Source of the DNA: Cinnamomum chago
Taxonomy: Eukaryota > Streptophyta > Magnoliopsida > Laurales > Lauraceae
Assembly (NCBI GenBank): GCA_038049695.1
Contig: CP142457.1
Span: forward strand, 63,298,501 to 63,362,500
Length of the DNA: 64,000 nt
Reading direction: 5' to 3'
In this document: piece by piece, positions 1 to 64,000 of the stretch
How the letters are laid out: every line of letters begins with the position of its first letter
Position numbering within the stretch: the stretch's first letter is position 1
Made by a program: the position numbers and the translations under genes
The notes under the pieces: generated by a model
Told to the model about the DNA's origin: nothing
What the model saw: only the letters and a program-made list of their open reading frames with translations
The model's database searches: none

Positions 1-438
1 CGTTGACCATGAACCGCAATGCAATGCTCAATCATAATGGTTTTTAGGGTTGACCACGATGGTGACCGCTACCGTGATTTTAAACCATGGCTCCAAGGTT
101 TACTAGAGGACACCCTCCTTTTGTTATGAGTATTTCAGTGCCTTGCATCAGATAATTAACAATGATAGATGGAGTTAGATTTTTGTGCTAGAGAGTAATA
201 GGAGTGGACTTCAGTGATCGCCATCATATGGGAATAGATCTGTCATGGACTATGTTAAATTGAAAATTCCTTATATGATGCTAGTGTAGATTTTCATAGT
301 TAAATGTCATTCTAATTTACATGTACGTAAGTGAAAGTGTAAATATCTAAAAGGATCTTTGCCGACCATGTTTTTTCACATTGATTTTGACTTTTGATGA
401 AAAAAAAAAAATATTATCCCATTTGTTTTCTGTTGTAG

Positions 439-1052
439 AGATTAGAAGAGATGGACGTCAAGAATATTCCAATTGAGGATGGGAAGAAACAATTTGATGT
501 TGTTGAGAAGGATGATGTTGTGATTTTACCTGCTTTTGGAGCTGCTGTGGAAGAGATGTTGACTTTGAGCGAAAAGAACGTACAAATAGTTGATACAACT
601 TGCCCATGGGTGTCTAAGGTACTATATTCAGAAGTCAGAATGAATTATTGGATTATGTTAATTGCTGGCCTTATTGTTAATTTGATCTACCATTCATTTT
701 ATTTTTCTCTGCCCCAAATTTTTGTGTAAAGGTCTGGAACACTGTTGAGAAACACAAGAAGGGGGAGTACACGTCAATAATTCATGGTAAATATTCTCAT
801 GAAGAGACAGTTGCAACTGCATCTTTTGCAGGGAAGTATATTATTGTTAAGAACATGGCAGAGGTATGATCTTGCACTTTGTCCTTTTTGGTTACTTTTG
901 TCATGTGTAATGATTTGCATCAGCAATGTAACTTTTATCATTAACATTATATGTTCTACATTTCCAAAATGAACCAGGCAATGTATGTATGTGATTACAT
1001 TCTTGGAGGTAAACTTGACGGATCTAGTTCAACGAAAGAAGAGTTTATGGAG
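439..1052 (+). pseudogene. HDR: HDR (IspH) fragment: three middle exons of 4-hydroxy-3-methylbut-2-enyl diphosphate reductase
   Basis: HDR catalyses the last step of the plastid MEP pathway, making IPP and DMAPP with a 4Fe-4S cluster. Three exons read through without a stop: 439-618 (starts RLEEMDVKN, holds DTTCPWVSK with a cluster-ligand Cys), 732-863 ([26 protein letters not shown]) and 978-1052 ([11 protein letters not shown] to STKEEFME). All junctions have AG/GT sites and phase 0. Together they give 129 of roughly 460 residues. No N-terminal part lies in 1-438, although it could lie off the left edge. No following exon (normally starting KFKNAVS-like) was found between 1053 and the next gene at 6.9 kb, so the gene is 3'-truncated. 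It is either a broken HDR copy or a gene fragment caught by the adjacent CACTA transposon. Family identity is sure; functional status is inferred. Confidence 0.85.
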
Positions 1053-2060
1053 GTACACGTTTATGTGATGCAGTCAGAGATGCAATGCCCAACCACAGAA
1101 CATGCTTAGTATAGTAGGAGCAAATAAGCTTTTGAATGCACTAATAGATTGGATGCTTGCTGGAGTAAGATCTGGTCCAAACAATGGTCAAGGATCAATT
1201 TTATCAGATAAGGGCCTCATGCCCTAAAGCTTTCAATCCTGAAATATTTTAGACCTCAGTTTCATATAATAAAATCAATAAGATTAATCTCCACGAATCA
1301 CCTCATTCCCATATGCACTGTGGAGCCCTTCTATTCTCCCATGGAGGGTGTGATTCCCATGAAGGAGCCCGCAGATTTGTTGGGTTGGGGGGGGGGGGGG
1401 GGGGGGGTTGCCTTGTCAAATGTATCTTAAAGATTGGCATGCACAAGTAACTTGCAATCTTAAATTATTTCAGAAGTTTTATTGCTATCACACACACACA
1501 CACACACAAAAAAAAAAAATTTTGCTGCTATTTATGTCTTTTTAGGGTGGTTGTGGCTTTTGTTTTTGTAGGCATTGATATAACAAAGCTTCAGATTCAT
1601 GGCACTGTTGGATTTCTATATCATGGGATTATAGAGGTGGTTCTATGTGGTGCTAGTAATGATGTTCCAATCAGCGTACAGCACCAACTGATTGAGTAAG
1701 GGTTAATGCAGTTCTAGATTTCATTTTCTTTTCTTATCTTTTGTTCTTTGAATGATGTGAAACCTCAACTCTTTGGATCCAAACAGAAGTTTCAGTTTTT
1801 TTTTGGGGATGATCCAATCAGTTTATATATATATATATATATGTATATCTTTTATTTATAAATTCATTAATTCAAAAGATACTAATTTTGTTTTTGTCAT
1901 TGCAGATTGATGGACGCTTTTGGATCGGATGCACACTTTGGCGTCGTTTTGTTGTTTTTAGTTTATTTGTTTATGTATATTGGACAATTTTATTCAACTA
2001 TTAGAAATTTTTATTAATTGTACTGTTATTTTTAGGAGATGAATGATTTGATGAAAAATG
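1053..2060. other. Non-coding stretch with poly-G, (CA)n, poly-A and (AT)n tracts
   Basis: No recognised gene. It contains a 21-nt G run (1387-1407), a (CA)n run near 1491-1508 followed by A's, and an (AT)n run near 1829-1842. The exon-like piece at 1572-1699 is listed separately. Confidence 0.6.
1572..1699 (+). other. Unrecognised exon-like open segment
   Basis: After a TTTTTGTAG acceptor-like site, about 42 codons read open to a TAA at 1697. The frame begins GIDITKLQIHGTVGFLYHGI and looks protein-like. It does not match HDR downstream exons. I do not recognise the family. It could be an exon of another gene caught with the HDR fragment, or chance. Confidence 0.2.
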
Positions 2061-2061
2061 T

Positions 2062-2946
2062 GGATGATTTTGTATGGATTCATTATTAATTGTATGTTTG
2101 TGGATGATTTTGTTTGGATTCATTATTAATTGTATTGTGAGTAGGTTTGTGGATGATTTTGGTAGGTTTAATTTCCTGTTACAGGTGTATTACAGGTTAC
2201 AGGTGCATCAGCATGCTTACAGGGAAATTTTAAACGAAAAAAGGGAATTGTATTTAAAAAAAAAAAAAACTTTTACCGACGAAATTTATAATTTCGTCGG
2301 TAAAATTCATTTTCACCGACGAAAATAAACGTCGGCAATTGTTTTATATTTTTTAATTTTATATTTACCGACGAAAAAAAATGTCGGTAATTTATTTTCA
2401 TTTATTCCATTTAATTTTACCGACGAAAATAAAACGTCGGTAAAGTATTTTTATTTTTTTATGTTTTCTTTTTAATGTTCCCGACGATAAATAAACGTCG
2501 GTCAATATTTTATTTTAATTTTTATTTATTCCTTTTAATTTTACCGACGAAAATAAAACGTCGGGAAAATATTTTTTATTTCTTTAATTTTTCTATTTAA
2601 TATTACCGACGAAAAATAAACGTCGGTGAAATAGTTTTATTTTTTTATTTATTTTCTTTTTAATTTTACCGACGAAAAAATAACGTCGGCAAAGTGTTGG
2701 TATTTATTTATAATTTTGCTTTTTACTTTTATCGACGAAAAAAACCGTCGGTAAAATACATAAAAACGTCGGTGAAAATTATATTTTTGCCGACGGAAAA
2801 TTATTTCGTCGGTAACGGGTTTTCTTGACGTCATCTTACCGACGTCTGACCGACGAAATAAAAAACGTCGGTAAAAATTTTACCGACGTTTTTTTGACTT
2901 TTACCGACGAAAAAAAACGTCGCTAAAAGTGTCTTCTGTTGTAGTG
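2062..2946 (+). mobile_element. Right end of a CACTA (En/Spm-type) DNA transposon with palindromic subterminal repeats
   Basis: The segment ends at 2929-2946 with the reverse complement of CACTACAACAGAAGACAC, the standard CACTA terminal inverted repeat. Inward lie about 13 copies of an imperfect palindrome, ACCGACGAAA(N)nCGTCGGT, between 2275 and 2925. The central copies (2419, 2480, 2543, 2605, 2668, 2731) are spaced 62-63 bp apart. Such arrays are the binding platform of CACTA transposases. Further inward is a two-fold direct repeat (2062-2100 and 2101-2140, with a partial third). No transposase and no left TIR (CACTACAA) were seen in 1-2060, so the left end is outside the window or lost. 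Confidence 0.85.
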
Positions 2947-5900
2947 CATCATCTCATCACTCAAGACCGGCACGGTATCACACCGTCTGTCTTAACCACA
3001 CAGCTCATCATGATAGCTCTACAACACTCAACTAGCTCCTACCGGGGATGATCAGTCCACAGGCTGAGCTTAAATCAACCGAGTGAATGTTCATGCCGAC
3101 TCGAGAATAACTCTAAGGGTCTGTGTCTGTCTAGGCTTTGCCTTACGTGAACAAGGTCCTATCCAAGTCTCTAAGAGGTCTACACATCTCAATACAGTCT
3201 CTAGATCTCATTCAAGGTCCAGGCCCACTCGTTGGATCCATACCAAGGCCCACCAGTACGTGGCCTGGTCTAAATCTGTCCAAACGAGGCAACAATCCAT
3301 CTACTACTGATAAACAGCTTCATTTGAATCCATATAACTTAAAATCCCAAAAGAAACTACCTCTTCCAGCTAAGGGTTCACATCTCCACACTTAGGCCCA
3401 ATAAGGGCCCGCCTAGACACAGACACGGGTCAATGTTCTCCCAAATTACACTATCGGGTCACCTCTAAGATATCCTAGGTTCAGGTCCTCCATTTATATT
3501 AATTAACAGTAAACAGCTACACTAAAGATCTAAGAATGACAGAAAGAATAATAATGAAGTATGAACTTCAATGAAGGAAATCAACAGGGAAATACAACGG
3601 TCCAATCCTAGGTAATGGGCCACGTTAGGTTCAAGTCCATCTCCGGTAATTTGATCTCTAAACGAAGTCATTGATGCCAAATATTACTGTGTTTGGTGCT
3701 TAGGAATTTACGGGCATCTTTGACAACACTTAAAGGTCGAATCATCTTAGATTAATAACCAAAACACTCAACAGTGGTCCCCGCGAGTCAAGGTTGAGCC
3801 ACACCATTGACTCGTGCTTGGCACATTGATGGAAGTTCATTTGGATGGTTAATGGGCCCCAAAATCGATCAATCATAAAATAAGTGCTAAACTCACATCT
3901 TAGTGTTCACAGTGTGGCAGGTCGACCTGGCAAGGGTCGGGTCGATCTGCTCCACTGGAATCAAAGTTGGGACTTGGTTTGGATTCTGGAATTTCCAGTG
4001 TACCCGATTGACCAGGTGGTCAGCCGGTCGATCTGGTACACAGGTGTACCTGAGTCGACAGACTCCAGGCCAAATCTCAGCTTTTGCACTAAAGTCTGGC
4101 CTGATAGAAATATCCAAGTCATACACAAGCCATTCGAATTAGGGTTCAAATTATAAAATCTAATGAAATTTCTAAAGTATAAATCTAAAGGGGGTCCAAC
4201 TAATTTAAATTAATTAAAGACTAAGGGGTCCTGATTTCCAATTTCTAAAATTAATAGGGTTCCACTGAACACATTAGAAACTAAATATTTTATTTAATTA
4301 ATAAAGCTAATGGGTTAAGGATTAGTGGGCCCCACGGGGCCCTGTCCTAGATCGGTCCTCACTATCAAGGTCACTAAGCACCCCTTGGTCCCATGTCCGG
4401 ACCTGATCTGAAACCGGGGACCCACCTAGGCCCCACAACCTCAGCGGACCATACTTTCCCATAGTCTTCTTTTCTATCTAATTCCCGTACTCCCTCGAAC
4501 TACCATACCACCATCTTATCTCTTATCAACTACCCAGGCCATGTCATCACCACCCACCCCTCTCCTTACTTTTCTACCCCACTCATCTCCTACTCTTACC
4601 TTTAAAATCTCGTCAGGTCCGTGGAAAACGTCCACATACAGAACCTCTTCTGGGATGGGCTGGAACGACAGCATCAACGGGAAGGCTTGGATGGTGGGCC
4701 CCACTGGATCAAACTCAAATCAGGCTGCACCACTAGTGTCGCCCAAGGACCCTCCACAAAATGACCGGGTCTGATCTGCAATCAATGGCCCACCTGGGCC
4801 CCACAAATTCCAAAAACGGAAAGAGTGATCCACGGTTTTGGGTTTAACAGGTTAGTATCCAATGCATGGACTAGGGCCCTACCTCTGATAAAAATCCGGA
4901 TCAGGCTTCACCCCCATGGTCGCCCCACCAAATCAGGTCTGATGGTCGGACTAGATCTGTGATCAGATCAGTCCGTGGGTCCCGCAACCATACAAGGCAA
5001 AAACTGGGTTTCTCTTCTACAGACGATTTCTCCTTTGATCAGCTAATGGATTAAGGACATGGGGACGTCCACACACTGTGGGACCCGCCCTTCTAGGGTC
5101 GCCCGTGGGTCCTCTATCCGATCCACGGTTCAGATCAGCCATCGGGTGGCCCACCTGGGTCCCGGTCTCAACGCAACAAAACGAGTTCTCACCGTTCCAT
5201 ATCCTGGAACCTGAAACAGAGAACCAGTCTCTGGATTTCTTCTTCCTAATCCATTTATCCATCCAATCCTCTCTAATTCATTTCCAACCAACACAGAATC
5301 AATCTCAAGCATTAAAATACTTCAAATTAACAAATCCACATCTCCTAGGCCATTAATCATCCAAATGTGTAAAACCATCCATCAAGGCCATTCATTCCAC
5401 AGAAACAACTCAACTGGGTAGAACTAATAGTAATACAATATCAAACGATTTGAAATGACAGGAAAACAAAAAGGGAAGCATGCATTCTATGAAATCTATA
5501 CATGGTACTTGCCTTTGAAAAATTGAGGAAAGGTCTGCAGAGAGAAAAATCCAGCTGAAATGGAGAAGAAGAAGATGAAGAAACAGCAGTAGTAGATCCT
5601 AGGGAAAATCCCAGCTCAAACAGAGAAGGAGAAGATGATACAGCAGCTGCTGCTGTTAGGGACAAATCCCAGCAATCACAGTTGCAGCACTCAGCTCAGG
5701 TGAGTGAAATGAGGAAGAGGAAGAAGAGAGAAATGGAGAGGCAGCTGCTAGAGCTCTGCTGGGAAATTCCAGCAATGTAGCAATTGAAATCTGAGCTCAA
5801 ACGTAGGAAGGGAATTGAAAGAGGAAGAAGGGAGGCAATTGCAATGAATAGTGAATTTAGGGTTCCTGGGATAAGAGTCATTTTATAGTTTAGGGATGGG

Positions 5901-6289
5901 GCTTAATGACAAGATTAGCCCTTGGGTTATCATGTAATTAGGGTTAGGGTTGGGGTTAGTCTGGTCTTTTGGTAGGAAGCTTCTAGAGGAGCACCATTAA
6001 GCACTAACCCACTCTAATTAATTAGGACCACTAACTAGGCCTAACCCACACTAATAGCCTAGGTTTAACCAAAACCCCTTACTAATTAAAATACCAACTC
6101 ACTAAGCTAATCTAACTGTAATTTAGGAAATCAACTAATCTCTCATATCAACCCCTAATTAGCCCAATTAAATAGTAATTAGCCATGATTAGCAATAATT
6201 AGCAACAATTAACCATAATTAGTATAAATTAGCAAATATTAGTCTATAAAATAGCAATTAGAGGGCCTACTAAGGGTGGGGCCTCACAT
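2947..6289 (-). repeat. LTR-like non-coding block, probable long Gypsy LTR in minus orientation
   Basis: About 3.3 kb without credible coding sequence but richer in G+C than its surroundings. It is full of WGGGCCCCAC-type and GGTCGACCTGG-type words (for example 3917-4075). Read on the minus strand it opens TGTGAGGCCCCACCC at 6289, which resembles the start of a long plant Gypsy LTR. The CACTA element abuts the other end. No second LTR, primer site or gag-pol is present, so a solo or broken LTR is only an inference. Confidence 0.35.
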
Positions 6290-6750
6290 CATATATATAT
6301 ATATATGGAAATGCTCTAACCTTACTATGATAGATAATGTGGGGGCCTTTACATCCATATCCAATGCCAACAACTTAAATGTGAGGGCCTCAACTCCTAT
6401 CTCTCATAACAATGTGAGAGATGCTCTCGAAGGAGCACCTACCATATATATATATATTGGATACAATTAAATGGGACCTAAAAAGCCAGATAAAAAGTAT
6501 AATATGTTTTTTACACAAAAAAATATATAAGAACTAAACAAAAAAATTTCTTATAAATTGTTTTTTCAAAATTATTTTATAGCTCAAGAGTTTTTAAAAA
6601 TTTTAACAGGTTTGAAAGTTTTTTTATCATTTAGTGGCACGAAAAAGATATATTTTTACATGTGGGAGAAGAAGAAGTGTTTATTGAAATTTGGCATTTT
6701 TATTTATTCAACCCATGTTCCTTCGTTTTATTTTCTTTAAAGTGACCCTC
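6290..6750. other. AT-rich spacer upstream of RPL15
   Basis: It holds (AT)n runs near 6287-6306 and 6443-6456 flanking about 140 bp of unique sequence, then AT-rich DNA. No gene was recognised. Confidence 0.5.
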
Positions 6751-6890
6751 AAGCCCAAGGGGTTTTTTCACGACATCAATATCAATCCCTAAAAATTGGA
6801 CGGCTGAGATCTATCACGCTAAAACCCCCTCTCCCTTATAACGATTGCTCTTCGAAGCCAACTTTCCACCTTCCCGTAGCAAAACCCTAA
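6751..6890 (+). promoter_or_regulatory. RPL15 promoter elements: AAGCCCA site-II-like box and AAACCCTAA telo-box
   Basis: AAGCCCA lies at 6751-6757. The telo-box AAACCCTAA lies at 6882-6890, 36 bp before the start codon. This pair is typical of plant ribosomal-protein promoters, where it drives expression in dividing cells. CTTATAACG near 6835 could act as a weak TATA element. Confidence 0.6.
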
Positions 6891-6925
6891 ATTTTACGCA
6901 GACGCAAGGGCTGCATCTCTGAACG

Positions 6926-9900
6926 ATGGGTAAGAACCATCCGAAGATCCTTTTCTCAATCTATGTTTTGTTCCATCTCTTCATTTGATTTCTTTAGAGA
7001 TTTGGATTTCATGTCTAAACGACGATTCTGCCAACATTTCCCGAAATGTTTGTTTTGGTGTTTGAATCAAGACTCCTTTGGGAGATTAAGGTGCTCGCAC
7101 CTTGCCGTTTGGATGATGATCGTAAAATGCCTTGAGGTTCTTTTGCATTTCGGATCTCTTTCTTATTCATTGATGATGCATTGCAATCTTTTCTCTGTTT
7201 CTTCTCTTGTTATATTCTTGGTTTCTCCTTGGAACTTAGGGGCTTACAAGTACGTATCGGAGCTATGGAGGAAGAAGCAAAGTGATGTAATGCGCTTCTT
7301 GCAGAGGGTTCGTTGCTGGGAGTACCGTCAACACCCTGCCATAGTTCGTGTCACTCATCCAACACGGCCCGATAAGGCTCGCCGCCTTGGTTACAAGGCG
7401 AAACAGGTAATCTGTTTTGTTTCAGTTCATGTTCTCTGACTGTGTAATTAATATTTCATTTTAGATGCTGATTTGCTGCTGTTGAACGCTGTTGTTTGAA
7501 GATCTCAATGCTTAATGTCTTCAGTTGAGAATATCCCATGGTTGTAATCCATGGGAACTGCAAAAAAGAAACTTTTTAATGTTTTTTTTTTTTTTAATTT
7601 ATTTGGTGTGATTATATTCTTGAGTTGATCATTCACCAGTTCATTTAATCTTGTCCTATTTTATAATGAATGCTGTGACTGTAACTTGTTGAGTATGATT
7701 TGGTAATTTGTACCTCGGCTCTGTTTAAGTGTTGGATCAGCAATAAACCGAAAGTGGAAAAAGGATCAGAGATGTATTCTGTGTCTAGTCCACAAATAAT
7801 AACCACTTGACCAATCCAACCTAGAAACATTGCAAAAATAAAAATTAAGCCACAATGATTGGATCAAAGCCTGCCATCTGTTTTTACCAATAAAATTGCC
7901 TCTTGGCTTGAGAATGTTAGAAAAGATCAAATTTATGTCTACGTTTAAATATCACATCTCTCATGATAAAAAGAAAAAGACGAGAGAAACCATCCTTAAA
8001 TGGTACATACCCTCTTTTCTTCACCCGCTTAATTGCATTCATTGAGTTCCCTTCTATGATCAAGCCATCTGCAAATGTCTCTATAAAGACTTCATTGTTT
8101 GGCGAATGGCTTGGATCTTTGTTTCATTTGACTCCGACAAACCCTGTGAACCTTGGAAAGAAAGCAATAACTCTCCTGCATTGTTTTTCAAGACTCCCAC
8201 AATGCCAACAGCTCTCAGTTTTTATCCAACAGGACCATCAGCACTAAATCTTAACCATCCCAGTTCCTATACATGCCAACAAATCTTTCTTTGTTTTCTT
8301 GTATGTCCTTCCCTCATTGTAGTGTCCCAGTTATTAATAATATTTGTAGAAGTCATACCTTTTAACTCTTTCTTCGTGGCCACCCAATGAGCTACTGTTA
8401 CCTCAATAAGCTTATAGGCCTTATCTTCTTGTCTTTCCTTTTGATTATGATTGTTCCTCTCCTTCCATATACATATGTCATTCTTGAATCACCATTTTTC
8501 GATTATATTTTACCCTTGTTGAAATGGACCAGAACCCCATAAAAATACAATCTTCAGCTTCTTGTGCTTCACCCATGAAATTCCAAAAAGAATGTCAATT
8601 TGGACCATATATTTCATGCATAATTACATTGAACCAAAAAAAGATCATTGCTCTCATCTCCCACATGATGTGAAGGACATGTGGTGGAGGCATTAGGTGG
8701 GATACATTCCATTCTTCTGAGATTCTCGTTGGTAAGCACCTTCCTGCAACCACTGTCCAGCGAAAGGGCACCTTGGAGGAACCAAGCAAGACTATAAAAC
8801 TGAACTGGGATGGGAAAGAGAAGGGGGAGAACTGAGGGCTGAGAATAAATTGATAGGTCAATTTGTCAACTATCAAATCTACCCAGAATGGCTTATCGAG
8901 AACCCTTTATTGGATGGGCCAATGCTCAAGACTTGCAAGAACTGGTTGTGAATTTCTACGATTATTCTATCTTTATATATATAGGAACATTGCTTCAACA
9001 ATAATTGTACTGCCCAGGAGAATGTTATAGAATTGCTAGGATTATTTACCTGTTGAACAACATTTTGTTTGTGCACCGATCAGTTATTTGTAGCCTTGAT
9101 GACAGTCAATAATCCCTGCTGTATGTGTATGCTTTCGAGTCTCTGGATAGTTAGCCAAGCATAACTCTTTTGTGGCCAAAATTTGGATTAAAAGTTTTCT
9201 TTCACACCTTTCAGTTCTAAAACCTGAAACATGTCAGATAATGATTTGGGTTTTGGGATGTGCTAGGCAGGTAGGTGACTTTTCTTCAACACATTTCTGG
9301 TGTTCCATGCAACCACAAACACTTGGTGCAATACATGATTAAAATGGATTTGGCTTTTGATAATTTAGGTTTCTATTGTAAACACTGTCTTAATAGTGTG
9401 CATAAATCATAACTGCTGATTACTAATTGTAGGCTCAACTTAATAGTTCTCATTTACAATTCAATGGTTTTATTGTCACCAAAGTTTTGAAAACTGAACT
9501 GGAGCTTGGTTACTGGGTTTGGATGGTTTGGTCTATAATGGTTCAACAGTTTGTTTTATTGGGCTTACTTTGACACCATTTATTCAAAAAAGTTAAAGAA
9601 TGAAACCAACCAAATCGTAGATACACACTATTTGGCTGATCTGTGTTTGGTCAAATGGCTCAAACCCCACAATGGATAACTGTTATGCAAAGAAGAGTCA
9701 TGCTTTTGTAAAAGTCTGAAGTTTTGACTCTTGTTTACTATGCATATAAGGAATGATCTATTCTTTATTTTCGGCAAAGATTAAAAGAGTACTTAAATTA
9801 TTAAGCGAATCAACACCTAGTGTCAAACTTTTGTATATGTTTGAAGTTTTGACTCTTGTTTACTATGCATATGAGGAATGTTCTATTCTTTATTTTCGGC

Positions 9901-11668
9901 AAAGATTAAAAGAGTACTTAAATTATGAAGTGAATCAACACCCAGTATTGATTATTTTGTTGTGCAGGTAGGACCTTCGTTTTGTTGGGGGTGTTCTGGT
10001 CCTATAGTCTATCTCCTATACTATATAGTTACTTGCAGCGAAAGTTTATTGTTACCCAAGTGAAAACCGTCTGAATATATGTTGATATTGTTTGAAAAGT
10101 TGAGCTTTTGTTGTGTTTTATGTGATTTTTCATGAAGTGACACTGCTTTCATTCCAAAATGGTTGGAACCCTAAAACCAACAGTCAATTTACTTTCATGC
10201 AATAGCTTATCATCCTATTTTCACAGGGTTTGCAAATGCAGGTGTTATATAATGTATAATACTATTTTTTCAGGTTTACTGTTTTCTATTGAGGTTTTTT
10301 CAGATGAAAAATAGGATTTGCAAATCATTGTATAAACCTGAAAAAATAGGTTTATTCAGGTTTTTTCAGATATATATCAGGTTTATATCAATGTTTTGTG
10401 TAATACTATTTTTTCACGTTTACTATTTTTTCAATGTTCATTTTTTCAGGTTTACTGTCTTGTTGGGCATTTAATTCTTAGGGAACTTAGTTGTTACTGC
10501 TCAGGTTTCTAAATGAACATTGGTATATATGTTAAAAACAGAAACTAACATGAGAGAAATCATGCGCGGCATTGCATGAAGTTACTTCTGAGAATACAAT
10601 AGAACACATGAAATCCAACAGAAACAGAAGAAATCAGGAAAAGAACACTTCAACCAGCACAACCACTCCAAATGGACTCATAACCTGCAAATGCAGCTAG
10701 AAACTCAAGCCACGTCCGCATGAAACTAAGCCGATTATCAATGTTTGTTAAATTATTTCCTTTATTGAATGGGCTGGTTTGCTGAAAGTGCTGGTTTCAT
10801 TATTTCTCCATTCCAGTTTCTGAGGATGTAGGAACTCGAAAGCAAGAAGTTTGACATTTAGCCAGGATTGCAGCCCATGTTAGGGGTTCCATCCAATTTC
10901 TCAGGGTTGCATACTTGCAGCCCAACCTAAAAAAGATGTGATGATGAAGATGAAGATGAAGATGATAAAACTATTATTCATGCTGTGAATTTTGTGCACT
11001 GAAGTTCTATTTGTGACTTGGGCTCTTAGTGGTTTACATTGAACCCATTTCACTGCAGTAACCTTTCAATTTTATTTTACTACTACTATAGTTCATGATC
11101 TAAAAAGCCTTTTTGCCATGCCTCTAAAATCTATCAAGGGATACGTGATCTATCGAGTCCGTGTCAGGCGTGGTGGTCGGAAAAGACCTGTGCCCAAGGG
11201 TATTGTCTATGGAAAGCCCACAAACCAAGGTATTACCCAGCTCAAGTTCCAGCGAAACAAGAGGTCCCTAGCAGAAGAAAGAGCTGGTCGTAAATTGGGT
11301 GGCCTGAAGGTTCTCAATTCCTATTGGATTAATGAGGTTAGGAAATTATGTTGTCCCTTTAATTGCTTTCCTTTATGCTGATACTAGATCATAATATTTA
11401 TGTTTTTTTTTTTTTTTTTTAGGATTCAACTTACAAGTACTTTGAGGTAATCCTGGTTGATGCGGCTCATAATGCTATCCGCAATGATCCAAGGATTAAC
11501 TGGATCTGCAATCCTGTCCACAAGCACAGGGAACTCCGTGGGCTTACATCTGCTGGAAAGAAGTACAGGGGTCTCCGTGGAAAAGGACATCTGCATCACA
11601 AGGCACGACCTTCCCGCAGGGCAACCTGGAAGAGGAACAACACCCTTTCCCTGCGTCGTTATCGTTGA
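6926..11668 (+). CDS. RPL15: 60S ribosomal protein L15 (eL15), complete
   Basis: Structural protein of the large cytosolic ribosomal subunit. CDS is join(6926..6929, 7240..7406, 11139..11336, 11423..11668), which gives 204 residues, the usual plant eL15 length. Exon 1 is only ATGG. Exon 2 begins [17 protein letters not shown], exon 3 [18 protein letters not shown], and exon 4 DSTYKYFEV, ending TLSLRRYR-stop. All junctions are GT-AG and keep frame. The fit to the family is essentially complete and no inactivating change is seen. Intron 2 is 3.7 kb and contains a LINE relic and a tandem duplication. The tiny first exon and telo-box promoter fit a plant ribosomal-protein gene. Confidence 0.97.
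7960..8876 (-). mobile_element. Decayed L1-type LINE fragment (zf-RVT plus RNase H) inside RPL15 intron 2
   Basis: On the minus strand, 8876-8600 reads a zf-RVT-like piece ([18 protein letters not shown], then WNVSHL). Further along, 8262-8104 reads an RNase H domain: RFSADGPVG, a stop, then [18 protein letters not shown] and [12 protein letters not shown]. The domain order and spacing match the C-terminus of plant LINE ORF2. Many stops and frame breaks show an old, dead copy. It lies antisense to RPL15 and is removed by splicing. Confidence 0.75.
9703..9951. repeat. Two-copy direct tandem repeat, 125-bp unit
   Basis: Copies at 9703-9827 and 9828-9951 share nearly the whole unit (for example GAAGTTTTGACTCTTGTTTA and CTTTATTTTCGGCAAAGATT). 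They differ by scattered substitutions. It lies within RPL15 intron 2 and reads as a local tandem duplication. Confidence 0.85.
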
Positions 11669-12930
11669 TATAGGTGGCTTGACTTGCCTCTTATTGGTAT
11701 CAGTACTTTGGACTTTTCTAAGACAGTTTTGGTGAGAATTGCTATGTTGGAACTGTGGTCTTTGTCGCCCTTTATTGTGTGTGATTCAAGATGCGTATTT
11801 CATTCCTGTGTTCATTTTAGTTAGCCAAATATTGCTTGTTAGTCACATGGTAGAAAATTTTCATCCTTTCAATTATTTATTTATTATTTTTTTTTTTTTG
11901 GAAAGAAAAGCAAAGCATTTTCTATAAGCAGAGATAAAAGACGGGTATTATTATTATTTGGAATTTGAAAAATGAAACTGAAATCTCTTTCCTTGAAAAT
12001 CAATACTGAAATATCCTGATGAATGATATTAACAATTGAAACATTGTGCAATTTAACTGTGGGAATGTGCAGTCACCCTAATTTTGGTATCCAGATTTTA
12101 TTTAATTGATTAAAAAAAAATGTGCACAGCTACGTACTATCCCAGATCGAGCTGATTGCCAGAGTGAGCTCATTCTTCACTCAAGTCAATTATCTTAATG
12201 AGAGCTTGAGTCCAGCCGAGCTGAGGTTATCCTAGGAGCTAGTCATAACACAAGTTGAGCTTTAGCTCGAGCTAATAATGCTGGACCGGGATGGTTTGGC
12301 AGCTGGAATGGGTTGTTGACTTCCCTAGCTACAGATCTAGAGCAATGGCTGTTCTTCCAATTTTTAGCCTAAACCCAAATCCTAATAATTTCAGGCCCCT
12401 GCTTCATACACCACAAGCGTGAAAGACTTGCATCAAGTTTCAGAAAGGCCCAGCCTTTTACCATTTCAGCCCAAAATAAGGTATGGGAACATCAAACATT
12501 ACTGGGCTGTGTTGTTGGGAAAAGCACAATTTGCCTAGTCCACTGTGGCCTTGAACTTTCTACAATATAACCCATGGTAATAAAAGAGTGAAAAGGAGCC
12601 TCCAATGCCCAGAATCAATGTCGAGGTTTATGGCCTTCTTTTAGCCAATCTCCTTTGTTCTTTTTGTGCAAAAAAAAAAAATTCCACATTACTTAAGCTT
12701 GGATCGATTCGGTGTCCTAATTCGAGGTATAGACTTATTGCTAGAGGGCTAGAGCGCGACGGTCTCCAAATTTATCATTCAGTTGTGGCTCACTGATGAT
12801 CATGCACTCTGAATGAATTTGGCATCGTTTTAAACACTCGTCCCAACTGATATTAACCGCTAAATAGTATATACTATTAGGCTTCATGGGCCACATGCCA
12901 CATTCCACATTCCCTTTCCCGAGAAAGAAA
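11669..12930. other. RPL15 3' flank and spacer
   Basis: The 3' UTR probably ends within the first few hundred bases. The rest is unique sequence with no recognisable gene. A short palindrome AATAGTATATACTATT lies near 12862-12877. Confidence 0.5.
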
Positions 12931-13525
12931 TTCGACTCTCTTTTGAGTTCCCTTTCTGTTTGAAGAAGAAGGTCCAGGTGGGCTCAGTTCTGGGTTCAGG
13001 TTGGTTCTGACCTGACCCGCCAAGGAAGCCCTGTCCAATTCTGGGTTTGGATCAGGTTTTGACCTGATCTGCTACGTAAAGCCCAGCCCACTACCCTGTC
13101 CAAGTCAGGTTCGGTTTTGGGTCAGTTCGGCCTGACCCGCGAAGCAGGAAGCCCATCCACCAGCCGCTGATGTCAGCGTCGCCTCAGCAGAACAGTACGG
13201 TCAGCAAGGGTTTAACTGGGGATCGGCAAGTGAAACTTGTTCTCGCAATTTCTTAATCATCCGGGGTCAGATCGGAGATCCGTTTGCGCCTACAGACTCG
13301 TTGTAAGTAGATCTACGTAACTATGGCAGAAGATTAACAGTTTGACGGTCAACAAGAAAGTTTGACTAATCGGAGCCCATAATATATTTTTTCCGATATC
13401 GGAGCCATCCAGAGTTGGATTTCAGATCCATTTCTTCCAGCGTGCTCGTGGTGACGAGATCTACAGATTGGTGTAGGAATTGAGGTTAGTGAAAGTTGGT
13501 TATATTTCTTGATTATTTAATTGAG

Positions 13526-16500
13526 ATGGAGAATAACACTGTAAACACTACCATGATCAAATTGAACCATACAAATTGGTTAATTTAGAAGCCTAAGATG
13601 GAGGATATCCTCTATTGCAAATACCTCTATGATCTCATTGAGGGGGATAGTGCCCGACAAAAAGAGATGTCTGATCTAAATTGGAAAAAGATGCATAGAA
13701 AGACTATTGGTCACATTAGACAGTGGGTGGATAATAGCATATTTCATCACGTGTCTTATGAAACCAATGCGAGAACTCTTTGAAAAAAGTTAGAAGAAAG
13801 ATATGAGAAGAAAACTGTTATGAACAAAACTTTTCTCATTAGAAAGCTTGTGAATATGAAATTCAAGGAGGGTGGTAAAATTAATGAGCACATAAATGAA
13901 TTCCAATGCATTGTAAATGAATTAGCCACAATGAAGATGGTCCTTGATGATGAGATGCAAGTTTTATTGCTTCTATGTTCTTTGCCAGATACATGAGAGA
14001 CATTGGTTATTTTCGTGAGCAACTCTCATCCAGATGGTGTGTTATCAATGAGTCAGGTTACTAGCAGCTTGTTAAATAAAGAAACAAGAAGAAAAACTAC
14101 AGGGACAAATAATGCACAGGCCTTCATTACGGAGAAAAGTGGGAGGAGTAAGAGTAAGGGACCAAAGGGGGGTCGTGGCAAGTCTATAGGTGGATCACAG
14201 ACTAAGAAAAAGTCTGAAAAATGCTTTCATTGTGGCAAGTAGAGTCACATTGAGAAGAATTGCTTTGCCTTTAAGAAAAAGAAAGAAGCCAACAATGAGC
14301 AAAAGAATGACACTAACACTACAACTACTTTGAATAATGAAGTAGTGGTACTAGCCATTGAAGATGAAGAGTGTTTGAGTGTTGTAGATGATCAGGTTGA
14401 GTGGGTTGTTGACACAGCAGCATCCTACCATGCTACTCCTTCGAAGGAGATGTTCACAACGTACAAAGCAGGGGACTTTGGCACTGTGAAGATGGGCAAC
14501 ACAAGTCATTCGGATATTGTTGGGATCGGTGGTGCCTGCATTAAAACCGATATTGGTTATACAATGACGCTGAAAGATGTGCGGCATATTCCTGTTCTGC
14601 GGTTGAATCTGATTTCTGGAACTTCATTGGACCGTGCAAGTTATGAGAGTTACTTCGAAAATGGCAGGTGAAAACTCACTAAAGGGTCTCTTATTGTTGC
14701 GAAAGGGAAAGCATGTAATACGCTGTACAAGACACATGTGAAGCTATGCAAAGGTGTGTTGAATGTTGTTGAAGACAGATCCTCTCCAAATCTGTGGCAC
14801 AAGTGACTGGGACATATGAGTGAGAAAAAACTGCAGTTATTGGCAAAGAAAAATCGAATTCAATACTCCAAATGTACATCCCTTGACCCTTGTGATTATT
14901 GTTTGTTTGGTAAACAACACAGGGTATCTTTCTCTAAAACATCAACGATAAAATATAATGTGTTGGATTTGGTATATTCTGATGTTTGTGGTCCCATGGA
15001 GGTAAAGTCATTGGGTGACAATAAGTTTTTTGTCACATTTAAAAATGATGCATCCAGAAAAGTCTGGATTTATGTGCTGAAATCGAAGGATCAGGTGTTC
15101 CAGGTATTTCATCAGTTTCATGTCATGGTTGAAAGTGAAATAGGAAAGCTCTTGAAATGTCTCCGCACAGATAATGGTGGAGAGTATACATCTAACCAAT
15201 TTAAAGGCTATTGCTCAAAGCATGATATTCGACATAAAAGAACAGTTCCTGGTACTCCACAACACAATGGTGTGGAAGAGAGAATGAACCACACTATTCT
15301 TGAAAGGATGAGATGCATGATTAGAGTGGCACAGCTACACAAGTCATTTTGGGGTGAAGCTGTCCTAACTGCCGTTTACCTGATTAACAGGTCTCCTTCA
15401 GTTCCAAAGGATTTTGACATTCCGGAGAGAAAATGGACAGGTAAAGTTATTTTATATTCTCATTTGAAGGTGTTTGGGTGCAAGGCTTTTGCACATGTAC
15501 CAAAGGAGCAGCGTTCAAAGCTGGATGATAAGGCAGTATGTTGCATTTTCCTTGGCTATGGTGGAGCTGAGTTTGGTTACAGATTATGGGATTCAGAGAA
15601 GAGGAAAATTATTAGAAGTAGGGATGTGGTGTTTCATGAAGACCAGTTCTTTGGAGATATTGAGGAGGCTGAAAAATCTAAAGAAGTTGTTGATGGAGTA
15701 GTTGATCTCACACCGACTTCTTCTCCAGTGCAGACTACAGGTGGAGAAGGTGGACAAAATGATCCGGATCATGATGAGGCGCAGGGGTTGCCAGATGAAC
15801 AGGGTGTTGAGCAGGGGGAGCAGTCTCCTCAGTTAGAAGCCACAGAACCTCAGGTTAGGATGTCTATTCGAGAGCGTCAACCATCAATAAGATATCCTGC
15901 GACAGATTATATTTTGCTTAATGATGAGGGGGAGCCAGAGAGCTACTCAGAAGCAAAAACTCATGCAGATAAAGATGAATAGATGAAGGCTATGTAGGAT
16001 GAGATGAGTTCTTTGAAAAAGAACAATACTTATGAGCTGGTGAAACTTCCAAAAGGCAGAAAGGTTTTAAAGAACAAATGGGTGTTCAAGCTGAAAAGAG
16101 ATGACAGTAGAAAACTGATAAAGCACAAGGCACGGCTAGTGGTTAAAGGTTTTGCGCAGACGAAGGGTATTGACTTCGATAAAATCTTTTCTTCAGGTTT
16201 AAAGATGATTTCTATCAGAGTTGTCTTGGATCTAGTCGCCAGCATGGACTTTGAGCTTGAACAGATGGATGTGAAGACTGCATTTCTTCATTGTGATCTG
16301 AAAGAAGAGATCTACATGACTCAGCCGGAGGGGTTTGAGGTAGAAGGAAAAGAACAGATGATTTGCAGGTTGAAAAAAAGTCTTTACGGGCTGAAACAAG
16401 CGCCGAGGTAATGGTAAAATAAGTTTGATTCATTCATGGTGAGTCATGGGTACCGGAGGATAGCTGCAGATCACTGTGTTTATATTTGTAAATTTGAAAA

Positions 16501-17489
16501 TGGCAAATTTATCATCCTTCTTTTATATGTAAATGATATGTTGATAGTTGAACATGATAGTAAAATGATTGACAAGCTGAAAATGGATATGTCAAATACT
16601 TTATTTGCATGAAAGACTTGGGACCCGCACGACAGATTTTTGGAATGTAAATACGTCGTGACAGGAATACCAAGAAGCTGTGATTGTCACAGGAGAAATA
16701 TGTTGAACGGGTGCTAACAAAGTTCAACATGAAAGATGCTAAGCCAGTTAGCATGCCTTTAGTCAATCACTTCAAGCTCAGTAAGAGATTATGTCCTACT
16801 ACAGATGAAGAAAATGAACGGATGATTTCTGTTCCATACTCCTCAGCAGTTGGGAGTCTTATGTATGCCATGGTGTGTACACAGTCAGACATTGCTCATG
16901 CAGTGGATTTAGTGAGTAGATTTCTTTCTAACCCTGGGAAAGAGCATTGGGAAGCAATGAAGTGGATCTTCAGATACCTAAGAGGTATATCAGATTTTTG
17001 TTTGTGTTTCAGATGTTCAAAACCAGTACTTGAAGGCTTTACAGATACTGATTTTACAGGCGATCTTGATCGTCGGTTGTCTACTTCTGGGTACTTATTT
17101 ACTTTTGCAGGGGGAGTTATTTCTTGGCAGTCTGAGTTGCAGAAGTGTACAGCATTGCCTACAACCGAAGCAGAATACATAGCTGCTAATGAAGTAGGGA
17201 AGGAGATGATTTAGTTGAAATCTTTTTTTCGAGAACTGGATTTGAAACAAGAGAGTATGTAGTCTACTGTGATAGTCAGAGTGTTATGGATCTTAACAAG
17301 AACGCTACATATCATGCCCGCACGAAGCATGTTGATGTGAGATATCATTGGATTCGTGAGGTTATCTAAAAGAATCTTATGAAGTTGGAAAAGATTCATG
17401 CTAACAAGAATCCCTCGTACATGATGACTAAGGTCGTATCTAAGGAAAAGCTGAAGCTGTGTTCAGAGTTGGCAGGAATGGACTCCTAG
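13526..17489 (+). pseudogene. Copia gag-pol polyprotein, inactivated
   Basis: From the ATG at 13526 the polyprotein stays in one frame to about 16.6 kb. In order come gag; a zinc knuckle CFHCGK-stop-SHIEKNC (14219-14260); protease WVVDTAASYHAT (14402); integrase with CDYC and D,D,E in YSDVCGP, RTDNGGEY and GVEERMN (14960-15290); reverse transcriptase (16004-16600); and RNase H with a SELAGMDS end. In-frame stops interrupt it, among them TAG 13586, TGA 13994, TAG 14240, TGA 14669, TGA 14805 and TAG 15980. Frame shifts occur near 16605 and 17258. The catalytic YVDD box reads YVND (16526-16537). Most stops look like TGG, CAG or CGA codons altered by C-to-T or G-to-A change. It is a dead copy. 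Confidence 0.93.
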
Positions 17490-17534
17490 TAAGGGAGTTC
17501 AGAGGCGTCTTCCCCATGGTCTGGAAAGGGAGAT

Positions 17535-17863
17535 TGCTAGCCTAGTGTGTCCAGACCAATTGGGTTCAGGGTCATGGTTATTTTGATAATTGTACTGAAA
17601 CTTTCTTATTGACTAAGATAGGGTTTCTTGGAGGATAAGAAAGCGAGCATTATATATTCATGTAATGTGAAACTCATGGGATATACTGTACTGCATATCA
17701 TATAGAGAGTGAACCCAAAGAAGAGTCGAGTTTCTTTTCTGTGGACGTAGGCAAGATTGTCGAACTATGTAAATCTCTTTGTGTGTGATTGCTTGTTCTT
17801 GTGTGGTTAATTGATTGCTCAATCGCTTGATCGCTGACTCATATTTCCGCATACACGCTCACA
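17535..17863 (+). repeat. 3' LTR of the copia element
   Basis: 329 bp starting TGCTAGCCTAG after the purine tract and ending CACGCTCACA. The last ~80 bp closely match the LTR-derived palindrome at 33.4 kb, which confirms the 3' border. Differences are mostly CG in that copy against TG or CA here. Confidence 0.75.
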
Positions 17864-20800
17864 ATAGATTTGGCTGTGGAATCCCTGCAGCGATTAGAGT
17901 AGATGTTGATTGGGCCATGTCCTTTATATGTCTTATCCGCCTCCTAAATGATGTTCTATCATCGTGCACCGCAACCAATTCTGTCTTCTAGTGCTTATTC
18001 CCATTCATCTTATTAGACAGATTATTATTGTCTTATGTTAAGTTCCCTGCTCAAAATCTCCGCACAGAACTAGAATCAGCAAAACCGATCTTATGCATGA
18101 TCGGTGATTCACTAACTAGAGTTCCAATTCTCTCATGCAAGACTTGAGAGATCTCCTGAGAATAAAGTCCACAATTGGGCCCACCTAAAGAAATCTAAAC
18201 TGTTCAAAATCATTATCATTCGTAGACAATGATCATTAGCTTTCGCAGAAGAAACAGATGGTTAAGATTTCACATAATACCACTTCAAGACTGTCATCTG
18301 GCTCAAGCTCGGGCTTGGACATGCATCTAGGTATGACGGGCCAAGCCTTATTGTTCAATGGATATGATATACATTGCTTATGTACCGCTGATGGTTTAAA
18401 TCGCGGGCCTATCAGAAAATCGAAACCTCTTTTGAATTAAAGGCGCCCACCAAACATCCACACGTAGACATCCTATGCAAGAAAACTCTCTATTTTTTCC
18501 ATATATTTTATGAGTCCACGTTAAGTTCAACACCTGGATCCAGGTCCAAATATAGTAAGCACTTTAAATGGGTGAACCCGGGCCTTTTCCATTCAAGTGG
18601 GTCAACTCGGATACTAGCCCTAGAAGCGGTGCCTAACTAAGACCCCTTAATGGTAAGCGGATTTGGGCCTGAACACAATAGTGTTCGGCCCATGTCATGT
18701 CTATGTCGGCACTGCACGCTCATGAAATGAAAGAAAAGCACACAGAACGCAATCATATTGAGTAAGGAATTGCAACACATAATTAATAAGCAGAGATGAT
18801 CAGGACGCGTGTGGATAAATGTCTCGTGAGTTGGTTTCCACATCACAAGAAGAAAACTAAAACAAGTGCATGTGAAAGGTAAAAGCAATTTGCTCATCAT
18901 TCCAATGTCGACCGAGTTTTAGACATGACTCCAACCAAAAAGCAAAGCTTACCTTCTAAAACGAGATGATGATGATGATGATGAGATTTTTCATCTTTTC
19001 CTTACTTTGCTTAAGATGCCGGATTCATTGGTGGATCACATACGTGGGTTTGCTTGCAAATGCAGGGATGAAAATGAAATGAGAGGCCCATACATTCCAT
19101 TGGAAGATTATTATGATTAGAGACTAAACCATCCATCATTTACTCTTTTCCATTTTCCTTTCTTTTTTTTAAATCTAGAGATTTAATCTACTCTATGGGG
19201 CCCACTTGGGTCAACGCTAATCATTGTACCGCTTCACACTCCCACCAAACATGATCCCGCACCAAGCCTAATTTGACACTCATCTTGTTAAACTGAAGAT
19301 TAGGATAACCTGATGGGCTTTATTTTTTCTCTCTTATTAGGATGAGTTATTTCCATCTAGAGTTTCAAGCGGGATAGTTCATGTCCAAATCATACTGTAC
19401 CTGGAGCCATTTCTAAATAACGATTTTAGCTCCAGACCCGGTTCTGACTCATAACCTATATTGCTGGTTCCACACTTGGTTCCAATAGAAATACCGAGAT
19501 CTGATTCCGAAATTAGATCCACCTAGAGAACGAGATTTAGTTCGTATATCATTCAAGTTATAACAGTACATCAAGTCTACAACCTCCAGCATTATACATA
19601 AAAATGTCAAATATATATATATATATATATCTTTATATACGGTTTGCAATATTAAAGATTCATATGCCGGGTCTACAGGTTGAAACTTATATAAACCTGG
19701 ATCCATTTATAAATCAGAACTTAAAATAGGTTTCGGATCTTTTTTTTTCGGATCGGAACTTTCGGTAATTGGAGAATCGGATGCCCATTTGCAATTCTAT
19801 TCCTATCCCCCCTGCGTTGGGTGATTAACATGCATCAAAGTGGACTCCATGAGAATAACAGTTAAATGGTGAATATTCTCCACTTCTATTTTCCATTGTA
19901 ATGTATGTATTGATTGATTTTGCTTAATATGCAGAAGTCAAAGAGGGAGAAAACACTACTTTAGTCCCATCACTTACCTAACCGAGATGATACTTGTCTT
20001 AGACGAGTTCCTTCCCTTCTGTTTTTTTTTTTTTTTTTTTTTTTTTAAATAATAATGATGATGATAGGGCCACATAAACTAGTGCACAGAGGGCCCCATT
20101 TTTGTAAATTTGAATGCTCCCAAACACCATCTATCTCTCACAGACAGTGGCCTCGGTTATACTGCAATCAAGGTGGGGTCCATGCTGGATCGATTCATTT
20201 TAAAATATAGCTATTGTGTAGCTAATGTGACTCTTTAAAAAAATATGCAACAGTAAAAGATTAATTAGAAGAGGAAATAAAACCTTTTAAAGCTAATTGT
20301 GCCATTTACTTTTCTTGCTAAATAAACTATATTAAGCAGAGAAATGATCCCTTATTGTCTTTAGAGAGGTGTTGATAGTCTCTGAAAAACTTTAAAACTT
20401 CCATCTCAACCATATGATTTTGTTAAGAATCTCAAGTCCGGTAGGAATAAAGAAACTTAACTTTTTTATATCAATCTAATCAAGTCCTTTTAAGGAGAGA
20501 TTATCTCTCCATTTATCCTAATCTGGGCAATCATAATATTAATAATATTCTATAAGATCTTAAAGATATTAAAAACCATAACTTCCATATCTATATTTTC
20601 TACCAGCGGCTATCTGTTTTTTAGATATTTATACGATCAAACATGTTCACGTAACACAAACTATTTTATAATACAAAATAGAATAAATTGCACACCATTA
20701 GATTGATCATGCGTAGAAACATAAATGCATATCTCACCATGATCATCCCATCGATTTTTATCCTCCTCATCGATCAGAGGCATGTTATATCAAGTAGCAT

Positions 20801-23800
20801 AGTAGGACCATAAGAATTAACCTCCCTAATAATCTCGATTTGTAAACTTTTCTCCTTCAAGTACAATGAATTAAGAGAATTTATCAACAAGTAAGCAATA
20901 ATGTCAATGAGAAGGAAAAAAAAAAAAGTTGTCAAAGAATCATTCGCAAGTCCTAATCTGGAATTATTCAAGCAATACATCCCTAAAAGTTCTCTCTCTT
21001 TTTTAAACCCCAACGCTAAATGCAATGAAGCTTCATATATCATCACTTTGATCTTGCAATTTTTTGGTTATTTAGGAGGCCAATTCCCCAAAAACACCCC
21101 ATCGTTATTCGGGTCACTTTAGAAGATTTGAATCATTCCTTTGTCCATTCCATCTTTTACATCATCTAAGGCCCCGCCAAAAACTCAAATGTCACTTTCC
21201 TTTTTATTCCTTGGATTCTTTCCAAGAAGCCTGACCTGATAGGCATATAAAGATACATGGGTCCCCCTGGATACATAATTATCCCCTTAATTATCTAAAG
21301 TTATGGAGAGCCACAAACCTTTTTCTAGCTTTAATACAACTCAAAGCTCTGAACAAATCATGATGATCTAAAATAGGATCCAGCTGTGGTTGGATCAGCA
21401 TGGGCTTGTGACAAGGTCAGCTCATTTTGGGCAGAGCTTCTAGGCCCATGATGGCATAATGACTTATTGTAGGGCCCATCCGCTAATCCATCAGGAGACT
21501 TTCTAACCCCAACTTATTGGTTGGTGGGTGATGCATCCAAATGGGCCACATATCCCAGGCTCACAACCCTTAAAGCTGTGTACTGGTCATGGCCAATATT
21601 ACTCGTATATGTGCGTTTTGATCCTTGCACGTGAATGGTATATGATTTCTTTTTCATGGTATTTTGCAAAAGCGGAACTTACTGAATTGAAGGCATGGAT
21701 CAAGATTTCGAATTACTCACTTATGTGGTTGCATTAATTTATCAAATTCAAAGTTTTCCACATTCAATCTAATTTTATCCATGCAGAATCTTAATTCATA
21801 TTTAACTGTTTAGTTCTCAAATTGGACTTACACATTGGCTACCTCTGGCTGTAAAGATCTTCATAAAATCTCATTTCACTAAAATAAATAATTTCTTCAA
21901 TCAAAAGTACAATAATGAAGCGAAAACACATTTGGATTATTAATTTACCACCCCATCCGTGAGGAATAGTGATTACAGCTAAACCCCAAAACACGAGCTT
22001 TTCAGGTTCAAAGGTTATGATGCTGCCACCAAACATGAGAATTTCAGGTTCAACGAAACTGCCGTACAGATAAGCCCCAATTGCATCACATTTGCAATTT
22101 TACAAGCATTGCAGCCCCATTTAGTTACTTAAAGCCATTATGTTTCCAAAAGTTTCTCTCACCACTAAAGCAAAGATTATTGGGGGTAATTGAGTCACGG
22201 CCAGTACCTTTAAATCCAAAGGGGTCCCACTCTTTTGATGGGCCCCACGCCTCCTCGACCGTCTGATGGGAGGTGAATATTTCTCCAGATTATTAAAGCC
22301 CCTAAACTGCAAAATTTGGAGCAATTCTACTTAAGCAGTCTCACCTTCCTTCCACTCCCAAAATACCCATAATCCCATATGTGGTTAAAATTTTGAAAGT
22401 GAGAATTACATGCTTGAGCCGTCTATGAACTTTGCATGTCTTTCCGAGACAATTCAATCCAATAGAAAATATCACTTTAATAGAAAATATCACTTTGAAA
22501 CTATTACCAATAAAGAAGGATGAGTTATTTTTAATTGTCGTTTACTCGTTTATCATCAAAGGTTTACAGTCATCCATTTATATGAAAATTCATAACTCAT
22601 TTGGATCATTCCCACATGTTTCCAAGATCCTATATAGATGATGGCAGCGGCCAACTCTTGACTGTGCAAGGGCGCTCGGATGATTCCTACTTTCCACCAG
22701 TGACCCCCCCAAAAAAAAGGTACGTCCTCCTAATTTCCTTTGGACAATAGGAATAGAAAGATTATGGTTAGAATCCAAAGTGGGCCTCTTCCATCTATGG
22801 CCCCACTCAATTAATTGGTGTGGCCCCCAACTGTCCAGTGTAGAGGTTTCAAAAGGGGTCACTCCTCCATTGTTCCACCAACTTTAAACCTTTACCAAAA
22901 TTTATACACATAAACACAGGCTCAGGTTTGAATTGGTGTTGGTGGGTAGAAACCAGCTTGAAAAAAAAAAAGAAAAAAAAAAAAAAAAGAAAGGAAGAAA
23001 GAAAAGCTTAATAATGCATGCAAAAGAATTATTAGTGTTTCACATGCCTCTCTCATTCCCCCTTCAAAACCCTAATAATTCGGTTCTCCACTGATGATAA
23101 GGAGCGAAATGATTTGGAAAAGGACCTCTTCTTCACTCAGCCCTTGCCAAAAGATAAAGGAAGGGGAGAGAGTCATGATTTCGTCAAAGGTGTGAGGGAG
23201 TAACAGGGCCTCCAAAGTCAAACCCCTAGGCATGCCCATTGGTCCGACCCAGCCTTTTCCACCCTCTCAGGTGGGCCCCCACTGGGCCCCACCCACCGCT
23301 TTCCTCATCCTTTCAATCCTTCCATCATTCCCTTGTGTCTTCTTTTTCTTCAAATCCTCACTATGTGGTGTCAACATCTGCTTCTATATTCTATATTTGT
23401 TTTCTCCCTCTCTCACTGCCTTCATTCCTTTCCCTCGTTTGCTAGCACTAAATCACATATCTGTCTATATCTGACTCTTATCTATGTCTGATACTATATA
23501 TATTATAAAGTGTCCGGATCTATGTTATATAATACCTTAGCTAAGCTAAGCTTTCATACAGATCAGACACATACACTACTTCTCTCTCTTTCTTTTTTCT
23601 CAGACTTTGCTTTTTCTTAATTTAAACCAACCCATTACTAAATCTTATGACACCTATTAAATTGCTTTTACTTCAAAGTACAAAAAGCGTTTCTGTGCTT
23701 TGTAAATTAATACTGGTGGTATTGTGCTCTTTTTGTTATTAATGGAACCAGGGCAATCATCAATGAGAAATGGTTTCATAAGAGAGAGCATAGGGACTTC

Positions 23801-25403
23801 CATATACTGTCATCTTTTGTGAGGCCCACCTTTTATTTGTCCCGGCCATTTGTGTTTATCTTAACCAAAGTGATACTCACTATTAGATTCATCCATACAT
23901 TATAAATGAGATAGTTCAACATTCCTTTTCATGCATTGATAGACGGAACTGTATACGTAATTCTTATTAGAGTCAATTTATTGATGGGTAGGGTTGTTGG
24001 ATTTGAATGACTTGGATTAAGAAAATGGAGTGTTACATAGGTAAGGAAAGGTGCTTCTTGGCCACTCTTGTACTACCATTAGCATAGGAATGCGCGTCTC
24101 GTTTAATGATTTCAATTGCCATAATGAAGGTTTTAGTTAGATTTTATGCAATAAGAGCTATTTGGCCTTTGCTTAAAAAGACAGGAAAAAAATGTTTAGA
24201 CTCAGAATGTACATTTAACGGGATGCTGTTTGGCATAAGAGTGACATGTCCACGACCGAATATTCAAGTATCCAAAGTATCTGCTTCCGAAAAAAGCTGT
24301 TATGGGACCATTTTTGGATTCAAAAGAAACTTTTATTTGGATTTTGATCCAAATTCAAACATATAGGATCCAACATATTCAAATATGGATTTGGATACTT
24401 GCATATGTTCTTAACGAAAGATCCAAATCCAAGATGATAATATCCACAAATGTAAATCCAAGCACATAAGATTTAGAACATTCAAATGCGGATTTGGACC
24501 CTTGCATGTTCTGACTCGAAGAACTAAATCTAAGATGATTTTACATCCACTTATTAAGAACATATAGATAGTTCTCAACTGCGTACATAGCTTGAGTCAT
24601 ATTAATATTTGATAGTCTGCTTAGCTTTAATCATATATCATTTAATAACCCAATTTTTATAGTTAAAAACTTACTTTTTAGGCTCTTATATCTAATTATA
24701 TTAATGCACTCCACATCTTGTTTTGGATCTAGATTCAATTTTATCAGTTGAAGCCGAATCCATGTCAGGTTGAGATTTGAATTTAAATTGAATCTATGAA
24801 GATGAATCCGTGCCCTTATCCACAATGTTTCTGCCCGGCCGGATCGGACCTATTTGCATCTCTACCTACAAAGATGTGGATGTATTGGTTCCAATTTCAC
24901 AATGGATAATACCACAGATGAGAGCTGATCCAAAGTAAATAAATCCCATACAATACCAGAAAAGTTTGTTAAGATTCGATATGTTTTAGTTTCAAAAGAA
25001 TTTAATACTAATTCACACATGTTAGAGAAAGACATGTTAGGATTTGTGCGTTAGAGTTAGAGTAGGATTTCTTATCCTTTCAGATGAGGTTTAGTTTGAA
25101 TTTAAAACTTATTATCATTGGTGTGTATAAAAACTGAGAGGATATTTTATCATGTAAGTAACAGTGAATTTATCCAATGTATTCAATTATTTAAAAGTCT
25201 TTATAGTGTGAGAGCTAAGGCCCAACGATGATGTTGTGATTAAGCCGGGTATGAATATGATCTAACCCTTCATGCTTCTGCAGTAATTATACCATCACTT
25301 TATCACATAGTTAAATAAAATCAAACATCCACTCTCATCCATTCAATTTCCCAAATCTTATGATATCATTGAATTGTATGATCAGATCAAATGCTAAACC
25401 CGA
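17864..25403. other. Gene-poor intergenic DNA
   Basis: About 7.5 kb without a supported gene. It contains a (GAT)n run near 18966-18985, a 26-nt T tract near 20021-20046, an (AT)n run near 19614-19631, and A/G-rich DNA near 22960-23005. The blocks near 19350-19800 and 24230-24850 are dense in GGATCC/CCGG-type words and resemble decayed non-autonomous DNA transposons, but I could not define their ends. Confidence 0.5.
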
Positions 25404-25879
25404 TAGGGCTGCACAGAAAAATCTGGTATCACCGCTCAACCGGACCAAATCTAGTGGTTCAGATCGATTTTAAAGTAGATCGGTTCTGTCTATGGTTTGA
25501 AAATTGCATAAACCGCTTAGATCGGTCGGTTATCGGTTTAAACCTCCGGTTCACCATCTAAATCAAATTGGGCGGTTCGAATCGGTTTTATTGTAGATTG
25601 GTTCGGTTATAGGAAACCGAACCGACCGATATATTAAGTAATTTGAGTATTTAACTATTGAGATTTTATGATTTTATTTGGTTGGCATTCAACAACTCAT
25701 GCACCTCTTTTGGGAGTGTCATTTTCAATTTTCGATTTAAAAAAAAAATGATTTAACTGACTAAACCGATCTGCCCTTTCCCTTAGTCGGATTGGATTGC
25801 TTGATTAAAAAACCGATAGATTCGTTTTGATAGTTGGCTTTAGTGCTAAACCGATCCGAACCGGCCACGTACAACCCTA
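25404..25879. mobile_element. Non-autonomous hAT-like element, copy 1
   Basis: Left end TAGGGCTGCACAGAAAAATC and right end (reverse complement) TAGGGTTGTACGTGG form short inverted repeats. The interior is rich in ACCGAACCGA and CGGTTCGG words. It shares GGTCGGTTATCGGTTTAAAC with the element at 55.1 kb. Flanking 8-mers (AAACCCGA and ATTTCCAA) no longer match, so the copy is old or rearranged. No coding sequence. Confidence 0.6.
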
Positions 25880-27786
25880 ATTTCCAATAATCCGACAAAT
25901 ATAACATTGAATTCTCAAATAAAAATAAACAGAGATTTTTAATACATTGTTACTAATAGTTCTTAATACAAAAAGAAAATTCAAATATATAAACTTTTAC
26001 AGCTGCCCTCGACAGGTTTTCATGTATTGAAATCGTTGCATAATAGCTTCATTATCAATACTAGCATACATATCACTTTCAATATATGTCACCAAACCGT
26101 CATTTATCCATTGATCTCTCATTCGGATACGCAACATGTTCTAATACGAGGAGAATACCGTATTTAGGAATTTAGTTAGGGCAAATGAAGAGTTACTAAC
26201 AGAATCTCAAAAAAAGGAAAACAAATTTAAAAAAAATAAAAGTTGGGCCCATTAATTATTTATTATTATTATTTTTATTTTGGTAGACAGATAGCCCATT
26301 AACTTATGCATTGAGTGGGGTCAAAAACTTTCCGTTCATGACAAGAAAAAAAAAATTCAAATCTCAATGGAGTTAATTGATCCCACTCTGATCAACATAG
26401 CACTGCCCATCATTTTTTATATTGATATAAAATCACATCAGTAAAATGAGTACATGGAATTTTACCCGTCAATGCGAGGTCTGGATACCTATACTTGAAC
26501 CTACGTTGTGCTCGTAGTTTTTGATATGTGACACCAAAATTTCCTGTAGGAGCAGTGTTGGGTGCGAGCGCTGAAGATAAAGTGAGCAAATTGTTATGTG
26601 ATTGTCCAAGAATTTTCTCCTATTGAGTGAACCACTCAAACCTTGTATGGTTTAGGTTATGCACTTTCATAATTACCCAAACCATGCATGTGGGATTAAA
26701 AGAAGAAAGAAGAAATTCATCCCAATCAGAGAACTCAGTCCATTTGATCAACCATTAACATTTAACAATTCAATAGTAGAAGTTAAAATCCCTTCTCCAG
26801 TTTCCACTTCTTCATTGCCAAAATTAGACCGTTTAGATTCTCCATTCATCAAATGCTGGTCCTGGCCCCTTTTATCATTGCCACAAGTGATTAAGAAGTT
26901 GGATAATGAATCATTTGTCCACTCGAGTGCAGTAAAAACCATCACTCACCTCTTATTAATTTATATGTTGAATGTAAGCAATATTATTATCACTTCCAAC
27001 ATCTGTCCCGGGCATTTTCAATTAGTTTGACCCTGGATGACTTTTAGTTTGTAAAGTGACAAATATAGGTGACAAAGTCACAGGGCTTTATTATTAGAGG
27101 GGTGTATGTGGCACTTGGAGCAGAATCGTTGACGGTCAACAATTATGGACCCTCCTGACAAGCCTGGGCTCAAGACTTTCTTTGTTTTTTTTTGTTTGGT
27201 AGAAGGGCTCGAGACTTGGAGAACATAGACGACGCTGACTTAGCATCGATTGTTAGTTTGTTTGGAAAGGACATAATTCTGCAGAGTGCTCTGATGGAGT
27301 AGTCAATTTGATACATGGCATGTCTTTGTTTTGGAACGGTGGTGGTTCGTTTCGTCCATGTAGAGTTCGCAGGTCCCATCTTTTGGATGGTTATGGTTAA
27401 TCCAGATTTTGACCCTCATCCTAGTTTTGCAAGCTCTCGAACTGATTATCCAAATCTAACATCCTCCATGCATTCGAATTTTATTTAACCACTTGGATTT
27501 AGACAATTTGAGTGACACTAGAAAGATGGTTCCCACTCCTCTTGTCTATTTGTTTGGGGCGATTTAAACATGAGGTCATCTGAATCTCATCTAAGGTGGG
27601 CCTTATACGAACAACCTATCTATCAGACGGATGGGACCCAATCGTGGTCATATGGAAAGAAAAAAAAAAAAAAAGTCTTTGTTTGAATGGAGACTGGATG
27701 ATTTTTTTTTTTTTGCTGTGACTGCAGGGCCATCACGAGTAAGGGGTCACGCCTGTCACGCGTGAGAGGGAGAAAGTGCACGTGCG

Positions 27787-27882
27787 AGGGGAGGGGAGGG
27801 GAGGGGAGATGATGCAGAAACAGCAGGTGAAGGGGGATGAGGGAGACAAAGGGAGGGGGAGGTGGGGTTCATGCAATGATGA
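27787..27882 (+). other. G-quadruplex-forming tract (GGGGA)n and G-rich continuation
   Basis: Four consecutive GGGGA units at 27788-27807 are followed by further G3-G5 runs to about 27882 (GGGGGATGAGGGAGAC, GGGAGGGGGAGGTGGGG). The first block alone meets the G4 motif with 1-nt loops. No coding role is seen. Confidence 0.7.
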
Positions 27883-28910
27883 CAAATGCTTGCAGTTGCA
27901 GTTGCAGGTCTCTTTTAGTCTTTTCTGCCTCCCCACCCACCCCCTATAGTGTTTGCAACAACACTTTAATTTTATACGAATCTCATAATTATAACTGCAA
28001 TACCATATTTTTTACCCCCCTTTTCTATTAAGATTTTTGAATTTTCAACCTTTCATTTTGATTGGACCTATAAATAGTAACCACGGGGGGTACTTTGTTT
28101 ATTGGGTGATCCCACTTGATTTAAACCCTGCCAATCTCAAAAAATAACTCTAAAGGGGGCGTTTGTGTGTGGGAATCCTATGAATCTTTTAAGGGGAGAG
28201 ATCTAAATTCTCAAAATGTTGGCATGTGGTTTTGCAACTGTTTTGCATTAGAAAATTCAAAGGCCTGGAAGTCACATTTCACAATGCTGATTTTCTTGGA
28301 TTTTACATTTTTTTATTACGATGGTATTTTTGAGGTCTTTGATCCAATAAGGTTATTCTTCCTGTGGCGCCCACTAAACCACACAAATGCACATGGAGAA
28401 ATTTAAGGCTAGTTCTGAACACAAGACTTTGAGAGCAAACTGGGTTTTACTACTAATCAAGCAATGAATCAAAAGAATTTCATAGAAGCAACTTGCATTA
28501 CTATCATAACATCCCACACATAGTATTATACTCAAAATTTCCAAGAAACGAATACCCAATGAGCCATAATCTGGATAATTATTTGGGAAGAACATATAAC
28601 TCTCCAAATGTTGTTCACTCTGAAATTTTCAACTTCAATATTTGAAGATTTTGAAGGGCAAAAGGTACAAATTCTTTCCTGGTTGGGTTTTTGGAATTTC
28701 TGAAATTCAATAAATAGATTCTCAAAAATGCCCATGGCAATGCCATGGAATTCTCAATAAGAAATCTCAGGGACCAAACACCCTAACAAATTGTTCGGCT
28801 ATTGCTAACATCCTCATGGTTGAGTGGAGTTGGCTTCTTCGTTCCACATAAATTTTAAGAGACTGGCCCCTGGATCCTCAAGTTGATGTATCACTCTTGG
28901 ACTACTAACA

Positions 28911-29085
28911 CAATGCAGCAGGAAAAAAAAAATGTAAAAAGACGTTCGCCCGTCTCAATGGGTATTTTTAGAGCTCATGTAAACCTGGCTGATTGACTCA
29001 ATGCAGCAGGAAAAAAAAAATGTAAAAAGACGTTCGCCCGTCTCAATGGGTATTTTTAGAGCTCATGTAAACCTGGCTGATTGAC
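28911..29085. repeat. Two-copy 88-bp direct tandem repeat, nearly identical
   Basis: Units at 28911-28998 and 28999-29085 begin CAATGCAGCAGG and are identical as far as I can compare them, including a run of ten A's. The identity implies a recent duplication, or an assembly artefact. Confidence 0.9.
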
Positions 29086-30114
29086 CAAATTGTGTCCCAC
29101 AAGCTTACTGTTTTTCATGGGAAGAATATGCCCCTTTGATATTCCATGATTTTAATTGAATGGATATCTGTAACCTTATAACCTCGTGGATCAAATGACG
29201 ATGTCAATTCATTCAGAGGAACTTACCTCCTGAAAGGCTCTAATCAGCTGTTTCCTGCAAACACAGTGCGTTTTTTTTAGATAACAACGCCATCCAGAAG
29301 ACAAAGATACCCATGATTTTCTTACTTCTGTTTTTCACTTTCTTTTCCCAGACATACGTATTTCAATGTTCACTTGCTTTTTACCTCGTTGCATGGATAA
29401 GATATTTTATAGTTTTCAGGAACGCCTGAATTACAAACCTCTTGGAAGGTAAAAACGACGAAAACATAGTCACAGTTCTTGGGATTTGAAACTGCCTTGA
29501 AATATTCTCCATTTTAGAGAACTTCAATTGTAATTGAGAAGTTTATTAATCATACTTGCAATCCATCTTTTTTTTTTCTTTTTTCTAATTTCAGGGTAAA
29601 GACTTATGTACCCACACACACCCCTCACCCACACACACCCCTCACCAACCATGGCAAATACGTACTTGCAAAATTGAAGCTATGGTCCATTGATGAAAGC
29701 CTCAAGTGTGAGACGGTTAGATCAATCCGGGATGACTTGTTGGAACTATATTTACTTTTCCATCATTTTCAGACCCGATGTCGCTTTTTCTACAAAAGTT
29801 AACTTCTCTAAAAGAAGGATAAATAGTTCATTTCTACGCATTTTGATAACCCATCTAAAAATTTAGCCCATTAGAAGTTGATAACCATTCGATTTATAGC
29901 CACTAAATTGCAAGTCAATTAAAATAGAAGCTTCATCTTCGTCTTCTATTTGATAAACCACGTTTCAAAACTTTATAGATCAAACTACATAAAGCTTTCT
30001 TCTATGAGAAAGTTTGCATGCTGATATTCTAATCTAAACATTAAAGAGGAATAGGTCCATAAAGAGAAACCAAAATCCTCTTAAATTTTGTAACCCCGAC
30101 CTGTTAGATGGAAT

Positions 30115-30231
30115 ATCCCTGCAATGGAATTATGCACCCACTTTCGTTTTTTTTAAGAGACGGCTATCTCTGCGATGGAATTATGCACCCACTTTCGGTT
30201 TTTTTTTTTTATAGGCGGCTATCCTTAAAGG
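30115..30231. repeat. Two-copy tandem repeat, ~62-bp unit
   Basis: CTGCAATGGAATTATGCACC...GGCTATC is repeated as CTGCGATGGAATTATGCACC...GGCTATC. The copies differ in T-tract length and a few bases. Confidence 0.75.
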
Positions 30232-31765
30232 TTATCATTAACTTTCTTTTGCTAATCATTTCCATCAAAAATTCGAGACGTTAGTAAAGATAACATAAAT
30301 ACTTTTCAATACTCCTCATCAAGTGGCGCTTACTCCCCAACACTCCCCCTTGGGTGAAACCTGGTCGACACACTTTTGGCGATGCATTTTTTTTACGCAC
30401 CAAGTCATTCCTCTTGGAGTTCAAACTCATAACCGATTATCTCTTATACTATATGCAAAACAATAACTATATGTGAAAGAGAGATCTTGTCTCATTAAGA
30501 GATCAACCCAAGAAGTATATTAATTTATATAGGACTCCTTTACCAGATATTTATGATCATAACTGATACAATCATATCCAATATATATATAATAATAAAA
30601 AAAACCCCTTAATAGTTACCTTGTATTTGATAGGAAAAATAGGCTCCACAAACTTTACCACATTGTTATCATATAAAACACCAGAGTGCTCCTTGCTCAA
30701 TTATTTTCAAAAACATAAATTTCTTAACAAGCTTTGAATATGGCTAATAAAGGACCTCCGGCTCCAAGTGAATGGAGGCGTGTATTAATGTGTTTGTGTT
30801 TTTTTCCACTTTTTCTACCTCTACTATTTTTATCCCTCGCAGAATCTGGGATGTTTTTGTACACTAACATTCACATGTGCCAACAGTTTGAACCGTTATT
30901 CCAATTTCCTCCCTCGTTAAAATCTCTTTTCTTCTTTTTTTTTTTTTCTTTTTTTTCCTTTCACATTGCACCTTTTCTTTTCTTTTTGTCAGATCCAACC
31001 CGACAATCCAGCAGCATCTAACTTCAGTAGGCCATTACCCAAAATCGAACCATTTGGATGATTCTAACTGATACTTGGACACTTATGAGAGGACAAGAAG
31101 GTAATGAGAGAGAGTCTACCAGAGTGTCATTGTTCATCAATATTACCCACACATTTTAAGTTTTGACATTACTGTAGATTACACATGGTACTAAAGAAAA
31201 ATACTGAATTTTGAAATATTGTGATACTTTCAAGGCATAGATGTTTTTGTGACAGTGATAGTAGAGGTTTGGCAGAGGGTGTTTTAATAGTTTCATCTTT
31301 GTTTTCTAGTAAAAATGTAGCCATCAAAAGAAATAGGGTCTGTCGTTTGCCAGTTTTCCCATGTCTATACGTCAGGGACCCATGCAGTAAACAGCTCGTG
31401 TCTTCAAGGTAAATGACATCTCCATTAGAGGAAGAAATAGAGAAATTAATACCAGAAACAACTTGAAAAAAAATACTGCAAATCTCAGCGGCAAGAGGTC
31501 TCAACTCTCGAAGTACTGTTGGGTGTAAAAAGGGTATATAAGCCGGAAAATGCCAAGGTACTATTAAGAAAATCAAGGAAGGAGAGAAGGGGGTATTTAA
31601 ATTTCTGAAAATTTTGGAAGACAGTTTAAAAAATCGGGTGGCTGTTGAAGTAAAATTGTGTATAATGAGATCTTTTCCACTCACCCAATCTTTCCCGGAG
31701 TCATGTATTCATGTCCACAAATTGAATTGTGTATAAACTAATGCATAATATTCTTAGTAGATGTA

Positions 31766-31941
31766 ATCTGAAGGGGTAGCTCCATTGACTTAAGATTACG
31801 GTTCACTCTTAGAGGATGACAGTTTGAATCCACGCTATCACAGTAGGGTCACTGGGGATTTATTCAGTTCTCCTTGAACTCGAAGGGATTAGTCCGGCCC
31901 AAAGGACTTGGACACCCTCCATTATCAAGAAAAGAGATACT
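31766..31941 (+). mobile_element. tRNA-derived SINE, copy 1
   Basis: The polymerase III box A-like GGGTAGCTCCATTGACTTAA (31774 on) and box B-like AGTTTGAATCCAC (31832 on) precede a body sharing AGGGATTAGTCCGGCCCAAAG with the SINE at 54.9 kb. It ends in an A-rich tail. Flanks CTTAGTAGATGTA and CCTAGAAGATATA may be a diverged target-site duplication. Confidence 0.65.
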
Positions 31942-31954
31942 CCTAGAAGATATA

Positions 31955-32915
31955 TATTCGAGAGTAGTGTTAGCCCTTTGCTAAATATTTTAATATGAGA
32001 AAAATAAAATAAAATAAATTGTATTCATTACATTTAGCTGAATATGAAATTGAAACATAACAACACTATGGGTGCAACATGCAATAATCATTCCAATATT
32101 CTGATATAAATATAACACCACCTTTAAGATAAAAAGTGCAATTCGGACCTAATCCAAATGTCTCCTTTATGTTATTGAAATACTTTTTTGCCATTAATAA
32201 GTTAAAACAACATATGCACCTATTTTCCCTTTCTCAAAAGTGAGTATATGTGGAAGACAAGTGTCTGGCCTACTTAAGGCACGCTTTAACCACCCCAAAA
32301 ACATGTAACATTAAGAAATAAGAAAAAACTACTATTACCAAAGCTTGCTAAAGTCAAGATGGAACTAAAGCGGCAGATATTTTGAAACCAGGTTAACATT
32401 TCCAATTGGTATTTATCTAGCTATACTTGATATATGAATATTCGACCATATCAACTGTACATTTGACAGTTCCTTTCTTTTTAATGTATAGACTATCCAA
32501 CTATCACCTCCCAGGTCTCCACTGTAGATGAGGAATAGCCTAATATCAATCAAAGTAATTGATGATACTAACTGATGATGGATGGACATTTCCTTCCTCA
32601 ATTTGGACAACTGATCATATTCAATTCTATTTGATTGCCACATCACTATGGACGGCTTAGATTATGTATGCATATGTCATCCATGCTAAATGCTCGCATA
32701 GGAGTAAGGACTAGAGGCTTGTTTTTGTATGCTCCTGAAATGAGAAAGTAGAGAGTTTCTGTTACATATTTTCTTATCTCAGTGTGAAGAATTAGAAAAG
32801 GCAAACAAATTTTATTGACATGTCCCTTTCCTATTCCACAATCAAAGTGAAATTTTTATCAACAGGAGCAAACATTGGAATGAGAATCGTGCCCTCTGTA
32901 AAAATAGTTGGATTC
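31955..32915. other. AT-rich spacer
   Basis: No gene, repeat border or RNA gene recognised. Confidence 0.5.
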
Positions 32916-33335
32916 TGTTAAGTAATATGAACCACCACAAACTCCATATTGGTATGATATTGTCCATTTTGGGCCTAAGTCCTCATGGATTTGTTTTTAG
33001 ACTCTACCCAAAAGGCCTTAAACCAATGGAGTATTTAGTCCTACTTATTTGCCCATGATCTTTCTCATTTCTACCCGATGTGAGACTTTAGTTGCACATC
33101 ATCAACAATCCTCCCTTCAAACAAAGGACCATATCTCTTTGGATATTTTTACCGGGCCTCTCCTCAAACGATCATCCATCCGTCCGCTCCATCGAGGAGA
33201 GCTAACTCGAGAGCCTCACCACGGATCCACCAATCGTGAGTATTGCGCTTTCCCTGTGCATCACCAGAGCCCACCACCTTTGTTCGGCAAGACAAGGATT
33301 CTCCTGGCTAAGTCTGGGCCTGAGCTCTGATACCA
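32916..33335 (-). mobile_element. TRIM-like miniature LTR retrotransposon, minus strand, 5' LTR lost
   Basis: Read on the minus strand, an initiator-Met tRNA primer site TGGTATCAGAGC (33335-33324) starts a ~215-bp non-coding interior. A purine tract AAGGGAGGAT ends the interior. A 192-bp LTR follows (33107-32916) that begins TGTTGATGATG and ends ACTTAACA. Small LTR, tiny interior and no ORF fit TRIM elements. The expected 5' LTR beyond 33336 is absent; an unrelated copia LTR end sits there instead. Confidence 0.65.
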
Positions 33336-33351
33336 GTTATTATGATCTTTG

Positions 33352-33505
33352 ATACCACTTGTTGTGCGCGTGTATGCGGAAACGTGAATCAGCGATCGAG
33401 CAATCAATCAACCACGTGTGTGTGTGATTACTTGTTCTTGCGTGGTTGATTGATTGCTCGATCGCTGATTCACGTTTCCGCATACACGCGCACAACAAGT
33501 GGTAT
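33352..33505. repeat. Perfect 65-bp palindrome with 24-nt loop, made from a copia LTR end
   Basis: Arms 33352-33416 and 33441-33505 are exact reverse complements. The loop is 33417-33440. The right arm plus loop match the last ~75 bp of the copia 3' LTR (17.79-17.86 kb), followed by ACAAG and the start of a TGGTAT primer site. The left arm is an inverted copy of the same. The locus would form a stable hairpin as DNA or RNA. It lies about 1.1 kb upstream of the PXY start codon. Confidence 0.92.
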
Positions 33506-34594
33506 ACTCGGTGGGACCAATGGTTGCTGAAGTAGGGCCCACATGACAGTACAGAAGCTCCCCTGGTATTTTCCTTCGAGGTCCATCCATGCCTTCCAAA
33601 GTGGCAGAGGAAGACTACAGGCTTCTGGGACCGCTGGTGCAGTTGCCCGGCTCTATTGGCAATTGGATTTAGGGTCACAATAACCTCAGTGGACCCATCA
33701 GTTTTTTCTGGCGCGGGCAACGATACCATTGACACTCCCCAACAAAAAAAAAAAAACAGAGTACTCCCGGCCCCACTTTCAATTTTCTCTACTAAATAGC
33801 TGCTAATAGTACTACCCAAGACTTGAGTCAAACAGCAAACAAAGCTTTCCCTGGGAAGATCCAAGCCACCCATTTGTGGGCCCCACACTAAATAGACATT
33901 GATCATCTACCTATATATATTTCTTGTCCCTGCCTGAATAATTCCCCAGGTTGAATTCTGAGGCAGGCGGATATAGAATTTGTGCCAACATGCACCACAA
34001 CAACACATCACAGACGGTTTGATTTACACGCAGGTGGGCCTCATTGTCACCTGTCTCTGTGCAAAATGTTCCTGTAGCTTTGAAGGGGGCAGCGAATTTT
34101 AAAGTTTAAATTGAACATCTTTTTTTGCCTGGGACACCGTATATATGCAGATTCGTTTATCCTTTCTAGGATCCGGTGTAGAAGAGCTGACACATAACTG
34201 GGATTTAATTTTCATTCTGTTTTAAAAATCAACTCATCCTCCCTCCTCATCCAAAGTAAAAAGGAGAAGTCAAGCCAATTTAAAAAAAAAACAAAAAAAA
34301 CAAAAGAAAGAAGAAAAAATAAGAAAAAAAACAGAAAGAGAAGAGAAAGAGAAAGAGAGAGAGACAAGAAAGAGAAAGAGGCATCACTGATAGTTTTTGT
34401 ATACTAAAAAAGAAGTATATAGCAGTAGTGACTAGAGAGGCGCATATTTCCCAGCTTACAGAAATCAACTGCAATCATCATGAAAAACCCTCTGCACCCA
34501 GCACTCCAAAAAAGCACTTCTTCTCCCCATCATTTTCTTCCTTCCCTTAAATCCACCTCCCAAAACCACATTCCCTTCCCCAAACCTCTCCACC
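33506..34594 (+). promoter_or_regulatory. PXY upstream region with GA-rich 5' leader
   Basis: About 1.1 kb before the PXY start. 34292-34380 is almost purely A/G and ends in GAGAGAGAGAC-type repeats, a common binding pattern of plant GAGA factors (BPC proteins) and of 5' leaders. GTATATATGCAG near 34138-34150 may be a TATA element. The transcription start is not determined. Confidence 0.4.
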
Positions 34595-37500
34595 ATGAAC
34601 AATACCACTCCCTCTTTTCTTCTCTTCTTCTTCTTCTTCTTCTCCTTCCTCTTTTTTAACTTGAAAACCACTCTGGTTTTCTCCTCTACCCTCCCAATAC
34701 CACTTCGCTCTCTTCTCTCTATCAAAACCTCCCTTAGAGACCCTCTCTCTTCACTCAATGACTGGGACGCTAACCTCCCCAGACCGGGTTTCCCAGACCC
34801 GGTCTGGTGCGCCTGGACCGGAGTCACGTGCGACCCGAAAACCTATCAGATTACCTCCCTCGACCTCTCTCGGAAGAACCTCTCCGGCTACATTACCCCG
34901 GAGCTCCGCCTCCTCTCCCACCTGAACCACCTCAATATCAGCGGCAACGCCTTCGACGGCCCGCTCCAGACCGCCATCTTCGACCTCCCGTCCCTCAGAA
35001 CCCTCGACATCAGCCACAACAATTTCAATTCCACCTTCCCGCCCGGCATCTCCAAGCTCCGCTTCCTCACCCTCTTCAACGCCTACAGCAACAGCTTCAC
35101 CGGCCCTCTTCCTCCTGGCTTCGCCCGCCTCCGCTACCTCGAGCATCTCAACCTCGGCGGAAGCTTCTTCGATGGCCCCATCCCTCCGAGTTACGCCGGC
35201 TTGACTCGCCTCACCTTCCTCCATCTCTCCGGAAACCTTCTTCGCGGACCGATTCCCGCAGAGTTGAGTCTCATGACTCAGCTCGAGCACGTAGAGATCG
35301 GGTACAATGTCTTTGAAGGCGGCGTTCCTTACCAACTCGGTCTCTTGTCGAATCTCAAGTATCTCGATATCGCGACTGCGAATCTCTCCGGCTCTCTCCC
35401 GAGCGAACTCGGCAACCTGACTCAGCTGGAATCGCTGTTTCTGTTCAACAACCAGTTGTCGGGGGAAATACCGGAGCGGTTTTCGGATCTCAGCTCGCTC
35501 AAAGTGCTGGATTTGTCGGATAATAGCCTGTTGGGTAGGATCCCGTTACGATTTTCGGATTTGAGAGAGCTGACGTTCCTGAACCTGATGAGCAACGATC
35601 TGACGGGTGAGATTCCTCCAGGGATCGGTGAGCTCCCGAACCTAGAGATGCTGCTGCTGTGGAACAACTCACTCAACGGAAGCTTGCCTTGGAAGCTCGG
35701 CTCCAACGCCAAGCTTCAGAAGCTGGACGTGTCTTCGAATTCTCTCTCGGGTCCGATCCCTCCGAGCCTCTGCTTCGGAAACAATCTCAACAAGCTCATC
35801 CTCTTCTCCAACAGCTTCGACTCCGAGCTGCCTCCCACTCTCGCCAACTGCACGTCCCTCTGGCGCCTCAGGATCGAAGCCAACAAGATCAGCGGCTCCA
35901 TTCCGTTCGGCTTCGGACTCTTGCCTAACCTGACCTACATGGATCTCAGCGAGAACAACTTCTCTGGTGAAATTCCGAAGGACCTCGGCAATGCGCCCAG
36001 GCTGCAGTACCTCAATATCTCTGAAAATCCGCTTGCGAGCGAGCTGCCCAACAACATCTGGAGCGCGCCGAGCCTCCAGATCTTCTCCGCCAGCTTCTGC
36101 AAATTGAAGGGGATGATTCCCAACTTCACGGGATGCGAAAGCATCTATAAGATCGAGATAGAAGGGAATTCGCTAACCGGAAGCGTTCCATTTGACGTCG
36201 GACATTGCCAGAAGCTCATCAACTTCAAGATCGGAAAGAACGATCTCACCGGAATTATTCCATGGGAGCTGGCGACGCTGCCGTCGATCCAAGAAATCGA
36301 TCTCTCCCACAATTCCTTCACCGGATCGATCCCCTCCGCCTTCGACAACTGCCGGAATCTGGAGAACTTCAACGTCTCCTACAACAAGCTCACCGGTCCG
36401 GTTCCCTCCTCAGGCGCGATCTTCAAGATCCTCCATCCATCCGCCTTCACTGGCAATGCCGGCCTCTGCGGCGAGGTTCTGCAGCGACCCTGCGTGTCGG
36501 AAGCCGGCGCAGGAGATGCCGACATCCGGCAGCAGCCGAAGAAGTCGGCAGGCGCGATCGTGTGGGTGATGGCGGGGGCGTTCGGAATCGGACTCTTCCT
36601 TCTGATCGCCGGAAGCCGGTGCTTCCACGCAAGGTATGGGAAGAGATTCGGGGAGGAGGCGAAGCCCGGGCCGTGGAAGCTAACGGCGTTCCAGCGGCTG
36701 AATTTCACGGCGGAGGACGTTCTAGAATGTTTGTCAATGAGCGAGAAGATCATCGGAATGGGATCGACGGGGACGGTGTACAAAGCGGAGATGCCAGGTG
36801 GGGAGATCATAGCCGTTAAGAAGCTGTGGGGGAAGCAGAAGGAGACATTTATAGTGAGAAGAAAGAAAGGAGGGGTTTTGGCAGAGGTGGATGTGCTTGG
36901 GAACGTGAGGCACAGGAATATAGTGAGGCTGTTGGGGTGCTGCAGCAACAACGAGAGCACGCTGCTGCTGTACGAGTACATGCCGAATGGGAGCTTGGAT
37001 GACCTGCTGCACAAGAAGAACAAGGGGGCCCACCTGGTGGCTGACTGGCTGACCAGGTATAAGATAGCTGTGGGGGTGGCGCAAGGGATCTGCTACCTGC
37101 ACCATGACTGTGATCCTGTGATAGTGCACCGGGATTTGAAGCCGAGTAACATACTGTTGGATGCTGAGATGGAGGCCAGGGTTGCTGACTTTGGTGTCGC
37201 CAAGCTCATACAGACCGATGAGTCCATGTCTGTTATTGCTGGGTCCTATGGCTACATTGCACCAGGTCAGTTTCCACTAGCTACTGCTTGCTTGGGTCTT
37301 GTTTTTTTTTCTTCTCTAGTTCTGCATTGCTAGTTGCTACGGATAGGATTGTGACACGTGACGTAGGAAGACAGATTAGATAATTCGCTACGTACAACAG
37401 ATGTTGTCGTTTCAAGGTCCTTTTGTCTTTTCAATAGATAAATTCAGCGGGCACGGATTTGGCTTGGGTCAATCATGCTATAAATGTGGTGGTGGGCTCA

Positions 37501-38732
37501 TGGTTGATTGAGGACTTTGGGTATCAATGTACTTGAGTGAATCGTGTAGCAGAATGATCCGAATCGTTGTTCATTCGGACCACCAACTTCACCATCTCTT
37601 CCTTAAATTTAGGATTCTAGTAACATATGTAGTTGAGGTTACGACTGAGCAGAGTCTGATTTAAGAGAAACTATCCCATACTTGATGTGGTTACGGTGCT
37701 GACGCTAGGTTAATACACAATGTGGTGTTCACAAGTAGGCTGATCAAAGCTACTTTTATCATTGTCGTACCAATTTGCACAGTTGGGTGGATCTGGTGCT
37801 AAATTTACATGTCATTAGTCTTTCTATATTTCTCACATTATCAATTCAATGATCCATCATCATGGTTCTAGTAAATTGGTGCCAAATACGTGCCAATGTC
37901 TATACACATTGGAGGAATTTTATAATGAGTTAGTGGGATCGCTCTGTTCCCACTATGGCACCTAATGTGACTCCAAGTTTGTATGGCTTTGGTGACCCAC
38001 CAAGTCAAACATAAACATTACTCTGATGACATAGATGATTGCCTCATGTGCAGTTAGTAGGTCGAGATAGATTGACTGGCATTTCATTTAAGTTGCTTTG
38101 CCAGACTCCTGGGATTTGAATATTATAGCATGCTGGGGATTTAAACCAGAGTTGGCGCGCTTTGTCAGATTTTCATAAGTTACAATGAGAGAATTCGTAA
38201 TTTATATATAGCAAAGGCTCATGTGCCACCACCCCTACTTTTACATTTTAATAGTACTTTATACAATTCTGCAAGCCTGAAATTTGTGTGTGCTGGTTAA
38301 TTGATTACAGAGTATGCGTACACGCTGCAAGTCGATGAAAAGAGTGACATATACAGCTTTGGTGTTGTGCTAATGGAGATACTGAGTGGGAAGAGATCAG
38401 TGGACTCCGAATTCGGGGACGGGAACAGCATCGTCGACTGGGTTCGGTCCAAGATCAAGAGCAAGGATGGTGTGTCTGAGGTTCTGGACAAGAATGCAGG
38501 CGCCTCGTGTGCATTGGTGAGGGAGGAGATGATGCTGGTGCTGAGAGTGGCATTGCTCTGCACGAGCAGGTGCCCCGCAGATCGACCATCGATGAGGGAC
38601 GTGGTCTCCATGCTACAGGAAGCCAAGCCCAAGAGAAAGATGCAGGGAGGTGTAGGGGTTGGACCTGGAAGTGGTGGTAATAGTGGAGGAGGAGCCAGTC
38701 CTTTGATGCAGAAGCCAGCAATGGACTGTTAA
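34595..38732 (+). CDS. PXY: PXY/TDR-like LRR receptor kinase (TDIF/CLE41-44 receptor)
   Basis: CDS is join(34595..37265, 38311..38732), 1030 residues; Arabidopsis PXY has 1041. Order: hydrophobic signal peptide (1 to ~32), LRR N-cap with WCAWTGVTCD, about 20 LRRs (90-630), LRR C-cap (GLCGEVLQRPC), membrane span (~652-676, AGAIVWVMAGAFGIG), and a kinase. The kinase has GMGSTGTVYKA, AVKKLW, VHRDLKPSN (~844) and DFGVAKL (~866), so it is an active-type RD kinase. The intron splits the APE Glu codon, a position usual for this family. In plants PXY binds the TDIF peptide at the plasma membrane to keep cambial cells dividing and orient vascular divisions. LRR signatures (FNAYSNSFTGPLP, NIWSAPSLQIFSASF) and the kinase (SMSEKIIGMGSTGTVYKAEM) favour PXY over its BAM/CLV1 relatives. 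It ends in a Gly-rich tail (GPGSGGNSGGG). No defect seen. Confidence 0.93.
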
Positions 38733-38834
38733 ATTTAAGAACAAAATTTGTGTAATGAGGTTTTGGGGATTGGTATAGGAGAATGGATTTTTATATTTAT
38801 TTTCTCTTTTTCTTCTTTTTAAGGTCTTTCTTCT

Positions 38835-38883
<49 letters not shown>

Positions 38884-41800
38884 CAAATTATGTGTGAGGG
38901 TCTCCAGTCTTGGTTTGTGATTTTTATTATGGACTCATTTTCAAAATTCCCTAGAGTGGAGTAATCGATGGTGATTGGTAGTAAACAAAATTATAATGAC
39001 AAGTTGAACCGGAAGCAAAGGGAAGACTTGCATTACATCTATATCATATAAAGTGAACAAACAAGTGTTTCTCCTATGACAAATTTACTAACGAAGACCA
39101 ATGATAAGGACAAGCCATGTTTAGCTTCTAGAAGAAATCCACTTTGATAAAGCCCCCCAAACACGCAAGGAGAATTTTTGATAGATTCCAAAAATGGGAA
39201 CTGCAGTGAGTGAAAAAGGGGGGAAATGACAATGCCATATTGTCTTAAACTGAGATTCTAAAACGAAAAGGTTTTGATGAATCACACTGGAATCTGTATA
39301 ATCAGAAATTCCATCTTACCAACAAATATATGAAAAGAAATCATTTTTGTTAAGCACAGGAGGATCCTTAACCCAAACGGTGGCATTTCCTGATCAAACA
39401 TGAAATGTTTAATGTCATCTGATCAATGATTTCACTAAGCAAGATCTATGGAGTTGTAAGCAGTCTAAGGTGGAGCATGCCAAGTCTCTTAAAGTTATTG
39501 TAATTGTTTTTCTCAGAATCACTATATTACATCAAATTTACATATTTTAGCAATCTAAATACAATTTAACTTGCTTTTCTAGTTTATCTTGCTTTAAAAT
39601 GCAAAATCTTCTTTCCATAGCAAGAAGTTCTACTATGAATCCTTGAATTTACCAATGGTCAACCGAATGGGGTTGGTGGGTTCCCATGTCAAAAAAAAAA
39701 AAAAAAAGTTGAAATTATGAAAGTCGCCCTTTTAAGAAATTTATAAATATTAACCTTAGAATGTTAAGTGACAGGAAAAAGTCCATGACCACAATAAAAT
39801 AGTATTCCAAAACAGCCATATGAATATGATAATGAATCAGCAATCGGCACCCAGGACAGTCCAAACTAGATAGCTCCCATCACTAATCGTAGATGAACAA
39901 TCAAACATTCATCTTGTTGGTACTTTCGATTTGCCTATAACAACAATCAAAATCACTGAAATGGCTGATTCCTGTAAACAAGGGGTGTTAAGGACCCAAA
40001 AAAAAGTTGGCGCTCTATCCATCACCGATGGTCCGAATGCTAGCTAGAAGTTTCTTGCGAAAACATCAGCCTCATCAGCTCATAATTAAAACATCTAAAC
40101 TTTTTTCATTCCATGGCTCATGTCCCCTTTTACCATGCAGAGGAGGAAGGATCTATATAAGATTAAAATCTCACCTAGGGTAATGGAACAAAGATTCTGA
40201 CTAGAATTAACAACCACAACAGATGTTGGCTCAATTCAGAGGTACAAAATTATTATGAAGCTAGCTACTAGAAATTGGTTTTTATGATCAAACATAGTCC
40301 TTATAAAATACTTTAAAACCTGGTCCTTATCGACACAAGTAACAGAGAACGTACAAAGGCATTGTATCCATTCCATAGAACATCCTCCCACATATGACAG
40401 ATAATCAAATAAATAGGAGCAAATACCACTCCAATTGTACTTAGAAAATAACCTGTTTTTTTTTTTACATTAAAAGATATTTCAAGCTGAAGATTATTCC
40501 AAAAAATAGTAAAAATGCAGTAACAAAACCACTCATTCCCAGCAATGCAAGAGAAGCCATGGTAAATACTTATGGCATTGGGCATATTCCTCTCATTAAT
40601 GTTTAATGATCAATTAAGTGCTACAAGGAACTGAGCTTAGATATTAGATAGAGACTTTAGAGAAGTAGAGGTTGCAAACCCACACCAACACCAACAGAGG
40701 GCATAGGTCTCCATAGTGATGAAGAGTTTGGCCCAGCAATCAATAGCTCATCATAGACCAAAAATAAAAAGGTGGATAATTCTGGATTTCAAATTGGTGC
40801 ATTACAAGTTGTCCCCCAACTCTAGCTCAGCTAGTTAGGGATATGTGTGTGGGTACGAATCTCTGATCTAGGAAAAAAAGAATCCACATTCATTCTACAA
40901 TCAAACTATCATCGCAGCCGCTCAACTCCACTAAGACTGTCTGCTGCCAAGCGCTTGTCAGGGGGTGGACTTTGTCTCGGACAATTGGATCACTTAAATA
41001 ATGCTCCTCCACAACTGGGTCGGTGTTTTAAGTCTTCAGCTCCAAACAGGTGAACATACAGAACCAGAGGTGCTGGTTCGTATCTTAATCAGCTATCTGG
41101 TGAGGAACTGACAAGGCACCACCTCTTAATCAATTATAATATGGCTCGGTCATTGAGAATGAGGCAGCAATCAGCCTCTGGTTTTGTACAGGGATTTCAA
41201 ACATACCTCCTACATATTCCTTCTGATAGAACTGACAACCTCTAACTTCAGACAGAGTAAAGGTGCTTGTCATACCATCTTGCCTTCTGAAGCAGGGCCT
41301 AATTTGTAAAGTATGGTCCTAAGAAACTGAGATGACTTCTAAAACTCTTCAAATTTTCAGTTAGATTGGCCATAGACGCCAAACATGGTAAGACACCAGT
41401 TCCGCTTCCTAACCAGGCACACCCCGAGGATGCCTAGCACAGAATGCCAACCATGGCCCAATTTTCTGCATGCTCTGCTGCCATTCCCTGAAAAAGGAAT
41501 ACATCTTGTGTTCCTCTGCTTCACTACACTTACAAAGTTTTGGGATAATACTCATGGGCAACCAATTTTCACATCTATCTGTTAGTCCAACTGGCTTGCA
41601 AGAAACGTGAGTGTTCCACCGCGACAGTATACAAGCTTGGAGAATCATTTGAAAAGCACAGAAAGGTATTCTAAATTATTTGGAATAAAAACTTCTGCTG
41701 AACCAGTCCATCTGCTACAGAAGAAGTTTGAACTCTCCCATCAGCTGTACTGCCAAGCTTAAACTTAATAGCTGTCCCTAGGAAACCTGGACCAAGTGGA

Positions 41801-44800
41801 GAGGTACTATTTGCTTCCTATAGAAGCCTATTATTCATCACTTCTCTTTACAAGCTGAATGCATTACCCCTTCTATGTGGAATGCCGCTCACAGGAAAGC
41901 TCCATGCGTGAAAACTGCAAATCAATAGCTAATCAGCAGTCAAGCCTCCTAAAAAACTCCCGCTGTCTACAGTGCTTTGAATCATAGATGTTAATGATAT
42001 GTCCAATCAAGCAGATCAACTTGTGGTTCAAGCTCACTAGTTGCTCCAGAAGGCTTCAAGTTCAGCAGTCTCTCAAACCCAACTCCCCCGAGTTTTGCAA
42101 CCTCCAGATGTGTCTTCCTACATGATCAGAGGCCCGGAGATAGCAACTGATGCTGCTGCTCCTACTACAGCATTTGCTTATAATAATATCAAAGAGCTTC
42201 AGCCAGCTAGTGTACATTAACACTGAAAAAGGGCATAATCTTGCACCAGACACAAAGTGCATGTTTCACCATTTATGAACCTTAATCACCGTCACACAGT
42301 GTTTTTATGTGGTATATAGTAAGAGTTCCCAAATCCCATAGGCATCTTGGTTGAGAAAATTTGAGTGAAACATAGATAATTAGCATGGGAACATAAAAGA
42401 ATTGGAGGAATGTTCAAAAGGTGGAAACTTTTACCAACAGCTGAAGTCCATATGCAACTCATTTCTTTGAGTTGCAAGGGTTTATTTTTCTTCCCGAGTC
42501 AAAGAATTTAAGACAATAACAATGAAACATATGCAGTTAAGTGTGCACATAAGATGATGATGAGAGGAAAATGTGCATGCAAGGAAGCAGAATCTGATAT
42601 CTTTAAAGCAGCACTTTTTTTTATTTTTTATTGGTAATTATTTTGATGTGGCAATTCAACGTGTATAATATGATATTTTCACACAGAAATTCAATGTGAA
42701 AAGGACAAAACATGCTAACGCATTTAAAACCATGATACTATTAGTTCCTTTTCTCTTTTTTTTTTTTTTCCTTTTAATGGTAAGATGACTCGAATCGCAA
42801 ACTTGTGGTTGCATGTACCTTCCAACTATGATACTGGCTCTTGTACATACAAATATACTCTTACTACGCAATATACTGGTTTCATCCCCCAGCTGGAGCC
42901 AGTTGGTTGGGGACACCAGACGCCTCTGTTAGGGGGTGAGAGTCCATCAGTTCACGTCCTCCAATGTGTGTGTATAAATATATATATATATATATATAGG
43001 TTTCTTCAAAAATAAAAATGTGAACCGAGTATGATGAGAGAACCATCAATTGTAAAATGGACTTTTCAGAGATATTGATGGATTTTTTATAGGTGCACCA
43101 TCCAATAAAACTTAAAAGTGGATAGAGTGCATGTCAATTGCACCACTAAAGAAGACTTTACAATAGTGCCACATTGCCACTACTCTGCCATCTACAAGCA
43201 GGAACATCTTTGGGGCAGAAAAATCACATTACATAGAAAAATAGATTATTGCCCTTTCTGCTCTATAAGAATATTTATGTTTTGGAAGATCTGCTCCAAA
43301 AACATTGGTGGTTGCTTTTAGTAAGGAAGAAATAAAAATTAAGTGGGCAGTAACAGCAGATAGTTTGTGGGATTAATAAAAGAAACAAGCTAATTAGTAA
43401 TTAGTGCCTTTAAACATACAATTCTCATCTTACCAAGCAGCATGTAGTTTTCTGCAATGATATGAAACAGTAGATGATAAGAAAATCATCATCTATTTAA
43501 TGAATTCCGAAGATTTTACTGAAATTCCTACAGTTTTTTGGATCCAGTAAATTTTGGAAGTGGATAGGGTGCAAATCAATCAGATCATTGGATATATTAC
43601 ATCACTGTGACATCCTCAAGACGATTGCATTGGCTAGGAAGGGCAAAAAAATATATTCCCACCTAATGTGGTTCCATTTGGATGCCACACAAATGCAGAG
43701 GAGAAAAGGTAACCAGCCATTCTTCTTTAAGTATTTAAATCCAACTTGGGGTACATCATTAAAAGCACACTTGAGGTAATTAGTGCCTTACCCAGTCTAC
43801 TTTAGAGCATCAAATGAAAAAAAGACTAGAATTTAATCACAGGCAGAAACGCTTGCAAAGCCTCTTAGAAAATAAATCTTGAGATTATTTCCGACCAATA
43901 AATGTAAATTCATCTAAAAGGACCCTAATACTGTTCCTAACAGCTTAAGCAGAATGGCTGACCCTAGCACTGTAGCACGTTCTACCTCAGAAAATCTGCA
44001 CACCCAAATGTTTACGTTCGACAATCAGAACCTTCCAACACTAATTCCACATAAGGGTCAAACCAAATATGTCCTGTTCCTTCGTTCTTAAATCAGCTCT
44101 CTATTGAATGCTGTCCTTCATTCCAATTGAAAATGAAGTTCCACTGGCAAAGAGCTTAATTAACACCAAATCCTTCTATTACTAGATCTTCTTAAACCCT
44201 TGTATGAAAAATGACATATTGCTGCAACAATATCTAAACCAGTTGCAGCTTGAGTATTGGATGCACCCTTTAGTTTTGACAGAAAAAAAAAAAAAAAAAG
44301 AAGCAAGGTACACAACATGTTAGATTGAACATACTACAAACCATGAGATGACCAAAAATGGGGGGGGGGGGGGGGGGGGGGTGGTTCTACTCCCTCCTTC
44401 GATACCATCTTTGCAATCTCAAATTACAACAATACTAAAATCACTTATTCACAGTTACCAAATACTTCATAAAACTTAAAATGTATGTGCGTTTTTTTTT
44501 TTTTTTTACTCCAAGCAATTACAAGAAATGCATAAGCAAGTCTAATCCAATGATCTTATATAAAAATCCAGAAACAACAAACTTATCGTAGTTCCTTTTA
44601 GATTGGAAATCTGAATTACCACTGCAACGGAACTCTTTCTTCTTCGCAACCCCTTCCATTCAATAATCAACGAGAACGATCGATGAATACGAAACCCACC
44701 AACCGTTAATCCTTCTCCAGCGTCTCTAGATCAGGCCTTTATTCCTGGAAAAAAAAATCCAACAAAGCAGAAACAACTACAGCAATCAATCAAATTCGAT

Positions 44801-44841
44801 CAAGATCCCGCCTCGATCAGATCAGTTAGGGGAATTGCAAA
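38733..44841. other. PXY 3' UTR and a ~6-kb spacer without a recognised gene
   Basis: A (CT)21 run lies at 38837-38878 in the probable PXY 3' UTR. Poly-A (39691-39707), poly-T (44493-44507), (AT)n (42979-42998) and a 22-nt G run (44360-44381) are scattered in it. 43090-43140 and 43555-43600 share an AAGTGGATAGRGTGCA phrase. I see no gene. The far end holds the 3' UTR of the small membrane-protein gene. Confidence 0.5.
40812..41000 (+). mobile_element. Possible third SINE (different family)
   Basis: Box A-like TAGCTCAGCTAGTTAGGG (40823 on) and box B-like GGGTACGAATCTC (40851 on) sit at a spacing expected for a tRNA-derived promoter. The body does not match the other two SINEs and no target duplication was found, so the right end is uncertain. 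Confidence 0.35.
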
Positions 44842-45221
44842 TCAATATAGAAGTAGATGAAAAGCCAAAGAGGCAGCAGACCTACGTCTGTTTGGCGTAG
44901 GAGGGAGAAGATCGACCTGCTTGGTCCGAAACATCATGTATCCAACGGGTAGGACGACTCCGATCATCATGATCGCGGCCCCCATCAAGTACCTCAGTGG
45001 GCCAGGCGGCTCCACCTCCAGAAGTCTCTTCACCTGATTCAATACACACAGATATCTCTCAGAAGTAGTGCTAAGATCTGGAAATGTAAAAAAACCCTAA
45101 CCCTAGAGATTAACATTGGATCTGAGGTAATCGAAGCTGAAGGAGAGAATAACATTGGATCACGTGCGTGAAAGTAGAGATTTTTACATTGCTGTTTGTG
45201 TGGGTTTGGACTTACAGGCAT
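44842..45221 (-). CDS. Small single-span membrane protein, plant-conserved, function unknown
   Basis: Minus-strand gene with exon 1 at 45216-45221 (ATGCCT, then the strong donor GTAAGT) and exon 2 at 44842-45033. The joined protein begins MPVKRLLEVEPPGPLRY and has one membrane span (YLMGAAIMMIGVVLPVGYMM). An unspliced start (MNQVKRL at 45042) is the alternative. I recall plant homologues of about 60 residues with this core; their role is unknown to me. In those the tail ends SSSYSKQT-like. Here a +1 frame reads RSSPSYAKQT-stop while the open frame reads VDLLPPTPNRRR and continues to 44842, suggesting a 1-nt loss (or read error) near 44917. A (GAA)n repeat lies directly before the ATG. Confidence 0.65.
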
Positions 45222-45420
45222 CGTTTCCTTCTTCTTCTTCTTCTTCTTCAGGCGCCTCCGTTAGATCTATGGAAGAAGGACCTATAGCTTCACGTTCTAC
45301 TCACTTGTTGGATCTCGCTCCATTGAAAGGGAAGGGAGTACGGATCATATGTGGTTCAATTAAAATTCGATTCAATTTTTTTACTCTTATTGATTGACCT
45401 ATGGTTTCATTAAAAAAATA

Positions 45421-45526
45421 GGGAAAAAAGCACTATACCTACCTGGACTTTGGCCGTTTTGCAGAGTGATCCCTGAACTTTGGTATTTGTGACTAAACCT
45501 ACCTGTAGTTTTAGTTGGCATGCAAA
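45421..45526 (+). repeat. MULE left terminal inverted repeat
   Basis: Starts GGGAAAAAAGCACTATACCT. It pairs with 54199-54304. The first 25 bp are identical to the other end and the remainder carries scattered substitutions. Confidence 0.92.
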
Positions 45527-45691
45527 ATGGACGGATTCTGTTAGTATTAACAGTGTAGGTCGTATAAAATCTGTTTGGTGCATACTGGCGCCAAGTTACT
45601 CTCCCAAAAAGGCATATTTGCCCCTGAATCAGCCTATAAAACATTGGAAGTGCACCAGACATGTTCTTAGTGAAAATTTTTCTTTCCAGCC

Positions 45692-46179
45692 ATGGATTCC
45701 TCTCAAAACTCTCAAAACTCCTGCACCCACTGTTCTCGTGGCCAATACTCTCAACTTGATGGTGAAATTCGTTACTGTCACTGCAGGCATAGGGCTGCTT
45801 TGAGAACTTCTCGAACACAGCGCAACATGGGGAGGAGGTTTCTTGGCTGTGCTCTATATGGGGTTATGTTGTCAACAATTTGATTGTTCTTCTTAATGTA
45901 TGGTCAATAATGCTATTATTAATGTTATTTTGTTTCAATTTATTTTTTCAGATCCAGCCAGCGTGTGGATTTTTTGAATGGGTTGATGGAGAAAATGATC
46001 AGGTACAAAAGCTATTGGATAAGATTGATGTGCTGGAGAAGGAAATGAAGACAGTTTGTCGAAGAGAAAAATGTTACCTACGTGTATTGCTGTGGACTTG
46101 GGCTGGAATTGTGTTTTTTTTGTTCATGTGCTACCTAGTTGTGGCTTGGTTCCCTGTAGATGGGTTAGAATTACCATAA
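45692..46179 (+). CDS. GRF-type zinc-finger protein with coiled coil and membrane span, carried by the MULE
   Basis: CDS is join(45692..45862, 45952..46179), 132 residues, intact. The GRF finger spans the intron: YCHCRHRAALRTSRT, NMGRRFLGC, then after splicing ACGFFEWVDGE. A short coiled coil follows (VQKLLDKIDVLEKEMKTVCR), then one hydrophobic span (VLLWTWAGIVFFLFMCYLVV) near the end. This architecture matches small plant proteins often named At4g04775-like. GRF fingers in other proteins bind single-stranded DNA; the role of this membrane-tethered form is unknown. It begins 271 bp inside the left TIR and converges on the transposase, so the TIR probably holds its promoter. A role as a second MULE protein is inferred from position. 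Confidence 0.85.
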
Positions 46180-46667
46180 TTATATGTATCAGTTGGAATA
46201 TTTTAATGAAAATGGGTTTGTGAAGTTTGCTTGTCCATGAATGCTTTGTTCACTCCTTATTTTGCTCTGAACTTTAATCAACATGCAATAAGAAAAGCAT
46301 CATCATCCAAACACTCAATCCAGACAATTTAAAAGGTCATCTATGCTGCTCCAATCCATCATCATCATCCTAACAGTCAATCCAAACAATAAAAAATAGT
46401 CATCTATGCTGCTCCAAACAGACATCATCATTCAATATGCCAATTCAAACAATAAAAAATGGTCATTTATGCTAAACTCCAAACAGCCATCATCATCCAA
46501 ACAGTTTTTCGAAACAGTCAACACCAAACTACATCAGGTTGTCTTAAAACACCATCTCCCATAAACAAATTTACAACATCATCATGACAAAGTTTTTTAA
46601 AACAGAACCAAAATAAAATCTGTTAAACATCATCCAAAAGTTTTAAAATAGAATCAACATAACATCA

Positions 46668-49600
46668 TCAGATTGTGCTGCCTTTCCCTGCTCCAATCCT
46701 CCCTCTACCTCTGGGTGTTGATGCAGACCTCACATCTTGTAACTTTCCTCTATCAGTTGTATTACTTGCTGATGAAAGTGGCTGTGAAGCTGGCAACGGC
46801 TGAGAAAAGGATTGTCTGACTCTCCCCTGATTAATCAAGATTTTCAATACAGTAGTTAGTAAATGCATGCATATAATCTAGTTAGAAGAAAAAGTATAAA
46901 ACATGGGTGAAAGTATTATACCCTATGTGCTGGCATGGGCTGTGATGCTGGGTGGGAAGCTGGCATGGGCTGAGAAGGTCGCATGGGCTGTGATGCTGCT
47001 GATGTGAATATTAAAATAACCGCAAGCGTACGGATCGTTCGCAATACGGGTCGAACTCAGGGAGGCCAATGCTTTAGATTACTTTCTTTTAATTAAGGCA
47101 AAAGTGAACAAAAAATGATGACAGGTGATCTAAACCTAATCAAACACAACCAAACAGCAACTAAAATTAATTAAAACAACTAAACGCAACTACGGACCTA
47201 ACGTGACTATTTACGCAAAATTACGAAAATACCCCTAACAACTAAATTGCTGAAAAATAAATTTAATGAGATCTAATGACGAAGAGAACTCTCAAGAATG
47301 GATCCACCAATGAAATTAGGGGCTGATTTTAAGAAAACCAAATTTTAGATACGTAGATCTAGATGGACCTTTGGTCAATGAATTATTCAAACCATATACG
47401 AGACAAAACCCATGAATAGTTTCTCATCTTTCTCCTTGTATTTTAACACCAAAAATTCATGGGTAGCAAGGTATCATTATGGATAAAAAAAAATCATAAA
47501 GCATATAATCCTCCTAAAGTAGTTTGAGGCATGTCATGCAATATGTAGATTTCATTCATGATAATCCCTCCACATACACAATGCAATTAAATTCAACTAT
47601 GGTTTCCTTTAATCATCCCTTAATTCAATGGCTTCACCATCCTCAAGAGAGGAGAATTTAGCTAGCCATCACAAGAGAAGACATAAAATAAATAAATAAA
47701 AACATGGAAAAGAAAATAAAATAAAAGGAGAAAAGTTAGATATACCTGATGTTGAAGAAGGTGATTTTGTTTTCTACCATTAGTCTGTGAGCGCGCCTAT
47801 GCTTGCTTGATGCTTGGTCTTCAATGGAGTATTTAGAAATTACAAGGCTTTGAAACTAACTAAATTAATTAATTACAAACCTTGAATTGAAGTTACAAAC
47901 CCATAAAAAAAACATAAAAGAAAGCAATGGATTAAAACTATGGAATAAAATTGAAGCTTGCTTGAAGAAGAACTTTATTGCTTGAATGGAGAAGACACCA
48001 TTAATGGAGAAGTGGAGGACATCCAAAGGAGAAGAAAAAAAACTTGTAAAAGGACAAATATTTGAGAGAGAATGAGCGTGTCCGAGAGAGAGAGACGTCC
48101 TCCTCTTTATGAGTTTCTAAGAGAGAAAAAAAAGGAAAAAAAACCGTGAGATCTCTTGCTTGGCAACCACACCCACATCTTTCCAACTTTTTCTTCCTTT
48201 CTTTTGACTTTCCAAAGAAAGAAAAAAAATATCTTCAACTTCTTCTTTCCCTTTTACTTGCACGTTGGAGAGAGACCAAGAAAGATAAAAAAAATTCCTT
48301 CTATGTATTTCTTTCCTTGGCTTCTTTGACCACTTGTGATGAGGTGTGCTAGAGACAAATTAGCTCCTTCCCTTATCTCTTCTCTTTCCAATAGGTGTGT
48401 TAGATTAGAAACAATCCCAAAGAAAAAGGAAGATGACGTGTGGCCTCCTTGTGGTTGGAAAACATGTGGGCCCTCCATCCTTGGTGAGTGGAGAAAATCA
48501 AGGAAAATAATTTCTTTTTTTTCTCCTTTGCTTGGTGAAATGGTGAGACGTTTCTCTCTATATTTTTTCCTTCTTTTGCTTCAATAAAAATGTGGGCCTT
48601 GTGCTTATGTGGTCCCCTTCTTGAACAAAATGACACCTCTTCTTGTTGCAAGTGTAGGATTGCATTTCAGTCATTGATCACAAATGTATTCTTTGGTGCT
48701 TAAATAAACCCTTGGAAAGATTGTGGACTGGCCCGTTTTGTGCTGGATCTCAATTCTGGCCCATTATTCTTTCATGGCCCAAAACGATAATTGCTTGTAT
48801 GACTGCTTCTAGGAATGTGTACTTGAAATTTGTCATGTCAATTAAGCCTGAATTTCAGCTCTGAACACAGCCACGAAAAAAAAATATTGGGCAGCTTCAC
48901 GTGTAAATTTGAAGATACAGCTCTTGATAACCCAAAATATCATAAAGTATCCAAAAGAACCTAAAACCTGAAAAAGACAGAAGAATACCCAAGTAGCTTT
49001 GTACAATGTGAGTAAAATGCATGCTTATGGCCCTAAGATTTCACACATAAATGTGCTCATCAGCTGCCATGGGCTGTGATGAACCTGTCATGGGCTGTGA
49101 TGCAGAATGAAATAGTCTTGAATTTGGATGCACTGGTCCCTTGCAAGATCTGGCATTATGGCCTGTTTTCAAGCATCTAGCACAAGTCATTGTTCTGTTC
49201 CTTCTGGAAACTCTACTGGAACTATGTGCCTCATCCGCTTCCCTCCTCCTCAACTTCCTTGGCCTACCTGCAGGTCTTCTATACAATGGAGGAGCAACTG
49301 GTTCCATTCCACTTTCTGTCCAATCATGCATGCCAGGTACAGCATGTATCATACTACTATATGCATTCAAATACATCTATTTGTTGTAGCATTCATGAAT
49401 ATAATCTTCAGGCCTTCCTTAATTCATGTATATACATGCTATGGCATGCTTACAAGGTATCCCAGTCAGATCCCACATTCTGCATAAACATGTTCTACTC
49501 TCAATGTTCACAACATAAGTTTTTGTAAAACAGTCAACCTCAAACTCACCTCTGCCTGACCAATTGGGAAAACAATGTCTGTTGTCATGCTTGTTTTTTT

Positions 49601-51662
49601 CCAACTTCTCCAATATCGCAGGACATATTGTCCCATCATATTTAGTCATTCCTTTTAACTTCACTTGAGTTCTAATCAGTTTCCTCCTGACACACTCAAG
49701 CAAACCAACAATTGGTTTCTCCCTAACTTCAAGTATGTAACTGTTGAAAGATTCACATAGGTTATTTGTTAATGCATCACATTTGGCCCTTGTAGTAAAA
49801 TGAGATCTGGCCCACCTGTTTGGATTAGCAGATATCAGCCAATTATATGCAGCCTGGTCCATCTCTTTCACCCTCTGCATATGACTATCAAACTCTCTGG
49901 GTGATCCACATGATGCTGCAGCCCACATAGCATATTTCAATAATTTGCCTCTAAACAGTTTTTTGAAGTTATCATACATATGTCTCAGACAGTGCCTGAT
50001 TTCAGCAGTAGAAACTACTATCTCAAAAGCTGCGTCAAGCCCTTTCTGTCTATCAGACAAAAAAATCCAGCCCATGTCACCCCCATTTCCAATGTCATCA
50101 ATTAATGATTTCAAAAACCAAGTCCATGAGTCCAAATTTTCAGCCTCTACAACAGCCATTGCAATTGGGAACATATTATCATTCTCATCTCTACCAACTG
50201 CAGCCAACACTTGTCCACCATAACTACCTTTGAGGAAGCACCCGTCTAGACCAATTATGGGTCTACATCCACCAACGAACCCTACCTTTTGTGCCTCATA
50301 ACAGACATACAGTCTCTGAAAATTTGGAATTCTATCCATGTGAGGTCTTTGTGTCACCACAAATATACTTGTGTTGGGATTGTACTTCTGGACAGTGACA
50401 CAATAGTCCATCAATCTAGTGTATTGGATTCTAATATCTCCAGAGATGTTATCTGATGCCTTCCTCTTCGCTCGATACAATTTATCCTTCGACAAATTAA
50501 CATTTAGTTCTCTTCTCAGCTCTTTTTGCATTGCAGGAATTGACCATTTCGGATTGTCACTCATCCTCTGCTGGTATTTAGCAGCTATATAGCTGGAAGT
50601 TACCAAGTGATTTTCAAACCTCATACCACATGCATGTTTGAGTTTGAATGTCTTAATTTGAAATGTCATCTCACCCTGCATGGGTGATGCATGAATCCTA
50701 AACCCACAATCATATTTACAAACAGCCGTGATTCTCTTGTTCTCATTTTTCAGATATTTAATGTCATAGCCTTGCCTTACAGTCCATTCAACAAGTGCTT
50801 GTCTGAAAACTTGTGGACTTGAAAATATCATACCCAACTTCAGTTCAGGATTCTCCATATCAGTCAGCTCATTAAACTCAGGCCATTTAGACCTGTTGTT
50901 CTCATCAGATGAGCTGCACAATGAGTGAAGATCATCCCCATGCTCATCATCTGCAACCCAATTCTCATCAACTGGTACTTGTTGTTTTCCTTTATGCACC
51001 TCTTCCACATTCTCAGAAGATCCTCTGAAGATATTCTCATCTTCTGGCTTCTCAATATCCTCATGTAGCTCTGGTGGCTCATCAGGATCTATAGGATTCT
51101 CTTCACTTTCAACCTCACTGTCCTCATCATGACCAGCACTTGTTTGAGGATGCTGATGAACATTAGGGTCATCATCACTGCCTTCATCAACATCAGCTGC
51201 ATCCTCAACATCTGCAGCATAGTAATCCTCACAATGAAGTTTCCTACTAATTGATGCTACTTCTGTTGCAGGTAGCTGCTTCAAGGGACCTTCGGTGTCA
51301 ATATTTTGCATTAAGATATTCCCCTTAGGTGACACGACCATCAAAGGTTCATGTCCCCTCTCTATATAAACAGTCAACACCTTACTGTCCTTATAATGTT
51401 TTAATAGAATAAATACATCCCTGTCTGATTCAATTCGCCTCAAACCATCATCAAAATCCATTCCTGACACCTTAAAATACATTGAACTGTTCCCTGGGTA
51501 CCCTAATTCTATCATACAATCCCTGAACTTAAAAAATGATGCTTTGTCAATATCAAATTCTCTGACTTCATGTACCATACCCCCAATGTATACACTATTT
51601 GGTGGGTCTGTAAAATAACCACCATGGTGGAATTCAATTGTAACTTCATCAAACATCTGCAT
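46668..51662 (-). pseudogene. MuDR-type MULE transposase, inactivated
   Basis: Main open frame 51662-49419 (747 codons). The real start may be the Met at 51656 after an intron acceptor (ATGCAG). Order: PB1-like N-terminus (1-110), acidic linker (150-260), MuDR DNA-binding domain (~265-340), then the DDE core with D in IIGLDGC (~472), D in FLSDRQKG (~535) and E in LCESFN (~635). A SWIM finger (CLCRMWDLTGIPCKHA, ~735) follows. The frame continues through TAA (49419-49421) and TAG (49377-49379) into 49376-49041 with a CCHC knuckle (CARCLKTGHNARSC) and SQPM repeats. A ~2-kb insertion (47003-49045) then splits it. The tail resumes at 47002-46922 and 46826-46668 with a 95-bp intron and an Arg/Gly-rich end. 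A leader exon may end at 53988. Two stops plus the insertion make it non-functional. Confidence 0.93.
47003..49045 (-). mobile_element. Insertion in the transposase tail, probable solo LTR (~2 kb)
   Basis: On the minus strand it begins TGTGAAATCTTAGGGCC and ends TTTAATATTCACA, matching TGTGAA/TTCACA ends. Near its end is GTTCGACCCGTATTGCGAAC, a phrase resembling Gypsy LTR ends. The interior has no gene. The SQPM-repeat coding sequence of the transposase resumes on both sides, which proves an insertion. No 5-bp target duplication could be matched (GCTGA and CATAA), so exact ends and class are uncertain. Confidence 0.6.
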
Positions 51663-54198
51663 GTAGAACCTTATACCAGTTTAAAAAAAAAACAAAATAT
51701 GTAATTTCTTAATCTAACATATGCAGGGGGGGCTTTTATAGCCCTTCATATAAAAATATGTTTTTGTTGTCTATAGAGAAAGATGAGGCCAAATACAACA
51801 GAACAGAGAATCTCAGTGCACTTAATCAATTGCATAGGCCTAATCTTAGAACTAGATATCCCAATTTGAGGAAAATATTACACTACGTAAGCCACAATGA
51901 TGTAACAGTGGCACAGACATTAGAAACATCAAAAGAATAAACAGAAAGAAGTACTACTCAGTGAAATCAGCAGCGGCAAAAGTAACAGAACCCACAACAA
52001 CAATATTGAGAATTGGGTTCCTCTGTAAATCATTCTATGTGCCTCATCTTTTGATACAGATGACTAAATTCAAACCTCCTAGACATCATGTCCTTGCTGA
52101 ATTCTCATAAGTAAAATGAAATAACAATAAATCTTTTGTGTGACAAGGCAGTTTGACATAGCAGAACTCATTTCTCTGTTGTTAGTTGCTTCATGCTCTA
52201 TTGTTAGTTTATTTGGATGACCAAAAGAAGCGCCCTACATTTGTTTATAGTTGGGAGTGGGCCCAGGTTAGCAAATGGTCTAGTCAAAGCGTGTATATAT
52301 CCTACCAGAGCTACAACAATTCGTTTATCATTAATTAAATATATGAAAGATTCATTCCATTGTATACAATTGAGAAGGAATAATTTGAGAAGATTCATCA
52401 ACAGAGGCTACATATCAATAAGGATACGAGTACAACCATGAAATTATGGGTTCACTCTTCGCTTTCCTACAGGAAAGAACAGAATGTAGTGAATAGATAA
52501 AAACATGAACATGCATACAAATGACTGTTATATGAATTTGGATTGAGTTCTGGAATGAAGCTTGTAATTTTGGTCAATGGCTTTTTTAATGTTACATTCA
52601 CTAGGTCAGTTACCTTCTCTGGATAATTGGGAGCATTTGAGCTCATTTTCTTTGTTTTTTCTCATTTGTGAAGGTCGGGAGCACTATAGGCTCATTTTCT
52701 CAAGTTATTGTTGTTGATGAAAATTGTTATATTTGTCAATGTAATATATGATTCATATACCACCAGGTTCTAAAGCTTTTGGTCTGATGAACAACATCTC
52801 TTGTCTTGGTGCCTTTTTCTAATCAATGTGTTACTTGATTCTATTAACTTTTATTAGCAATTGTTTTATAAAACAGTGAATGAAGATTTTATTCATAATG
52901 ACTGTATGGAGTTGGATATGGTATTTCTTTGCTTGCTAAGTGTATCTACAATGGCTACTATGTGATTGTTGGTCTACTTGAAATTTATAATCACATCAAC
53001 AAATTAGACTCATATCTTAACAGACTACTAGTTCAAGTGAAGTCATCTTGCAATCTTTGTAGAAAATGCCCAACAAAGCGAATTGGATTTTTGGCAGAAC
53101 AGATTATTACAAAAAAGAGTATCTTACAATATTAGTAGAAAATGCCATGGTACTTTGTCTGGATGTTTTGGCAGAACACATGATTACACATAAGAGTGTC
53201 TTATAAACTTGCTGTTGTCTATATAACATTTCATCAATATTTTAAATCTAAGTGAATTCAGATTCTAAAGGGCCAAATTATTACAGTAATTCAAAGTTTC
53301 CAGAATATGATCAAAATCCTAAACTACTAACGATCCCTCAGAATCCAATCCAGAGTAGGAAACCAAGTGCCATACCACTTTGGAATCCATATTTCAAGAA
53401 ACTATGATACACAACATAGAAAACAGAATCTATGAAATCATTTCAATATACAAAGGGGGTTTTAGTAAAAAAAAATTCTACTAAAAATTTCCCTTCTCAA
53501 ATCTAAAGGTTTTCCCCGAGCAAAACATCAATTTCAACTGGTTTGTATCGTCGTCTACAAATACAAGCTTTAGTGATCATTGCTGATCAACAACTTGCAA
53601 ACGGTAATATTGGAGAAATGAATGGGCCCCACAAAATGACATCTTTGATCTCTCTTTCCTTGTCTTCTTCTTTTTCAACCTTCAACCCCACATACAATAC
53701 CTAATCATCGAGACCCGCCTCAAATATAATAACAGTACAGACAAAGTCTATCCAACAAGGGTTGACTGTGGTCCCCTCCATGTGTAACAGCCACCATGGC
53801 TAACCCACAAAAGTAGCAGACAAGTGGGGTTTCTATTCCACCAACATTCAAACAGAAACAGATTTTTTCAAGAGGGGACCATTTTCGACAGCGAAAGGTC
53901 CTACCTCTGAAACCGTATCAGACATCACCATATCAGACAAAAAAGTTCAAAATCTTAAACCCATGGTCATCGGGTATGAGATCATACCTCTGAAACCGCT
54001 GATGGACCTTCGGTGTGGATCTATTGTTCTTCTTGAGAGATCTGATGCATGCAAGGAAGGAGGAGAAGATTTCGCCTAAAATCGCTAGAACCCTAACCGC
54101 AAGTGAAAAGGGGAAAAACCAGAAAAAATCACTAACAGTAAAGCGCATATATCAAGGGTAAATTTGTCATTTACTAAATTCCGTCACAGCAGTTAGTA
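51663..54198 (-). other. MULE interior upstream of the transposase (probable leader exon and intron)
   Basis: No coding sequence recognised in 2.5 kb. On the minus strand, just inside the right TIR, a leader could run to a donor CAGAG/GTATG at 53988. The acceptor before the transposase ATG lies at about 51657. The phrase ACCTCTGAAACCG occurs twice (53905 and 53986). Confidence 0.4.
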
Positions 54199-54304
54199 TT
54201 TGCATGTCAACCCAAAGTACAGGTAGGTTTAGTCACAAATACTAAAGTACATGGGTCACTCTGCAAAACGACCAAAGTACAGGTAGGTATAGTGCTTTTT
54301 TCCC
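54199..54304 (-). repeat. MULE right terminal inverted repeat
   Basis: Reverse complement starts GGGAAAAAAGCACTATACCT. It carries three AAAGTACA words in tandem arrangement and is presumably the transposase promoter region. Confidence 0.92.
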
Positions 54305-54855
54305 TAAAAAATATGATTAATGAATATGCATGATAATATGTTAATCATGATTTAAATTAAAATGTCATTTTTAGTATGTGATCAACTCCTATTAAAATAA
54401 AATTTATTGATGCCCATCTTTGGATATAAGGTGAATTGAAATAAAGTGAGGTGAAGCATCAAATCAAGAGAATAAATATAAGAGATTATGATGATATTTT
54501 ATTTTTAGTTGTTTGATAGAAATTTATTTTTGAATTTTTGTGTAAAAGGAGGATATATTTTTTGTCATTTAGAGAGAATGGTTTTTTTTTTAATGAAAAT
54601 TTGAAGATATGTACTTTTGATGTAACCCATTGTCTTCTTTTTTTATGTGAATAATGGAAGCTTTACTTCACTTTTAACTTTACTAGTTAATTGCCAAACA
54701 CGCTATGAGGCTGTTTATTTTGAGTGCCTCTAATTCTTTTTTAATTAATGAGATCTACCATAGAGTTGCCAAAATGTTAAGACACGCGAATGAATTAAGA
54801 GAGGGAAGTACACTTTATTAATCCTACAAATGATTTATTATTGCCATTATATTAG
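54305..54855. other. AT-rich spacer
   Basis: No gene or defined repeat seen between the MULE and the SINE. Confidence 0.5.
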
Positions 54856-54871
54856 CATATGTGTGACTAAA

Positions 54872-55071
54872 TTTCAAGGGGTAGGTCAATCTGCATAAGA
54901 TTATGATTTGTTTTTGGAGGTTGAGGGTTTGAATCCGTCCTTTCACAATGGGGCCACAAATTGGATCCACATGGGATTTACACGGCTCCTGCAAGTCTGA
55001 AAGGATTAGTCCGACTCGCTCAAAGGTTTGAGTTATCCTCTGATATAAAATAAATAAATAAAATAAAAAAT
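54872..55071 (+). mobile_element. tRNA-derived SINE, copy 2, with target-site duplication
   Basis: Box A-like GTAGGTCAATCTGCATAAG (54881) and box B GGTTTGAATCC (54928) lead a ~200-bp element ending in A-rich (TAAA)n sequence. It is flanked by CATATGTGTGACTAAA (54856-54871) and CATGTGTGTGACTAAA (55072-55087), 15 of 16 identical. It shares its 3' half with the SINE at 31.8 kb. Confidence 0.9.
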
Positions 55072-55100
55072 CATGTGTGTGACTAAAGGTGCCATACCAC

Positions 55101-56026
55101 TAGTGCTGCACAAAAAATCCAATATCGCCGCAAAACCGAACCAAACCGACCGAATCGAGCGATCCAGATCGAATTTATATAGATCAGTTCGGTCAACTGT
55201 TTAAAATCATAAAAATCACCTTACATCGGTCGGTTATCGGTTTAAACCAACGATTAACCGCATAAACCGAACTTGCCGTATGTATTAACTTGAGTATTGA
55301 GTTTTTTACTATTTTAGCTTTGTGGAAGCACTTGTATGTTCTACTTACATGTTTGATGAAAGTTCTACAAGAATTGTGCATTATTGAGTTTTTAGTAACG
55401 CTGCCCAAGGGTTTAGTTTGGCCTACGAGAAAGTGAACTATGAATCGGCCAATCTCAATTAGTTCAAAATTGGAGCTAAATTTCACTCAAACCCATTTTG
55501 TTGAAAAAAAAAAAAAAAAAAAAAAACTAGTTCCTTTTGTGTTGAATTCATTGGTCTGGATCAAGCAATGCAGTATAGTCTAAGTTTTATGCAAAAAAAT
55601 AGGTACGTGCCTTATCATTTTGTTAGTGTATTTTACCAGAAGATTTGAACTGCTTAAATTTATTGGCATGAAAAGTTTGTTGAACCTGACATGGTTTATT
55701 CAATCACGCAATCAGATGATGGATGGAAAGAGTTCATCCATCGTTTGATGTATGTTTTCTTGGTTGAAACGAATTATAAAATATGTTTTAGTGTTCATTA
55801 CAGGTTCTCTTCATTTTATTTGATGAACCAAGTTTGAATTGCAATTTTTTTGTGAAAATAATAATAATAATAATAATTGTAATCAAACCGACCGAATCAG
55901 TTTGGGTCGGTTTGGTTTGAGCACATTGGCGGTTTAGTTCGGTTTGAAAAAATAGAAAACCAATTAATTCAATTTGGTTGATGGTTTCCCCTCTAAACCA
56001 AGCCAAACCGCTCATGTGCACCCTTA
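55101..56026. mobile_element. Non-autonomous hAT-like element, copy 2, with perfect 8-bp target duplication
   Basis: Ends are TAGTGCTGCACAAAAAATCC and, as reverse complement, TAAGGGTGCACATGAG. The flanking 8-mers CATACCAC at 55093-55100 and 56027-56034 are identical; an 8-bp duplication is the hAT signature. The interior has CGGTTTGG/ACCGAACC words, a poly-A run and an (ATA)n run but no ORF. It is the same family as the element at 25.4 kb. Confidence 0.88.
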
Positions 56027-56034
56027 CATACCAC

Positions 56035-56735
56035 CCAACCACCTTCGGTGTCTTGGGAGCAACGTGTTTTGTTAGTAGCCCAAAGATATGAGCACGGTGT
56101 TTTACAAATTATACATCCATTAATACTATTTTTAAAATTAGTGTGTTTGGCAATTAACTAGTTAAAATAAAAATAAAGTAAAATGAATCCATACAAGAAA
56201 TGACAAGAGTCATATCAAAAGTACATAATTTAAATTTTTCTTCCGAATTTCTCAAATAAAGTCAATAAAAAAATTATTTATCCACTAAAAAATAAAAAAA
56301 ATTACTTTTCTATACAAAAAGTTAAAAAAACTCTATACCCAACAACTAAAAATAAAATAATATCATAATAACTTATATTTTATAATCCCTTAGTTTAATT
56401 TAATGCTTCACCCACCAAACTTCAAGTCACCTTACATCCAAACATCCAAAATTAGCGGGACATGGGAGCTACTTTATATAAATGTTCTTCTAAGCACAGT
56501 GATTCATTTCCTTCATTTATCTATTATTACTCTGAATGCAGCCGTCCACGTGTTGCACACCCGAAAGCCAGCGCGAATGCCAACCATTCCGTTGCTTGCT
56601 TATCGGGTAACGTAAGGCCCATCTCTCTCTAGTTTCTACAGACTAGAGAGCCTATCAGAGGCAGTGAGCGTGGAGAAGGCAAGCTTTTATTCTCTCTCTA
56701 ATCTCTATCTCATATTCTCATCTGATTTTCCACTG
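56035..56735 (+). promoter_or_regulatory. PURU promoter and 5' leader
   Basis: AT-rich DNA turns pyrimidine-rich from about 56600. AAGGCCCATC at 56615-56624, a site-II-like element, lies about 115 bp before the chosen start. Transcription start not determined. Confidence 0.4.
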
Positions 56736-59700
56736 ATGCTCTTCTTCCAACAAATCTCAAGACGTTCGAGGCCCTACTTCTTCTTGCATTCATGGAAATT
56801 CTCATCCTCATCCGCTCCCAGCACTCTCGGCATCCACGTCTTTCACTGCCCGGTACGAATCTCTTAAACCCTAGAAATTTACAGCAGATCTCATTCCACC
56901 AATCCTCCTCTCGCATTGCCATCAAAAAGATTGAAGCAATTCTCAGATGGCTTGACCTCTCTTTCTAGAATCGACAGCCAAATCGACCTCTTTCGAGTAT
57001 TGAGTTCTGGCTTCGATTCCATTCCTTGATTTTAGGATGAAGTGGGGATCGTCGCCAAGCTCTCCGAGTGCATCGCCTCGCGCGGAGGGAATATACAGAG
57101 CGTTGATGTCTTCGTTCCTGAAGACAAGCGCGTCTTCTATTCCAGAAGGTTTGATATGAAATCCTTGGAAAAAAAATCTGAATTTCTAGAATTGAATCAA
57201 TTGCAGTATTAAAGTTAATTTGTTATCAACAACATGCTCTTGAATCAACTGATTGATTTTCCAATTGACATGTTCGAATGAATGGAATTAGAGACAATTT
57301 GATAGTTAATTGAAGTTTTCTAACCTATTTCTTTTGCTGATTCGACAATCTTGTAGATTCAAAAGTGACTGATAATTTGTACTTTGAACTTGATTGAGAT
57401 GAAGAGAGTTTGAATGCGGAGGAGGGGTTGGGATAATGTTCTATGGGTAGAAAGTTTGATATCGGTATTTAAGAAAAAAAGGGAAGGTAATAAAGAGTGG
57501 AAGAGGACATGCCATTGCCAAATCTTTGCAAGTAAGAAGGGATGAGTGGAGAAGTAGAAACTAGAAAGCCAATCTAAGGTAGATGTTTTAAGTGATGATG
57601 CCATCATGATGGTAGTGAAAGTTTGAATCAAGAAAGAAAAAAGGCGAATAATACATTCTTTTTGTGGTGGGTAGCACCGCGGCCAATTTAATCAATGGAA
57701 GCAATGTAGGTGACTGTAATGGAAAGAAAACAAAAACTAAATGATCTTACGCTTTTTTTTTTTTTGGCCATGACTATTCCATTTTTCCGTCAGTTACCTT
57801 GTGGTCTTTTCTTTATATGCCTTCTTAGAAAGGCGGGTGGGTGGGATGTAGGATACCTATTTGCTCAAATGGGTAACCGATGCAATCTAGTTGAGCTGAA
57901 ATGCATTAGGTATTGATCTGCCGGAGAAGGGTGGAGAAATCCTCATCCCATCTTTTCCGGTTCCCCCTGTCACCTCGATCGTATTAAAAGTGAATATCAT
58001 CATCATCAAAGCTGGACTTAGGTAGTCATTATCATCATCAAAGCACTTTGGGTTCTATTCAAGAGGATATAGATGTTTTATTAAATATATAGAGGATCTT
58101 ATTGATTCATATTCTGTTATTGTTTTATTATTCTATCATCACGACTAGCTATAATGGGACATGATAAGTTCAAGCTTATCCCTCAAGCTTGAATATCTAC
58201 CAGTTGACATAACCCTAACAAACACAAATGCATTTTCTTAGAGGTTGGCCAACTAGAGTAACCGAGCTGCCATGAATTATCTTCCAAACCTAGTCCATCT
58301 GGACCTGGTTACCTTTTCTGCTATTTTTTAAACCTGAGCTTATTTCATTTGCATATAAAATTAATAGGCTCCAGATAACCGTAGTTCTCTTCTGCGTCTT
58401 TTGCATGGTATGTGGCTATCCGATTTTTAAAAACTTTTTCATATTAATCTTTTCTTGGCATCTTGCACTTTATGCTTTGGAATTACATTATTGTTGTAGT
58501 TAACAGTTGTCTTAAGCTGTTAAATTTATCCCTGCTGGTGGATGCTTGAGAATAAGGATGGCTCTCTTTAACGTAAGAAGTCACTCTCTTACATGAACAC
58601 ACACATGATGCATGTCAGTTTCTACTTTTTAACTGTTAGAAAAGTGATGTTGGGTTTAGCATCATGCTTTCCACAAATTATTTTCTTTTTATTCTCATTA
58701 TGCATTTGGGCACTCCCTTCAATTTATGCTGTGCAGTGTACTTTGGATACTGTATACCATTTGTAATTCCTGTTGGCAAAGAGGTGTATGAATACTGGTT
58801 AATGTCAATATTGGTGTTGCTGTACTGTCACTGAAGTCCATTTTTCTTTATTTAAAGGTTTCGTCTCTGCTCATACAGTCATTCATTACATTAATTAATC
58901 GCAGTTTGTATGCCAGTTAGATTGTATTAATTTGTGTATCATAAATTTAACAGAATCTAAGCATAAATGCTGTGGCAATTTTGCAGTGAATTTGTCTTTG
59001 ACCCTGCACGGTGGCCACGGGTAGAAATGGACAATGACTTCACAAAACTGTCGAAGTTGTTTAATGCACAACGATCTACTGTACGTGTTCCTGACCTTGA
59101 TCCAAAATATAAGATTGCAGTTCTTGCTTCAAAGCAGGTAAACTAATTACATTTTTTTGCTCAAAATTGTATTCTGGTTCTTTTAGAATTCTTTAATGAT
59201 TTGCTATATTTACTCATGCATGGATGTTCAGGTATAGATTCTTCTGTGAAAAAGGATTTTCTTGTTTTGCAGGAGAGACATGTTGGTTTAGTTACACAAT
59301 CCATGATACTCTGTGCCTTGTGTTTTAAAAGCTTCTTTTCATCTTTTAAGTGTTAGATTTTTCAAATATCTAGTGCTGGCAAAAATCTCAAGTATTAGGA
59401 AAAAAAGCACATTTTTCAGGACTTCTTCTTGATGCGAAACCATGATGTTTTTGTGCCTAAAGCCAGTAAAAAGGGACAAAAAGATTAAAGATTTTTCCAT
59501 AGATCAGATTATGCACCATTGGAAGGAGCTTACTTCCTATTCTGTCGAGTCCATGTAGATATGTCTGAGGGGTCTCTTTCTTTTTGTTCTGTCCTTCTCG
59601 TGCTTCTGTTTGAGCAAGTCAGTATTATTCTCTTGTACTGTTTGCTGCTTTAATGAAAGTAACCATTTCAAAAAAAAAAAAAAGAGATTATACTTTAAAT

Positions 59701-61891
59701 CTTTTGTACTTTTTTTTTTAAATTTTAAATATAACCTTTCAATGTTGCTATAGCATTTATTTATCTCTCTTGAACTACAATGCCACAGGACCACTGTTTG
59801 GTAGACTTACTATATGGATGGCAGGAAGGGAAACTGCCTGTGGATATCACTTGTGTAATAAGGTGAAACATAAAAGATTATGTGTCATACTTATATCTTT
59901 TGAATCTTTGCCTTCTGACACAAATGTGTTATCCATGATGCATTTTTTTGCAGCAATCATGAAAGAGCGCCAAACACTCATGTGATCCGATTTCTTGCAC
60001 GGCATGGAATACCATATCACTACTTGCCTACTACTTCAGGAAACAAGGGAGAAGACGAGATCTTGGATTTAGTTAAAAATACCGATTTTTTAGTGCTTGC
60101 TAGATATATGCAGGTGATTTAGATATCTTGTCTTTTACAGTTTTGTTGGTGGGATCACCGTATTTACCAGTATGAAAGTATGTACTAGTTCTTTTATGAT
60201 TTCTTTACCTGAATCATCCATGGTACTTTAAGAAACTTTGTTGGGGCAACCCAAACCTACTGGAATTGACAGCTTGACTTACCAACATAGATTTCTGATT
60301 AGCGTTAGTTCTCTTTTGATATTTGTCAATTGGTTTATTTTAGACTTGACGTCGGGAACTTCTTCCTTAGTATCTGTGCGATGTGTAACATTTTTAAATC
60401 ACTTAAAAGATTTGCATGATCAAGAAGAGATTACATTACTTGAAAATCATAGTGAGTCACATTTAAAAAAAGAAAACCATAGTGACTCGTACATGCTATG
60501 TGTCAGCTGACAAGTAAATGAACATAGACTTCTTATCTGGCATACTGAAAAGAGAGACCAACAAAGCTATACAGAACCTCCTCTTTTCTTCTTGAAGCAT
60601 AGTCTTGTCAAAGTACACTCTATGTTAGAATTTCAGGGATTTCTTGAAAGACCTGCAATATGGTCAAAAATTTTAATTTGTTGAATGATTTTGTAGGTAC
60701 TGTCTGGAAATTTTCTGGAGAGCTACGGAAAGGATGTAATTAACATTCATCATGGACTTCTACCATCATTCAAGGGTGGGAGTCCTTCTAAACAGGTTTG
60801 TATTCTTCCCTTCCTGGACAATTTGAGTTTGTACTATTAAGGATAGCAGCACATATTTTGCATATGTCTAATGTGTTTTGTAATTCTGACAGGCTTATGA
60901 TGCTGGCGTGAAATTGATTGGTGCAACAAGTCACTTTGTAACTGAAGAACTTGATGCAGGCGCAATTATTGAGCAAATGGTGATTTTCTTTCTCAATTAT
61001 TAAGAAAACTACTGTAGCTGTCTTGTGGAATAAATTATCTCATTGGGAAAGATATATATATATATATATATATGAGGAAGTTTTAAGTGCATATATCCAT
61101 CACCATAGGGTGAGGGACACTTTCCTTTTGCACATGAAGACAAGGAAGTGTACCTCACCTTATGTAGACAAGGAAGTGTATCTCACCTTATGTACTTGAA
61201 AAGTAACTTTTGTACTTGGAAATTCTCAATTATAGAAATGTCCCTCACCCTATGGTGAGGGATAGATGCACTTGAAACTTCCCCTATATATATATATTTA
61301 TATATAAAATGAAGATTGCATAGGATAGTGAATGTGGCATACGCACTGACATGCAATATGCATATGATCCATGGATCACTGTGCATATGCTTGGCCAAGA
61401 ATTAAGCATGGCTTGTGTAAAGGTGATTTCTTCTTGTTTAAGGAGAAAACAAGAGATGCAAATTTTACTTTAATAAAAAAAATGTTAGTACATAATGCTT
61501 TATAAATTTATAAACAAAAGGCTGTGCTCGGGCTTGGCTTTATAAAAATCATTGTGCTTGAAATGTAAATCCCGCTGGGCAGTACATGAGTTGACCTCGA
61601 ACAAGTTCAAACCCTGCTCCATTGAAACCCTTTTGAGTCCATAGTTCTATTCCCCATGGATTGAGAGTTTATTTTCTGTGGCTTGACAATCTATTTGAGT
61701 TGGTATAATACTGATTGGAACTGGCAATGATTAATATTTTACAGGTTGAGCGAGTTTCACACCGAGACAACCTAAGAAGTTTTGTGCGGAAGTCAGAGAA
61801 CCTTGAGAAGCAGTGTCTAGCAAAGGCAATAACATCATATTGTGAGCTTCGAGTGCTACCTTATGAAAAAACCAAGACTGTTGTATTTTAA
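56736..61891 (+). CDS. PURU: Formyltetrahydrofolate deformylase, mitochondrial (10-formyl-THF hydrolase)
   Basis: It splits 10-formyl-THF to formate and THF, preventing folate stalling in photorespiration; plant forms are mitochondrial. CDS is join(56736..56852, 57036..57148, 58987..59137, 59789..59862, 59954..60113, 60697..60795, 60893..60979, 61745..61891), 315 residues; Arabidopsis copies are slightly longer. All junctions are GT-AG and in frame. The start at 56736 gives an Arg/Ser/Phe-rich presequence ([20 protein letters not shown]); an upstream in-frame ATG at 56664 gives a less typical one. An ACT domain ([20 protein letters not shown]) precedes the formyltransferase fold with [39 protein letters not shown] (catalytic Asn and His), and LDAGAIIEQ (Asp). 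It ends [15 protein letters not shown]. No defect seen. Confidence 0.96.
61074..61285. mobile_element. Foldback MITE in PURU intron 7
   Basis: Inverted repeats of about 46 bp (61074-61120 and 61240-61285) read GAGGAAGTTTTAAGTGCATA and, from the other end, AGGGGAAGTTTCAAGTGCAT, both running to CACCATAGGGTGAGGGAC. (TA)n flanks both sides. The centre has a 28-bp tandem duplication (GACAAGGAAGTGTACCTCAC type). No coding capacity. Confidence 0.85.
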
Positions 61892-63182
61892 ACAATTTTT
61901 AGGCACAAAAGGGCCACAAGTTGTAAGAAATCATTGATTTTTTGTTCTTTGTTTTTGCATCTCAAGAACTTTGTGTATTGCCTGACCCTTGGTTCATGAA
62001 ATTGTTGCTAGCACGGAACAAAATTCCAACTTGATTGGCAGTAACCCCAGATGCTTATTTGGATCTAATTGCTTCGGTTCCAAAAATGTTGTAAAATATA
62101 CATAATGAAGGGACCACTTCTCAGGATGAGCATTTGTTATTTTCAGTTCTGTAGTTTTCTGTATGTGTTATTAAGCATGGATGGCAAACCATTCACCTTG
62201 ACAGCAAGTTCTGGCTCAATAATGGACGGTGCGAGATAGACGGCTTGGGTACTTTAAATGCCTACTCTTATTTACTGATCCCAACTGAAAATTAGTTCCA
62301 TATTCCTAGTCTTGAAATCCAGTTATTTGTACTGGGCTTTTTACCAATTTGTTACTCTTCTTTGAAGTGTTGACCAAGTTGGTCTCTTTTACCAAAAGAA
62401 TGACCAAGTCGGTATCTAAAGTTTTGTAGTCAACCTCTGAAGTGCCTCACCACACAAAAGAATGAAGTTTTGTTCTGAAGGGTACTGTTTATTTTATCAA
62501 TCCTGCAATAGTGGATTTTTCCCCTTTTCTGTTAGTGGGGATCTCTGTAGCGCCTTTTATGTTTGCTTGATAAATAGTTTTGTATACAGGAATGGAGCTT
62601 TTGAGCATGAAATGGTAGTGGTTTTGTTCAAAAGTCATCCAAAGGAAAAACTTGGAATTTACTCTGTGCCAAGAATAATCCCAAAATGTGCCAAGAACAA
62701 ACCTGACGTGTACATGCACCAGCATCAGTCCTATAATTAAGAGGTGTGGAAGCTCAGCTCAGCCAAGCCAAGCCTGTGGGTAGGCTCAGTTAATAGTATC
62801 TGGCCTTGGGTGGGGTCTAGTGTTTACGATGTCCCATTGCAATTCTGCTTGCTTTCAGAAATTGTAATGCAGTATGCTGTTTTGTGGTGCTTTCTCGTTT
62901 TGGGGAATATTAGTTCAGTTGAGCAGTAGTCTTGATTTTCCCTTTTTCCTAGAAAAAGGTTCAGTTAGGATCCGATTGGTAAACCATTTGGTTATGGGTT
63001 TGAAAATAAGATCTTGTGCCCATCAGTAGACTGCTAATTAAGTTGGTCTTTTTTTCTGCAAGAAATTTCCTCTATATATATATATATATTGTGAAACATG
63101 CTTTGTAAGGTAAGTAGACTGAACTTAATATATGGGTCATCCTCAATCTCAAAACTCCCTCCTATAGCAAACAAATCACTGA
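61892..63182. other. Convergent intergenic region (PURU and SCAB 3' ends)
   Basis: It holds the PURU 3' UTR and the SCAB-like gene's 3' UTR, plus an (AT)n run near 63074-63090. No gene recognised. Confidence 0.5.
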
Positions 63183-64000
63183 TCAAATTTTTAGTACTTC
63201 TAGCGATGGATACATCTGACCAATGTCGTTTACTTCTTGAAGAAGATCTCTAACACTATCAACCCATTTCTGCCGATGAATCTCATTTTCACACTCGAAC
63301 TCCAAAAGACCTTGTGCTGTTTTTAGGCCAAAGTTGCTTCTTTCTTCTCCACTCTCTCCTCTCTCCCTCCCTGGCCATGCTGGAATGTCATCACAGACAT
63401 CATAAACAATACCTGATTGTGGAAATTGCATCAGAACATACATCAATACCATGGGATTGTGCCACCCAGTGGTTTAAAAGCAAAAAGAGATAGTAATTTT
63501 TTTTTTTTTGGTATAAAAGAGAGAGTAATTAGTGGTGACTGGTGATTATATGTGCTGCTAAAAAAAAAAAAAAACCCCACCAACAACTAAGTAGAACTGA
63601 TCCTTTATAGTCACTAGGGGTCTATGACATAAACCCGCATCAACTCTTGCCCAATCTCAATTTAATGGTGTTCACAAGTCGGGACTAGGGACAACCGCCC
63701 GGAACACATGAATTACGGGCCACAACAGGATGATTTATTAAGTTTGCTTATGCTGAAAACTGTGTAAAGATTAGATAAAGCAGCTCATTCTGCAAATCAG
63801 GGTCTTACTTTTTTTCTTCTTTGAAAATGCTCCTCCAACATGTTTGCTTTTGAGCTTGACAATGACCTGAAATTTGGTTCCAATTGTTGCATTAGCTCTA
63901 TATTTTCTTGGATTAATGTCCCATATTTAAACTTCTACTCTTACCTGTGAATTCTTGTTGACATAGATGGAGACTTTTTTCCAGTGAAGAATGCCTGTGA
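63183..64000 (-). CDS. Stomatal closure-related actin-binding protein (SCAB-like), C-terminal exons, partial
   Basis: Minus-strand gene running off the right edge. Exons seen: 64000-63945 (partial, GILHWKKVSIYVNKNSQ), 63866-63809 (VIVKLKSKHVGGAFSKKKK) and 63412-63183 (IVYDVCDDIPAWPGRER, FGLKTAQGLLEFECE, HRQKWVDSVRDLLQEV, stop after EVLKI). Junctions are GT-AG and phases agree. The fragment is a PH-like domain, the C-terminal part of SCAB proteins. SCAB proteins bundle and stabilise actin filaments and slow stomatal closure; their fused Ig-PH region binds phosphoinositides. The assignment to SCAB rests on recalled family sequence. Another plant PH-domain protein is the alternative. Confidence 0.75.

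What the first reader, a model, noticed from the sequence alone, without database searches (positions are those of the whole stretch)
45421..54304. A MULE with two convergent genes: MuDR transposase and a membrane-tethered GRF zinc-finger protein
Matching 106-bp TIRs and an 8/9 target duplication enclose a transposase and an unrelated, still intact, intron-containing zf-GRF/coiled-coil/membrane protein. Each is read inward from its own TIR, as mudrA and mudrB are in maize MuDR. GRF fingers elsewhere bind single-stranded DNA, so a role in transposition, repair of the excision gap or escape from host control is imaginable. Small plant zf-GRF membrane proteins (At4g04775-like) are numerous and poorly understood; many could be MULE cargo rather than host genes.
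Basis: partly seen in the sequence, partly recalled or inferred. Interest (0 to 1): 0.8.

Follow-up and report, generated by a model that had tools for sequence, protein, structure and literature searches.

The report
Defective plant MULE carrying zinc-finger membrane gene
This is a now-broken, plant-type jumping gene of the Mutator kind that carries, besides its own transposase gene, an intact-looking second gene for a small zinc-finger protein with a likely membrane anchor; whether that gene helps the element or is just a passenger could not be tested here.

Summary
The anatomy is real. The ends at 45421 and 54304 are 106-bp terminal inverted repeats (96/106 identical), with an A-rich 8/9 target duplication. 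Between them lie a MuDR/MULE transposase gene (minus strand) and, convergent with it, a predicted two-exon gene for a 132-aa GRF zinc-finger protein with a C-terminal hydrophobic segment. This copy therefore looks defective. The open GRF frame is weak evidence of selection: at the transposase's stop rate, about 72% of such genes would still be open. Each TIR holds three copies of a 13-bp motif spaced exactly 30 bp, a candidate transposase-binding array. Two-gene MULEs with an antisense second gene are a known kind (mudrB, plant-mobile-domain genes, barley Abermu ORFR). A GRF second gene did not turn up in eight literature searches made for it in an open-licence library. No plant genome collection was available, so recurrence, co-descent and dN/dS were not tested. 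Accessory gene and one-off capture both remain open.

The parts
45412..45420 (.). left copy of the putative 9-bp target duplication (AAAAAAATA)
   Evidence: 8/9 match to 54305-54313; read, frequency control
45421..45526 (+). left terminal inverted repeat, 106 bp; 13-bp motif at TIR positions 21, 51, 81 (12, 11 and 10 of 13 matches)
45692..45862 (+). GRF gene exon 1 (57 codons)
45863..45951 (+). GRF gene intron, GT-AG, 89 bp (predicted)
45952..46179 (+). GRF gene exon 2 with stop; end of zinc finger, linker, hydrophobic C-terminal segment (protein residues about 102-126)
46668..46826 (-). probable last exon of the transposase tail (ends RGRGRIGAGKGSTI, stop)
   Evidence: read; splice sites inferred by eye
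46922..46999 (-). transposase tail (SQPM repeats) on the far side of the solo LTR, including one 5-bp duplication; splice site at 46922 inferred by eye
47000..49062 (.). solo LTR, 2063 bp, TGATG...CATCA, 5-bp duplication GCTGC (46995-46999 and 49063-49067), inserted in the transposase reading frame
49063..49376 (-). transposase segment after the second stop; CxxCxxxGHxxxxC zinc-knuckle-like motif (Pfam zf-CCHC_3 E=0.048, below cut-off)
49377..49421 (-). stretch bounded by two in-frame stops (TAG at 49377-49379, TAA at 49419-49421)
49419..51662 (-). transposase open frame, 747 aa: MuDR DNA-binding domain, MULE catalytic domain, SWIM finger
51663..54198 (-). long stretch between transposase ATG and right TIR; possibly 5' UTR with an intron (inferred)
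   Evidence: sequence; repeats
54199..54304 (-). right terminal inverted repeat; 13-bp motif at TIR positions 21, 51, 81 (13, 10 and 13 of 13 matches)
54305..54313 (.). right copy of the putative 9-bp target duplication (TAAAAAATA)

Best explanation
Shown: an 8,884-bp Mutator-like transposon with long TIRs, a MuDR-type transposase gene and a convergent second reading frame for a GRF zinc-finger protein with a C-terminal hydrophobic segment. The transposase of this copy has two nonsense codons and its tail is split by a solo LTR. Inferred: the copy is dead or dying and its host is a plant. In the parent element the transposase bound the 3 x 13-bp motif array in each TIR and moved the unit by cut-and-paste. 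The GRF gene, which starts 165 bp inside the left TIR, was transcribed from that TIR as mudrB is in MuDR. Its product is a tail-anchored protein with the GRF finger facing cytosol or nucleoplasm, which would hold single-stranded nucleic acid or an element-encoded complex at the ER or nuclear envelope. I think it slightly more likely than the best rival that the gene is an inherited second gene of its MULE lineage (accessory or counter-silencing, like mudrB, VANC or antisense PMD genes), not a one-off capture.
For: TIRs and anatomy. Transposase domains; the motifs that I recall as catalytic (GLDG, LSDR, NNLCESFN, CxxH) are all present. GRF: Pfam E=1.8e-8 and match to NEIL3 GRF chains 7omk and 7jl5, E about 1e-6. 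Hydrophobic segment: maximum Kyte-Doolittle mean 2.31 over the 19 residues from residue 108 of 132. The second gene is a complete frame with its intron, lies next to one TIR, and converges on the transposase gene with about 490 bp between. Precedent: Table 1 of PMC6446971 (section 6 read) lists 'PMD in antisense for most of them' for its MUDR group and 'PMD in most, often antisense' for MUDRAVI2. PMC9168764 (passages and sections 16 and 23) describes a convergent ORFR in barley Abermu.
Against: Only one locus was seen, so a single capture explains it about as well. The open GRF frame is expected by chance in about 72% of cases at the transposase's stop rate, a crude figure from two stops. No expression, relatives or dN/dS. 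GRF fingers also occur in ordinary cellular proteins such as NEIL3. A membrane anchor is odd for a transposition helper. Several active MULEs have only a transposase gene (Hop, Os3378, Muta1, Jittery: PMC9168764 passage), as has the putative autonomous AutoMuTAnT (PMC4486113 passage), and rice Abermu without ORFR appears active on data that the authors do not show (PMC9168764 section 23), so second genes can be dispensable.
Confidence: 0.5

Rival explanations
1. One-off capture: this element picked up a complete host GRF-membrane gene at the DNA level (intron kept) and carries it as a passenger without function in transposition.
For: Gene capture by MULEs is well documented (PMC6446971 introduction passage; grapevine paper PMC2528002 passages). 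Only one copy was seen. Intactness needs no selection.
Against: Captured pieces are described as gene fragments, mostly non-functional (PMC2528002 passage). Here the whole coding frame and intron are present, in the position and orientation of a second MULE gene.
Confidence: 0.42
2. The GRF gene is a host gene trapped between two unrelated TIR copies or in a composite of nested elements, so the 8.9-kb unit never moved as one.
For: The target duplication is A-rich and imperfect; TIR identity is only 91%; at least one other element is nested inside.
Against: The TIRs match at both termini, with one transposase and a duplication of the expected length. No other TIR copy was found in the window; other matches were 30 bp or shorter.
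Confidence: 0.08

Closest known systems
maize MuDR (mudrA/mudrB)
   Same: Long TIRs that act as promoters, transposase gene plus a second gene in the opposite orientation (passages of PMC9168764, PMC3276141 and PMC8224964).
   Different: The second gene here encodes a GRF protein. mudrB is reported only from the genus Zea (PMC3276141 passage). The MURB sequence was not compared here. This transposase is broken.
plant MULE groups MUDR / MUDRAVI2 with antisense plant mobile domain (PMD) gene
   Same: Plant MULE with SWIM transposase and a second gene antisense to the transposase (PMC6446971 Table 1).
   Different: The second gene is GRF, not PMD. 'GRF' does not occur in the main text of that paper. 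The transposase was not placed on that paper's tree.
barley Abermu MULE (ORF1, ORF2, convergent ORFR)
   Same: Large element with an opposite-strand extra gene of unknown function (PMC9168764).
   Different: No GRF is mentioned there (0 occurrences). The ORFR sequence was not compared here.
VANDAL elements with VANC anti-silencing gene
   Same: Transposon with extra genes beside a transposase gene (PMC5735166 passages; PMC6446971 passage); VANDAL is one of the MULE groups in PMC6446971 Table 1.
   Different: VANC carries DUF1985 and DUF287, not GRF. VANC targets often form tandem repeats in non-coding parts of the element; here the only regular motif array noted lies inside the TIRs.
small plant GRF-membrane proteins such as At4g04775 (recalled)
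   Same: GRF finger and C-terminal hydrophobic segment.
   Different: That protein was not available for comparison. Placement here is inside a transposon.

Membership tests
Mutator-like element (MULE) | MULE transposase domain with MuDR DNA-binding domain and zinc finger | tested here: met
   PF10551 E=7.4e-14, PF03108 E=2.9e-10, PF04434 SWIM E=8.4e-9, all above cut-off
Mutator-like element (MULE) | long terminal inverted repeats enclosing the transposase | tested here: met
   106 bp, 96/106 identical
Mutator-like element (MULE) | 8-11 bp target site duplication (range from PMC6446971) | tested here: inconclusive
   9-mers match 8/9 but are A-rich
autonomous MULE | intact transposase | tested here: not met
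   two in-frame stops after SWIM and a solo LTR in the tail
MuDR-like two-gene MULE | second gene convergent with the transposase, read from the other TIR | tested here: met
   orientation and position; transcription not tested
MuDR-like two-gene MULE | second gene homologous to mudrB | not tested
   MURB sequence not at hand; the only Pfam match of the protein up to E=1 is GRF
Pack-MULE | non-autonomous element without transposase gene, carrying host gene fragments | tested here: not met
   a transposase gene is present, though broken
GRF zinc-finger protein (PF06839) | GRF-type zinc ribbon with conserved cysteines and FFxW | tested here: met
   34.8 bits against cut-off 25.9; C29, C31, C53, C62 and FFEW present; their role as zinc ligands is recalled
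GRF zinc-finger protein (PF06839) | binding of single-stranded nucleic acid | not testable with these tools
   needs a binding assay; activity of other GRF fingers is recalled
At4g04775-like GRF-membrane family | sequence relationship to that protein family | not testable with these tools
   no plant protein collection held; C-terminal hydrophobic segment found

The most novel reading that the evidence does not exclude
GRF-membrane genes are a recurring second gene of a plant MULE lineage: an element-encoded, membrane-anchored nucleic-acid-binding protein that helps the element move or escape silencing. Many annotated plant GRF genes would then be transposon genes or their domesticated descendants, parallel to the plant mobile domain family.
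Probability: 0.35. Interest if true: 0.7.

Novelty: new variant of a known kind. Interest (0 to 1): 0.42.

Why it matters
If GRF-membrane genes prove to be a standing second gene of MULEs, a plant gene family that I recall as large and poorly understood would be re-read as transposon cargo. That would add another independent type of accessory gene (beside mudrB, VANC and PMD) with a strange membrane anchor. If it is a single capture, it is an ordinary example of a MULE carrying a host gene. The test is simple with plant genomes.

Tried and rejected
Relatives: scans with the transposase and the GRF protein in viral contigs (3 and 27 stretches matched a pattern, none confirmed) and prokaryote genomes (13 and 38 stretches, none confirmed), and a 21-base TIR pattern in viral contigs (0 matches). 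These are not plant collections, so this says nothing about recurrence.

Solved structures: for the transposase, 10 distinct sequences at E 0.077 to 0.67, all taken as chance matches. For the GRF protein, a third match (an MHC chain, E=0.75) was likewise taken as chance.

Literature: ten searches. Eight combined GRF terms or accessions with transposon or MULE terms (6, 7, 15, 16, 17, 19, 39, 40). They listed no paper that, by title and abstract start or by the passages I opened, describes a GRF gene inside a MULE; two had no hits (16, 19). Of the eight distinct papers these listed, I opened passages of six and found no such link; in the paper I did not look up the MULE mention. PMC5413045 and PMC12320393 were seen only as listings. 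The peanut methylome paper names twelve GRF zinc finger genes as differentially methylated between two pod stages (PMC6293580 passage); this fits a repeated family but proves nothing. One search was too broad (766 papers, 25 listed); one of those listed was opened. Of the eight papers, six were opened. The library holds only open-licence papers, so absence there is not absence in print.

Rejected: reading the open GRF frame as evidence of selection; a bacterial promoter scan at the left TIR, which is not suited to a plant and found nothing. A note written gave the exon 1 end as 45865; one search corrects it to 45862.

Full report
Observation. The window has 38% G+C. I take it as plant DNA from its genes (an LRR receptor-like kinase, Copia-type pieces, this MULE); no call named the organism. 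The inverted repeats at 45421-45526 and 54199-54304 match 96 of 106 positions; in steps of ten, the outer 90 bp match 83 of 90, and identity falls to 4-5 of 10 from about 110 bp inward and lower beyond. In 45000-54800 this is the best inverted match, at 150 bits, against a maximum of 37.4 bits in 20 two-base-block shuffles. The 9-mers outside the ends match 8 of 9. They are A-rich: 0.30% of window 9-mers match the left one this well, 0.10% the right one, so the duplication supports the boundaries only moderately.

TIR structure. Each TIR holds three copies of the motif ACCTGTACTTTGG or a variant, at TIR positions 21, 51 and 81: an exact 30-bp spacing in both ends, with 12, 11 and 10 of 13 matches on the left and 13, 10 and 13 on the right. 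At 11 of 13 or better, four of these six copies qualify, and only three other places in the 64-kb window do. I infer an array of binding sites for the transposase; this is not tested.

Transposase. The minus-strand open frame 51662-49419 (747 aa) has the MuDR DNA-binding domain, the MULE domain and a SWIM finger, all above Pfam cut-offs. The motifs that I recall as catalytic (GLDG, LSDR, NNLCESFN, and CxxH between the last two) are present. Shortly after the SWIM finger the frame runs into a stop. Thirteen codons (GRPEDYIHECYNK), which I recognise from memory as transposase sequence, follow, then a second stop, and then the frame continues in the same phase through a zinc-knuckle-like motif that stays below Pfam's cut-off. 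The SQPM-rich tail is interrupted at 47000-49062 by a 2063-bp insertion that begins TGATG, ends CATCA and is flanked by GCTGC on both sides. It has no long direct repeat that could be a pair of LTRs, so I read it as a solo LTR. Joining the flanks shows that the tail was one open frame before the insertion.

GRF gene. On the plus strand, ATG at 45692 lies 165 bp inside the left TIR. Three GT-AG joins keep the frame open: 132, 130 and 124 aa. The 132-aa form gives what I recall as the usual GRF spacing and scores 34.8 bits with Zn_ribbon_GRF against a cut-off of 25.9; the other two were not scored. It also matches the GRF fingers of NEIL3 in solved structures at about 1e-6. No transcript is available. 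Six residues follow it. This is what a tail-anchored membrane protein looks like; the anchor itself is inferred.

Is the intact GRF frame meaningful? The transposase frame, counted over the 747 codons and most of the stretch up to the solo LTR, has two nonsense codons. Scaling by the number of single-base changes that would make a stop gives 0.32 expected stops in the GRF gene and a 72% chance of none. This rests on two stops and is crude, but it means that intactness is no good evidence of selection or of function.

What is known. MULEs with extra genes are established. PMC6446971 (passages and section 6) names mudrB, mutB, vanB and vanC, and lists plant mobile domain genes antisense to the transposase in most elements of its MUDR group and often in MUDRAVI2. 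PMC9168764 (passages and sections 16 and 23) describes barley Abermu with a convergent, fast-evolving ORFR of unclear function; [quoted passage not shown] PMC8616336 (passages) discusses transposon-encoded PMD proteins as a possible counter-silencing strategy. GRF occurs in none of these three main texts. Several active MULEs carry a transposase gene only (PMC9168764 passage). Eight literature searches that combined GRF with MULE, MuDR, Mutator, transposable element or family accessions showed no description of such an element in this open-licence library.

What could not be tested. No whole genome is held for this window and there is no plant collection among the tools. Five scans of non-plant collections confirmed no relative and are uninformative on this point.

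Conclusion. Anatomy: very likely right (my estimate 0.95). GRF as an inherited second gene of this MULE lineage: about even. One-off capture: 0.42. What is new is the kind of second gene, not the two-gene layout. I rate it a new variant of a known kind, of moderate interest, that one genome survey would settle.

Noticed in passing
47000-49062: Solo LTR (TGATG...CATCA, 5-bp duplication GCTGC) nested in the transposase tail of the MULE.
   Followed up: yes
45421-45526 and 54199-54304: Three copies of a 13-bp motif with exact 30-bp spacing in each TIR, about three helical turns apart.
   Followed up: partly
14816-17214: Broken Copia-type retrotransposon pieces: integrase and RVT_2 matches in separate ORFs; a third ORF had no Pfam match.
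   Followed up: no
34595-38732: LRR receptor-like kinase sequence in two ORFs that look like exons of one gene; it resembles TDR/PXY by recall only.
   Followed up: no
6963-7439: Frame matching positions 1-65 of 191 of the ribosomal protein L15e model, possibly one exon or a fragment.
   Followed up: no
51663-54198: 2.5 kb between transposase ATG and right TIR with two pairs of imperfect direct repeats spaced 76-77 bp near 53045-53206; either a long 5' UTR intron or inserted sequence.
   Followed up: partly
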